A DNA stretch of 55,243 nucleotides from the NCBI GenBank assembly GCA_001783715.1, contig MFNF01000068.1:1-55243 (forward strand), given 5' to 3'. This document shows positions 1 through 55,243 of the stretch, piece by piece. The translations under genes and the position numbers were made by a program. The notes under the pieces are model-generated. The model ran no database searches and was not told the DNA's origin. It worked only from the letters and a program-made list of their open reading frames with translations. Position 1 is the stretch's first letter. The number at the start of each line of letters is the position of its first letter. This stretch comes from Candidatus Lambdaproteobacteria bacterium RIFOXYD2_FULL_56_26. GTDB lineage: Bacteria > SAR324 > XYD2-FULL-50-16.

Positions 1-50
1 AGTCATGGCATCCCACTTAAGAGGTTTGATAAGTGGGGCATGACAGCATT

Positions 51-251
51 TTATCGAATTGTCAATCTCGTGACCACACTATCTAGGTCTTTCTCCGAAA
101 GAGGTTTTAACTGGTAAAAATCACGTTCTTGGCCGACCCCCGTCAGGTTCGAGTTGAAAATTTTATCGTTGCGGCAGCACCAAATCATTCCGTTCTCGGC
201 CCATGCACTCAAATAGTGCTTCCAAACGTAATGTTGCTTTCGTTTCTTCAT
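51..251 (-). pseudogene. DUF4238-like protein, probable frameshifted or truncated remnant
   Basis: A 66-residue reading frame starting at the ATG at 251-249, with an AAGAAGG-type ribosome site about 8 nt upstream. The opening KKRKQHYVWKHYLSAWA resembles the N-terminus of DUF4238 proteins, which begin with a KxHYVPxxYLxxF-like motif; function is unknown, and members are often found in accessory regions. The family is normally 250-350 residues, so this copy is much too short: it stops at 51-53 while another frame stays open to the window edge, which suggests a frameshift or decay. The family assignment rests on a short motif. Confidence 0.35.
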
Positions 252-667
252 CTGATCAGCCTTCTTTGGAGGTAAGAAATAAAGATGCAACAAACTACTA
301 AATCATAAACTGAGACTCAAGGGAGTGCTTTCATCAGGCGTGTATCCTACTGGATAAATTATATATTTGTTTATATATCCCAAGAAACGTTGAGTCGGCA
401 GATGCGAAGGGGAGGTGAGGTGGCCCAAGTGCTCCTTTTGGGGTGGGGCAGAAATTTTTGCCGCAGGTTTTCTTGCCTTCTCCTCCCGAGCGGTTTGGGC
501 GGAACGGGGCTTCAGGCCCCTTGGGTTGGTGGGCAAAGACCTCTTCCCGCTTTGTGTCCTGCTGCCGGTCCTAGCGCCAAAAAACAAAACACAGTCGATT
601 TACCCCCCGGTTAACGTTCAGGGACCTGAGCCTATCCGATTAGATTTCTTGCAGCTTGCAGGGACTT
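252..667. other. Intergenic region upstream of cas3, no gene recognised
   Basis: About 400 bases between the DUF4238-like remnant and the cas promoter region. Positions 300-390 are AT-rich and the remainder GC-rich. Short open frames exist on both strands, but none has a convincing ribosome site, recognisable motif or conserved-looking composition. I see no RNA gene. Confidence 0.4.
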
Positions 668-697
668 TTGGTAGGCTCGGGCCGGATTCGGTAAAAT
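668..697 (+). promoter_or_regulatory. Possible sigma70 promoter of the cas operon
   Basis: TTGGTA at 668-673 and TAAAAT at 692-697 are spaced by 18 nt, placing a start point near 704, about 45 nt before cas3. The -10 box matches consensus at 5 of 6 positions, the -35 at 4 of 6. Weak evidence, based on motif and location only. Confidence 0.3.
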
Positions 698-745
698 GCA
701 GTACCCACCCGAGGGCGGCGGGGGGTGAGTCACTTTGGTCATGGG

Positions 746-3432
746 ATGGAAATGAAAAGCTTTTATCATTATTGGGGCAAAGCCAATTCCACACAACCGT
801 CGGAACACAAGTTTCACCGGTTGGTTTACCACCTCGTTGATGTCGCCGCCGTAGGCGAAGCCTTGCTGGCCGAACACCCCCGCTGGGTCCGGTCCTGCTC
901 GGACCGTTTGGGCACAACGGTCGAGCCCTTCACTTCCCTGGCACTCTTTTTTTTGTCCCTCCATGACCTGGGGAAGTTCTCTGGTACCTTCCAAGGGCTC
1001 GCCCCCGAAGCGGTAGAACAGCTGGGGGGCAGCGTTCCCCTTGGGGATACAACGAGCGGCACGACCTGCTGGGGACCCTGCTTTGGGAAAAGCGGGTGCA
1101 GGGCAAATACCTCAAGGGGCTGGACTACGACCTGGGCTTGGTACTCAAGGCCTGGGCGACAACCGGCTTTTCCCACCACGGGAAACCGGTGGCTACCGGC
1201 CAGGAGGGATTGAGCCGTTTTTTTTCGGTGGAAGACGAAACGGCCGCCCTGGAGTTCGTCGGTTGGGCCCAGTCGGCTTACCTTGGGGACGGTCCCCTGA
1301 TTCCCCCCAGCGACCTGCCGCCCGAAACCTTTGCCTCGGTCTTCCAAAAGCTGTCCTGGTGGTGGGCTGGTTTTACGCAATTGGCCGACTGGCTGGGCTC
1401 TAGCATCGATTTTTTCCCCTTCGAGTCGGGCTGGGTGGACCTGGAGGACTACCGGCAGCGGGCCCGGTTGCTGGCCCGAAGGGCGGTAGAACAGGCGGGC
1501 CTGACCGACAGCGCCAAAACGAAAGGCCAGGGCACCCAAGGGCTGTTCGGCTTTGCCCCCAACCCCATGCAAGCCTGGGCCGAAAGGGTCTCCTTGTCCC
1601 CAGGGGCCAACCTGTTGATCCTTGAAAACCTGACCGGCAGCGGCAAGACTGAAGCCGCCTTGGTTTTGTGCCACCGGTTGATGGGCGAGCAGGGAGCCGA
1701 CGGATTTTTTTTCGGCCTGCCCACATTGGCCACCGCAAACGGGATGTACCCCCGGCTGAACCGGGTGTTTCACCGACTCTTTGGTCCCGATGCCAGCCCC
1801 TCTTGTGTCTTGGCCCACAGCCAAAAGCACCTCAACCCCGAGTTTGCCCAAGCCCTGCTGCATTGGAGCCCCCAAGGACACCGCCGGGACGAGGCCGGGG
1901 GGGGCGAAACCTCCGGCCAAGCCTGCGCCTCTTGGTTGGCGGACTCCAACAAAACGGCGCTTTTGGCCGAAGTGGGGGTGGGCACCCTGGACCAAGCATT
2001 GCTGGCGGTGCTCCTGGCCAAGCACCAGAGCCTGCGGCTCTTTGGCCTTTGGGGCAAGGTGCTGGTGGTGGACGAGGTCCACGCTTATGACGACTACATG
2101 CAGGCCTGCCTCAAACAACTCTTGGAGATGCACGCCTACCTTGGGGGCAGCGCCATCCTGCTTTCAGCCACCTTGCCCCAGGGGATGCGGGCGGGGCTGG
2201 TGGCGGCCTTTGCCCAAGGGGCGGGAGGACCGGCCCCGGCCTTGGGTGCCCTGGAGTTCCCTTTGGCGACGAAGTGGAATCCGGGCGGGTTGGAAGAGGT
2301 TCCCTTGCCAACCTCGGAGGCTCGCCGCCGGGAGGTGATCTTGGTCTCGGAGTTGGACCAAGTGGTGGAACTGGTGCTTGGGGCCCGGAGCGAAGGGGCT
2401 TGTGTGTGCTGGATCCGCAACCTGGTGGAGGATGCGCAGGAGGCGTACCGCCAACTGCTGCCCCAGGTCGGTGAGGACGACCTCCTGTTGTTCCACGCCC
2501 GGTTTGCCCAGGTGGACCGCCAGAGGATCGAAACCCAGGTGCTCGAAAGTTTTGGCAAAACCGGCACAGCGGAACAGCGGCGGGGCAAGGTCCTGATTGC
2601 CACCCAGGTGGTGGAGCAGTCCTTAGACCTGGACTTTGACCTGATGATCTCTGATCTGGCCCCCATCGACCTGATCCTCCAGCGGGCCGGTCGCCAAGGC
2701 CGCCATGTCCGTGACCGTTGGGGTAATCCTCAGGCGGGCTCGGACCAAAGACCGGCCCGGCCCTTTTGCCTCCATGCCCCCGACCCCCGCGGGGAGATTG
2801 GGAGCGATTGGCTGGAGGGGCAGGGAGCCGCCTTTTTGTACCACCCGGGGCAGCTTTGGTTGACGGCGGAACTTTTGGCCCAAAAAGGGGAGATGGTCCT
2901 GCCCGAACAGGCCAGGGAATTGATCGAAGGGGTTTATTCGGACCCGGCCCAAGCCCTTATCCCCGAGCCCCTGCTGCGGGCCAGCCTCAAACGGGAGGGG
3001 CAGGACCAAGCCAAACGGGCGGTGGCCCGGCTCAACCTGATCGACTTTGCCCAAGGTTATGAGGCGACCAACAACCAATGGAACGCTGAAGAACAGGCCC
3101 CCACCCGGTTGGGGCAGGATTCGGCCACCTTGTTTTTGGCCCGCCGGGAGGGGGACCGCTGGGTCCCTTACGGGGGCCCCGACACCCCTTGGGAACTGAG
3201 CCGCCTTTCGGCCCCCAAAACCTGGGTCCGTGAGTTCCGGCCTCCGCAACCCTCGGGGCCGGATCGGGCTCTGGCGGACCTTGGTTCCGACCCGGCCCTA
3301 CGTTATGGCACCCTTTTGCCCCTAGACCCCCAGACGACCCAGAGCCCCTGGCCAGTACTGGGTGCTCCCTTGGCCTATGACTCGAAACTCGGGTTGCAGC
3401 GTCTGAAAACTTCCCCCTTGGAGGAAACATGA
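746..3432 (+). CDS. cas3: Cas3 helicase-nuclease (type I-E), frameshifted in the HD domain
   Basis: Cas3 is recruited by Cascade to nick, unwind and degrade target DNA. The N-terminal part (start ATG 746 or 752; GTG 725 is also in frame) carries HD-domain motifs HLVDV and SLHDLGK. The frame then breaks near the G6 run at 1024-1029 and resumes one frame back with RHDLLGTLLWEK and GFSHHGKP, also HD-domain sequence, so the break lies within the nuclease domain. The downstream part, open from GTG 1096, has a complete SF2 helicase: LTGSGKTEAA (Walker A, ~1630), VVDEVHAYDD (DEVH box, ~2070), LLSATLP (~2160) and QRAGRQGRH (motif VI, ~2690), followed by a Cas3 C-terminal domain. It overlaps casA by ATGA. 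The frameshift could be a real inactivating mutation, a sequence error, or a programmed -1 slip. Confidence 0.9.
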
Positions 3433-5027
3433 ACCTGATTGAGCAACCTTGGATCCAAGTCCGGCGACAAGACGGCACCCTAAGCCGGATCGCCCCTTGG
3501 CAGGTCTTGGAACACCTGGAAACCAACCCGGTGGTGGCCCTGAACACGGGCCGCCCGGACTTTGACGGGTCCTTGTTTCAGTTTCTGGTCGGGCTCTTCC
3601 AAACCCTCAACCTTTGTCCGGCCCGCAGGGACTTTGAACGGCTCTGGGCCAAGCCACCTCGTCCCGAAGAACTGAAGGCCAAACTGAGCGCCTTGGCCCC
3701 CTACTTCGAGCTGTTGGGCGAGGGGCCGAGGTTCATGCAGGACTTTGACCTGCCCCAAAAGGCGGAAGACTACGAGATTGCCGCCCTGTTGCCCGACACA
3801 CCGGGGGAGAATGCCAGCAAAAAAAACACCGACCACTTCATCAAACGGAGGGAGGCTTATGCCCTTTGTCTCCCCTGTACCGCTGCCGCCCTGTTTAACC
3901 TCCAAACCAACGCCCCAGCGGGAGGGCCGGGGTACCGCACCGGGCTGCGAGGTGGAGGCCCCCTCAACACCCTGGTGTCCTTGCAACCCCAAGAGGGTCA
4001 ATCCCCGAGCCTTTGGTTGGACCTCTGTTTGAACCTGCTGCCCCAGGAGGCCTTTGGGAAACCGAGCCCCTACGAAGGACCGGAGGGCCAAAAAGAGTGG
4101 TTCCCTTGGACATCCCCCACCCGGACCTCCAGCCAATCCGAGGAGGTGACCGGGCAAAACGGCCACCCGCTGCTGATGTTTTGGGCCACCCCCAGGCGGA
4201 TTTGGTTGGATTCCAAAGACACCCGTTCGGGCCATTGCAGCCTTTGCAACGAACCGGGGGAAACGTTGCTGCAAAAATACCGGACCCTCAAGCATGGGGC
4301 GAACTATACCAGATTTTGGCGGCACCCCTTTTCTCCCCATTACTTGGACAAAAAATCCGGCGACTACCTTTGTGAACATCCCAATCCGGGAGGGCTGGGG
4401 TACCGGCATTGGTTGAACCTGACCTACGGCAAGCCGGACCACAGCAAAAGACCGGCGGACGTTGTGTATGAGGCACTGCATAACCGTAAGTCTCTTGAGG
4501 TCCGGCTTTGGGCTTTTGGGTACGATTTTGACAACATGAAGCTTCGAGGTTGGCAGGAGACCAAAATGCCTCTTTATTCCTGCGGATGGAGAGACCCGGA
4601 CAGCTTTACCAAACAGATTTCCGACTGGTTGGAAGGGGCCGGGCTGGCGATTTTTTTCCTGCGCTCCAAGCTCAAGGAGGCCCAATTTGGCGAGGGGGCC
4701 TCGCCCAAAGGCCCCCACGGCTTTATCGACAAGGATTTTTGGGACGCAACCGAGCCGGATTTTTACCGGCTCCTCGCCCAGGCCCAAGCGCTGCCCGACT
4801 ATGATGCAAACCGGTTGTTCGAGATGACCCAAGATTGGCACAAGATTTTGGTGAAACAGGCCCAAACCTTTTTTGCCCTCTGGGCCGAAGCCGGGCCGCC
4901 GGAGCAACTGAATTTTAAACGGATTTACCAGGCCAAAAACAGCCTGGACTTCAGCCTGTCCGGCGAAAAATCAAAACTGAAGGTCGCCCTCGGACTTGCA
5001 ACCGCCACCAAGGAGAAAAAGAAATGA
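3429..5027 (+). CDS. casA: Cascade large subunit CasA/Cse1 (Cas8e)
   Basis: The large subunit of the type I-E Cascade complex recognises the PAM, helps open the target duplex and recruits Cas3. At 532 residues it is close to the usual ~500. The N-terminus MNLIEQPWIQV with a following RRQDGTLSRIAPWQVLE stretch is typical of Cse1 proteins, which start with a W(I/L)PV/QV motif. A central pair CSLCNEPGE resembles part of a zinc-binding site seen in some Cse1 proteins. The start codon overlaps the cas3 stop (ATGA at 3429-3432), and its own end overlaps casB by four bases, so translation is probably coupled along the operon. Confidence 0.93.
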   Translation: MNLIEQPWIQVRRQDGTLSRIAPWQVLEHLETNPVVALNTGRPDFDGSLFQFLVGLFQTLNLCPARRDFERLWAKPPRPEELKAKLSALAPYFELLGEGPRFMQDFDLPQKAEDYEIAALLPDTPGENASKKNTDHFIKRREAYALCLPCTAAALFNLQTNAPAGGPGYRTGLRGGGPLNTLVSLQPQEGQSPSLWLDLCLNLLPQEAFGKPSPYEGPEGQKEWFPWTSPTRTSSQSEEVTGQNGHPLLMFWATPRRIWLDSKDTRSGHCSLCNEPGETLLQKYRTLKHGANYTRFWRHPFSPHYLDKKSGDYLCEHPNPGGLGYRHWLNLTYGKPDHSKRPADVVYEALHNRKSLEVRLWAFGYDFDNMKLRGWQETKMPLYSCGWRDPDSFTKQISDWLEGAGLAIFFLRSKLKEAQFGEGASPKGPHGFIDKDFWDATEPDFYRLLAQAQALPDYDANRLFEMTQDWHKILVKQAQTFFALWAEAGPPEQLNFKRIYQAKNSLDFSLSGEKSKLKVALGLATATKEKKK

Positions 5028-5506
5028 ACGATAACTTCAAGGAAATCCAATCCGCCTACCGAGCTTGGTGGGAGGAGTTGCAGGAAGACAAGGGGGCCAA
5101 GGCCCGGCTGCGGCGCTGCGCCAGCCTGACCGATGTGGCCTTGGAACCGGCCTACTACCGGCTCCAACGGAGTTTTTTCAGCCTCAAACAAGGGGGCCGT
5201 GAAGAGACGGTGATGGCCCTGGCCGCCCTGGGGGCCCATGTCAAAACCGCCGTTTCCGGGTTGACCATGGCCAAGCTGATGGCCCAGCCCAAAGGCGGGG
5301 TACCAGGGGAGGACAACCAAATCGTCAAGGAAGGCCGGTTCCAAAGGCTGCTCAAAGTTGAGGAGCGGGGGGAGCTGATGCTTGACCTGATCCGGGTGAT
5401 CCGGCTTTTGGACGACAAGGCCAACCTGGAAGACTTGGCCCAGGGCCTCTGGTTTTGGGGGGATAAGGTCAAACGCCAATGGGCCAAAGATTATTTTACC
5501 TTCTGA
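5024..5506 (+). CDS. casB: Cascade small subunit CasB/Cse2 (Cas11)
   Basis: The small subunit is present in two copies in Cascade, stabilising crRNA and the displaced strand. The product is 160 residues, all-helical in appearance and rich in K/R, as expected for the family. Typical features include an AxLRRC-like segment (ARLRRCASLTDV) near residue 28 and a C-terminal WGDKVKRQWAKDYF. Identification rests on position between casA and cas7 plus this pattern. The ATG overlaps the casA stop; the gene is followed by a terminator-like hairpin rather than directly by cas7. Confidence 0.88.
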   Translation: MNDNFKEIQSAYRAWWEELQEDKGAKARLRRCASLTDVALEPAYYRLQRSFFSLKQGGREETVMALAALGAHVKTAVSGLTMAKLMAQPKGGVPGEDNQIVKEGRFQRLLKVEERGELMLDLIRVIRLLDDKANLEDLAQGLWFWGDKVKRQWAKDYFTF

Positions 5507-5524
5507 TTGCCGTTACCGCCAACC

Positions 5525-5547
5525 GGCCGGACTTCCGGCCTTTTTTT
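5525..5547 (+). terminator. Terminator-like hairpin between casB and cas7
   Basis: GGCCGG (5525-5530), loop ACTT, CCGGCC (5535-5540), then seven T (5541-5547): the classic layout of a rho-independent terminator, lying 18 nt after the casB stop and 23 nt before the cas7 start. Since cas7-cas2 follow in the same direction, it may be a partial terminator or a processing/stability hairpin. Confidence 0.65.
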
Positions 5548-5570
5548 AACCAACCATACAAGGACAACAA

Positions 5571-6650
5571 ATGAGTAAGTTCATCCAACTGCACCTCTTG
5601 ACCTCCTACCCTCCCTCGAACCTCAACCGAGACGACTTGGGCAAACCCAAATCGGCGGTGATCGGCGGGGCCCCTCGGTTGCGCATCTCCTCCCAAAGCC
5701 TCAAGCGGGCTTGGCGGACCAGCGAACTGTTCTCCGAAGCAATGGCAGGGCACATCGGTACTAGAACCAAACGGATGGGGGGCACCGCCTATGACCTGAT
5801 GGTCGAAAAAGGGCTGGACCCCAAAGTGGCCAAGGAAGCGGCCCAGAAAATCGCCGCTGTGTTCGGCAAACTGGAAGCGGAGAAGGACAAAGACCCACAC
5901 AAGGCCACGGCTCTCTCCCAATTGGCCCACTTCTCCCCGGCGGAAGAAGAGGGGATCCGCGAGCTGTCCCTCAAGGTAGCCGCATCTGGGACCTTGCCTG
6001 AACCTAGTGATCTGGAGCTGTTGCGCAAGGACCACAAGGCGGTGGATGTAGCCATGTTTGGCCGTATGTTTGCCGAGCAACCCGGATTCAACATGGAAGC
6101 AGCCACCCAAGTTGCCCACGCCGTCACGGTGCACCAAGTCAAAATCGAGGACGATTTTTTTACCGCCGTGGATGACCTCAACCGTGGGGACGAGGATGCC
6201 GGGGCGGCACACCTGGGGGAAGTCGAGTTTGCCGCCGGGATTTTTTACCTTTACCTTTGTATCAACGAAACCCTGCTGGTCGAAAACCTGGGCGGAGACA
6301 AGGCCTTGGCAAAAAAAGCGGTCCAGGCCCTGGCCGAGGCGGTCACCCAAGTTTCCCCGACCGGCAAGATCAACTCCTTTGCCCACCATTCCCTGGCGCT
6401 TTACGTCCTAGCGGAAGTCGGGACCTGCCAACCTCGCAACTTAAGTCTGGCCTACCTGTCCCCGGCCGAGCCCAAACTGGACAAGGCCATCCAGGCCTTG
6501 GAGGAGACCAAGGCCAAGTTGGACCAAGCATACAACCAAAAATTCTTGGGCCAATACACCTTCAACCCCCTCAACCCCGCCGACCCCAAGGCGGGACCCA
6601 AGGGCAATCTCAAAGGCCTCACTGACTTTTTGGGGGAGGACCATGCCTGA
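5571..6650 (+). CDS. cas7: Cascade backbone subunit Cas7e (CasC/Cse4)
   Basis: This RRM-fold protein coats the crRNA spacer as a six-subunit filament in type I-E Cascade. At 359 residues it matches the family (~350-360). The N-terminus FIQLHLLTSYPPSNLNRDD is a hallmark of Cse4/CasC, followed by APRLRISSQSLKRAWR, which contains the conserved S-Q-x-x-K-R-x-x-R segment. The C-terminal half contains GKINSFAHHS, another family signature. An AGGA ribosome site at 5560-5563 precedes the ATG, so this is the one Cascade gene after casA with its own spaced initiation site rather than an overlapping start. It overlaps cas5 by 8 nt. Confidence 0.95.
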   Translation: MSKFIQLHLLTSYPPSNLNRDDLGKPKSAVIGGAPRLRISSQSLKRAWRTSELFSEAMAGHIGTRTKRMGGTAYDLMVEKGLDPKVAKEAAQKIAAVFGKLEAEKDKDPHKATALSQLAHFSPAEEEGIRELSLKVAASGTLPEPSDLELLRKDHKAVDVAMFGRMFAEQPGFNMEAATQVAHAVTVHQVKIEDDFFTAVDDLNRGDEDAGAAHLGEVEFAAGIFYLYLCINETLLVENLGGDKALAKKAVQALAEAVTQVSPTGKINSFAHHSLALYVLAEVGTCQPRNLSLAYLSPAEPKLDKAIQALEETKAKLDQAYNQKFLGQYTFNPLNPADPKAGPKGNLKGLTDFLGEDHA

Positions 6651-7383
6651 GTACCTGATCTTCCAACTGGCGGGCCCCTTTGCCTCCTGGGGCGATGTGG
6701 CCCCAGGGGAAACCCGCAACAGCTACCGCCACCCCTCCAAGTCCGCCGTTTTGGGGCTGGTGGCCGGGGCGCTGGGGCTCAAACGGGGGCAAGAAGAGGA
6801 ACTGCAGTCCCTCAACCGCTCCCTGGGCTTTGCCGCCTATTGGCACCAACGGTTTGGCCCCCTGGAGGGCAGGGAGTACCAAAGCCTGCTCCTGGAGGAC
6901 TACCACACCTCCCAGGTGGACCCGGCGGACAAAAAGTTCAACCCCCAGACTCGGGCCGATGAGCTTTCCGGGCCAAAAAACAACCGTTCCACCATCCTCT
7001 CGACCCGCCAATACCTCAACGATGCCTATGCCCGGGTTGCCCTGTGGCGGGCTGGGGAGGGGGCGGTGGACCTGGGGGAACTGGCGGCGAGGCTAAAAGC
7101 ACCGGTTTTTGCCCCCTACCTGGGCCGCAAGGCCTGTTCTCCTGCGCTACCTTTTCATCCCTGGCTAGGGGAGGCAAAAGAGCTTTTGGAGGCCTTTTTG
7201 GCCTACCCAGCCCCTTTGCTGGTGCCCCCCGGCCTGGGGCCTGCAACCCTTTTGTGGGAGGACCGAGGAACGCCTTGTCGAGTTGAGCCCACCCAAAGAC
7301 TGAGCTTCCGGGATGCCCTGGTCAGTCGAGACCGCTGGCAGTATGAACCCCTGACATTATGTTCTAGAACCTTGGAGGAATGA
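6643..7383 (+). CDS. cas5: Cascade subunit Cas5e (CasD)
   Basis: Cas5e binds the 5' handle of the crRNA and caps the Cas7 backbone. The product is 246 residues (usual ~225-245). The N-terminus YLIFQLAGPFASWGD is diagnostic (family pattern L-x-L-x-G-P-x-x-S-W-G), followed by R-x-S-x-x-H-P-S-K-S-A-V-L-G-L. Mid-protein, LSTRQYLNDAYARVAL fits the conserved RxYLxDAxF region. Start overlaps the end of cas7 by 8 nt and the stop overlaps cas6e by four, consistent with a tightly coupled Cascade block. Confidence 0.95.
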   Translation: MPEYLIFQLAGPFASWGDVAPGETRNSYRHPSKSAVLGLVAGALGLKRGQEEELQSLNRSLGFAAYWHQRFGPLEGREYQSLLLEDYHTSQVDPADKKFNPQTRADELSGPKNNRSTILSTRQYLNDAYARVALWRAGEGAVDLGELAARLKAPVFAPYLGRKACSPALPFHPWLGEAKELLEAFLAYPAPLLVPPGLGPATLLWEDRGTPCRVEPTQRLSFRDALVSRDRWQYEPLTLCSRTLEE

Positions 7384-8092
7384 TGGAGATGTATTTTAGT
7401 AAACTCTGCGTCCGCAAGGATGCCAGTCCCAAAGAGTTGTCCCAATTTAGCCACAAGGACGGCTACAAGCTCCACCAGTGGGTTTGGAGCCTTTTTCCTG
7501 AAGACAAGGAGGCCAAACGGGACTTTCTTTTCCACCGTTTTGAAACCCCCGCCAGCCCGGTGCCTTTCGGTTACTTTGTAGTTTCCCGGCGGCCTCCCCA
7601 AAGGGCAGGGGACCTATGGGAGCTATCGGTCAAACCCTATGCCCCCAAACTGGAGACGGGGGCGATGCTCAAGTTTTCCCTCCGGGCCAATGTCACCATC
7701 AAGTCCCCCCACCGGGACCGGGCCAAAACCCAAGGGAAGCGGGAAGACCTCCTGATGTACAAAAAACACCAATGGCGAACCGAACAGGAAACCAAGCCCG
7801 AAGCCGAGCGGGAGCCCTTCCCCCAGAGGAGGATGGAGCAGGAACTGGGTCTAGGTTGGTTGGCCCAAAAGGGGGAGGCCAACGGTTTTCACCTGGAAGC
7901 CAAAGCCAGCAAGGTCTTGGCCTACCGACAAGAGATTTTTTACGGCAAGGCCAAGCAACCGGTCCGTTACAGCTACTTTGACTTTGACGGGGCCCTGGCG
8001 GTCACCGACCCCCAAAAGTTTGAGCAATGCCTTTTTACGGGGATCGGCAAGGCCAAGGGGTTCGGCTGCGGGCTGTTGATGGTGGCCCCTAG

Positions 8093-8096
<4 letters not shown>
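7380..8096 (+). CDS. cas6e: CRISPR RNA endonuclease Cas6e (CasE/Cse3)
   Basis: Cas6e cuts the pre-crRNA at the base of the repeat hairpin and stays bound to the 3' handle. The 238-residue product has the tandem ferredoxin-fold pattern of the family. The likely catalytic histidine is in KLHQWVWSLFP at about residue 31, matching the YxxHqxlwxlF motif. The glycine-rich loop GIGKAKGFGCGLL lies at the C-terminus. The cognate RNA is visible downstream: array repeats form a CCCCAC/GTGGGG hairpin. The gene overlaps both cas5 and cas1 by four bases. Start ATG 7380 follows a GGAGG-like sequence; ATG 7383 would also fit. Confidence 0.94.
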
Positions 8097-9293
<1,197 letters not shown>

Positions 9294-9429
9294 GGTAGAA
9301 AAAACAATCTGTTCCGCTCTTTCATCCTGTCAATTCAACCTGTTGATTTTATTTAATCAAATGGTCAGTTCTTTTGGTGCCCACCAACCTTCTCCAAAAA
9401 ACGAAACATCCCAATAGATTCCAATCAGT
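9294..9429 (+). promoter_or_regulatory. CRISPR leader with candidate IHF sites
   Basis: A 136-base AT-rich stretch between the cas2 stop and the first repeat, in the position of a type I-E leader. The minus strand of 9336-9348 matches the IHF consensus WATCAANNNNTTR exactly (AATCAACAGGTTG); 9355-9367 on the plus strand is a one-mismatch match. A perfect inverted repeat TTGGTG-CC-CACCAA lies at 9374-9387. The array promoter must lie here or in cas2, but no clear box pair stands out. Confidence 0.7.
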
Positions 9430-12400
9430 CTGTTCCCCACCCCCGTGGGGATGAACCGAATCACCGCTGCTTTCTTGGCGGACTTCATCACTGTTCCCCA
9501 CCCCCGTGGGGATGAACCATGTTGATCTTCGGCCAACAAAAAACTTCCGGCCTGTTCCCCACCCCCGTGGGGATGAACCGTTGATCAAGGCGCTCAAAGA
9601 CATCCTGGCGATCTGTTCCCCACCCCCGTGGGGATGAACCGTTTGATCCTGGGGCTACCTGACCTGGAAATCCCTGTTCCCCACCCCCGTGGGGATGAAC
9701 CGGCCTCGGCGCTGTTTGGGTTCGGGGTCCTGGCCTGTTCCCCACCCCCGTGGGGATGAACCGGGTTTTGGGGAGGGGTTCGCCCACCTGTTTGACTGTT
9801 CCCCACCCCCGTGGGGATGAACCGACAGCCCTGGCGCTGCCACGGCAGGGTTGGAGCTGTTCCCCACCCCCGTGGGGATGAACCGGGCCACCCGGATGTA
9901 CGGGTGGGCCGCCGTGTCTGTTCCCCACCCCCGTGGGGATGAACCGGTTCGGCGACCGGCTCTTTGCCTTTGAAACCCCTGTTCCCCACCCCCGTGGGGA
10001 TGAACCGAGCTCGCCCGTGTGCTCAAGCCCCAAGGGGCGCTGTTCCCCACCCCCGTGGGGATGAACCGCTCTGGCCGAGGCCTTCATGGAGGACTTGGAG
10101 CTGTTCCCCACCCCCGTGGGGATGAACCGCACCCCCGAGAATGATCAACTTGGCATTGATACTGTTCCCCACCCCCGTGGGGATGAACCGGCTATCCGGT
10201 TTACGTGGGCTTCGACCCTAACCTGTTCCCCACCCCCGTGGGGATGAACCGAAGTCCGTCCGGGCTGAACTCAGGGCTACCGACTGTTCCCCACCCCCGT
10301 GGGGATGAACCGATGGGGACGAAACTGGCGGCGTGGGCTATCGCCTGTTCCCCACCCCCGTGGGGATGAACCGGCGGTTAGTGGAGCAATACCGGGCCGA
10401 GATCGCTGTTCCCCACCCCCGTGGGGATGAACCGCGAGAACGAGAGCAAGAGCATCAAACCGATGACTGTTCCCCACCCCCGTGGGGATGAACCGGTGGC
10501 GTTGTCGGGATAAATGAGTTTCATGCGCTGTTCCCCACCCCCGTGGGGATGAACCGTGAGCACGCAGGTCTCCCAGGCCCGGCAGGTGCTGTTCCCCACC
10601 CCCGTGGTGATGAACCGTCATAAAAATCAGAGACTTAGGCCACTTATTCCTGTTCCCCACCCCCGTGGGGATGAACCGTGGCATCGTGCCCTGTTTCTCT
10701 CCCTTCGTAACTGTTCCCCACCCCCGTGGGGATGAACCGCTAATGGCGGCAACGATTCCGTCCAGATGATCCTGTTCCCCACCCCCGTGGGGATGAACCG
10801 CCCCTGGGAGGAAACTATTGTTGCGCTCTCACCTGTTCCCCACCCCCGTGGGGATGAACCGACACACCCTAACCAGACAAAAAGCGCTCCGAGCTGTTCC
10901 CCACCCCCGTGGGGATGAACCGGGCTAAATGTTTGACAAACTAAACATATGTTTCTGTTCCCCACCCCCGTGGGGATGAACCGTTCTTTCCGTTCTTCGG
11001 TAGTCAACCGATACCCTGTTCCCCACCCCCGTGGGGATGAACCGCGTTTCCGCGCAATAACACATTGTCCCGAGAACTGTTCCCCACCCCCGTGGGGATG
11101 AACCGCCGAAACTCGTTGATCCACCTGCCGCCGTCTGCTGTTCCCCACCCCCGTGGGGATGAACCGCTAGGCTGTTGTTCATCGTCTGCGCCATTGAACT
11201 GTTCCCCACCCCCGTGGGGATGAACCGTCTTCCCGCTTGAACATATGTTCCTTTTGTTGCTGTTCCCCACCCCCGTGGGGATGAACCGAGCTCCACCGTG
11301 TAGGCCTCAGAAAACAGGGTCTGTTCCCCACCCCCGTGGGGATGAACCGATAGCCGAATTTTTGTCAAAGACGGGCCGAAACTGTTCCCCACCCCCGTGG
11401 GGATGAACCGTTCTGGGAGGGTCTTAACGCCGAAGCTGTTCACTGTTCCCCACCCCCGTGGGGATGAACCGCTCTCATAAAGTTGACCTTATCGATCAGT
11501 AATCTGTTCCCCACCCCCGTGGGGATGAACCGTTGGCCCGGCTCCAAAACGAATGGCGGGCGAACTGTTCCCCACCCCCGTGGGGATGAACCGGCAACCC
11601 GTTAGATTTGAAAATACTGCGGTTCCTGTTCCCCACCCCCGTGGGGATGAACCGTTGGTTTAACTTTTCCCTGTCCCCGCAATGTTCTGTTCCCCACCCC
11701 CGTGGGGATGAACCGGGTTATGCCTATCCACGAAAAGCCGTATCCCCCTGTTCCCCACCCCCGTGGGGATGAACCGTAAAAATTATTTTCTATATTCAAA
11801 AAGGGCTACTGTTCCCCACCCCCGTGGGGATGAACCGCCGAAACTCGTTGATCCACCTGCCGCCGTCTGCTGTTCCCCACCCCCGTGGGGATGAACCGAG
11901 TTTTTGGACAAGGAGCCCGACCCCAATGAACTGTTCCCCACCCCCGTGGGGATGAACCGGCCCGCCTTCTTGCATGACCTGGGCGTAGGATCTGTTCCCC
12001 ACCCCCGTGGGGATGAACCGGCTTTGGTTCCCATACCTCTTTTACCTCCGTCCTGTTCCCCACCCCCGTGGGGATGAACCGGACTTGGGCCTGTTTTCTC
12101 GGTCCGCCGTGGTCTGTTCCCCACCCCCGTGGGGATGAACCGGGGTTTTGATTGAAAATCGACCGGCGCTGGAGCTGTTCCCCACCCCCGTGGGGATGAA
12201 CCCGCAGAGCCCCGAAAAGATCAAGCCGAGTTCCCCTGTTCCCCACCCCCGTGGGGATGAACCGGGGCCGGGTGGTCCTGGGGAGCCGGTAAGGCCCTGT
12301 TCCCCACCCCCGTGGGGATGAACCGAGTGCTCAGGCTTTTGGAGACCCGGTCGGCCACTGTTCCCCACCCCCGTGGGGATGAACCGGTGGCCCCTTATTT

Positions 12401-12935
12401 CGACGGTCGATGACCACCCTGTTCCCCACCCCCGTGGGGATGAACCGGGCTTTGGTAGAGCTGCTTTGGCGTGATGATGCTGTTCCCCACCCCCGTGGGG
12501 ATGAACCGCTCCGTACGAAATTCAAATCCGGCGTTGTCATCTGTTCCCCACCCCCGTGGGGATGAACCGCTTTTCCATGACACGGGGAAGGGGGCTGGCC
12601 ACTGTTCCCCACCCCCGTGGGGATGAACCGGCAACTCGAAGAAGCAACGCCGGAATCAGACCCTGTTCCCCACCCCCGTGGGGATGAACCGGGCCAAGCG
12701 GCCTACCAGAACATGGTGGACCGCTGTTCCCCACCCCCGTGGGGATGAACCGCGCTTTCCCCACCTCCAACGGGGCTGGGTTAGCTGTTCCCCACCCCCG
12801 TGGGGATGAACCGCTCGGTGCCCAGGGTGTACTCATCAATTGGCACTGTTCCCCACCCCCGTGGGGATGAACCGTCCGCCGGATTCCAGCCTACGATCAT
12901 GGCTCCCTGTTCCCCACCCCCGTGGGGATGAACCG
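9430..12935 (+). CRISPR. Type I-E CRISPR array, 58 repeats and 57 spacers
   Basis: The repeat is 29 nt, beginning CTGTTCCCC and ending GATGAACCG, with a CCCCAC/GTGGGG stem around a four-C loop, close to the E. coli I-E repeat. I checked the repeat starts: every one falls at 9430 + 61n, so all 57 spacers are exactly 32 nt. Orientation follows the cas genes, so the leader is at 9294-9429 and the oldest spacers are near 12.9 kb. Two variant repeats were seen: repeat 20 (10589-10617) has T for G at repeat position 20, and repeat 46 (12175-12203) ends in C instead of G. Spacers 28 and 40 are identical. The last repeat is undegenerated. Confidence 0.99.
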
Positions 12936-13313
12936 GTTCTTTCGGCTTGTGTCTCCTCAGCAGAGCAGTTTTTAAAGAACCAGATATCAGATCGAGTTCC
13001 GAACATTAAACTGCAAATGGAATCTTTGGCTTCAGAAACTCTGGTTCAGCCGGATTCGCGGCTTGTGGTCCTGGGGGTGATCCCGGCCAGTGCTTCCGCT
13101 GAAGAGGCCCAAAGAACCCGAGAAGAAAGCGCTTTGTTTTTGAAAGGGCTGGAAAGCGCCTTGGCCCTACAATCCCAAAAGGCTTTTGATTTTGTTGAGC
13201 GGTCTGAATTGGTAGGTGAATCAATCGCTGAGGAGCAGCAAAAGCAAGAGGCCACCTTGGTCCAAGCCAATCGCTGGGATTTTCTCATTCCAGGGCGTTT
13301 CGGAAGCAGCTGA
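12936..13313 (+). pseudogene. Truncated LpoB/CsgG-like lipoprotein fragment abutting the array
   Basis: The base after the last repeat opens a frame reading VLSACVSSAEQFLK: LSAC looks like a lipobox, with the preceding signal peptide lost. Further on, RLVVLGVIPAS, a helical stretch and KAFDFVERSEL resemble the CsgG/LpoB-type fold, where a (V/F)DRSEL-like motif is common. The C-terminal 15 or so residues overlap transposase-derived DNA and end at 13313. No start codon with a ribosome site remains (ATG 13017 has none). I read this as a gene whose 5' end was lost at the array boundary and whose 3' end was lost to an insertion element. The family call is tentative. Confidence 0.4.
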
Positions 13314-13634
13314 AAGTTGAAGGATCTGGTTTAGCACTGGTGATAGAGAAACCGGAAAAGCGGATCAGTCGTAGATCGTGGTACAGCGCCTCTTCAAGGC
13401 CCCTTTTGCTGAGCTGGTGCCAGCGAGCAAAGAGTACCGCCTTGAACAACGGCAGGGGAGGGGAAGATTCGGCTCCTACGGCTCTTTCCATCCTGCCAAG
13501 CCTTGCTTGGAGCAGGGAGTCAGGGGGCATCGAATCGATCATCTCGTCCACTGGGCCGCAAAAAGTCTTGCGAGCGGAAGGGGGATCAGGGCATCGGCAA
13601 AACTGAGGTCGGTGTGGAAGCGCTTCTTGGGCAT
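13285..13634 (-). pseudogene. IS5-type transposase N-terminal remnant, frameshifted
   Basis: On the minus strand ATG 13634 opens MPKKRFHTDLSFADALI, and after a frameshift near 13550 the frame continues as VDEMIDSMPPDSLLQARL, then LFKAVLFARWHQLSKRGLEEAL and STFSCFRNALE. This is the order of the N-terminal (DUF772-like) region of IS5-family transposases: L-F-K-A-L, a W-x-x-LS-x-x-x-LEEAL helix, then the D-S-T-F-x-x-F-R segment. The DDE catalytic domain is absent, as the frame stops at 13285. Only about 110 of the usual ~300-450 residues remain. No clear terminal inverted repeats were found. Confidence 0.6.
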
Positions 13635-13862
13635 GATCCCCCCTTGATAAGTATTTATATCAATTGTATATCATGTAGTTGAGCCGTATCCCCGCACTTT
13701 TTTGGGGGGAATTATTGTGCAACAGTCTTCGTTCGTTTTGTTGTTGCCGGAAACAAGAGGCCAAAAGCCGCTCATCCAGGGTTACCCCCAAGGCGATGTA
13801 GATGACTGGCGTACTAGGAGGCATGGGGGAGAAAGCCCCAGGAAAGGGGAATTCTTGGACCG
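13635..13862. other. Intergenic debris between IS remnant and TPR gene
   Basis: AT-rich at 13645-13680, then mixed composition. A short plus-strand frame at 13702-13887 has no ribosome site and no recognisable motif. Probably flanking or end sequence of the decayed insertion element; no complete gene is visible. Confidence 0.35.
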
Positions 13863-16289
13863 TTACAAGACGGATTCTACCAGGTAGTTTCGGACTTGCC
13901 GCAAAAGTTGAGAATTTTGTTCAATGTTCCTTTGGACCGGTTGCCAATTGCCGGGGGTAAACTTTATGTCTTTGGCTGTTTCCTTGAAGAGGCAGCCTTT
14001 GAGCAGTTCACGGGCCCATTTTTCCTGTTCTGCCAGCGAATCGGACAGGTTCGGCTCTGCCGCATCCGTGGCGAGGTGAAACAGTTTTTGCAAGGATCCC
14101 AACAGCTCTGGGCTGGGGGCCTGGGAACCAATGGCCGAAACCTCCTGCAAGACATATTCAAGGTTCAGGGGGAGGGCAAAGAGGCTGTAGTCCTTACGTA
14201 GCTCTCCGAGGTTCATGACCTTTCCCTCCAGCTCCCGCCGGATTCGGGCTTGTTCCAGATCAAAGGCCATCACCTTCTGGTATTGCAACTTCTTTCGGGT
14301 AAAAAAGTCCAGCGCCTCTTCCTTGGACCGGTGGTAATAAAAGCGACCCAATTGGACCTGGGTGGCTAGTTGTTCCGGGGCATTTTTTGTGGTGCTTTCC
14401 AAGAGCTGGGCCATTCCCGTTTGGAGCTCCGGCGACAAGGCAATTCCCAATCTGCCGCTAAAGCTCAGCAATAGACCAACCAACTGGAGTTGCCCTTCTT
14501 CGGTTTGGGCCCGAACCTCTTCCCAGAGGGGGCGGCATAAGGCTGGATCACCCAAGGCCGCCTGCAAATCCGGCTGCTCCCGGTGGATTTGTTCGCTTTT
14601 GTGTCTTTGTTTGTGCCCTTGTTTGAACCCCTCCCAATTCCCGGCCCCCTTGGACCAAGCCTGCCATTGGTCAAAACATTCCTTCGCCTCTGGTTCCTGG
14701 GCCAGCTGCAGATAAAGATGGGTCAACTGTTTGTACGAGGCCTCGTCGGGCGAACAATCCAACGACTGCTTCAAGGCGGTGACCGCTCCGGCCCAGTCTT
14801 GCAGCTGGATTTTGGCTCTACCCAGGAGGTTATAACTGACCGCTAAGGCACGGGATAGCCGTTGTTCTTTCTTTTGTGACTCCCCGGAGGTTTGCTGCTG
14901 GGCCGCTTCCCTAGCTCGGTCGGCCAAGCGCAGCCCTTGTTCCAACAGCTCAACTGCCTGGGCCGGTCGCCCTTGGGAGAGTTTCAGGTCGGCTAGAGCG
15001 TTTAAGTTGTGATGATTGTTCGGGTAAAGGCGCACTGCTTCCTGATAGAGCAACTCCCCGAGCAGTGGTGACCGGTCCTGGAAGTGGCGGCCCAATTGGT
15101 TCGAAAAACTCTCTTGGCCTGGAAACCTGCGCCGGGCTTTCCAAAGCAGGGACAAGGCCACAACCTCCTCTTGCTTGGCAAACCTGGCCTTTGCCAACTC
15201 CGACCAAACGTAGGGGTCAAAGGGAGCCCATTCTCTGGCCGTTTCCAACAGTTCAATGGCCAAGTCCGGGTCTGTGGGGATCAGGTCTTCGGCCAAATTA
15301 CAAAAGCTCCGGTCCAAATAATCAACATCCCCGGTCAAGGCGGCATACTGGAGATGTTTGTGGGCAAAGTTCTTGACCAGAGCTGGGCTCCAGGTTTTAC
15401 TTTGGATCTGTCGTTTTATTTGTTTTGTCTCTTCTGGCCCGGGGGGTGACAAAACCCCTTTACCGTAGGTTCCTTTTTTAACTTTTTGCTCCAGCCCAGG
15501 CAGCCGAGGGCTCAACCAACGGACCGCAGTCTCCGCTTCTTTTTTGTCCAGGCCAAGGTGCGGCCAGAGCCGTTTGGTCCAATCCTCTTCCGACCGAGGA
15601 AAACCCTGGGTCATCAATCCGACACAGCCGAGCCAAAAGCTGGACTTTGCCTTCTCCGAACCCTGCCCAAAACCGTCAATCGCCCTGGCCATCGCTACCA
15701 GTCCCGGATACAGCTGCGGGGGAATGTCTTGGTACGGGGTTCCGTCTTCCTGGGGCAGGAGCATCAACCCCTGCAGGCCGATACGGGTGTACTGGAAGTG
15801 GGGCCAGGGGTCCGACAAGCGGCACAGCCGCCGCCAGAGGGGCAGGAGCTCCTGTTTTTCCTGGGCCAGGGTCAAGGCAAAGAGAAACTCGAATTCCGGG
15901 TCGTGAGAGGGGCCGACATAGGCTTGGCGCAACAGAGGTTGCCACTCTGGCAATTTGTGTTTGGCCCTTTGCAAACTGTCCTGGAACTCAAACATCCGTA
16001 GGCACAAAAACCCATCCCGCAACAGGGCCGCTTTTTGGGTGGCCCGGTATCGGGTAGAAGGAAGCAGGTTTTCCAGGCTGGGGAAAAAGGCTTGGTCCAG
16101 CCGGAGCCGGTTTTCTGGGGACAACTGTTGGACTGCCGGCTCAAGTCGTTCCCACAAAGGGAGCTGGTCCAAAACCCCGAAGGAAAAGGCCCCTCGCAAG
16201 AGGTCCAATACCAACTCTTCCGCCTGCTCTGGGGTTTGGAGCCGCTCGTTGATCCGGCGTAAAATGGGGTCCCAAAAGGATTGGTTCAT
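13863..16289 (-). CDS. Large TPR-containing protein of unknown function (module partner 1)
   Basis: An 808-residue, apparently cytoplasmic protein without signal peptide or membrane helix. From about residue 330 it has helical tetratricopeptide-like units, for example SRALAVSYNLLGRAKIQLQDWAGAVTALKQSL and NHHNLNALADLKLSQGRPAQAVELLEQ; TPR repeats usually scaffold protein-protein contacts. The N-terminal 300 residues and C-terminal 250 residues are leucine- and tryptophan-rich helices I do not recognise. No catalytic motif stands out. It starts at an ATGA overlap with the 315-residue gene upstream, so the two are coupled and probably form a complex. The pair lies between the CRISPR-side debris and tRNA-Pro, an accessory setting. 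Function cannot be assigned. Confidence 0.7.
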   Translation of the reverse strand: MNQSFWDPILRRINERLQTPEQAEELVLDLLRGAFSFGVLDQLPLWERLEPAVQQLSPENRLRLDQAFFPSLENLLPSTRYRATQKAALLRDGFLCLRMFEFQDSLQRAKHKLPEWQPLLRQAYVGPSHDPEFEFLFALTLAQEKQELLPLWRRLCRLSDPWPHFQYTRIGLQGLMLLPQEDGTPYQDIPPQLYPGLVAMARAIDGFGQGSEKAKSSFWLGCVGLMTQGFPRSEEDWTKRLWPHLGLDKKEAETAVRWLSPRLPGLEQKVKKGTYGKGVLSPPGPEETKQIKRQIQSKTWSPALVKNFAHKHLQYAALTGDVDYLDRSFCNLAEDLIPTDPDLAIELLETAREWAPFDPYVWSELAKARFAKQEEVVALSLLWKARRRFPGQESFSNQLGRHFQDRSPLLGELLYQEAVRLYPNNHHNLNALADLKLSQGRPAQAVELLEQGLRLADRAREAAQQQTSGESQKKEQRLSRALAVSYNLLGRAKIQLQDWAGAVTALKQSLDCSPDEASYKQLTHLYLQLAQEPEAKECFDQWQAWSKGAGNWEGFKQGHKQRHKSEQIHREQPDLQAALGDPALCRPLWEEVRAQTEEGQLQLVGLLLSFSGRLGIALSPELQTGMAQLLESTTKNAPEQLATQVQLGRFYYHRSKEEALDFFTRKKLQYQKVMAFDLEQARIRRELEGKVMNLGELRKDYSLFALPLNLEYVLQEVSAIGSQAPSPELLGSLQKLFHLATDAAEPNLSDSLAEQEKWARELLKGCLFKETAKDIKFTPGNWQPVQRNIEQNSQLLRQVRNYLVESVL

Positions 16290-17233
16290 TGCCCGAGCTG
16301 CCGCCTCCGCAAATCCTCAATGTGCTTCATTTCATCGCCAAAGCGGTTTAAGTAGTCCTGCCGGGCAGTTTCCACCGTTCGTAGGCTCTCCCGTTTGATC
16401 CAGCCCACTTGCCTGAGAAACGAGGGCTTGAAGGAGATTTTTCGGTGCAATAACTCTGCCTGCATCCCCCCATTGTCCCCCAAATTGAGGGTTCTGCCAA
16501 TATTTTCGGCTGGGGCCGGGAAAAAGCCGCTGTTGCTGATCTTTGAGTCCAGGCTGGTTGGCGGAGTCAAGGCCGCCAAAACCCCAACGGAATGTTCATC
16601 TAAGACAGTCCTCAACGGGTAACTGAAGAGGGCCACGGGAATAGACCGGTTCAGGATTCCAGGCGAATAGTGGGCAAGCCCCAAACGGTCTCGTAACCGG
16701 TCGGCCCAATCCTCTTGCTCCAAGTCATTTTGCAGAGCGCCCCAAAAGGTACAAAACACCGGTCTGGCATCCAGTTCCAGGTTCCAGCTGTCAAAAAGGG
16801 CCATCATCCGCTCGGTTTTTACCGGATCGTTGCGGTCCTTCAGGTAGTCCTCAAAAAATTGTACCAAGTCATTTAGAGAGCCCCGGTACCCACCCCGCCG
16901 GTGCAGGGGCTCCAGGCTTTCCAGCCGAGCCAAGTGTTGGTTTTTGATGAGCTCTTTGGTGACCGGCGAAGGGCTGGCCGGGTACAGGAAACACTCGGGC
17001 GGGGTACTGCTGGTGTTGGCCAGTTGGACTTTTTCTGCCAAGTACTCCTGGTGCTGGGCCCCCCAAGAGTCTGACACATCGGGAGGAACAAAATCCAGAT
17101 AACTTTGCTCCCGTTCCAAGGGCAGGTGCTCCTCTAGAACAAGATTTTCAAACGAAGTACGTAGGTCTGATTGCCGGGCAGTTTCCCGGTCCAATCGGTC
17201 CAAAAGCTCAGGGGAATTGATTTGAAACGCCAT
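16286..17233 (-). CDS. Hypothetical protein, first gene of the TPR module (module partner 2)
   Basis: A 315-residue soluble protein of unknown family; no signal peptide, membrane segment or nucleotide-binding motif is visible. It is rich in charged residues, with an acidic helical middle (LNDLVQFFEDYLKDRND) and a basic C-terminal helix (KHIEDLRRRQLGQ) that could be a coiled-coil or docking tail. A Cys-containing segment RPVFCTFWGALQNDL and the stretch PFxxRTVLDE-like SYPLRTVLDEHSVGVL are the most distinctive regions. The stop overlaps the next start (ATGA, 16286-16289), indicating coupled expression with the TPR protein. The start at 17233 lacks an obvious ribosome site. AT-rich DNA upstream (17234-17330) may hold the promoter. 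Confidence 0.65.
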   Translation of the reverse strand: MAFQINSPELLDRLDRETARQSDLRTSFENLVLEEHLPLEREQSYLDFVPPDVSDSWGAQHQEYLAEKVQLANTSSTPPECFLYPASPSPVTKELIKNQHLARLESLEPLHRRGGYRGSLNDLVQFFEDYLKDRNDPVKTERMMALFDSWNLELDARPVFCTFWGALQNDLEQEDWADRLRDRLGLAHYSPGILNRSIPVALFSYPLRTVLDEHSVGVLAALTPPTSLDSKISNSGFFPAPAENIGRTLNLGDNGGMQAELLHRKISFKPSFLRQVGWIKRESLRTVETARQDYLNRFGDEMKHIEDLRRRQLGQ

Positions 17234-17654
17234 TGTGGAGCCAAAAAAAATTGAAATTCATTTTCTTTAGAATCTCCGGCCAATCTAAAACAGTTGATTT
17301 CCAAAGACAAGATTCATTTTTTTGGGGGGATAGGACTTTTTTTGGTTTTGATCCGAAGCGGGAGGGGATGCACAGAGCGGCTGAGGGCCTATCTCCGCCA
17401 TCCTCAAATACGACCGGGAGTGCCCCCCACGAAGGCTTTTATCGAGGCCTTCAAATCGTTTCGGGTGGTGAAGTCTGGACCACAAGGGGTTCAGGTTATT
17501 GTGCGGACGCTCAGGGCTCCCGAGAGAGCCCCTTGGCCACATGCACAAAACAAAAATGCACCTGCAACCCATTGAAGTCAATCACCCCACCAGAGAATGA
17601 CCAACCCGAATAAAAACAAACTAAATTCTAAAACAGGTCTTAAACTACTGTTGC
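17234..17654. other. Non-coding or decayed region between the TPR module and tRNA-Pro
   Basis: About 420 bases. The first 100 are AT-rich and may contain the module promoter (on the minus strand, TTGTCT and TAGATT boxes 17 nt apart). A plus-strand frame at 17294-17575 reads RLRAYLRHPQI, PPTKAFIEAFKSFRVVKSG and GVQVIVRTL, which looks protein-like but lacks a ribosome site and is short; it could be the end of a lost gene, perhaps of a mobile element. I cannot name it. Confidence 0.3.
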
Positions 17655-17672
17655 AAAAAGCCTTAGAAAGGC
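17655..17672 (-). terminator. Terminator downstream of tRNA-Pro
   Basis: On the minus strand GCCTT-TCT-AAGGC is followed by five T (17659-17655), 8 nt after the CCA end of tRNA-Pro. Confidence 0.6.
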
Positions 17673-17679
17673 AGATTTT

Positions 17680-17756
17680 TGGTCGGGGTGGCGGGACTCG
17701 AACCCACGACCTCCTGCTCCCGAAGCAGGCGCGCTACCAGGCTGCGCTACACCCCG
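17680..17756 (-). tRNA. tRNA-Pro(CGG)
   Basis: A 77-nt cloverleaf on the minus strand: acceptor CGGGGTG/CACCCCG, anticodon stem CCTGC/GCAGG with loop TTCGGGA (anticodon CGG), T-loop GTTCGAGTC, discriminator A and encoded CCA. It separates the accessory CRISPR/TPR region from signalling genes and could mark an integration boundary, though I saw no duplicated tRNA end within the window. Confidence 0.93.
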
Positions 17757-18115
17757 TAATCGTACGACCCTAGAGGAAACTTTTGGGCTTGGCAACCCCT
17801 CTTGCAGGACTTGGGGGCCGAGGCGGCAACCAGAAGGCGGTGAGGCCTTCTGCCGGGGGTAGGGCTCAGGGGGCGAGCAAGTTGGGGTTACGCCGGCAAC
17901 TTTTTGGGGGCAGGATGGACTGGGCCGCCTCGTTGCCGGGACTTGGGCGGCGGCCCCGGAGCGGTAGGGCCTGCTGCAAAAGGTGCAGTTGGTGGTTGCG
18001 TAGGGAGGAGGGGGTTTTGTAGGTTGAGAGAGGCTGTCGGTGATCCTACCGGCCCCACCAAACCGCCAGGAGGGCGGGGCCACCGGTCCCCTTTTTTGGC
18101 TCCCCAGGAATCGCC
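17757..18115. other. Intergenic, no gene seen
   Basis: About 360 GC-rich bases between tRNA-Pro and the hemolysin III-type gene. Open frames here are antisense or side frames of the tRNA with no motif or ribosome site. The promoters of both neighbours should lie here, but none is clear. Confidence 0.4.
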
Positions 18116-18772
18116 ATGGCTCCCCCCCAAAAAAATCCCCTGCCCTTTGAGGAGTTGGCCAACAGTTGGTCCCACGGGTTGGGGGCCGGGGCAGCGGTGG
18201 TGGGGGTGACCTTGATCCTGATTTTGGCCGCCCAACGGGCGGATGGATATTCGGTGGCAGGGCTTTCGGTTTATGGGGCTTCGCTGGTTTTGCTTTATCT
18301 GGTCAGCGCCTTTTTCCATGGGGTCAAAAACCCCAGGCTCAAGGAAGCTCTAAAACTGGCGGACCACTGCTCCATTTATCTTTTGATCGCCGGAACCTAC
18401 ACCCCCTTTTTGTTGACCTTCCTGCGTGGCCCTTGGGGCTGGTCGTTGTTTGGGGTCATTTGGGGGTTGGCGGTTTTGGGAATTTTGGGAAAGGTTTTGT
18501 GGCGCAACCGGTTCCACCGGGTGGCGGTGGCCTTGTACCTGGGGATGGGTTGGTTGATCCTGGTGGCGTTCAAGCCGATGTCGGAAACCTTCCCGGTCGG
18601 GTTGGTCTGGTGGGTTTTGGCTGGCGGGTTGTTTTACAGCTTTGGGGTGATCTTTTACCTCTGGGAGCGCCTGCCTTACAACCACGGGGTCTGGCACCTT
18701 TTTGTCCTGGCCGGAAGCCTGTCCCATTTTTTAGGGATGCTGTTTTACCTGATCCCCGCCGAGGCCCCTTGA
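18116..18772 (+). CDS. Hemolysin III / YqfA-type (PAQR superfamily) membrane protein
   Basis: A 218-residue protein with seven predicted membrane helices, the standard length for the HlyIII/YqfA family of the PAQR superfamily, which are inner-membrane proteins with a proposed metal-dependent hydrolase-like site. Conserved elements are present: an N-terminal ELANSWSHGLGA (family pattern N-x-x-T/S-H), the first-helix S-A-x-x-H in YLVSAFFHGVK, the DHCSIYLLIAGTYTPF segment (D-H-x-x-I-Y-x-L-I-A-G-x-Y-T-P), and the C-terminal WHLFVLAGSLSHFLG with two histidines. These histidines and the Asp form the expected metal site. The gene stands alone; its end nearly abuts the convergent GGDEF/EAL gene. Confidence 0.92.
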   Translation: MAPPQKNPLPFEELANSWSHGLGAGAAVVGVTLILILAAQRADGYSVAGLSVYGASLVLLYLVSAFFHGVKNPRLKEALKLADHCSIYLLIAGTYTPFLLTFLRGPWGWSLFGVIWGLAVLGILGKVLWRNRFHRVAVALYLGMGWLILVAFKPMSETFPVGLVWWVLAGGLFYSFGVIFYLWERLPYNHGVWHLFVLAGSLSHFLGMLFYLIPAEAP

Positions 18773-18776
18773 AGCC

Positions 18777-21700
18777 TTAGTCTTGGGGAATTTCGGGCAC
18801 CGAGGTTTCCTTTCTGGGGGTGACCACAAAGTTGGGCGGATGGATAACCCCAACCTTCAATTGCGCCGCAAAGGCTTCGGGGTTCAAAGGTTTGCTGAAA
18901 AAATACCCTTGCACCCGGAAGCAGCCCAGCTCAATCAGTTTTTGGACCTGTCCCCAGTCTTCCGCCCCTTCGGCAATCACCTTGAGCCCCATGCCTTGGG
19001 CGAGGCCTACCACCGCCTTGGCGATGTTCGAGTCCTCTTCGATGTGGTTGACAAAGGCCCGGTCGATCTTCAGCTCCGCAAGGGGCAGCCGGTTGAGGTA
19101 GCTCAGGGAGGAGTAGCCGGTGCCGAAGTCATCGATCGAAGAATTGATGCCCTGCTTTTTGAGGGTCCCCAGGATATGGATCGCCTCTTCCAACTCGTGC
19201 ATCAACAGGCTTTCGGTGATTTCGATTTTAAGGTACTTGGGGGCCAGCCCGGTTTCTTCCAAAACCTGGGCCACCATCTCGGGGAACTGCCCGGCCTGGA
19301 ATTGCCGGACCGAAGCATTGACCGAAACCACCACGGGCTTGAGCCCCTGGTCCTGCCAAGCCCGGGTTTGCCTGCAGGCTTCCCGTAGGACCCATTCCCC
19401 CAAGAGCAGGATCAAACCGTTCTCTTCGGCAATGGGGATAAATTCGGCGGGAGAGATAAACCCACGTTGGGGGTGATGCCAGCGGACCAAGGCCTCCATG
19501 CCCAAAATTTCGCCGGACAAGGCATCCACCTGCGGCTGGTAGGCCAAGGTCAGCTCCTTGTTGGTCAAGGCCCGGTGGAGGCTGTTGGTCAAAAACTGCT
19601 TCTGGGCGACCGCCTCTTCCATTTGTTGGTCGTAATAACTGAACCTGCCTCTGCCTTTGGCTTTGGAGTGGTACATGGCGGTATCGCCTTTTTTGAGCAG
19701 CTCTTCACAGGTGGTGCCGTCTTGGGGATAAAAGGCGATGCCGATGCTGGCATTGGTGTAAACCTTGTGGTCGGCCAACACAAATTCTTGGGAAAGCTTG
19801 GATTGGATTTGGACCGCCAACCGCTCGGCATTCTCGGGGGATTTGACATCGATCAGTACCACCACGAATTCGTCTCCTCCCAAACGGGCGACCAGATCGG
19901 TGCTGCGTACCGCCGCTTTGAGGCCGCTGGCCACTTGGACCAAAAGCTGGTCGCCCACCGAGTGGCCCAGAGAGTCGTTGATGTTTTTAAAGTTGTCCAG
20001 GTCCAGGAACAAAAGGGCGAGCAGCCCGTCTTGCCGGTCCACCTGTCCCAAGGCCACCTCCATCCGTTCCAGCAGGTGGGGACGGTTGGGCAGGCCGGTC
20101 AGGGCATCATAGTAGGCAAGGTTTTGCAGCTGTTCTTCGGCCAGTTTTTTCTGGGTGATGTCGCTGAAGATCCCGACATAGTTAACCTTGCCGGTGATCT
20201 CGTTAACAAAGGTGGAGATGGAGAGCAACTTGGGGAAGACCTCGCCGTTTTTGCGGCGGTCCCAAATCTCCCCTTCCCACTTGCCTTCCTTGCGGAGCGC
20301 CTCCCACATGGCCTCATAAAAGGCCCGGTCATGCTGGCCGGAAGCCAGAAAGTGGGGGTCCTTGCCTTCGATCTCCGAGAGGCTGTAGCCAGTGATGGCC
20401 TCATAGGCACCGTTGACCCGGATGATCCGGTTTTGGTCGTCCGTAAAAACCACCGCTTCCTTGGCGCTTTTGAACACCTGGGCGAGCAGGGCGATTTGGT
20501 CCTGGCTTTGGGCTTGGTGGGTGACATCCTGCAAGGTTCCGTACAGGGATACCGGGGTGCCTTTGGCATACTTGTGGGCTCTGCTGATGATGCGGACCAG
20601 TTTCGCCTGTCCGCCGTAGTCCACCAAGGTGACGGTCAGGTCGCTTGGTTTCCCTTGCGCCGTTGCCTGGAGGGCTTCTTGCAGCCGGTCCCGGTCTTCG
20701 CCGGCCACTTGGCGCCAAATCAAATTGGGGTGGGGGAGGACGGACTTTGGGGGTAGGCCCAGGATGTGGTAGGTCTGGTTGGACCAGTAATGCCGGTCAT
20801 TCTGGAGGTCCGAGTGCCAGTTGCCCATCAAACTGACGCTTTGGGCCTCGTCCAACCTCGCTTCACTGGTTTTGAGCTCTTCGAGGAACCGAGTTTTTTC
20901 GGTGATGTCTTCGCCGCTGCTCAAAAAACCGTAGATTTTTCCTTGGCCATTGCGCAGCTCCCGGCCATGCCAAAGGATCATCCGCTCTTCCCCCGAAGCG
21001 GTCAGCACCGGGGCTTCGATCGTGTTGGTGGATTCGCCCTGGCCGGCAAAAAACAGCTGGGACCGCTGCCGGGTGGACTCTTTGGTTTGGTCGGGCAAAA
21101 AGCGGTCAAACCAGTTTTTCCCCAGGATCTGTTCCTTGGGGTAACCTAAAATCTCAGCCCCCCGTTGGTTGATCATTTGCACCGTCCCTTGGGGGTCGAT
21201 CACCAGCAACAGGACCCCGGCGATGTCCAAGTAATGTTGGGCCAGTTCCTTCTCTTGGATCAGCTCGGTTTCGATCAATTTTTTGGTGGTGATGTTCTCC
21301 CCATACAGTTGCACCAATCCGGGCTCCACCGCAGGGACTATGGACAGGGCATAAACCTCCGAGCCCAAGGCCAATTCTACCTTCTCACTGGCACCGGTGG
21401 CCGCCACCTTGGAAAGTACCGGAACTAGGCCGCTGTTTATAACTTCGCTCCGCCACTTGGGGAGCAGGTCCTTCGCCGCTTGGTTGGCGTAATGGACCTC
21501 AAAGGAGGGAGAGACCAACAACACCGGGTTGAGGTTTTTCTCCGGGAAGCTGGCGAGGGTGCGCAAAAAACCGATTTCTTGGGCACCGAGCTCCGAGAGC
21601 ACCGCCAGTTGCGGGTCCACAAAATAGACCGAAAGGCTGTTCTGCCCTTGAACCTGAAGTTTCGAGTGCTGGGATCCCGGTTGGGAGTAGGCTGTCTCCA

Positions 21701-21866
21701 GTTGGGCTCCCAGCTCGGAGCCCAACAGCTCCCCCGGCTCCCCCCTGGAATCTGCCGCCGAGCCGAGCTGCCACAAAACCTGCCAGCCGAGAGGTTGCTT
21801 TTTGACCAGCGCCACCTGGAAGGAATTTGGCCGGGGTACCGGTTTTTGGGGGTTGATCGGAGGCAT
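18777..21866 (-). CDS. Multi-PAS diguanylate cyclase/phosphodiesterase (GGDEF-EAL)
   Basis: About 1030 residues controlling cyclic di-GMP. Order: an N-terminal unknown/PAS-like region, a PAS near residue 220 (AGVLLLVIDPQG), a PAS near 350 (GNWHSDLQNDRHYWS), a PAS near 470 (KEAVVFTDDQNRIIRVNGAYEAITG cut as VVFTDDQNRIIRVN), then GGDEF with intact ARLGGDEFVVVL (~670) and DALTGLPNR, then EAL with MEALVRWHHP (~790) and SIDDFGTGYSSLSYL. Both catalytic motifs look intact, so cyclase and phosphodiesterase activity are both possible. No membrane helix is evident, implying a cytoplasmic sensor. A TTG at 21893 would extend it by 9 residues; ATG 21866 is chosen, though neither has a good ribosome site. 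Confidence 0.92.
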   Translation of the reverse strand: MPPINPQKPVPRPNSFQVALVKKQPLGWQVLWQLGSAADSRGEPGELLGSELGAQLETAYSQPGSQHSKLQVQGQNSLSVYFVDPQLAVLSELGAQEIGFLRTLASFPEKNLNPVLLVSPSFEVHYANQAAKDLLPKWRSEVINSGLVPVLSKVAATGASEKVELALGSEVYALSIVPAVEPGLVQLYGENITTKKLIETELIQEKELAQHYLDIAGVLLLVIDPQGTVQMINQRGAEILGYPKEQILGKNWFDRFLPDQTKESTRQRSQLFFAGQGESTNTIEAPVLTASGEERMILWHGRELRNGQGKIYGFLSSGEDITEKTRFLEELKTSEARLDEAQSVSLMGNWHSDLQNDRHYWSNQTYHILGLPPKSVLPHPNLIWRQVAGEDRDRLQEALQATAQGKPSDLTVTLVDYGGQAKLVRIISRAHKYAKGTPVSLYGTLQDVTHQAQSQDQIALLAQVFKSAKEAVVFTDDQNRIIRVNGAYEAITGYSLSEIEGKDPHFLASGQHDRAFYEAMWEALRKEGKWEGEIWDRRKNGEVFPKLLSISTFVNEITGKVNYVGIFSDITQKKLAEEQLQNLAYYDALTGLPNRPHLLERMEVALGQVDRQDGLLALLFLDLDNFKNINDSLGHSVGDQLLVQVASGLKAAVRSTDLVARLGGDEFVVVLIDVKSPENAERLAVQIQSKLSQEFVLADHKVYTNASIGIAFYPQDGTTCEELLKKGDTAMYHSKAKGRGRFSYYDQQMEEAVAQKQFLTNSLHRALTNKELTLAYQPQVDALSGEILGMEALVRWHHPQRGFISPAEFIPIAEENGLILLLGEWVLREACRQTRAWQDQGLKPVVVSVNASVRQFQAGQFPEMVAQVLEETGLAPKYLKIEITESLLMHELEEAIHILGTLKKQGINSSIDDFGTGYSSLSYLNRLPLAELKIDRAFVNHIEEDSNIAKAVVGLAQGMGLKVIAEGAEDWGQVQKLIELGCFRVQGYFFSKPLNPEAFAAQLKVGVIHPPNFVVTPRKETSVPEIPQD

Positions 21867-22130
21867 AAGCGGGTGTGGCCGTGGGCGGATCAAACGTTGT
21901 TTGGGCGGGTCGGTACTCTACGGTTGTAACAGTTGGACGGTACGGCTTTCAGACTAAGAGGAAAAAGAGGTAGATTCAAGTGAATAAAAACCATTTGTAC
22001 TACCCGGTGGAGAACCCTAGGCTCTCTTGAAACCGGCAAAAGCGGCCCAGAGGCTTGTGGTCCGACTTCGCCCGCCCTTTGGACTTTTGCCTTTGTATGT
22101 TGCTTGTGAAGCCCCCCAAAAACCTGTACG

Positions 22131-22159
22131 TTGGCACACAAAGGCGGCAGTTTTATAAA
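22131..22159 (+). promoter_or_regulatory. Strong sigma70-like promoter very close to the kinase start
   Basis: TTGGCA (22131-22136) and TATAAA (22154-22159) are spaced by 17 nt. The predicted transcription start, near 22166, is only about 5 nt before the ATG at 22171, and no ribosome site precedes that ATG. Confidence 0.5.
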
Positions 22160-22170
22160 ATGGGCAAAAA

Positions 22171-24495
22171 ATGAAAAGTCTGACAGGGTCTTTGGTTTTG
22201 TTGTGGGGTTTGGGCTGGATGGCCGGGCTCTGTGGAGTCCAGGCCGCATTCGGGTCTCCGCTGGTTTTAACCGGCCAAACCTCCCCCGGCCCGCTTTGGT
22301 CGCACCTGGAACTGCTTGAAGACCCAACGGGCACCCTGGGGCTCGCAGAGGTCCAGTCCGGCCGGTTTACCCCCAACCAGGAACATACCCCCAACTTTGG
22401 CTTCACCCAAAAAACCCTGTGGGCTAAGGTGTCGCTCCAAAGTCGGTCCGCCGAAGAGACCCACTGGCTTTTAGAGTACGCCTATCCTTTGATCGACCAC
22501 CTGGAACTGTTTGTGGTCGGGCCACAAACCCCGCTGCAACACTTTGTCACTGGTGACGCACTCCCTTTTTACAGCAGGCCCTTGGGCCACCGGCATTTCC
22601 TGTTCCCCTTGACCCTCAAGGCCAACGAAACCCTCGATTTGTACCTGAAGATCCAGGCCGAAGACACCCTGGAAATCCCCCTGATTTTGTGGAACCCCGC
22701 TGACTTCTATGCAGCGGACCACCATTCCCAAATGGTCTTTGGGCTGTACTTCGGGATGATGGCGGTGATGGTGTTGTTCAACAGCTTCTTGTTTTTGTTG
22801 GGCCGGGAGAAGGGATACCTCTATTATGTGGCCTACAGCCTCAGTTTTACCCTGGTGATCTTGACCCTGTCCGGGTTTGGTTTGGAGGTGTTCTGGCCCC
22901 AGTCGCCGGTTTGGAACAAGCTGGCTCGGCCCTTTTTTATCGGCACCACCGTCTTTTTCAACGGCTTTTTCCTCAAAGCCTTGCTGGAACCACAAAAGGC
23001 TTTGCCTCGGCTGGACAAAGCCCTGTCCTTCCTGATGGGACTGGGGTTGTTTTGTTCTGTCCTGGCCGTGGCGGGGCAAATGGCTGTGGCCATTGTTTTG
23101 GGCGTGGCGGTTTCGATCCTGGCTGCAGGGGTGGCACTCCTGGTCGGACTGTTCCGGTTTGTCGGCGGTTATCAGGCAGCCAGACTTTATTTGGCCGGCT
23201 GGAGCAGCCTGCTTTTGGGGATCATCCTCTACTGCCTGCGGGCCTTTGGGCTGATGGAGCCCAACTTTTGGGTCAACTACGGGTTGATGTTCGGTTCGGC
23301 GGTGGAGGTGGTCCTGCTCTCCTTGGCCATGGCCGACCGGATGTCCCAGTTGTCCAAAGAGCGGCACCAAGCCCAGGAGGAAACCCACCAAGTCCAAAAG
23401 CTTTTGATCGAACAACTCCAAGAGACCGACCGGATCAAAAACGACTTCCTCCAAAACATGACCCATGAGCTGCGGACCCCGCTCAACGGGATGGTCGGCA
23501 CCGCCAATCTGTTGTCCTCGACCTCGCTTACCCCCGACCAGCGGGAGCTGGTGGAGGTGATCGGCTCTTGCAGCCAAAGCCTAACCCAGGTGATCGGCGA
23601 TATCCTGGACCTCGCCAAGATCCAACGGGGGGCCATGCAGACATTGGACGCTCCCTTTGACCCGACCCGGGAGTTGGAGAGCCTCTTCCACCTCTTTGGC
23701 CCGGCGGCCCGAGAAAAAAAGCTGGACCTGAAACTGGAGCTGGACGACCTGCCCCCAAGACTGACCGGGGATGCACACAAACTGGGGCAGATTTGCAGCA
23801 ATCTGGTCAGCAACGCCCTCAAGTTCACCGCCCAAGGCAAAGTCCGGCTCAAGGCCAAGGTGGCCCGGCAAACAGAAACACAGGTCTGGCTGGAGTTCGA
23901 GGTCACCGACACCGGGGTGGGGATCGACCCCTTGGTGTTGCCCCAAATCTTCAAACCCTTCACCCAAGGGGATTCTTCACTGCGCAAGGCCTTCCAGGGT
24001 GCTGGGCTGGGGCTGACCTTGGTGCGGCAGCTGGTGGGGTTGATGAACGGGGAGATTTCCTTGGCCAGTGAAATGGGCAAAGGCACCAAGGTGAGGTTCA
24101 CTTTGCCCTTCACCGCCGTTGCCCCGGCAGCGGTGGGACCGGTGGGGAAAAAGGTGCTGGTCTTGGAGTCGGATCCTGTCAACCGGCTGGTGTTGGGAAA
24201 GTGGTTTGAATCCAAGGGTTGTTTGGCCCGGCTCTGCGAAACCGCCGATCAGGCCCAGCGGCTGAGCAAATACGAGAAGTTCGACCTGCTGCTGGTGGAC
24301 CTGATTTTTAACCCCACCGGGGAACCGGGGTGGTATGAATCCTTGCGCCCCGGCAATGCCGAGGTGCCCTTGGTCGCCTTGACCCACCTTGCGGGGCTGG
24401 TCCCCCAAGGGCAGGCAGGCCCCAGGGCCTATCTGGTCCGGCCCTATACGGCCCAAGGGCTGGAGGCCACCTTGGCCCCCTTTTTGGGAACCTAG
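22171..24495 (+). CDS. 7TMR-DISM hybrid sensor histidine kinase
   Basis: A 774-residue membrane kinase. A signal peptide (residues 1-28) precedes a periplasmic 7TMR-DISM extracellular domain (~30-190, with FTQKTLWAKVSL and WLLEYAYPLIDHLELF, typical of DISMED2), seven membrane helices (~195-390), a HisKA domain with MTHELRTPLNG (phospho-His ~430), and a HATPase domain with NLVSNALKFT, DTGVGIDP and GLGLTLV. The C-terminus is a receiver-like domain: Asp in LLLVDLIFN (~709) and a Thr in VALTHLAG remain, but the usual KP is RP (LVRPYT), so phosphorelay may be altered. DISM receptors usually sense sugars or other small ligands. The stop overlaps the convergent TerB-like gene by four bases. Confidence 0.93.
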   Translation: MKSLTGSLVLLWGLGWMAGLCGVQAAFGSPLVLTGQTSPGPLWSHLELLEDPTGTLGLAEVQSGRFTPNQEHTPNFGFTQKTLWAKVSLQSRSAEETHWLLEYAYPLIDHLELFVVGPQTPLQHFVTGDALPFYSRPLGHRHFLFPLTLKANETLDLYLKIQAEDTLEIPLILWNPADFYAADHHSQMVFGLYFGMMAVMVLFNSFLFLLGREKGYLYYVAYSLSFTLVILTLSGFGLEVFWPQSPVWNKLARPFFIGTTVFFNGFFLKALLEPQKALPRLDKALSFLMGLGLFCSVLAVAGQMAVAIVLGVAVSILAAGVALLVGLFRFVGGYQAARLYLAGWSSLLLGIILYCLRAFGLMEPNFWVNYGLMFGSAVEVVLLSLAMADRMSQLSKERHQAQEETHQVQKLLIEQLQETDRIKNDFLQNMTHELRTPLNGMVGTANLLSSTSLTPDQRELVEVIGSCSQSLTQVIGDILDLAKIQRGAMQTLDAPFDPTRELESLFHLFGPAAREKKLDLKLELDDLPPRLTGDAHKLGQICSNLVSNALKFTAQGKVRLKAKVARQTETQVWLEFEVTDTGVGIDPLVLPQIFKPFTQGDSSLRKAFQGAGLGLTLVRQLVGLMNGEISLASEMGKGTKVRFTLPFTAVAPAAVGPVGKKVLVLESDPVNRLVLGKWFESKGCLARLCETADQAQRLSKYEKFDLLLVDLIFNPTGEPGWYESLRPGNAEVPLVALTHLAGLVPQGQAGPRAYLVRPYTAQGLEATLAPFLGT

Positions 24496-26213
24496 GCGGT
24501 CTTGTTTTTTTTGACCGGTTCGACCTTGGGATGAAAGCCGTCCAGGGCGGAAGGGGTGAACTGCTCCTTGTTGTCGAAGGACCGCTTGACCAACGGCAGG
24601 AGCTTGGAGGCCTGGGCCTTGGAATTGGGGTCCAACTTGTCCCCTTTGTCGCCCAACTGCATAAAAAAGTTCAGGTACCGGTTGGCATCCGGTTTGTCTT
24701 CCCGGTAGAGGGCCAAGAAAAAGAGGGTCTTGGCCGCCTGCATCAAAAAGAGGTCGTTCCGGCAGGTTTCCATCATCTGCTCGCACAGGTGCCTGACATG
24801 GGCCAGCTGCTCCAAGGCCTCCGCCTTCTGGCCCCCTCGCATCAACACCTCCGCTTCGTCCATCCTAGTCTTGGCGACCTCCCAATTCAGCTCGTAGGCA
24901 TTGTTGAAATTCATCGCCTCTTGGGCCTGGGCGGCGGTTTCAAAACAAAGTTTCACAAACTCCAGGTCCGGGTCCGGTGCGCCCAAGAAACTCAAAAAGG
25001 GAGCAAACCGTTTTTTCCGTAAATCCAGCCCGTGGCCCCACTGGCTTTTGAAGTTCCCTTGGAGATGTACGGGAGGTTTGTCGGTGGCCTCTTTCTTGAA
25101 AAAGGCCTTCTCCCCGGAGGCAAAAAAACAGCGAGGGCAGACCATGATCTTGTGCCGCAGGTAGTCAACCACCAAGTCCCCTTCCTTGATGAAGCTGGGG
25201 CGGCCAAAGAGGTTGGAGACCAAAGCGGCACCGACCCGCAGGTGGAAGTGGTTGACCTCTTTGCTCCCGCAGATGAAACATTCAAAGATCCGGGGGGTAA
25301 AGATTTCCTTGGGCTTGGGGGCGGCTTCCTTGGCTCCGGGACCGGCCATTTTGACCGCCCCGATCAACGGGTTGCGGTTGTTGTTCCATTCCACCCGTTG
25401 GGCACACCAAGCCATCAAGGCGCTGAACTGGGTAGCACTGATGCTGCAAAGTTTGGAGAGCCGTTCGAGGTGGGTGGATTCGTTGACCGAAATCTTGTCG
25501 TCCAAGGCGATCAGCAAGATCACGTCCACCATCACCCGGACCAGTTTGGCCGGGTTGAAGTCCTGGGGCGGGGCTTCAAGGTTAGGGGAGAAGCGGTTTT
25601 TGATGTAACCTAAAAACAGATTTTTTTTGCCCTTGTCTGCAACCAATGAAATGGCGGCCTTCAAAAATTCCATTTCCATGCTGTCCACTTCCCGGTCCAG
25701 GAGAATGGTGGAAATCATCACTTGGGCGTACCATTCCCGCTGGGGGGCGGGCAGGGATACCAGCCAGGTCGGCCCGCTGTCCAGGTCCACCTCGGGGGGC
25801 AAAAAGTTCTGCTGCCGTTTTTTCCATTCCAGCCCGGTGTTCATCCAACCATTCAGGTCGTTGATGTACCGGTCACTGAAGTTCATCAACCTGGCGATCT
25901 GGGCCAAGAAGTCCCGCTCCTCTTGGTCGAACTCCGAATCGCTGATCATGATCAGGCAAAGCTCCAGGTAAATCGCCGCCAAGGTCTGGGGCGGGATGCC
26001 CGGCGGGGGCGGGACCAAGGGAGAGGCCTTTTTGGTTTCCACTTGGGACAAAAGTGCTTTTTTGTCTGCCGGATTGTCGATGACCGAGATGATCTGTTTT
26101 AAAAACTCGATCTCGCTTTTGACGATCTTTTGGTCCGCCAAGATGGCCGCCACCACGAGGTTGGCGTACCATTTTTTTTGTGCGGCATTGAGGTGATTGA
26201 CCGGAACGCTCAT
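24492..26213 (-). CDS. TerB-like / DUF2225-like zinc-ribbon protein
   Basis: About 573 residues from ATG 26213; an upstream in-frame start at 26270 would only add a proline/glycine-poor hydrophobic tail. Two or three N-terminal helical repeats resemble TerB (tellurite-resistance/DjlA-type) folds: AAILADQKIVKSEIEFLKQI, LIMISDSEFDQEERDFLAQI and LIALDDKISVNESTHLERL share an acidic D-x-x-x-x-x-E-x-x-FL pattern that may bind metal. The middle has CFICGSKEVNHFHLR and MVCPRCFFASG, a paired-Cys ribbon like DUF2225. The C-terminal third is a TPR-like helical region. No signal peptide, so cytoplasmic. It lies downstream of the CHAT operon in the same direction, but a terminator-like hairpin separates them. 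Confidence 0.6.
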   Translation of the reverse strand: MSVPVNHLNAAQKKWYANLVVAAILADQKIVKSEIEFLKQIISVIDNPADKKALLSQVETKKASPLVPPPPGIPPQTLAAIYLELCLIMISDSEFDQEERDFLAQIARLMNFSDRYINDLNGWMNTGLEWKKRQQNFLPPEVDLDSGPTWLVSLPAPQREWYAQVMISTILLDREVDSMEMEFLKAAISLVADKGKKNLFLGYIKNRFSPNLEAPPQDFNPAKLVRVMVDVILLIALDDKISVNESTHLERLSKLCSISATQFSALMAWCAQRVEWNNNRNPLIGAVKMAGPGAKEAAPKPKEIFTPRIFECFICGSKEVNHFHLRVGAALVSNLFGRPSFIKEGDLVVDYLRHKIMVCPRCFFASGEKAFFKKEATDKPPVHLQGNFKSQWGHGLDLRKKRFAPFLSFLGAPDPDLEFVKLCFETAAQAQEAMNFNNAYELNWEVAKTRMDEAEVLMRGGQKAEALEQLAHVRHLCEQMMETCRNDLFLMQAAKTLFFLALYREDKPDANRYLNFFMQLGDKGDKLDPNSKAQASKLLPLVKRSFDNKEQFTPSALDGFHPKVEPVKKNKTA

Positions 26214-26249
26214 GCAAAACCCCTGAAAATCCAGCCCCCCAGGGAGCCC

Positions 26250-26282
26250 AAAAAAAAGAAAACCGCCCAAAGAAGGCTTTGG
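26250..26282 (-). terminator. Terminator-like hairpin after the OmpL47/CHAT operon
   Basis: On the minus strand CCAAAG-CCTT-CTTTGG (26282-26267) is followed by GCGG, TTTTC and eight T (26257-26250). It sits just after the stop of the 26295 gene and before the TerB-like gene, so it would separate the two units. Confidence 0.45.
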
Positions 26283-26294
26283 CCTCCGGTTGGA

Positions 26295-28151
26295 CTACTG
26301 AACCACAAATTCCGCCGTCTGGACGGTGACGTTGCCCAGACGGTCCGTTGCTTCCACCACGACCTTGTGGTTTCCCAATTTGTCCAAGGTCATAGCCGAG
26401 GCTACCACCTTGTTTCCCGTACCGTCCACTTGGGCCAGAATTTTATCCATCCCTACGTCCAGGTCGGTAGCGGCAAAAAAGACCAAGGTACCCTTGGGGT
26501 AGATCGGTAATCCATTTTCCTTGCCCAATTCACCGTTGCTGAAATGTAAAAACAACTCGGGAGGCACATTGTCCACAAAAAACTCTGCCTTTTGGGTGGC
26601 CGCAAGGTTGTTGACCTTGTCTTTGCTCTCATATTCCAGGCTCACCAAGCCCTGACCGGGGATATTGACCGGTTCGGCAAAAACCGCTTTTGGGTCTTGC
26701 GCTTGGAGGCCGGAAAACCGGTAGGAAATTTCCGCTACCCCGGCCCCCTGGTCCTTGGCCGACAAGACCAATTGGCTCCGGGAGCATAGGTACAATCGGC
26801 CCCGCCAAGTCACCTGGGGGCCCAAAAACTTGTGGCTCGGTTCGGGGGCGATTGGATCGTAAACAAAGTCCAGCCGGACTTCTTTGGCTTGGTTGGTGAC
26901 CTTGTCTTCCGCTTGGATACGCAAAAACTGTAGCCCCAAAGGCCGCTCCAAAGGGGAAACCGGGCTTTGGTAGAGGCTGATCGGTTCCTTGTCGAACCCA
27001 TAACGGATCTCTTTGACCCCCGCCTTGTTGTCGGTGGCGGTCAGGGCGATTTTGGTCCGAGCGGAAAAGAACAGGGTTTTACCCTCGAAGGACTGGTCCC
27101 CGACAATCTCATAGGCAGGCTCGGGGCCGGAGCGGTCCAGGAAAAAATCCAAGGTTTGAACCTTTTCTTGGTTCATCACCCCGTCCAAAGAGGCGTAACG
27201 CAGTTGGTGGAGGCCTTCGGCCAGTTTGTCGAGCTTGATCGGTTTGAGGTATTTGTTCCCCAAGGGGTCCTCATCGATCTGGGCAAAAATCGAAGCCACC
27301 CCGGCTTGGTTGTCTGTGGTGGCCAGTTGGAATTCGGTGAACGGGGAGAGCACCAGCCCCACCGCCGGTCCAACCGTTTCTAAGGTGGTTTGGGGAGAGG
27401 TCAGGTCAAGGGCAAAATGGAACTCCTTGACCGGCTCGGGGTTGCCCACCCGGTCCAAGGCATAATACCGGAGCTGGACCAAGGGTGCCTGCCCGCCAAA
27501 TTCCAGGGGCGCTTGGTTGACCACAAACGGCTGGCCTTCCAAGGAAGTGAAGACCGACTCGACCCCCGAGAGCCCATCGGTGGGCTCCAGGGTGATCAAA
27601 ACCGGCTTGCCGAAAATGGTTAAATCCCCAACCACCAGCTTTTCCTTGACCTCGGTCTTGAGTTTGGTCTCCGGCGGTTGTCCGTCTGCCCGGATCTGGA
27701 AAAAGGAATTCGGCTCGGCCACCGAACTCAGGTGGGAGCCTACTCTGGCTCGGCTTTTTTCCCATTCCGCTTCGTTGGGGTGGACCAAGGTGTGGTTGCC
27801 GTCGTTTTCAAAAAACAGCGGCACCGGTTTCTGGTCCCCTTGGGTCAGGGCGGTGGAATTGAGCAGTACCACCTCTTCTCCTTTGCCGGTCGAGTCGGAG
27901 GTGAGCTTGAGGTAGATCGGGGCGGCAAGGTTGACGTAGAGCACCCCGGTGGGGGCGGTGTAAAACTTTTTTGGGTGCACCAAGGGCGGGGCCGGTTCTT
28001 GGGCCGCTGCGGCAGGAGCGGGAGCCTGGGGGACGGCTTCTGCTTGGGCCTTGGTTGGCAAGGGCTCCGCCTGGCCCTGGCCGAAGGCCAGACCTGCCCC
28101 CAGAACCACCAGCGCCAAAGCCCAGATTGTTTTGCCCACCAAAAAACGCAT
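26295..28151 (-). CDS. Exported OmpL47-type repeat protein (downstream of CHAT protein)
   Basis: A 618-residue protein starting at ATG 28151 with a signal peptide (MRFLVGKTIWALALVVLGAG, cleavage near AFG-QGQA). A proline/alanine-rich linker follows, then about five OmpL47-like beta units of ~85-90 residues. Each has the signature: LxxxDNxAGVxxIxYxxD (ATDNKAGVKEIRYGFD, AKDQGAGVAEISYRF, ATDLDVGMDKILAQVD), ending in YxxxDxVxNxE (YYALDRVGNPE, YASLDGVMNQE, YESKDKVNNLA). Such domains are found in exported or surface-associated proteins. It begins 32 nt after the TPR-CHAT stop. An in-frame upstream start overlaps that gene, but the signal peptide supports 28151. Confidence 0.8.
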   Translation of the reverse strand: MRFLVGKTIWALALVVLGAGLAFGQGQAEPLPTKAQAEAVPQAPAPAAAAQEPAPPLVHPKKFYTAPTGVLYVNLAAPIYLKLTSDSTGKGEEVVLLNSTALTQGDQKPVPLFFENDGNHTLVHPNEAEWEKSRARVGSHLSSVAEPNSFFQIRADGQPPETKLKTEVKEKLVVGDLTIFGKPVLITLEPTDGLSGVESVFTSLEGQPFVVNQAPLEFGGQAPLVQLRYYALDRVGNPEPVKEFHFALDLTSPQTTLETVGPAVGLVLSPFTEFQLATTDNQAGVASIFAQIDEDPLGNKYLKPIKLDKLAEGLHQLRYASLDGVMNQEKVQTLDFFLDRSGPEPAYEIVGDQSFEGKTLFFSARTKIALTATDNKAGVKEIRYGFDKEPISLYQSPVSPLERPLGLQFLRIQAEDKVTNQAKEVRLDFVYDPIAPEPSHKFLGPQVTWRGRLYLCSRSQLVLSAKDQGAGVAEISYRFSGLQAQDPKAVFAEPVNIPGQGLVSLEYESKDKVNNLAATQKAEFFVDNVPPELFLHFSNGELGKENGLPIYPKGTLVFFAATDLDVGMDKILAQVDGTGNKVVASAMTLDKLGNHKVVVEATDRLGNVTVQTAEFVVQ

Positions 28152-28183
28152 GTCGCAGCGGCCCGTCAAGGGGAATAAGGTTT

Positions 28184-31100
28184 TCAAGGATTGCCGTACA
28201 GCACAAAAGGTGACCAGAAGAAGGGGTGGCTCCGGTAGGGAGACTTGAGGAACTCCTTCTGGGTTTCCCACATTGCCGTTTGGGCGTTTGCTCCGGCCAA
28301 AAATCTAGCGTAAAAATGGTCCATAAAGTCGGCGGTGGCATCGTCGGAAATGGTCCACAAGGTGGTGGAGACCGACTTGGCCCCTGCCTCCTGGAAAGCC
28401 CGGCCCAGGCCATAGACCCCTTCGCCCTGCTTGACATCCCCAACCCCGGTTTCACAAGCCGAGAGCACCACCAGATCGGTCCCCACCAGATCCAGGTTGA
28501 GTGCCTCCAAGGCGGTCAGGACCCCGTCCGAGCCGTCTTCCCGGGTCACCCCTTGGAATCCGTAGTTGGCGCTGGAAAGCGCCAGGCCAGCTCGCAACAT
28601 GGGGTTGGTGACCGGCTTGACCTTGGTGTCTTCCGGCTTTTTGGCCGACTGCAGCTCGGAGCCGCTTTCAATGGGTTTGGCTTCGGTGGGCAAAAAATAC
28701 CCGTGGGTAGCCAAATGCAAAATCCGTGGCGCTTTTACATTTTTCAGGTTGGTTTCGGTCGCCAGGGCCTCGGCAAAAACCGTCGGGACGATTTGCCGTT
28801 TGGAGAACAGCTGGGTCAACCGTTTGGCTTCAATCTCGGTGCCCGGCAAGGGGTCAAACTCCAAAGAACTGAAGGCTCCCTTTTCGCCCGAATCGGCCCG
28901 TTCGTGGGCCTCGGCCACCATGGCCTTGTTGGCTTCCTGGTAGTTGGGGGCGGCAAAGATCACCGATTTGCCCGGCTCGGCCACCAACGAAGGCACCGCC
29001 AAGTCCCTGGAGCTGGAAACATAAATTAACTGGTAATTTTCGATCAGGTAGCTGTCCCCTTTGCGCAGGGCATTAAAGGGGAGCAGGTACAAGGGGCCGT
29101 CGGGCACCAAAAAGACCCGTTTTTTCCCTTTCAGGTAGGGCTCCAAAGGCTTCCAGACCAAGTCATACACCCCGGCGGAGACCTCCCAAAGGTCTTTGAT
29201 CTGGTCTGGGCCCACCGGCTCGACGATCTGCTCTCGCATCGCCTTGATCCAGTCCTGGAGCTGTTCAAAGTCCCCCAAGGAAACCAGCCCAAAGGGTTTG
29301 TCCTTGTCCCCGGTGACCACGATCGCCATGGCGGTGCTGCCGATCACCTCCCGGCTTTTGGGGTTGACCTCGGTAAAAACCAGGAAGTCCACCAAAGCGT
29401 CGTCGGGCTTGAGGGCCCGCTGGACTGCTTCGGGGGCAACCGGGGTTTTGGCCCGGCGGAACTGTTGGACCATAAAGCCCAGCTCGGACTCCAGTTTGTC
29501 CAAGGTTTCCTGGAGGCCGGTCACTTCCTTGTCAAACTCGGCCGGAGGTTTTTTGCCCGGCCCCACCAGGACCATGGCGGCCAATTTTTGTTTGTTCGAC
29601 TTGAGCCGTTCGGCGGTTTCTCGGACCGCCGGGTTGTTGGCCGATTTAGCCACTGCGTTGATCTCACTGGTAATTTTAAGCAGCATCCCCTTGCGGGCCA
29701 GGGAATACCGGAGCGCCTCCCGGGCGACTTCGGGGCTGATGTTTTGTTTGTAGAAGGAAAGCATGTAGGCCTTGGCCTTGTCTTGCATCTGGATGTAGCT
29801 TTGCCTTGTTTCATCGTCCGCCGCCCAGAGCACCTGTTCCAAAAATTGGTTGGAAGAGTCGAGGCTCAATTGCCAGTAGGCCAAGGATTGTTTGACGTTG
29901 CCTTCGGCTTGGTAGCTTGCCGCCAAGTTGTTGAGGGCTTTTAAGGTGTTGGGGTGTTGGCTGCCCAAAACCTTTTTGCTTTGTTCGTAAACCTTGGCAA
30001 AAATCTCCCTGGCTTTGTCCACCTTGCCTTGGCTTTGGTACAAAAAGCCCAGGTTGTTGAGGGCCACCATGGTGCTGGGGTGGTCGGGACCCATCACCTT
30101 TTCGTAAAACTGGGCGGCCTTTTCCACATGGGGCTCTGCGTCCGCATACCGGCCTTGGATTTGGTACAAGGTGGCCAAGGTGGAGATGGAGGCGATGGTG
30201 TCGGGGTGTTCGGGTCCCAAGACCTTCTGCCTTGCGGCCAAGGTCTTTTCGGCCAGTCCCTGAGCCTTGGGGAAGTCCTTTTTGGCTTGGTAGAGGGCCA
30301 CCAAACGGTCGGCCATGGCCAAGGTGTCGGGATGTTCGGCACCCACCACCCGGTTTTGGACCTCCAAGGTGCTCAGGTACAATTCCTCTGCCTTGTCCAG
30401 TTGTCCCTGTTCCTGGTAGAGGGCGGCCATGGCGGCGAAGGCGGCCAGGGTGTCGGGGTGCTCGGGACCCAGCTTTTTGGTGCGCAGGCCGATCACTTGC
30501 TCGATCAAGGGCCGGGCCTTTTGGAAGGCGGCCATGGCTTGGTAGAGCCGGGCCAGATTAAAGACCGAAGCCAAGGTTTGCGGGTGGTCCTCGCCCAGGA
30601 CTTTTTTGCGCAGCTCCAAGGACTTGAGGAACAAAGGCTCGGCTTTGCCGTAAAGACCCTTGGCCATGTAGGCCCCCGCCAGGGCATCGATACTGGCCAA
30701 AGTGTCGGGGTGCTGGGCCCCCAACACCTGGGTCCTCAGGTCCAAGACCTGCTCAAACAAAGGCAAGGCCTCATTGTACCGCCCTTCGGACTGGTAGAGG
30801 CTGGCCAAGTTGTTGATGGCGCTTAGGGTGTTGGGGTGCTTGGGGCCGCTCACCTCTTCGCTCAAGTTGAGCGCAATGGTAAACAGCGGGCGGGCTTGGT
30901 CGTACAACCCGGCGGCCAAAAAGAAGTTGGCCAGATTGTTGAAGCTGGCGATGGTGTTGAGGTGCTTTTTCCCGTACAAGGCGATGTGAAGCTCCAAGGC
31001 CCGTTCAAACAACGGTTTGGCCTTGTCCAGCGCCCCAATGGTCTGGTAGAGGCTGGCCAGATTGTTCATCACGATCACTGTCCCGGCCTCGTTTTCCCCA

Positions 31101-34100
31101 AACAGAGCCTTGGCGATGACCAAAGCCTTTTCCATGTAGGTCTTGGCCTGTTCAAAGCCCCCTTGTTCGCTCTCCAGGTTGGCCAAGTTGTTGATCGCCA
31201 CCAGATGGTCGATCGAGGTCTCCCCGGAAAGCTCCAAAGCCAAATCTCGGGCTTTTTCGTACAAAGGCTTGGCCTTGGTGAACTGCCGCTGGTTGGACAG
31301 GGTCCCGGCCAAAGCGTTGAGCGAGTTGAGGTAGTTTTGGTGCTTGGGACCGCTGATCTTCTCGGCCAAAGCCACCCCTGCCTCCAGGGTCTGGATGGCC
31401 AATTCGGGCTGGCCGTTTTCGTCCAGCGACTGGCCCCATTCGTTCAAGGACACCAGGGTGTCCAGGTTCAGTTCCCCTAAGGTCCGCTTCCGTTCTTCAT
31501 ACAAGGTTTGGTTGAGCGCCACCGCCTCGGCCTTTTTGCCGGTCCGCCGGTAGAGGCTGGCCAAACTGGCCCGGGTCAGCAGGGTCTTGGCGTGACTGGG
31601 GCCCAGGATTTTGGCTTGGGCGGCGGCAACCTCCAAAAAGAGTTTTTCCGCTTCCTTGAAGTTCAGCTGGACCCGGTAAACCAAGGCGATTTGGTAGAGG
31701 CTCTCCAGGGTGTCCCGGTTTTCCTTGCCCAGGACCTTGGCCCGGCCTTGGTAGGCTTCGGTAAAGGTCTTGAGGGCGGTTTCCCAATCCTGCTTGTCCC
31801 GGTAACCGGTGGCAACCCGGTGCAGGGCCGCAAAGGTGGCGGGATGTTGGGGGCCAAAGATCTCTCGGGTCAGGTCGTAGGCCTGTTGGAACAGCTCCAA
31901 CCCTTGGTTGGCATCCCCAACGGCCAGATAGTAGTCCCCCAACTCCTTGAGCGAGGTCAGCCGGTCAGGATGTTTGGGGCCCAAGGCTTGGTTTCTGAGT
32001 TTCAGCGCCTTGACCAGCGGCTCCTTGGCCTCGTCATACCGGCCCAAGGCCAGATACAAACGGCCCAGGTCCGAGAGACCGCTCAAGGTTTGTGGACCCA
32101 AGGGGCCAAAGACCTTTTCCTTGATCGCCAAGGCCTGCTTGTAGTTTGCCTCCGCCTGGGGACCGTTCCCTTCGGCTTGGTACAAGGAGGCCTCGTTGAC
32201 CAGGAAGGTCACATAGGCCGGGTGGTCCTCACCGTAATGTCCTTTGGTCAGCGCCAAGGTAGTCTGGTAGAGCCGGTGGGCCTCTTCATATTCTCCCAAG
32301 GCCTGATGAATGCTGGCCCGGTTGGCCAAGATCACCAGTCGGGCCAAACCGGTTTCTCCGTAAAGTTGGATAGCCAGTTCCAAGGCCTCGTCCACCAACG
32401 GTGCCGCTTTGGTGTATTCCCCCAGGGTTTGTAGGGTGGCCGAGCGGTTGTTGAGGGCGGTCAAAAGGTCCGGGTGAGCCTCCTGGTACCTTGCCTTGGC
32501 GAGGCCCAGGGCCACTTCGGTCAAAGGGGCCGCTTTCAGAGGGGCTTCGGTTTCCAGGTAATAGGCCGCCAAGTTGTTGTAGGACTGGAGGGTCTGGGGC
32601 GAGGTCCGACCCAAAACCCGCTCCCTGGCTTTGAGGTTGCCAACCAGCATGGCCTCGGCGGCGTTGTAGTCCTTGGCCGCCCCCAAGGCGATGCCGTAGT
32701 TGTTGGCCGAAACCAAGGTGTCGATGTGGTTGGGCCCCAGGGTCTTGAGCCTGGTTTCGTAACTTTTTTGGAAGCCCAGCAGGGTATCGCCGGGGTCCGA
32801 AGAGTTGAGGTTAGAAGAGGCAAGGTTGCTTTGGGCGGCCAAGGTCTCTTTGGCTCCTTCACCCAAAATGCTGCCATAGGTGGTCAGAGCCTTGGAAAAG
32901 TGGGTGGAGGAGGTGGCAAAGTCCCCGTGGTCATAGGCATGAAGTCCGGTCTCGTTGTCCCGGCGGGCCAGACGAAGGGCCCCTTTGGCGGCCCGGTCCA
33001 TCCCCTGGGCGTATCCCTTTTTTGTGGGGTCCAGTGTTTGGGCGGTTTTGTAGTACCCATAGGCGGTTAAAAATTCAAACTGTTCTTCGGCCCTCAGGCC
33101 CAACCGGTAAGCAAAACCGGCTTGCACTGCCGCTGGGGCCGGGTTGGGGGCGACCAAGGCCCGCTCGAAGGCCCCTTTGGCACCGTCCAAGTTGCCTAGG
33201 GCCACCTGGGCCCAACCCACATACCCTGGGTACAGGGCTCGGGAGGGGTCCAAGGCCTCGGCCTGCTCAAAGCTTGCCTTGGCGGCGGTAGGGTCGGCAG
33301 GCAGTTGGGCGAGACCTTTGCCAAAGAGCAGTCTGGCTTGGTTGACCTTGTCTTGGGCCGCCTCGTACCGAGTCGCAACGGCAGCCAACAGTTCTGCCCG
33401 GCGGTTCAGGTCTTTGGTGGCCAGGGCCAGGGCCTCCAAATAAATCGTAGGCTCCGGGTCCTTGGTGGTGGCTTCTTCAAAAAGCTTAAAACCCCAGTCT
33501 TCCTTTTTGCCGTTGAGCAGGACCAGCCCTGCCTCATAGGCAGCCTTGGCCTGGGCCTTGACCTGGAGCGCCTTGATCCTTGTGACCCCTTGTTGGTAGG
33601 CGGGCTTAGGGTCCAATTCCTGGGCCTTGGTCATGCGGCTGAGCGCTAGGTCCAACTGCCCTTGGGCTTGGGCCTGGGCAGCCTGGGCGGAAAATTCCTC
33701 GGCCTGGACCGCTTTGAGCAACCCTTGGGCGCGGGCCAATTGGGCCTGGGCTTGGGGTTGGTCTTCCAGACCTAAGGAAGCTTCGGTCCGGCGGATCCCT
33801 TCGATATACCTTCCCGCTTCGATCAACCCCAAAGCCGCCGCCAGTTCGGCTTGGGCCTTCTGGTGGACCAGGGCCTTTTGGGTTTGGACCAGCAGAGTTT
33901 CGGTCTCGGGGGTTCTTTCAATCTTGAGCGCTGCCAAAAGCCGGGGGATCGCTTCAGCGAACTTGGCCTCCTGGACCAAAGCCTGGGCCGCATCCAATTC
34001 TACTTGGGCTTTTTGGTGGACCAATGACTTTTGGGTTTGGACCAGCAAGGCTTCGGTCTCGGGGGTTCTTTCAATCTTGAGCGCTGCCAAAAGCCGGGGG

Positions 34101-35371
34101 ATCGCTTCAGCGAACTTGGCCTCCTGGACCAAAGTCTGGGCCGCATCCAATTCTACCTGGGCCTTCTGGTGGACCAGAGCCTTTTGGGTTTGGACCAGCA
34201 GAGTTTCGGTCTCGGGAGTTTTTTCGATCTTGAGCGCCGCCAAAAGCCGGGGGATCGCCTCGGCAAATTTAGCCTCTTGGACCAAAGCTTGGGCCGCATC
34301 CAATTCTACCTGAGCCTTTTGGTGGACCAGTGATTTTTGGGTTTGGACCAACAAGGCTTCGGTTTCCTTGGTCTTTTCGATTTTTAATGCCGCTTCGATC
34401 CGGGGGATCGCCTCGGCAAATTTAGCCTCTTGGACCAAAGCCTGGGCCGCATCCAATTCTACCTGGGCCTTTTGGTGGACCAGAGCCTTTTGGGTTTGGA
34501 CCAGCAGGGCTTCGGTTTCCTTGGTCTTTTCGATTTTTAATGCGGCTTCGATCCGGGGGATCGCTTCGGCAAACTTGGCTTCCTGGACCAAAGCCTGGGC
34601 TGCATCCAATTCTACCTGGGCCTGCCGGTGGGTCCAGGAGGCTTGGACTTTTTTTGCGCCAATGAGATAGGCGGGGTCCGCAACCCACTGGTGGGCCTCT
34701 TGGTAAGCGGTTATCGCCTCAGCAAACTTCCCTTCCTCCTCCCATATCTTGGCTTGGGCCGCTATGGTTTGGGCCTTTTGGCGGTTCAAGGAGGCCTTCA
34801 CCCGGGCTAAGGCCTCCTGGTAGGGTTTTTCCGCCGACAGGGCCCAGGCCTTTTCATAACCGGCAATGGCGGCCTCCCACCGGCCTTGGGTCTCCTGTTC
34901 TTTGGCCAAGTCTGCCTCCGCCTTGGCTTGGGATTGGAGCAACGTCAACTTGGCGGTGGCCAACGCCTCCTTGTAGGTTTTTTCGGGCAACAACAAAACC
35001 GCCGCCTCCAGGGCCTCGATGGCCCCGTTGAGGTCTCCTTTGGCCTGCAGATCCTTGGCTTTTTCAAAAGCCACCTTGGCCTTGTAGCGGACCAATTCGG
35101 CCTTGGTTTTGACTAGGGCCAAGTTGTACAGGGGCTGGGGGTCCAGCTTGAGGGCGGCCTCAAAGCTTTGGATCGCTTGGCCCAGCCGCTCCCGCCGTTG
35201 GTAGCTGAGCCCTTGCTTGTATTCCCCCAAGGCCTTCTCTTGGTCCGGGGTCAGCTGGACCTGGGCTTCCTTTTTCGGGCTTTTGGAGCCCCCCTTTTTC
35301 TGCGCCGCCCCAGCAGGGGAAGCAAAGCCCAGAGTGAGGGCAAAACAAAGCAGCAGGATCGCTTTTTTCAT
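28184..35371 (-). CDS. Giant exported TPR-CHAT (caspase-like) protein
   Basis: A 2395-residue protein. A signal peptide (MKKAILLLCFALTLGFASPA) targets it out of the cytoplasm. Residues ~30-600 are lysine/alanine-rich helical repeats, including five near-identical 51-residue units (~251-505). Residues ~600-1900 are TPR and kinesin-light-chain-type 42-residue repeats with the hallmark G-x-x-H-P-x-T-L (for example GPKHPNTLSAINNLASLYQ, cut to 19). The C-terminal ~350 residues are a CHAT domain with catalytic His in HLATHGYF (~2223) and Cys in LSACETG (~2306), then GLGRAFQEAGA and FWSPFVLYG. CHAT peptidases are caspase relatives; here the dyad looks intact. It overlaps the upstream OmpL47 gene by ATGA. 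Its substrate is unknown. Confidence 0.9.
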   Translation of the reverse strand: MKKAILLLCFALTLGFASPAGAAQKKGGSKSPKKEAQVQLTPDQEKALGEYKQGLSYQRRERLGQAIQSFEAALKLDPQPLYNLALVKTKAELVRYKAKVAFEKAKDLQAKGDLNGAIEALEAAVLLLPEKTYKEALATAKLTLLQSQAKAEADLAKEQETQGRWEAAIAGYEKAWALSAEKPYQEALARVKASLNRQKAQTIAAQAKIWEEEGKFAEAITAYQEAHQWVADPAYLIGAKKVQASWTHRQAQVELDAAQALVQEAKFAEAIPRIEAALKIEKTKETEALLVQTQKALVHQKAQVELDAAQALVQEAKFAEAIPRIEAALKIEKTKETEALLVQTQKSLVHQKAQVELDAAQALVQEAKFAEAIPRLLAALKIEKTPETETLLVQTQKALVHQKAQVELDAAQTLVQEAKFAEAIPRLLAALKIERTPETEALLVQTQKSLVHQKAQVELDAAQALVQEAKFAEAIPRLLAALKIERTPETETLLVQTQKALVHQKAQAELAAALGLIEAGRYIEGIRRTEASLGLEDQPQAQAQLARAQGLLKAVQAEEFSAQAAQAQAQGQLDLALSRMTKAQELDPKPAYQQGVTRIKALQVKAQAKAAYEAGLVLLNGKKEDWGFKLFEEATTKDPEPTIYLEALALATKDLNRRAELLAAVATRYEAAQDKVNQARLLFGKGLAQLPADPTAAKASFEQAEALDPSRALYPGYVGWAQVALGNLDGAKGAFERALVAPNPAPAAVQAGFAYRLGLRAEEQFEFLTAYGYYKTAQTLDPTKKGYAQGMDRAAKGALRLARRDNETGLHAYDHGDFATSSTHFSKALTTYGSILGEGAKETLAAQSNLASSNLNSSDPGDTLLGFQKSYETRLKTLGPNHIDTLVSANNYGIALGAAKDYNAAEAMLVGNLKARERVLGRTSPQTLQSYNNLAAYYLETEAPLKAAPLTEVALGLAKARYQEAHPDLLTALNNRSATLQTLGEYTKAAPLVDEALELAIQLYGETGLARLVILANRASIHQALGEYEEAHRLYQTTLALTKGHYGEDHPAYVTFLVNEASLYQAEGNGPQAEANYKQALAIKEKVFGPLGPQTLSGLSDLGRLYLALGRYDEAKEPLVKALKLRNQALGPKHPDRLTSLKELGDYYLAVGDANQGLELFQQAYDLTREIFGPQHPATFAALHRVATGYRDKQDWETALKTFTEAYQGRAKVLGKENRDTLESLYQIALVYRVQLNFKEAEKLFLEVAAAQAKILGPSHAKTLLTRASLASLYRRTGKKAEAVALNQTLYEERKRTLGELNLDTLVSLNEWGQSLDENGQPELAIQTLEAGVALAEKISGPKHQNYLNSLNALAGTLSNQRQFTKAKPLYEKARDLALELSGETSIDHLVAINNLANLESEQGGFEQAKTYMEKALVIAKALFGENEAGTVIVMNNLASLYQTIGALDKAKPLFERALELHIALYGKKHLNTIASFNNLANFFLAAGLYDQARPLFTIALNLSEEVSGPKHPNTLSAINNLASLYQSEGRYNEALPLFEQVLDLRTQVLGAQHPDTLASIDALAGAYMAKGLYGKAEPLFLKSLELRKKVLGEDHPQTLASVFNLARLYQAMAAFQKARPLIEQVIGLRTKKLGPEHPDTLAAFAAMAALYQEQGQLDKAEELYLSTLEVQNRVVGAEHPDTLAMADRLVALYQAKKDFPKAQGLAEKTLAARQKVLGPEHPDTIASISTLATLYQIQGRYADAEPHVEKAAQFYEKVMGPDHPSTMVALNNLGFLYQSQGKVDKAREIFAKVYEQSKKVLGSQHPNTLKALNNLAASYQAEGNVKQSLAYWQLSLDSSNQFLEQVLWAADDETRQSYIQMQDKAKAYMLSFYKQNISPEVAREALRYSLARKGMLLKITSEINAVAKSANNPAVRETAERLKSNKQKLAAMVLVGPGKKPPAEFDKEVTGLQETLDKLESELGFMVQQFRRAKTPVAPEAVQRALKPDDALVDFLVFTEVNPKSREVIGSTAMAIVVTGDKDKPFGLVSLGDFEQLQDWIKAMREQIVEPVGPDQIKDLWEVSAGVYDLVWKPLEPYLKGKKRVFLVPDGPLYLLPFNALRKGDSYLIENYQLIYVSSSRDLAVPSLVAEPGKSVIFAAPNYQEANKAMVAEAHERADSGEKGAFSSLEFDPLPGTEIEAKRLTQLFSKRQIVPTVFAEALATETNLKNVKAPRILHLATHGYFLPTEAKPIESGSELQSAKKPEDTKVKPVTNPMLRAGLALSSANYGFQGVTREDGSDGVLTALEALNLDLVGTDLVVLSACETGVGDVKQGEGVYGLGRAFQEAGAKSVSTTLWTISDDATADFMDHFYARFLAGANAQTAMWETQKEFLKSPYRSHPFFWSPFVLYGNP
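33857..34621 (-). repeat. Five tandem 153-bp repeats inside the TPR-CHAT gene
   Basis: Five in-frame 51-residue units, each opening AQVELDAAQALVQEAKFAEA and closing LLVQTQK(A/S)LVHQK. Copies differ mainly at RIEAALKIEKTKETEA versus RLLAALKIE(K/R)TPETE(A/T). A sixth, diverged unit (AQAELAAALGLIEAGRY) follows. DNA similarity is high, so the tract is likely to vary in copy number. Confidence 0.9.
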
Positions 35372-37329
35372 GGCCGGATCCTGAACAGAATGGTTTCCTT
35401 GGCCTCGTTGCCCACTTCGTCCTTGCCGATCAGCAGGATCTGGTAATCCCCGACTTGGCTAAAGGCCACCGGCCCGGTAAAGGGTTTGACCACCGCCCCG
35501 TTGAGGCTGTAGGCCAGCTCGGCAAGGCCGCTCTCCTGGTCCGAGCTGGCCAAAAACAAAAGGGTACCCAGAGGGTAAACCGCCGCCCCTTGGTCTTCTT
35601 CCTTTTGGTTGGAAAAATAATAAAACAATTGTGGCGGCTGGGGGTCCACATAAAATTCCAGTTTTTGCGGTGCTTCCAAATTCCCCACTTGGTCCACGCC
35701 GTGGTATTCAATGACCACCTCACCCTTGTCTTGGTCGGTATCCAAAGGTCTTTGGTACCGGTCGGTTTGCCCGGCCTTGGAAAACTGGATCTCCCGAACC
35801 CCCGAATCCGGGTCTTGGGCCTCCAGGATCAGGCGGTTCCGTTGGGAGACAAACAACCGCTGGTCCCGTTTGAAGGGGGCGGTTTCAAACCGCCAGAGAC
35901 TTTTGGGCGGGAAGAGGTCCACATTGAGGGTCAGATTTTTTTCGATGCTTTTGTTGTCCGCTTTGTCGGTGGCCTGGAAATAGTACTTGTACTCCCCCGG
36001 CTTCTGGGGCACTGGCAGGGGGCCTTGGTAGGGAGTGGTCTTGCCGTTGTCCTGGCGGAACCAAACCTCTTTGACCCCCAGCTGGTCGTCCTTGGCATCC
36101 AGGATCACCTGCGAACGGCCCGAGACAAACAGCTGTTGCCCCTTAAGAAATTTTTCGCCCACAATGTTGCCGATTACGTAAGGCGGCTCCTTGTCCAGGT
36201 AGTCGTCAAAGCCCCCGCCGACCTTTTCCGCCAACACCGCCGACTTGCCCAAGGGGTTGAGCCTCGCCCGCTCCGCCCGGTCGGCCAAAGCGAGGTCCAA
36301 GGCGGTCCCCTGGAAGGGCCGCAAGGTCATCTTGGGGTTGGAGGCAAACTTGGCAAACAGCTCCCGAGAAGCAGGGGTTTCGCTGACCTTGACAATCTTC
36401 AGCGGCGCTTGGGTCGCCCGCAGGTTGCCTTTGGCGTTTTCCACCTCCAGGTGCTTTTCGGCGACCTGTTGGTCCAGGCTGCCCAAAATCTCGTGGGGCT
36501 CCGAAGGGTTGCCGACCCGGTCGGTCACCGCCACCCGAAAGGAATGGTGGCTTTCCGGTTTGAAGGTCACCGGGCCTTGGTAGGCCTCAAAGGGGGCTCG
36601 GTTGAGGGAATAATAAATCTGGTCCACTCCCGATTCCGGGTCCTTGGCTTCGAGACTGACCACCCAAGGTCCGGTTTCTACAGCGTCCGGGGGCCCCTGG
36701 TTGGTGATCGAATAACTGGCCTTGGGCGGGGTGAAGTCCCCTTTGACCCCACGGCTGTCCTTGAGCTTCTGGGCCAAGTCGAGCACCAAGGTGACCTGGG
36801 CCGAATCGTTGGACTGTTGGGCCGGCTGTTGCAGCAAAACCCCCGGACCGGGGGCTTTGGCGTCCAAGGAGATACGAATCCAGACCTTCTGCTGGGGGAC
36901 AAAGACCTGCCCGGTTTCCGGGTTCTGGTAAATTTTTGGGGCCGGAGCCGGTCCGGGCGCTTCGGGGGGCGGCTCGACCGGATGTTCGGGAAAACTGGGA
37001 CCGGGGAGCTCCAAGGTTGCGGCGGCCCGAAGAGGGAGAGTGGGCGGTTTAGTGGTCTTGAGGGGCGAGGAAGGCGGACTGGCCGGGGTAATTTTACCGG
37101 CAGCAGGCTTGGAGAGAGCCGTTGCCGCCTTGCTGTCCGACGGTCGTGCGGAGGCGACCTTGCCGGTGGTAGGACTTGGCACCACCGTTGGGGCTACTGC
37201 TGCCCCGGCGGGGGCTGAGGCCAAGGCGATCCAGGCCAAGTAACCCAAGGCGGTTTGCACTCTGGAACCCAGCGGTCCCCAGGGCAGCCCAAATTTGTTG
37301 TTGTGCCCGCCTAGGTTTCCCCGCCCCAT
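35368..37329 (-). CDS. Exported OmpL47-type repeat protein (upstream of CHAT protein)
   Basis: About 653 residues from ATG 37329 (a TTG at 37368 is also in frame). A hydrophobic stretch TALGYLAWIALASAPAGAA near residues 26-45 looks like a signal peptide, followed by a long Pro/Ala/Thr/Ser-rich linker (to ~140). Then come OmpL47-like beta units: AKDPESGVDQIYYSLN, AKDDQLGVKEVWFRQD, AQDPDSGVREIQFSK and SSDQESGLAELAYSLN, each closing with a D-x-x-G-N motif (VTDRVGNPSE, VDQVGNLE, KDEVGNEA). The architecture mirrors the 26295-28151 gene, indicating paralogues. The stop overlaps the TPR-CHAT start (ATGA), so the two are translationally coupled. Confidence 0.78.
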   Translation of the reverse strand: MGRGNLGGHNNKFGLPWGPLGSRVQTALGYLAWIALASAPAGAAVAPTVVPSPTTGKVASARPSDSKAATALSKPAAGKITPASPPSSPLKTTKPPTLPLRAAATLELPGPSFPEHPVEPPPEAPGPAPAPKIYQNPETGQVFVPQQKVWIRISLDAKAPGPGVLLQQPAQQSNDSAQVTLVLDLAQKLKDSRGVKGDFTPPKASYSITNQGPPDAVETGPWVVSLEAKDPESGVDQIYYSLNRAPFEAYQGPVTFKPESHHSFRVAVTDRVGNPSEPHEILGSLDQQVAEKHLEVENAKGNLRATQAPLKIVKVSETPASRELFAKFASNPKMTLRPFQGTALDLALADRAERARLNPLGKSAVLAEKVGGGFDDYLDKEPPYVIGNIVGEKFLKGQQLFVSGRSQVILDAKDDQLGVKEVWFRQDNGKTTPYQGPLPVPQKPGEYKYYFQATDKADNKSIEKNLTLNVDLFPPKSLWRFETAPFKRDQRLFVSQRNRLILEAQDPDSGVREIQFSKAGQTDRYQRPLDTDQDKGEVVIEYHGVDQVGNLEAPQKLEFYVDPQPPQLFYYFSNQKEEDQGAAVYPLGTLLFLASSDQESGLAELAYSLNGAVVKPFTGPVAFSQVGDYQILLIGKDEVGNEAKETILFRIRP

Positions 37330-37469
37330 TTTCCGTCTCTGTGTCCCAAAGTCAAACCCCTCCTCCAAGGCAAAGTTTACCGACAGGATCCGATTGTTTT
37401 ACTTAAGTTTTTCCGTTTTTGTGGCGGGCAGAGCCCTAACGCTCCCCGACCCGCCTCCAGAGCGGCACC

Positions 37470-37503
37470 AACCTAGGTCTTGGACCTTAACAAAGACTAG
37501 GTT
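37470..37503. promoter_or_regulatory. Inverted repeat upstream of the OmpL47/CHAT operon
   Basis: AACCTAGGTC (37470-37479) and GACTAGGTT (37495-37503) form a 9-bp imperfect stem with a 15-nt gap, about 140 nt before the first operon start and without a T-tract. It could be an operator; no promoter boxes are clear. Confidence 0.3.
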
Positions 37504-37623
37504 AACCTGCTATAGGGCAAATACTGTAGATAGGCTGCGGTATTTTTACGGAATCAACGTAAAAATCGACCCAAAAAAGGGAACTGGGACAAGAAAAAAG
37601 CGGGAGGATAAACGGGAAAAAAA

Positions 37624-37699
37624 TGGTGACCCCACCGGGAATTGAACCCAGATCTAGGGATTAGGAATCCCTTGTTCTATCCAGTTGAACTATGGAGTC
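37624..37699 (-). tRNA. tRNA-Arg(CCT)
   Basis: A 76-nt cloverleaf on the minus strand: acceptor GACTCCA/TGGGGTC (one T-G pair), anticodon stem AGGGA/TCCCT with loop TTCCTAA (anticodon CCT), T-loop GTTCAATTC, and encoded CCA at 37626-37624. It lies 72 nt after the pnp stop in the same direction and may be co-transcribed. A run of seven T follows within a few bases of its 3' end. Confidence 0.92.
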
Positions 37700-37732
37700 C
37701 GCAGAACAGCCCTTGGAACGGGGCGGGGAGAA

Positions 37733-37757
37733 TCCAGGGCCATTGGATGGCCCTGGA
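37733..37757 (-). promoter_or_regulatory. Perfect hairpin between pnp and tRNA-Arg
   Basis: TCCAGGGCCAT and ATGGCCCTGGA form a perfect 11-bp stem with a 3-nt loop. No T-run follows on the minus strand, so it is not a standard terminator; it may protect the pnp mRNA end or direct RNase III-type processing. Confidence 0.6.
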
Positions 37758-37771
37758 CTGAGCGGCGGAAG

Positions 37772-39871
37772 TTATTCCGCTTCTTCCGTAACTTCGTCGT
37801 CCTTACCCACCGCTTTCATCGAAAGCTTGAGTTTGCCCCGCTTGTCCCGGCCAATGGCCTTAACCATGACCACTTGGCCTTCGCTGAGCACATCCTCAAC
37901 CCGTTCGACCCGTTCGTCCGAAATTTCGGAGACGTGGACCAAACCTTGGGTGTTGGGCAGGATTTCCACAAAGGCACCAAAGTCAACGATCTTCTTGACT
38001 TCCCCTTCGTAGGTAGCCCCAATCTCGACTTCCAAGGTCAGCTCCCGGATCAAGGCCAAAGCCTTTTCGGCGCTTTCCTGGTTGTTGGAGGCAATGTTGA
38101 CCATGCCCGAATCGTCGATGTCGATCTTGGCACCGGTCTCGGCCTGGAGGGCCTTGATTACCTTGCCGCCAGGGCCGATCAGTTCCCTGATCTTCGCTTG
38201 GGGGATCTTGCACTGGATGAACCGAGGAGCGTTCTCGTTGACCTTCTCCCGGCCTTCGGTAATCGCCTTGGCCATCTCGCCCAAGATGTGGAGCCTTCCG
38301 GCTTTGGCTTGCTCCAGAGCGGCTTTGAGCATCTCCAAGGAAAGGCCATCGATCTTGATGTCCATCTGGAGAGCGGTGATCCCGTTTTCGGTGCCCACGA
38401 CCTTAAAGTCCATGTCGCCGATGTGGTCTTCATCGCCCAAGATGTCGGTCAGGATCGAGTAGTTGGAACCTTCGGAGATCATCCCCATGGCCACACCCGC
38501 AACCGGGGTCACCATCGGCACGCCAGCGTCCATCAAGGACAAGGAACCGCCGCAAACGGTGGCCATCGAGGAGGAACCGTTGGACTCGGTGATTTCCGAA
38601 ACCACCCTGACGGTGTAGGGGAACGCTTCCTTGATCGGCAAGAGCGGGCGCAAACCGCGCTCGGCCAAGTTCCCGTGGCCGATTTCCCGGCGACCGGGGG
38701 CACCCAACCGCTTCACCTCGCCTACCGAGTAGGGAGGGAAGTTGTAGTGGAGGTAAAAGTTTTTGAAGTAAAGACCGGTGGGGTCTTCAACCATCTGCTC
38801 GTCGTCCTTGGTCCCCAAGGTGGTCACCACAATCGCTTGGGTTTCGCCACGGGTAAAGAGCGCCGAACCGTGAGCCTTGGGCAGAATCCCCAGTTCACAG
38901 GTGATGGGCCGGATGTCCTGGGTCCCACGACCGTCCACCCGTTTCCCTTCCTTCAAAATCTGCTCTCGCATGATGGCGGATTTGTGGTGGGAGAAAACTT
39001 CGGAGACCATGGCACTGGTAATTTCGCCACCTTCGGTGACCAACTCGGCTTTCAGCTTTTTCTTGGCCACGTCAAAAGCGGCATAACGCTCGATTTTGGT
39101 GGTGATCGAAAGAGCTTCTTTGAGAGGCTGATCGGCGGCAGCGGCGATTTTTGCAACCAAATGCTCGGGGATCTTGGCGGCTTCAAATTCCATTTTGGCC
39201 TTGCCCAACTCGGCGACCAACTGCTTTTGCATCTCGATCAAAGGCTGGATGGCCTGTTGCCCAAAGTCGAGGGCTTCAAGCATCTCGGCTTCGGAAAGTT
39301 GCTTGGCACCGGATTCCACCATCACAATGGCATCCTGCTTACCCACCAGGAGCAGGTCCAGGTCGCTTTCCTTGAGTTGCTCGGGGCTGGGGTTGACCAC
39401 CAGTTGCCCGTTGATCTTGCCGACATTGATTGCCGCTACCGGAGTGGCAAAGGGAATGTCGGAAATGGCCAAAGCGGCCGAAGCGCCCAACATTGCGGCA
39501 ATCGCCGGGTTGGCGTTGGGGTCGTAGCTCATCACGGTGGCGATGACCTGGGTCTCGTTGGAGAACCCTTCGGCGAACAAGGGCCGAATGGGCCGGTCGA
39601 TCATCCGGCTGATCAAGGTTTCCATTTCCGAGGGCATCCGTTCCCGCTTCACAAAACCGCCCAAGATCTTGCCTTGGGAGTAGGTTTTTACCTGATACAC
39701 ACAGGTGAGGGGGAAAAAGTCGCCGGTCGAGGGGTCTTTGGAGGAAACGGCGGTCACCAGGACCACGGTTTCGCCGTAGGTTACCAAGACGGCACCATTC
39801 GCCTGCTTGGCGATCCGCCCAGTTTCTAAGCTGAGCTTCTGGCCTTGGTAATCGATTTCGATTTTCTTCAT
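37772..39871 (-). CDS. pnp: Polynucleotide phosphorylase
   Basis: PNPase degrades RNA 3' to 5' with phosphate and is part of the degradosome. The product is 699 residues from ATG 39871 (MKKIEIDYQGQKLSLETG), the normal length. Two RNase PH domains are visible (~10-140 with TGRIAKQANGAVLVTYGET; ~320-460 with GSALFTRGETQAIVVTTLG), then a KH domain (IRELIGPGGKVIKALQ, ~560) and an S1 domain (GATYEGEVKKIVDFGAFVEI, ~625). The catalytic-region motifs EFPPYSVGE-like NFPPYSVGEV and MDAGVP are present. It follows rpsO in the usual rpsO-pnp arrangement, 40 nt apart. Confidence 0.98.
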   Translation of the reverse strand: MKKIEIDYQGQKLSLETGRIAKQANGAVLVTYGETVVLVTAVSSKDPSTGDFFPLTCVYQVKTYSQGKILGGFVKRERMPSEMETLISRMIDRPIRPLFAEGFSNETQVIATVMSYDPNANPAIAAMLGASAALAISDIPFATPVAAINVGKINGQLVVNPSPEQLKESDLDLLLVGKQDAIVMVESGAKQLSEAEMLEALDFGQQAIQPLIEMQKQLVAELGKAKMEFEAAKIPEHLVAKIAAAADQPLKEALSITTKIERYAAFDVAKKKLKAELVTEGGEITSAMVSEVFSHHKSAIMREQILKEGKRVDGRGTQDIRPITCELGILPKAHGSALFTRGETQAIVVTTLGTKDDEQMVEDPTGLYFKNFYLHYNFPPYSVGEVKRLGAPGRREIGHGNLAERGLRPLLPIKEAFPYTVRVVSEITESNGSSSMATVCGGSLSLMDAGVPMVTPVAGVAMGMISEGSNYSILTDILGDEDHIGDMDFKVVGTENGITALQMDIKIDGLSLEMLKAALEQAKAGRLHILGEMAKAITEGREKVNENAPRFIQCKIPQAKIRELIGPGGKVIKALQAETGAKIDIDDSGMVNIASNNQESAEKALALIRELTLEVEIGATYEGEVKKIVDFGAFVEILPNTQGLVHVSEISDERVERVEDVLSEGQVVMVKAIGRDKRGKLKLSMKAVGKDDEVTEEAE

Positions 39872-39911
39872 GGGCTTTTTGCCTTTCAAATTAGGTAGCA
39901 ATCAAAGGGGC

Positions 39912-40178
39912 TCACTTACGGATGCCCAACTCTTTGATCAGTTCGCGATAGTCGTTGACGTTGTTCTTTTTCAAGTAATCGAGAAGCTGCCTGCGGCTAC
40001 CCACCAATTTAAGAAGACCCCGCCGAGAGTGATGGTCGTGGGTGTGGTCCTTAAAGTGCTCGGTCAAATAGGTGATCCGGGCGCTCAACAGCGCAATTTG
40101 CACCTTGGTCGAGCCGGTGTCGGTTTCGTTTTTGCCGTATTTTTTGACAAGTTCGAGTTTTTGTTCTTTGGTCAGCAT
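39912..40178 (-). CDS. rpsO: 30S ribosomal protein S15
   Basis: S15 binds 16S rRNA in the 30S platform and often represses its own mRNA. The 88-residue product ([15 protein letters not shown], then [16 protein letters not shown] and [19 protein letters not shown]) is full length. ATG 40178 is chosen because an AGGAG ribosome site lies just upstream; longer upstream in-frame starts do not fit the family. It sits between truB and pnp, the conserved bacterial order. Confidence 0.98.
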
Positions 40179-40200
40179 ACTTCTCCTGTACATCCAGCAG

Positions 40201-41106
40201 TTAAACCAACACTTTTTCAGGTTGGAAATAAAGCGGGCCTTCCTGGCTGAATTCAAGAAGGCCTGCGGCAAGAAGTCGTCCCGCCTCGTTGGTGATCAGA
40301 CATTGGGCCTGATTGGGCACAAAGTCCAAGCTACGTTTTGGGGCGACGGGGATTTTGTTGCCGTGCATCACGGCTCGTTCTTCTTCTGGGCCTAGGGTTA
40401 CCAAATGATTCCAATCCCCGAAAAGGGAGAGCGGGTCCATCAAGCCCAACAGAGCGGAAGTCTGGCCGGATTTTTCGATTTGGTCAAGGGCGATAGACTC
40501 TTGCAGCCGAAACCGTTCTCCCACAAGGTGCCGGGTCAGACCGCTCAGGTAGGCCCGGGTGCCCAGTTTTTCTCCCAGGTCATCGGCCAAGGTGCGGATG
40601 TAAGTCCCCTTGGAGCAAAGAACGGTGAACCGGATTTGGGGCAGGTCCACCTCCAGGTCTTCGATCTTGTGGATCGTGACCTGCCTTGGGGTGCGGTCGA
40701 TCTCCTGGCCCACTCGGGCCAATTCATACAACCGCTTGCCTTGGACCCGGATGGCCGAATACATGGGTGGGATTTGGGTGACCTTACCGACAAAACTCTC
40801 CAGTGCCGCCCGAACCTGCTCTTGGCTTAAAGGAGGGATCGGTACGGGGGTGAGCTCCCCTTCCTTGTCCAGAGTGGTGGAACTGGCCCCCAAGGTGACC
40901 TCGGCTTGGTAGCCTTTGTCACCCAGGTTAAAGTAGGGGATCAGTTTGGTCATCTTGCCCAAAAAAATAGGCAGGACTCCGGTGGCCATAGGATCCAGGG
41001 TCCCCAGGTGGCCCATCTTGCGCTCTCCGGTCACCCGTTTGAGTCGTCGGATGGCATCAAAGGAGGTGATCCCGGCGGGCTTGTTGAGGTTGATGATCCC
41101 GTCCAC
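40201..41106 (-). CDS. truB: tRNA pseudouridine-55 synthase TruB
   Basis: TruB makes pseudouridine 55 in the T-loop of tRNAs. The 301-residue product opens [20 protein letters not shown] and contains [17 protein letters not shown] with the catalytic Asp in GTLDP (~residue 39), then [16 protein letters not shown] and [14 protein letters not shown], all family hallmarks. A PUA-like domain occupies the C-terminus. It starts 3 nt after the ketoacyl synthase-like gene stop, and 22 nt separate it from rpsO, so all are likely one transcript. Confidence 0.97.
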
Positions 41107-41108
41107 AG

Positions 41109-43013
41109 TCAGGGCGCCATGTCCCCAAAGGGGTTTTTCAGGTTCAGGTCCACTTCTTGGACAAAACCGGGAATACGGATGGACCGGTCGGTGAGCTCCA
41201 GATCCTCCCCTTCAATCACCGGCTCGCCAAACCGGTAGATCGGTTTGGCTTGGCCCAGTAGGGCCTGGGTTTGGTAAGCGGAGATTCGTTCTTCGGTGGC
41301 TTCGGTCCGTTTTTGGTAGGCTGCAAAAGCAGCGGCACCTTGTTTTTTGGCCATCATCCCCAAGGTGACTTCCGGGCTCAAAAAGACCCCGGTGGCGTTG
41401 TTGCCCCCAAAACCCTTGGAGTTGACCAGTGCCGCCCCAAACTCCCCGGTTTGGAACTGCCGGTGCTTTTGGGAGAAGCTCAGGTTGGAATGGTGAACGT
41501 CTCCGGCCAGTTGGTCCAAGGTGAAAATCCCCGGCAAGACTCCTTCGGCCCAAGCGCCCAAGGCGGTCATGATCTGGTCCCCGGCGGCGGTGCCGATGGA
41601 GTGGCCCAGGTAACATTTGGCGGCGATCACCGGCCAAGCCTCGACCCCAAAGGCCTTGGCCACCTGATTGAGCCCATGGGACTCGGTGACCCGGTTTTGC
41701 GGGGTGCCGGTGCCGTGGGCATGGACGTAACTCTGCCGTTTTAATCCCTGTTCCCCCAAAATCGCACGGGTCAGGGCTGCGGCTTGGGCCAGGGTGACAT
41801 AGTTGCCCGCCCCAGGAGAGGAAATGGATTTTTTGATCCCGTCAGCAGCGATAAACACTCCGCCTACCGAACCATAGACCTTGGCCCCGGTTTCGAAAGC
41901 CAGTTGGTCGTCCATCAAGATAAAGTATTGGGCCGATTCGGCCAGGGTAAAACCACAGTTTTGCCCAAAAGGCCGACAGGCCCGGCGGTGGTCAACCTGG
42001 GTCGCCCCCAGGTGTTTGTCCAAAGCCAGCACTTGGTCGTCTTCGGCCAAGGCGCTCATCACCCGGTAGCCTTCAAAGACCTCCGGGACCAAGGGAGCTT
42101 CGGACATACCGACCATGGCAATGCGGGTCTTGCCTGACTGGATGTCTCTGGCAGCAGCGTCCAGGTTGTACAGCAGGCTGGCACAAGCCCCCAGGATACC
42201 CCCGGTCCGACCCACGCTGCCCAAGACATAAGCATTGATAAAGTCGGCAGGCATTTCGGCCAAGGAAAAGGGCATCTGTTTGGAGCTGCTCCTCTTGCCT
42301 AGATAAGGGGCCTTCATGTAGCCCCCTAAGCCCAGATCGTCGAGCTGGGACATGGCGGAAGCGGAATAGACGGCAATCTCCTCGGGCCGCACCCATTTTT
42401 TGAAGTCGTCGGCCCCAAAGCCGCCGTTGCCCAGACAGTCGGAGGCCCCGTAGAGGGCCATCATCAATCCCCGAGGGTGGTGGTTGGAATTGTACAGCGC
42501 TCCGGGGTTAAAACCGGTGGGAAGTTGCCCGGCGGTTTGGACCAGGGACTTGCGGTGGTCGGGCTGCAAAAATTCCCAGCCACCGGTGATCTCCACCTTG
42601 ACCTTGCCCGAGCCCAGCTCCTCCACCTTCCAGGCAGCGGGACGGTGGATCGGTAGGTCCTTGGCCTCCAGCTCGAAGCTGGTGCCCCCTTTGAGGGTGA
42701 TGGACTTGTGGTAGGGAACCAGATCCGCTTCAAAGTGGTTGCTTTCCAAACGTCTCAACAAGGTACCGTTGCGGATCTGTTCGCCCAGTTGGGCTTCCAC
42801 TTCCCCCGGCTGGACCGGTTGTCCGTTGGCCAAAACCCAGCCCCCTTCCTTGTGGTTGGTCAAACCCATCAAACTGGCCAGCCCCAAGTAGGTTTCCGTC
42901 TGTTTTTGGGCACTCAAGGCCTCCAGGACCAAACGGCGGAAGGCCAGAAAACCGGAACTGCGCCCTGCCGGATTGATCCCTCCAAAACCGGCAATCACGG
43001 GTAGTTTGGACAA
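41109..43013 (-). CDS. Beta-ketoacyl synthase-like (thiolase-fold) enzyme
   Basis: A 634-residue protein starting at TTG 43013, with AGAGG about 5 nt upstream. It has the ketoacyl synthase catalytic set: Cys in GGILGACASLL (~290), His in VHAHGTGTPQNR (~430), and Lys/His in AAKCYLGHSIGTAAG (~470), followed by GFGGNNATGVFL. KS enzymes condense acyl chains with malonyl-ACP. It is much longer than FabB/FabF (~410): the first ~200 residues are unusual and carry only weak similarity to the N-terminal thiolase fold. No acyltransferase or ACP domain is present. Its position at the head of the truB-rpsO-pnp transcript is odd. A specialised lipid or PUFA-type role is possible, not shown. Confidence 0.8.
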   Translation of the reverse strand: MSKLPVIAGFGGINPAGRSSGFLAFRRLVLEALSAQKQTETYLGLASLMGLTNHKEGGWVLANGQPVQPGEVEAQLGEQIRNGTLLRRLESNHFEADLVPYHKSITLKGGTSFELEAKDLPIHRPAAWKVEELGSGKVKVEITGGWEFLQPDHRKSLVQTAGQLPTGFNPGALYNSNHHPRGLMMALYGASDCLGNGGFGADDFKKWVRPEEIAVYSASAMSQLDDLGLGGYMKAPYLGKRSSSKQMPFSLAEMPADFINAYVLGSVGRTGGILGACASLLYNLDAAARDIQSGKTRIAMVGMSEAPLVPEVFEGYRVMSALAEDDQVLALDKHLGATQVDHRRACRPFGQNCGFTLAESAQYFILMDDQLAFETGAKVYGSVGGVFIAADGIKKSISSPGAGNYVTLAQAAALTRAILGEQGLKRQSYVHAHGTGTPQNRVTESHGLNQVAKAFGVEAWPVIAAKCYLGHSIGTAAGDQIMTALGAWAEGVLPGIFTLDQLAGDVHHSNLSFSQKHRQFQTGEFGAALVNSKGFGGNNATGVFLSPEVTLGMMAKKQGAAAFAAYQKRTEATEERISAYQTQALLGQAKPIYRFGEPVIEGEDLELTDRSIRIPGFVQEVDLNLKNPFGDMAP

Positions 43014-43184
43014 ATCGCCTCTCTTGTGTTTATGGGGGTGAGGTGAGACAAACGGAAACGTTGGTTTGCTTCTGCTTAGAAAACTACCAACGAAAGGGCT
43101 TTTTGATCAAGCCAAAGATTTTTACCTTTCCATACGGCAGAGGAGCCTTTGGGGTTGCTTGGAGCAAGGGGAGGTTTTTTTTCT

Positions 43185-43214
43185 TTGACAGACCCGAAGA
43201 GGGCCGATAAGAAT
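43185..43214 (+). promoter_or_regulatory. Promoter of the tRNA cluster
   Basis: A perfect TTGACA at 43185-43190 is followed by AAGAAT at 43209-43214 (18-nt spacing) with a GC-rich discriminator, placing the start near 43221, about 18 nt before tRNA-Ile. The -10 box is weak (4 of 6). Confidence 0.45.
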
Positions 43215-43238
43215 GTCTGCTTTAAGGCAAGCGCCTCT

Positions 43239-43315
43239 GGGCCAGTAGCTCAGTTGGTTAGAGTACGTCCCTGATAAGGACGGGGTCGGTGGTTCGAATC
43301 CACCCTGGCCCACCA
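43239..43315 (+). tRNA. tRNA-Ile(GAT)
   Basis: A 77-nt cloverleaf: acceptor GGGCCAG/CTGGCCC, anticodon stem with loop CTGATAA (anticodon GAT), T-loop GTTCGAATC, and encoded CCA. First of three tRNA genes in tandem; Ile and Ala often occur in rRNA spacers, but here no rRNA is adjacent. Confidence 0.96.
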
Positions 43316-43420
43316 GGGCACTTCGACTTAAAGACAGCGACAAAACGGTTAAAGAGATATAGGCTCAGGCCAGCCAAGGACCAAAGTTGGCGGACCTTGG
43401 GGCCCAGTCTCAAAAGACTT

Positions 43421-43496
43421 GGGGGATTAGCTCAGTTGGTAGAGCGCCTGCCTTGCAAGCAGGAGGCCAGCGGTTCGACCCCGCTATCCTCCACCA
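43421..43496 (+). tRNA. tRNA-Ala(TGC)
   Basis: A 76-nt cloverleaf: acceptor GGGGGAT/ATCCTCC, anticodon stem CCTGC/GCAGG with loop CTTGCAA (anticodon TGC), T-loop GTTCGACCC, and encoded CCA. It lies 105 nt after tRNA-Ile. Confidence 0.96.
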
Positions 43497-43524
43497 AATT
43501 GTTTGGTATTTATAAAGGTTCTAT

Positions 43525-43596
43525 AGGCGCGTAGCTCAGTGGTAGAGCACTACCCCGACACGGTAGGGGTCGGCGGTTCGATCCCGCCCGCGCCTA
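43525..43596 (+). tRNA. tRNA-Val(GAC)
   Basis: A cloverleaf with acceptor AGGCGCG/CGCGCCT, anticodon stem CTACC/GGTAG with loop CCGACAC (anticodon GAC), and T-loop GTTCGATCC. Unlike the other tRNAs in the window the gene has no encoded CCA (TGA follows the discriminator A), so CCA must be added by the nucleotidyltransferase. It lies 31 nt before the infC start and is probably part of that transcript. Confidence 0.93.
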
Positions 43597-43627
43597 TGAC
43601 CTTGTTCTCAAACGTTCAGGAGGAACT

Positions 43628-44185
43628 ATCGCACCGATTCGGAAAAAACGGCCTGTTGCCCCTACCCGCAAGGAAGATCAAACCAGGATCAACCGCGGAA
43701 TTCGGGTGCCTTTCGTTCGCTTGATCGACGATGAGGGCGAGCAATTGGGCGTGGTTTCCATTGAGGATGCCCTTCGGACGGCAGAGACCAAAGGGATGGA
43801 CTTGGTGGAAGTAGCCGCCAAATCCGACCCGCCGGTGTGCCGGATCATGGACTTCGGAAAATTTAAGTACGAAGCCGCCAAGAAACAGCACGATGCCAAA
43901 AAGAAGCAGACGGTCATCAAGGTCAAGGAAATCAAGATGCGACCTAAGACCGAGATCCACGACTACCAATTTAAACTCAAACATGCCCTTGAGTTTTTAG
44001 AGGAAGGCAACAAGGTCAAAGTGACCGTACAGTTTCGGGGCCGAGAGATGGCCTACCAAAGCATGGGGATCGACCTCCTGCTAAAATTTGCCACTGATGC
44101 CCAAGAATTGGGCGCGGTGGAACAGGCCCCCAGGGCCGAAGGCCGGATGGCCCAAATGATTCTGGCACCCAATAAAAAGAGCTGA
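43628..44185 (+). CDS. infC: Translation initiation factor IF-3 with an AUC start codon
   Basis: IF-3 checks the start codon and initiator tRNA on the 30S subunit. The frame is open from ATC at 43628, preceded by AGGAGG and 4 nt spacing, and reads APIRKKRP, then RINRGIRVPFVRLIDDEG. From there it gives 185 residues, close to the E. coli 180. No ATG or GTG upstream of residue 27 fits, so the start is the non-canonical AUC, as IF-3 genes commonly use AUU, AUC or AUA for autoregulation. Motifs include PPVCRIMDFGKFKYE and KVTVQFRGREMAYQ. It is followed by rpmI and rplT. Confidence 0.95.
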   Translation: MAPIRKKRPVAPTRKEDQTRINRGIRVPFVRLIDDEGEQLGVVSIEDALRTAETKGMDLVEVAAKSDPPVCRIMDFGKFKYEAAKKQHDAKKKQTVIKVKEIKMRPKTEIHDYQFKLKHALEFLEEGNKVKVTVQFRGREMAYQSMGIDLLLKFATDAQELGAVEQAPRAEGRMAQMILAPNKKS

Positions 44186-44189
44186 GACC

Positions 44190-44393
44190 ATGGCCAAGTA
44201 CAAACTGAAGACCAAATCTTCCGCCAAGAGGCGTTTTTCGATGACCTCTACCGGTAAGATCAAAAGGAAAAAGGCGAATCTGCGCCACATCCTGACCAAG
44301 CACAATCGCAATTCCAAACGGGCGTTGCGCAAAGGCGGCCTTGTGGATAAGGCCGATGCTCCGAACATCCGGCGCATGTTGCCCTACGGCTAA
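44190..44393 (+). CDS. rpmI: 50S ribosomal protein L35
   Basis: A 67-residue basic protein starting MAKYKLKTKSSAKRRF, with KRKKANLRHILTKHNRNSKR, matching the L35 family length and pattern. It starts 4 nt after the infC stop and lies before rplT, the universal infC-rpmI-rplT order. Regulation by L20 in trans is common for this operon, but no operator structure is obvious here. Confidence 0.97.
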   Translation: MAKYKLKTKSSAKRRFSMTSTGKIKRKKANLRHILTKHNRNSKRALRKGGLVDKADAPNIRRMLPYG

Positions 44394-44425
44394 CTCCACA
44401 AGGACTTAAAAAAAGGTTTTGAACC

Positions 44426-44782
44426 ATGGCAAGAGTTAAAAGGGCAGTACACGCCCGCAAGAAAAAGAACGCATATTTTAAAGCCGCCAAAGGTTACCGT
44501 GGTGGGCGCAGCCGCTTGCTCAGAACCGTCAAGGAGGCGGTTGATCGGGCGAGAGTCTATGCGTACCGTGACCGTAAGGTGAAAAAGCGGGATTTCCGCA
44601 GCCTTTGGATCGTGCGCATCAACGCCGCCGCCCGCATCTGCGACTTGACCTACAACAAGCTGATGCACGGACTGAAGTTGGCCAACGTCACCATGGACCG
44701 CAAGTCCTTGGCTGAATTGGCAATCAACGACTTCAGCGCCTTCCAGGCGATTGCCGAGACCGCCAAGCTGAAGCTGGCTTAA
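44426..44782 (+). CDS. rplT: 50S ribosomal protein L20
   Basis: A 118-residue basic protein, MARVKRAVHARKKKNAYFKA, then AKGYRGGRSRLLRTVKEAVDR cut to 20, which matches L20. It is the last gene of the infC operon and is followed by a strong terminator at 44825. Confidence 0.98.
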   Translation: MARVKRAVHARKKKNAYFKAAKGYRGGRSRLLRTVKEAVDRARVYAYRDRKVKKRDFRSLWIVRINAAARICDLTYNKLMHGLKLANVTMDRKSLAELAINDFSAFQAIAETAKLKLA

Positions 44783-44824
44783 GCCCTCTAAAGGGTTTTA
44801 AGACCTCCAGACCGGCAAAAAATC

Positions 44825-44851
44825 AGGCCCCCTGAGTGGGGCCTTTTTTTT
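44825..44851 (+). terminator. Terminator of the infC-rpmI-rplT operon
   Basis: AGGCCCC (44825-44831), loop CTGAGT, GGGGCCT (44838-44844), then eight T (44844-44851). A 7-bp stem with long T-tract, 43 nt after the rplT stop. Confidence 0.93.
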
Positions 44852-44965
44852 GCCGTTTTGGCCGGTTCTTGCCCAAACCCTTCGACTGCTTTACGATGGC
44901 CTAACTCCAACGGGAGACCCCCAAGACAGAGGGGCCGATGTTGGTTCAGCCCAAGCCGACCGTCC

Positions 44966-46306
44966 ATGAGCAGTAGCCGCACCAAAACCTGGGACCTTTC
45001 CAAACGGTTTCTCAAACATTCCGAAGCCCTACTTTTGGCCAACCCCAAGAGCGTGGAAGACCTCATCCTTTTGTACCTGAAGGCGCTCAAAGAGGTCTTG
45101 GGTCCCAAGGATTGCGGCTACCGTTGGGGGGATTTAAGCTTCTCCCTGGAAAAACAAAAGCTGGTTTCTCCCGCTCCCGAGCCAATCTTGGCCGCCGGGT
45201 TGGAGGAGCTGCCCCTGTCCTCGGCCTCGGAAGACTCGGTCCCCCACCGGGTCTGGTTTCATGCCGCCAAACTCTCGGGCCCCAAACGACATTTTTTGAA
45301 TCTGATCACCCAGGTTTACAAGCCCCAGTTGGTCGCCTGTCTGGAATCTTTAGAGCAGGGCTCCAAGGCGCAAACCCAGGCCGAAGCCCTGCGCACCCAA
45401 CGGGCCAATAGCCTGAGGGCCAAATACCGGCGGCAAAAAGAGGTGATCCTGGCGATCGAACGGTTTGCCAAGAAACAAAACCTGGGGCTGCTCAAAGAGA
45501 TCCAAGAACTGCCGGAGCTGGAGCAGGAGATCATCCATTTCCAAAATCAGCTGCTCAGCGACCTGGAAAAAGCCAAGGAGGACCTCTCCCAGGAACGGGA
45601 AAAAAACCGGCAGACCCAGTTGTTCTTGGGCCAGTTGCTGGACGAGTTGGCCAACAAAATGAGGATCACTTTGGGGATCTTGGAGTTTTTGCCCTCCGAC
45701 CCCCAGCGAGGGACCTCCGAAGGTAAGCCCAGCAGCTTGGTTGCCGCTCGGCTTGCCCATTTGGTCGAGCTTTGTGAAGGGCTGGCCGAAAACCTGGAAG
45801 GGCAAAACTACCCCAACCCGATTCACTTGGAAGAATTCAGCGCTTTGGAACTGGTCCATTTTTCTTTGGGCCTGTTTTCCAAGGCCGAAGAGGTGCGAGG
45901 CTGCGAGTTCAGCTTCGCCCAGAACCTGGGGCAGCTGAAGGTCAAAGGAGACCTCGCCCGACTGGGACGGGGGCTGACCCAATTTTATCGGTTCGTGGTG
46001 ATTTTGCAGGAATGGCAGTCCGAAGCTGGGCACCTGAAGTTTGCCCTCAAAGGCAAAAAAACAGAATCGGAACTGGAGTTGCGAATTGAGGTCCTGGGCC
46101 TTAACCCCTCCCTAGAGGTGCAAGGGCTTTGGCCACAAGGACAGTCGATCTTTGAAAACCGCAACCCGGCCTTGTTGATTCCCGCCCTGGTGCTCTACCA
46201 AGTCACCCAGACCTTTGAGCGACAGGGTGGCAAGGTCGCACTGTTGTGGCGGGAAGGAGGCAGATTAGACCTGCGGCTCACCTTGGGTGAGCCGCCGCAA
46301 AGTTAA
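44966..46306 (+). CDS. Uncharacterised protein with degenerate histidine-kinase-like C-terminus
   Basis: A 446-residue soluble protein from ATG 44966; longer upstream reading is rejected as it contains no protein-like sequence. A long coiled-coil helical middle (roughly residues 130-230) leads into FLGQLLDELANKMRITLGIL, which resembles the dimerisation helix of a kinase but lacks the phospho-His (usual HELR/HE...N). The last 200 residues have weak kinase-ATPase echoes, ending in LIPALVLYQVTQTFE and VALLWREGGRLDLRLTL. N and G boxes are not recognisable. It may be a kinase-derived scaffold or inhibitor. No operon partner is evident. Confidence 0.6.
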   Translation: MSSSRTKTWDLSKRFLKHSEALLLANPKSVEDLILLYLKALKEVLGPKDCGYRWGDLSFSLEKQKLVSPAPEPILAAGLEELPLSSASEDSVPHRVWFHAAKLSGPKRHFLNLITQVYKPQLVACLESLEQGSKAQTQAEALRTQRANSLRAKYRRQKEVILAIERFAKKQNLGLLKEIQELPELEQEIIHFQNQLLSDLEKAKEDLSQEREKNRQTQLFLGQLLDELANKMRITLGILEFLPSDPQRGTSEGKPSSLVAARLAHLVELCEGLAENLEGQNYPNPIHLEEFSALELVHFSLGLFSKAEEVRGCEFSFAQNLGQLKVKGDLARLGRGLTQFYRFVVILQEWQSEAGHLKFALKGKKTESELELRIEVLGLNPSLEVQGLWPQGQSIFENRNPALLIPALVLYQVTQTFERQGGKVALLWREGGRLDLRLTLGEPPQS

Positions 46307-46833
46307 AATCCGAAGCTGAGCCCCAGGGTGGTCACCTTGCCGCCTACGTCCACCTTGTCTCCGCCATCGACAGGTTCAAGCTTGGCATAGGTGTTGTGCA
46401 TCCCCACATGGAGGTCGAAAAAGGGCAGGATTGCCCAGCCCAACTGGACAAAGGCGGAGCTGGTACTGGCTTGTTTGAAGGGCTCGACACCTCCGCAGGT
46501 GGTGCATTTGAAGTCAGTGGTGCCCAAGCCACCGCCGAAGGTGATGTTGATCACCGGGACCGGCAGTTGAAAAAAAATGTCGTACAGGTTGGTGGCCAAA
46601 GTGGAACCGGAGGAATCCTTGATCTTGGTGTCGTACTGCTCGATTCCCAAGCCCACCATCAGGGGGAATTTGACCTGCAACCCAAAACCGGAAACTCCGT
46701 CCGACTCAAGGTCCGAATTGGTAAAACTGTGGCTGAGGGGGGTGTCCAGCCCAACGCTAAAAAACTCTGCCTTGGCCGGGGTACTGGCCCAACAGGCCAA
46801 CAAGGCCAAAATGAACAGCAGCTTTGATCTCAT
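46303..46833 (-). CDS. Outer-membrane beta-barrel protein
   Basis: A 176-residue protein with a clear signal peptide (MRSKLLFILALLACWASTPAKA) [cleavage near KA-EF] and alternating aromatic/hydrophobic strands typical of a small eight-stranded barrel: EFFSVGLDTPLS, VSGFGLQVKFPLMVGLG, AFVQLGWAILPFFDLHVG and TTLGLSFGF. The last residue is Phe, as for proteins assembled by the BAM complex. A CTTCGG pair may form a disulfide in a loop. The stop overlaps the convergent kinase-like gene by four bases. Ligand or role unknown. Confidence 0.8.
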   Translation of the reverse strand: MRSKLLFILALLACWASTPAKAEFFSVGLDTPLSHSFTNSDLESDGVSGFGLQVKFPLMVGLGIEQYDTKIKDSSGSTLATNLYDIFFQLPVPVINITFGGGLGTTDFKCTTCGGVEPFKQASTSSAFVQLGWAILPFFDLHVGMHNTYAKLEPVDGGDKVDVGGKVTTLGLSFGF

Positions 46834-46986
46834 CTACAACTCCAACATAGGTTTCCCTTTAAGCCAACTTCGGCTTTGAGGTCTCCTTGGGTGTGATACA
46901 AGAACGGGGCCAAAGGGCGGAGACTTTTTTGCTGGTCGAACTGGCCTGGGTTCACTAGGTTTAAGGGACTTTCAATTGAGGAGATT

Positions 46987-47583
46987 ATGCAGGCCGAACT
47001 AGACCAAATTGACCTACTCCAGACCCAAGCCGTCGAACTTTGGCACCAGGACCGGGAAGACCTGAACTACCCCGGCTTTCTGGGGCTGGTGCTGGCCCAG
47101 CATTTGGAAAACTACCGGCTCTGGCACGAAGAGGACCAGGCGAGGGATCCGGCGGCCACGCCGGAGAAGATCGTGGCGGTCAAACGGGCGATTGACCGGC
47201 ACAACCAAAAGCGCAACGACTTGATCGAACAACTGGACTCGGCCTTGATCGAAGCCTTGGCCCAGGCCCAGGTTGAGCTGCCCAACCAAACGCCGCTCAA
47301 CTCGGAAACCCCCGGCAACATGATCGACCGCTGTTCGATCATGGCCCTCAAAATTTACCACATGGCCGAACAAACCCAAAGGACCGGAGTCACCGAGGCC
47401 CACAAGGCGGAGGCGGCCCAGAAATTGTTGCGGCTCCAGCTGCAACGCCAAGACCTCCTGGGTTGCATGAAGGCCCTGTGGGCGGAGACCTTGGCCGGAA
47501 CAAGGCAGTTCAAGGTGTACCGGCAGTTCAAGATGTACAACGACCCCCGCCTCAACCCCGTGCTCTACCAGGGCCAACCATGA
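46987..47583 (+). CDS. DUF4254 family protein
   Basis: A 198-residue soluble protein with an AGGAG ribosome site before ATG 46987. Sequence such as LVLAQHLENYRLWHEEDQARDP and VKRAIDRHNQKRNDLIEQLD [the family hallmark], plus YHMAEQTQRTG, matches DUF4254, whose members have conserved HxxNxxLWHxED-type residues suggesting a metal or ligand site; the function is not known to me. The stop overlaps the HAD-phosphatase start (ATGA at 47580), so the two genes are coupled, suggesting they act on one metabolite pathway. Confidence 0.8.
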   Translation: MQAELDQIDLLQTQAVELWHQDREDLNYPGFLGLVLAQHLENYRLWHEEDQARDPAATPEKIVAVKRAIDRHNQKRNDLIEQLDSALIEALAQAQVELPNQTPLNSETPGNMIDRCSIMALKIYHMAEQTQRTGVTEAHKAEAAQKLLRLQLQRQDLLGCMKALWAETLAGTRQFKVYRQFKMYNDPRLNPVLYQGQP

Positions 47584-48383
47584 GCTTCGAGCTGATTGTC
47601 TTTGACCTGGATGGGACCCTGGTAACCCATGATTTTCTTTTGACCGAAGAGACCTTGGCGGCAGTGGCCAAGATCCGCAGCCTGGGCCTGAGGGTCAGCG
47701 TGGCGACCGGGCGCAGTTACTTGAGCGCCAAGCCTTTTTTGGACCGGTTGGAGATTGTGGAACCGATGGTGTTCTCCAACGGTTCGGTCTTTGACAACCC
47801 CGAAACCGGGGAGCGGGAGTTGATCGCCGGGGTGCCCCTGGAGTCTGCCTTGATTGCATTGATGCTGGCCGACCTGTTTGGCCTTTCGGTCAAGGCCCAC
47901 TTCTCTGACGGCAGGATCGTCAAGACCGACACCACCCCCTGGCCGGACGAAGGCACACACTTTGACCCCGGAAACCACAATCCTCGGTTGAAGGCCGAGC
48001 TGGCCGAAGACCCGATCAAGATGGTCTTTTTTGGCCCCGGCCCCAAGCTGGTTGCCTTTAAGGCCAAGATGGAATCGGTGCTGGGGGCCAAGGCCCGCGC
48101 CCGACTCTTCCAGTCCCATGCGGACTACCTGGAAATGGTCAACCAGACGGTGAGCAAAGGGGCGGCTTTGTTGCTGTTGACCGAAAAAATGGGCATCCCC
48201 AAGGAAGCAGTGATCACCGTGGGGGACCAGGAAAACGATTATGAAATGTTGAAGTACTTTGGCTTTGGCATCCAGGTGGGCAACGGTCAACCCAAGCTGG
48301 CCGAAGTGGCCAAGCTCCAGATTGCCAAGCCCGACCAAGGGGGGATCGAGGAGATCTACCGTTATCTGGCGGCTTTGCCCTAG
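47580..48383 (+). CDS. HAD-superfamily (Cof-type) hydrolase
   Basis: A 267-residue phosphatase starting at ATG 47580 (MSFELIVFDLDGTLVTHDF). HAD motifs: I FDLDGTLV (nucleophile Asp ~9, general acid DGT Asp ~11), II VATGRS (Thr/Ser), III KGAALLLLTEKMG (Lys ~185-190), IV VGDQENDYEMLKY (Asp pair). The cap is a Cof/C2-type insert, as expected for sugar-phosphate phosphatases. No substrate can be assigned. It is coupled to the upstream DUF4254 gene and ends 12 nt from the convergent kinase gene. Confidence 0.93.
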   Translation: MSFELIVFDLDGTLVTHDFLLTEETLAAVAKIRSLGLRVSVATGRSYLSAKPFLDRLEIVEPMVFSNGSVFDNPETGERELIAGVPLESALIALMLADLFGLSVKAHFSDGRIVKTDTTPWPDEGTHFDPGNHNPRLKAELAEDPIKMVFFGPGPKLVAFKAKMESVLGAKARARLFQSHADYLEMVNQTVSKGAALLLLTEKMGIPKEAVITVGDQENDYEMLKYFGFGIQVGNGQPKLAEVAKLQIAKPDQGGIEEIYRYLAALP

Positions 48384-48394
48384 CCCTGGCCCGT

Positions 48395-50440
48395 TCAGGC
48401 CCCTTGGAGGGAGATCAGGGTTTCGGCCAGTTGCTGGACCCGCAGGGGTTTGGTCAAAAAGCCGCTCATCCCCAGTTCCTGGCACCTTTGGCGGATCGGG
48501 TCTTCGGTGTTGGCGGTCAGGGCGACGATCCGGGGGGCCTTGTCGCCCATTTGCCGGTTGATCTGTTCGGTGGACTCCAGCCCGTCCATCTCGGGCATTT
48601 GGATGTCCATCAGGATCAAGTCAAAATTTCCGGCCAGCGCCGCTTTGAGCGCCAACCTGCCGTCCATCGCCCATTCGGACTGGTAGCCCAGCTTTTCCAG
48701 GACCTTCCTGACCAACACCGCATTGGCCTTGTTATCTTCGGCGATGAGGATCTTGAAGGGATACTTCTGGGCGAATTCGGTCCCCAGTTGGTAGGCATCC
48801 TTGGCATCCTCGCTGTGCTGGCCGGGCTGCTGGGGCCTTTGGAGGGGAAGGGTAAACCTGACCTTGGTCCCTAGCCCCAGTTCCGATTCCAAGGTCAACT
48901 CCCCGCCCATCAGCTGGACCAACTTCCGGGAGAGCACCAGCCCCAAGCCAATGCCTTGGTACTTCCTTGAAAGCCCGGTCTCGGCCTGGAAAAAAGGTTG
49001 GGAGAGTTTGCCCAACAGGGCGGGGTCGATCCCGATGCCGGTGTCGGAAACAAAAAACAAAAAATTCTCCCCTACCGGCTTGCAGCCCAAGGTGATCTGC
49101 CCTTGGTGGGTGAACTTGATGGCGTTGTGCAGGAGGTTGAAGATCACCAACATCAGACGCTTGCGATCGGCCACCACTTCCCCCAGGCCGGGGCTGAACT
49201 GGGTAAGCAAGGTCAGACCTTTTTCCTTGGCCATCGGGACCATGGCCAGGGCGGTGTTTTCCAGCGCTTGGTCCAACTCCAGGGGCTCGGTACTCAATTG
49301 GGCCGATCCGGCTTCCATTTGGTTGTACTCCAAAAGGTTGCGGATCAAGGTCAGGAGTCCTTCCGAACTGCCCTTGATGGTCATCAAGAGGTCATAGGCG
49401 GAAGGGGGCAGGTCCGAGTTGAGCAGAAGGTCGGTCATGCCGATCACCGCATTGAGCGGCGTGCCCAACTCATGGGTGACCATGGACAGGAAACTGGCCT
49501 TGGCCAAGGCCTCTTGCTCGGCGTGGTTTTTGGCGGCGATCAGGGCCGCTTCTTCCGCCTTTTTGGTGGTGTAGTCAAAAAACATCACCACCGCCCCGCA
49601 AGGGTCGCCCAAGTCGTCGGTCATCAAACGGCTGGAAGCGAGGAGCCAACGGCCTTCCGGCACTTGGGGGTTTTTGACGAACAGTTCCTGGTTTTGCACC
49701 ATCTTGCCCAATAGGGCGGTGGCCATCGGCAGGTCTTGGGTTGGGTAGAGGGTGAGCTGGTCGGGTAGGTACAGGCCCAAATGTTCGGGCCAAAAGCGGA
49801 GGTCCGAAGGGACTTGGGGCTGGCCCACCATCTTGAGGAACCCGGCATTGACATGCAAGGCCCCGTCGGTGGGCTCGATCACTACTACCCCTTCGCTCAT
49901 GGATTTGAGGACCGAAGAGAGAATCTCCTCTTGGGTCTTCAAGCTGCGCTCGGTGTGTTTGAGTTCTGCTTGGGAAAGATTCAGGGCTTTTTTGGTCCCT
50001 TCGTACTGCTCGGCCTTGTGGGTGGTGCGCTTGAGTTTTTCGGTCAAGATGGAAAGGAAGACCCGCTCCAAGAGCTTGGTCAGCCCCTCGTTGTTTTTGG
50101 CCCGGACCTCCACCTCCCGAAACCAAAGCAACTCCAAAGGCTCCAGAGCCACAACCTTGGCCACGGTGGCCGCACCGGAGATGACGCTCATCTCCCCGAT
50201 CAGGTCGCCGCAGGTGAGGGTCAGGATCAGTTCATCGTGAACCACCACCTGAGCCTCACCTTCGAGGATCAAAAAGATCCGGTCGTTTTCCACCCCATGG
50301 TCGATCACCACTTGCCCGGGGGCAAAGCGGGAGGATTGGCAAACCGCAAGCAGGGACTCCAAGGAGCTTTCATCGGCCTGCCGGAAGTGGTGAGACTGTT
50401 TGAGCGCCGAGAGATATTTGACCTGATTGCCTGAGCCCAT
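48395..50440 (-). CDS. Hybrid histidine kinase with N-terminal cyclic-nucleotide-binding domain
   Basis: A 681-residue cytoplasmic kinase. Residues ~15-120 are a cyclic-nucleotide-binding domain (FLILEGEAQVVVHDELI, GDLIGEMSVISGAATV), then a coiled-coil linker, a PAS (SMSEGVVVIEPTDGALHVN), a HisKA with phospho-His in MVTHELGTPLNAVIG (~322; Gly replaces the usual Arg), a HATPase (LLHNAIKFTH, DTGIGIDP, GIGLGLVLS), and a receiver (ILIAEDNKANAVLV, phospho-Asp in LILMDIQMPEMDG ~610, ALTA, FLTKP). The cNMP domain could link it to a nucleotide signal or be a lost-ligand sensor. The gene is downstream of lpxA by 10 nt, in the same transcript direction. Confidence 0.93.
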   Translation of the reverse strand: MGSGNQVKYLSALKQSHHFRQADESSLESLLAVCQSSRFAPGQVVIDHGVENDRIFLILEGEAQVVVHDELILTLTCGDLIGEMSVISGAATVAKVVALEPLELLWFREVEVRAKNNEGLTKLLERVFLSILTEKLKRTTHKAEQYEGTKKALNLSQAELKHTERSLKTQEEILSSVLKSMSEGVVVIEPTDGALHVNAGFLKMVGQPQVPSDLRFWPEHLGLYLPDQLTLYPTQDLPMATALLGKMVQNQELFVKNPQVPEGRWLLASSRLMTDDLGDPCGAVVMFFDYTTKKAEEAALIAAKNHAEQEALAKASFLSMVTHELGTPLNAVIGMTDLLLNSDLPPSAYDLLMTIKGSSEGLLTLIRNLLEYNQMEAGSAQLSTEPLELDQALENTALAMVPMAKEKGLTLLTQFSPGLGEVVADRKRLMLVIFNLLHNAIKFTHQGQITLGCKPVGENFLFFVSDTGIGIDPALLGKLSQPFFQAETGLSRKYQGIGLGLVLSRKLVQLMGGELTLESELGLGTKVRFTLPLQRPQQPGQHSEDAKDAYQLGTEFAQKYPFKILIAEDNKANAVLVRKVLEKLGYQSEWAMDGRLALKAALAGNFDLILMDIQMPEMDGLESTEQINRQMGDKAPRIVALTANTEDPIRQRCQELGMSGFLTKPLRVQQLAETLISLQGA

Positions 50441-50449
50441 GAGTCTCTT

Positions 50450-51244
50450 TTAGCCTTTTGAAGCGATGCCCCGTTTTGACTGTTCGACGAAGGTCACAAA
50501 TTGTTCCACCAACGGTTGCTTTTGCGCCTCGGCCTTTAGGGCCGCCAAGGCTTTGGAGGGAACCTGCCCGCTGGCGAAATAGCGGTTGTACAGCCCTTGG
50601 ACCGTAGCCACTTCCTCGGGAGTGAATCCGTTGCGCACCAAGCCTACCCGGTTGATTCCGTAAATCATCCCACGGGGGCCGGAACACATGCAAAAGGGAG
50701 GTACATCCTGAAAACAAGCGGTCATACCGCCGACCATAGCATAACTTCCCACTCGGGTAAACTGGTGATACGCAGAAAGTCCGCCGGTCACCACATAAGA
50801 CCCGAACCTTACATGGCCGCCCAAAGTGGTGCCGTTGGCCATCATGCAGTGGTCGCCCACCTCGGTATCATGGGCAAAGTGGGAATAGACCATGATCTGG
50901 TTGTGGCTGCCGATCCGGGTTACCCCCGGCTCGTCGTGCTTGAAGGTCCCCCGGTGGACCGAGACATATTCCCGGATGTCGTTGTGGTCGCCGATTTCAA
51001 CCAGACAATCGTCCACCCAATGTTCCTTGTCTTGGGCAGGCATACCGATGGAGGTGTACGCACCGATGCGGTTGAAGCTGCCGATCTTGGTTTTTCCCGC
51101 CAAGGTCACCAGATTGGCGATTTCCGTGCCGGGGCCGACCTCCACATCCGGGCCAATGGAGCTGTAAGCGCCAACCTTGACATCGCTGGCAAGTTTGGCT
51201 TTGGGGTCAATCAAGGCGGTAGGGTGAATCAACGGTGAAGCCAT
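50450..51244 (-). CDS. lpxA: Acyl-ACP:UDP-N-acetylglucosamine O-acyltransferase LpxA
   Basis: LpxA catalyses the first step of lipid A synthesis. The 264-residue product has left-handed beta-helix hexapeptide repeats beginning IHPTALIDPKAKLASDVKVG, the catalytic histidine pair in YSHFAHDTEVGDHC (His ~125), MYGINRVGLVRNGF-like GINRVGLVRNGFT, and a C-terminal helical bundle. The usual neighbours lpxD, fabZ and lpxB are absent; here it overlaps the thiH stop by one base (TGATG) and lies upstream of a kinase gene. Confidence 0.95.
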   Translation of the reverse strand: MASPLIHPTALIDPKAKLASDVKVGAYSSIGPDVEVGPGTEIANLVTLAGKTKIGSFNRIGAYTSIGMPAQDKEHWVDDCLVEIGDHNDIREYVSVHRGTFKHDEPGVTRIGSHNQIMVYSHFAHDTEVGDHCMMANGTTLGGHVRFGSYVVTGGLSAYHQFTRVGSYAMVGGMTACFQDVPPFCMCSGPRGMIYGINRVGLVRNGFTPEEVATVQGLYNRYFASGQVPSKALAALKAEAQKQPLVEQFVTFVEQSKRGIASKG

Positions 51245-52407
51245 CAGGTTCCAAAGTTGGGGTCTAGTCCGAAGTGAGGGTCCCAGTCACGGACGATCAA
51301 GTCAAGGCCCGACTGGGCAAGGGCCAAGGCCATTTCTTTGGGGCTACGCCCATCATTGATTTCAAACTGCTCCAGCGCCGCCTTGGGGTTGGCGTAGCCG
51401 CCCGGCTCGGTCTTGGACCCGGCGCTCAAAGAGGTGATCCCCAAGGGGACCAGTGCGTCCCGAAGTCGGGCCGACTCACGGGTCGAAAGGGAGAGTTCCA
51501 GGTTTTCGTTGAAGATCCGGTAGGCCAGGACCAATTGGACCAAAGCCGAGTCGCAAACCGGGTGGGGCGGAGAAAACCCGACTTCCGCCGGTCGAAGCCT
51601 GGGGAAGGAGATGGAAATCCGACTCCGCCAATAATGTTTCTCCAGGTAAGCGACCTGCAAGGCCACAAAAAAACTGTCGGTCCGCCAATCTTCCAGACCC
51701 AAAAGGACCCCCAGGCCGATCTTGTGGACCCCGGCGGCCCCCAGACGGTCCGGGGTGCCCAGTCGCCAGAAAAAATCCTTTTTGCTGCCCTTGGGGTGGA
51801 ACTGGGTGTAGTTTGGGCCATAGGTTTCTTGGTACACCATCACCCCATGCAGCCCCCGGTCCGCCAAGGCTTGGTATTCCGCTTGGGCCAAGGGTTGGAC
51901 TTCCATGGAAACCTGGGCGAAATGGGGCCTGACCCATTCCAAGGCTTGGTTCAAATATTGGTTGCCCGCTTGGTGGGAGAAGTCCCCGGTGACCAGCAAA
52001 ACATGTTCAATCCCCAATTCCTTGAGCACCGCCACTTCCGCCAAGGTTTGCTCTTGGGTCAACCGGACCCTGGGCCTCTGGATCTCCCGAGAAAAACCGC
52101 AATAAAGGCAGGAGTTCAGACATTCGTTGGACAGGTACAGGGGGGCGTAAAGCTGGACGGTTTTGCCGAACCGGCGGCGGGTCAAGGCTTGGGAGATCCG
52201 GGCCATTTCCTCCAGGTACCCTTGGGCGGCCGGGCTGACCAGGGCCAAAAAGTCCAAGGGGCTTAAGGACCCGGCTCTTTGGAGGACCCGTTCCACTTCT
52301 GCGGGGGTGGTGTCTTGGATCCGCCGTTGGGTCTCCTGCCAGTCGTACCGGGCAAAGACTTCGGCAAACCCCTGGAGGCGGTTGGTCTCCCGGTTGGTTT
52401 GGTTCAA
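51244..52407 (-). CDS. thiH: 2-iminoacetate synthase ThiH
   Basis: A radical SAM enzyme that cleaves tyrosine to dehydroglycine for the thiazole ring. The start is TTG 52407, which overlaps the thiG stop (TTGA) with GGAGG just upstream; a longer upstream frame does not fit. The product is 387 residues (usual ~370). The SAM cluster cysteines are in [12 protein letters not shown] (~100), followed by [11 protein letters not shown] and the conserved [12 protein letters not shown]. It ends in lpxA overlap. Found in the thiC-thiE-thiG-thiH operon. Confidence 0.94.
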
Positions 52408-53212
52408 TCCCCCTCCGACAAAAAGGCAGTCAGGGGGCTGGAGGCTTGGGCGTTCCAGGAGACAGCCCCGGCTTTGGCCAGATAGGCCAGCCGCCCGGCC
52501 TCTACCGCTAGACGAAAAGCCAGGGCCATTTGGACCGGATTTTGGGCGACCGCAATCGCCGTATTGACCAACACCGCATCGGCCCCCATCTCCATCGCCT
52601 CGGCCGCATGGCTGGGCACCCCCAGTCCGGCATCGATGACCACCGGCAGGCGGGATTCCTTGAGGATGATTTCGAGCATCGCCCGGCTGGTCAAACCTCG
52701 GTTCGAGCCGATCGGTGCGGCCAAGGGCATGACCGCCGCCGCCCCCGCCTCTTCCAAGGCCTTGCAAAAGACCGGATCGGCGTTGACGTAGGGCAGCACC
52801 ACAAAGCCCAGTTTGGCCAGTTCTTCGGTGGCTTTGAGGGTTTCTTGGTGATCGGGCAGCAGGTAACGTGGGTCGGGATGGATCTCCAGCTTGACCCAAT
52901 GGGTCTCCAAGGCCGCCTGGGCCAATTTGGCGGCCAAGACCGCTTCTTTGGCATTCCGGGCACCGCTGGTGTTGGGTAACAAGGACACCCCCGGCTGGGC
53001 GACCTGGGCGACCATTTTGTCTTGTGGGTTGTTGGGGTCGAACCGCCGCAAGGCCAAGGTCACCAGTTGGCTTTGGGAAGCGGCAATCGCTTGGCCCATC
53101 AGTTCCAGGGAGGAGAACTTCCCGGTCCCCAAAAAGAGACGGGAGGTAAAGATCCGGTCCCCGATCTTCAAAAGATCGGATGTGCCCTGCTCTGGGTTGG
53201 TATGGTCCCGGT

Positions 53213-53216
<4 letters not shown>
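52404..53216 (-). CDS. thiG: Thiazole synthase ThiG
   Basis: ThiG builds the thiazole phosphate from DXP, dehydroglycine and ThiS-thiocarboxylate. The 270-residue TIM-barrel protein has [19 protein letters not shown] at the N-terminus, the Schiff-base Lys in [10 protein letters not shown] (~110) and [15 protein letters not shown] and [13 protein letters not shown]. The first 16 residues form a short extra N-terminal tail. The thiS partner was not found within the window; it may be upstream of thiC or fused elsewhere. Start overlaps the thiE stop by four bases. Confidence 0.96.

Positions 53217-55243
<2,027 letters not shown>

Follow-up and report, generated by a model that had tools for sequence, protein, structure and literature searches.

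An exported-looking TPR-CHAT protein encoded between two OmpL47-type genes in one SAR324 genome

Introduction

The best-studied TPR-CHAT protein, Csx29, works in the cytoplasm as the CRISPR partner in the type III-E Craspase; its TPR superhelix leads into a CHAT peptidase at the C terminus, and it reportedly cleaves Csx30. HetF of Anabaena, the founding CHAT protein, has been reported to be membrane associated and located at the septum (PMC8406250); it has a CHAT domain at its N terminus, a single transmembrane segment, and a role in the divisome. DdvA (8rot and 8rw5), a transmembrane anti-sigma factor that is presumably extracytoplasmic, has a CHAT-like fold. Leptospira OmpL47 (LIC13050), a member of the OmpL47 repeat family (NF047446), has been reported to be surface exposed (PMC2698987). 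Our literature search found no paper on secreted CHAT proteins and none that names SAR324 and the CHAT domain together. Here we describe a SAR324 locus in which a gene for a very long TPR-CHAT protein lies between two genes for OmpL47-type proteins.

Results and discussion

Gene structure of the locus

The window analyzed is a 55,243-nucleotide stretch (contig MFNF01000068.1, positions 1 to 55,243) of Candidatus Lambdaproteobacteria bacterium RIFOXYD2_FULL_56_26, whose genome (G000; 3.08 Mb in 68 contigs) is 97% complete. Its open reading frames bear out the three minus-strand genes that an earlier note on this DNA had described, with the first two coupled by an ATGA overlap (Table 1). For gene C, the best start is the ATG at 28151, since the GTG at 28271 given in the open reading frame list would overlap gene B. 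Genes A, B, and C are probably transcribed together, judging from their layout, and their tight clustering in this genome suggests co-expression. The TerB-like gene that follows is a possible operon tail, with no evidence tying its function to the other three. Between the tRNA-Arg gene and gene A lies an imperfect inverted repeat (AACCTAGTCTT...AAGACCTAGGTT, window positions 37470 to 37503), a possible operator or attenuator. Promoter and terminator scans gave counts near chance and were set aside.

Table 1. Features of the A-B-C locus, in window positions
Feature	Positions	Strand	Description
Gene A	35368..37329	-	Exported-looking protein, 653 aa; N-terminal linker rich in Pro/Ala, plus OmpL47-type (Ig-like) repeats; ATG at 37329, stop at 35368
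Stop/start overlap of A and B	35368..35371	-	ATGA
Gene B	28184..35371	-	2395 aa; predicted signal peptide, helical/TPR repeats, and CHAT peptidase
Signal peptide of B	35303..35371	-	MKKAILLLCFALTLGFASPAGAA; called by inspection and heuristic
Tandem repeats of B	33852..34623	-	Five near-identical copies of 153 bp (51 aa) in the N-terminal helical part
TPR_12/TPR_10 block of B	29882..32770	-	~42-aa repeats, residues ~868 to 1830
CHAT domain of B	28190..29170	-	PF12770, residues 2068 to 2394
Predicted catalytic His2223	28703..28705	-	HLATHG
Predicted catalytic Cys2306	28454..28456	-	LSACETG
Gap between B and C	28152..28183	-	32 nt; compatible with a single transcript
Gene C	26295..28151	-	Exported-looking protein, 618 aa; small N-terminal beta domain, then five Ig-like OmpL47-type repeats
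TerB-like gene	24492..26213	-	573 aa; follows C as the next same-strand gene, ~80 nt away

The three genes have the GC content of their surroundings (0.55 to 0.60), and a foreign origin was rejected on that ground; a search for a plasmid copy found no match. The neighbors examined (pnp, truB, a ketoacyl-synthase-like gene, the TerB-like gene, a histidine kinase, and a GGDEF-EAL gene) included neither Cas7-11 (gRAMP) nor Csx genes adjacent to B. The genome holds three OmpL47 genes and three CHAT genes in all, and two of the OmpL47 genes flank one CHAT gene on the same strand, which under random gene order would be very unlikely (rough estimate, ~1e-6). Together with the extreme profile E values given below, this improbable flanking argues that the observation is not due to chance.

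Protein B

Protein B is, as the earlier note held, a 2395-residue TPR-CHAT protein with an intact His-Cys dyad (H2223 and C2306). The match of its CHAT domain to PF12770 reaches E = 1.7e-70 (238.2 bits against a curated cutoff of 24), and that of its repeats to TPR_12 reaches E = 2.2e-167. The N terminus, MKKAILLLCFALTLGFASPAGAA, reads clearly as a typical Sec signal. The 153-bp tandem repeats (89% matches) have the appearance of a recent expansion, and their copy number likely varies among strains. Among homologs, the dyad motifs are kept in 112 of 117 relatives of B, and the dyad itself is invariant in those aligned, except for masked bases in one. The nearest CHAT relative, L021 from the same family, is 43% identical; in the tree, it groups with B beside the standard TPR-CHAT protein of the phylum, both on long branches. 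Genome G000 also encodes a copy of that standard protein (contig C32) and a third, different CHAT protein (contig C31).

For the last 601 residues of B, the predicted structure has a modest pLDDT of 70, and parts of its CHAT domain fall below 50. Searched by fold, the model matched the Craspase TPR-CHAT protein best (7zoq, E = 8e-10; 8d9f), followed by DdvA (8rot, E = 3e-5), separase, and SAVED-CHAT; by sequence, even the closest solved structures were weak matches, and the similarity to DdvA is slight (E = 0.04). B thus resembles Csx29 in domain order but differs in having a predicted signal peptide, in being ~3 times longer, and in lacking Cas genes nearby. It shares a CHAT-like fold with DdvA, without the membrane and anti-sigma parts of the latter, and it shares membership in the CHAT family with HetF, whose CHAT domain is at the opposite end. 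The shared fold of a transmembrane anti-sigma factor would fit a B that serves as a nonproteolytic sensor or scaffold in the envelope, its dyad a relic. We regard this as the least probable of the readings weighed here, since the HxATHG and SACETG motifs are kept in B and in nearly all of its relatives, which argues for catalysis.

Proteins A and C

Both A and C match the OmpL47 repeat profile NF047446 far above its cutoff of 40 bits (A, E = 1.2e-52 and 176.2 bits; C, E = 1.8e-51 and 172.5 bits), and they align with each other at 29% identity over 443 aa (E = 4e-49). The two are distant paralogs, in agreement with the earlier note. Neither reached the 250-bit cutoff of the Leptospira OmpL47 equivalog NF047441 (C, 164.8 bits; A, 111.2 bits), and both are longer than the Leptospira protein with which they share the repeat family. 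In Pfam, A matches Big_13 and C has no match. By inspection, both appear to carry a signal peptide, a plausible one in C and, in A, one whose n-region is long.

The structure of C was modeled with AlphaFold from a 16-row alignment (mean pLDDT, 85). In the model, a disordered Pro/Ala-rich N terminus precedes a small beta domain, after which come five sandwiches, each of ~90 aa. Foldseek placed this model among Ig-like rods (the Aureispira grappling-hook protein GhpA, complement components, and cadherins). As predicted, C is a string of Ig-like sandwiches with Ig-like rods as its PDB matches and does not have the fold of an outer membrane beta-barrel; the "beta-barrel" in the OmpL47 family name is therefore questionable for A and C.

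Relatives within the family and order have a stand-alone OmpL47 gene (~570 to 650 aa), and G000 has one as well, on contig C27. In the tree, A and C sit on long branches close to OmpL47 proteins from G000, G003, and G005; this placement has middling support and may reflect long-branch attraction. Within the SAR324 OmpL47 family, gene A is highly divergent. In another setting, a propeller/Y_Y_Y/GGDEF gene comes after a pair of overlapping OmpL47 genes of 586 and 1056 aa, with all three coupled (L044:7662-14975); the OmpL47 frames on contig C50 of G050 are close to these in size (598 and 1075).

Export among TPR-CHAT relatives

Inspection and heuristic rules agree with the earlier view that all three products look exported. 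That note had also treated a secreted CHAT protein as unusual, and this part was not supported: most near relatives of B, from many phyla, look exported, and HetF and DdvA are membrane associated. Under a loose signal peptide rule, 68 of the 80 untruncated near TPR-CHAT relatives passed (the 80 nearest named ones, drawn from many phyla), compared with 39% of other open reading frames. Because so many control frames passed, a stricter rule was added, under which 39 of 78 relatives and 99 of 471 other frames passed (Fisher P = 3e-7). These calls come from heuristic rules and inspection rather than from SignalP, and the N termini of the relatives gave the same picture when inspected. As predicted from these N termini, export is common in the branch of CHAT proteins to which B belongs.

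The exported TPR-CHAT family occurs in SAR324, Magnetococcales, Gammaproteobacteria, Cyanobacteria, Bacteroidetes, and other groups, where its members are annotated only as CHAT domain-containing proteins. B shows the same pattern: a signal peptide by heuristic, a TPR array, and a C-terminal CHAT domain. Family members share with B the signal-peptide-like start, the TPR array, a C-terminal part of 600 aa, and the dyad; they differ in being usually 900 to 1250 aa long and in having no OmpL47 neighbors.

Conservation of the CHAT-OmpL47 neighborhood

The co-occurrence of exported CHAT proteins with OmpL47-type neighbors, for which the earlier note had proposed a survey, is not conserved. Among 52 SAR324 genomes, 13 contain both families under the thresholds applied, and the two are adjacent in one of these, G000, the single member of its genus in the set. 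In the order of G093 (Bacteroidales UBA2287), 47 of 247 genomes hold OmpL47 and 32 of these also hold CHAT, with adjacency in none; both families share a contig in a single genome, ~370 kb apart. Within flanks of up to 10 kb, no OmpL47 gene was found at any of the 80 CHAT loci from named records, L021 included, and only 8 of their 44 genomes have an OmpL47 match anywhere. These surveys of adjacency are limited by contig ends and by their single genome of the genus. Two further groups had too few OmpL47 genes for adjacency to be assessed: Acidobacteriota, with OmpL47 in 1 of 247 genomes, and Myxococcota, with OmpL47 in 0 of 141 at 1e-12, in a search without a hit anywhere, which does not prove absence. 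A conserved CHAT-OmpL47 neighborhood was thus rejected by the SAR324 and Bacteroidales-order surveys. The earlier note had named the lack of such a neighborhood in relatives as grounds for refutation, and this lack is what was observed in SAR324, in the Bacteroidales-order genomes, and at the 80 nearest named loci. We found no described system with the A-B-C arrangement, as the earlier note had supposed; the grouping was found in G000 only, where known parts are arranged locally, and does not amount to an established new system.

In the main rival explanation, the genes are neighbors by history: A and C would descend from an old OmpL47 duplication, a duplicated TPR-CHAT gene (B) would have landed between them, and the three products would be exported and work independently. 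CHAT and OmpL47 genes lie apart in every relative examined, and SAR324 keeps both a stand-alone TPR-CHAT gene and a stand-alone OmpL47 gene, as this explanation would have it. The same-strand flanks on both sides, the ATGA overlap, and the 32-nt gap fit it poorly, as does the divergence of A and C (26 to 29% identity), which, if the cluster is equally old, would mean that the cluster was kept. We consider independent action of the three products a serious contender, though short of an even chance.

The reading that we prefer, tentatively and with a probability of roughly 0.45, is that A-B-C is a lineage-specific, probably cotranscribed envelope module, with B docking its partners A and C and perhaps cleaving them. 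The Sec route would take B to the periplasm, if not farther, its long TPR superhelix would act as a docking scaffold, and its C-terminal CHAT domain would be a cysteine peptidase kept inactive as long as the TPRs have bound no ligand or partner, on the model of Csx29 in Craspase. This reading draws on the ATGA overlap and 32-nt spacing, the intact dyad, the signal-peptide-like N termini of B and most relatives, the fold matches of B and C, and the envelope genes, differing by lineage, that adjoin other exported TPR-CHAT genes; the lack of conservation of the grouping speaks against it. A and C, as predicted exported Ig-like rods that are putatively divergent duplicates of the OmpL47-type protein encoded alone in relatives, could serve B as ligand-binding arms, anchors, or substrates.

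A narrower alternative is dedicated proteolysis, with B cleaving or maturing A, C, or both in the envelope as a caspase-like processing of surface rods. The intact dyad and the co-encoded exported multidomain proteins are consistent with it, and Csx29 acting on Csx30 of the same system offers a precedent (PMC10028731; 8eey). Against it, A and C have relatives with no CHAT gene close by, a search for a common cleavage motif found none, and the A-B-C set is not conserved; we think it unlikely. It is likewise doubtful that a single SAR324 lineage has in this locus a dedicated operon for processing surface proteins, in which a caspase-like peptidase outside the cytoplasm cleaves or assembles the co-encoded Ig-like surface rods. 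Of the envelope proteolytic system that the earlier note had suggested, the exported look of the products, the catalytic residues, and the probable cotranscription stand, and a conserved system does not.

Other neighbors of exported TPR-CHAT genes

Envelope genes that adjoin exported TPR-CHAT genes differ by lineage and include those for TolC-family outer membrane proteins (7 members), MtxA (4), and CHASE2 cyclases (4), with TolC-family neighbors in Gammaproteobacteria and MtxA neighbors in Magnetococcales. In several gammaproteobacterial MAGs (L056, L059, L061, L062, L063, and L067), the gene directly after the exported TPR-CHAT gene encodes a TolC-family outer membrane protein and lies within ~90 nt in the same orientation. 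MtxA is a magnetotaxis protein with Ig-like and TPR parts, described from magnetotactic bacteria. Genes of the MtxA family, CHASE2 cyclase genes, or both adjoin an exported TPR-CHAT gene at four loci (L052:7756-8805, L058:12384-13358, L083:11921-12877, and L027:13467-14507) from Magnetococcales, a gammaproteobacterium, and a SAR324 genome; a paper on the MtxA structure mentions a CHASE2 cyclase neighbor but not CHAT (PMC4439547). MtxA-like Ig domains (PF22433) occur in 31 of the 52 SAR324 genomes, usually as a single copy. MtxA was rejected as a partner of B, being present in G000 but on a different contig. The stand-alone TPR-CHAT gene of SAR324 adjoins an unrelated MiaB/MtaB-like gene in four genomes. 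In Amazonocrinis nigriterrae, two 1098-aa TPR-CHAT frames with the same N terminus lie on opposite strands ~160 bp apart (L075:5148-8444 and 8603-11899), either a real inverted duplication or an assembly artifact.

Significance

Taken alone, the A-B-C operon is an oddity found in a single genome. Of wider bearing may be that many TPR-CHAT proteins look exported and keep the dyad. Should the exported CHAT proteins prove to be active peptidases, they would form a widespread, little-studied class of envelope proteases, and their lineage-specific neighbors (TolC-family proteins, MtxA, CHASE2 cyclases, and OmpL47-type rods) would make candidate substrates testable.
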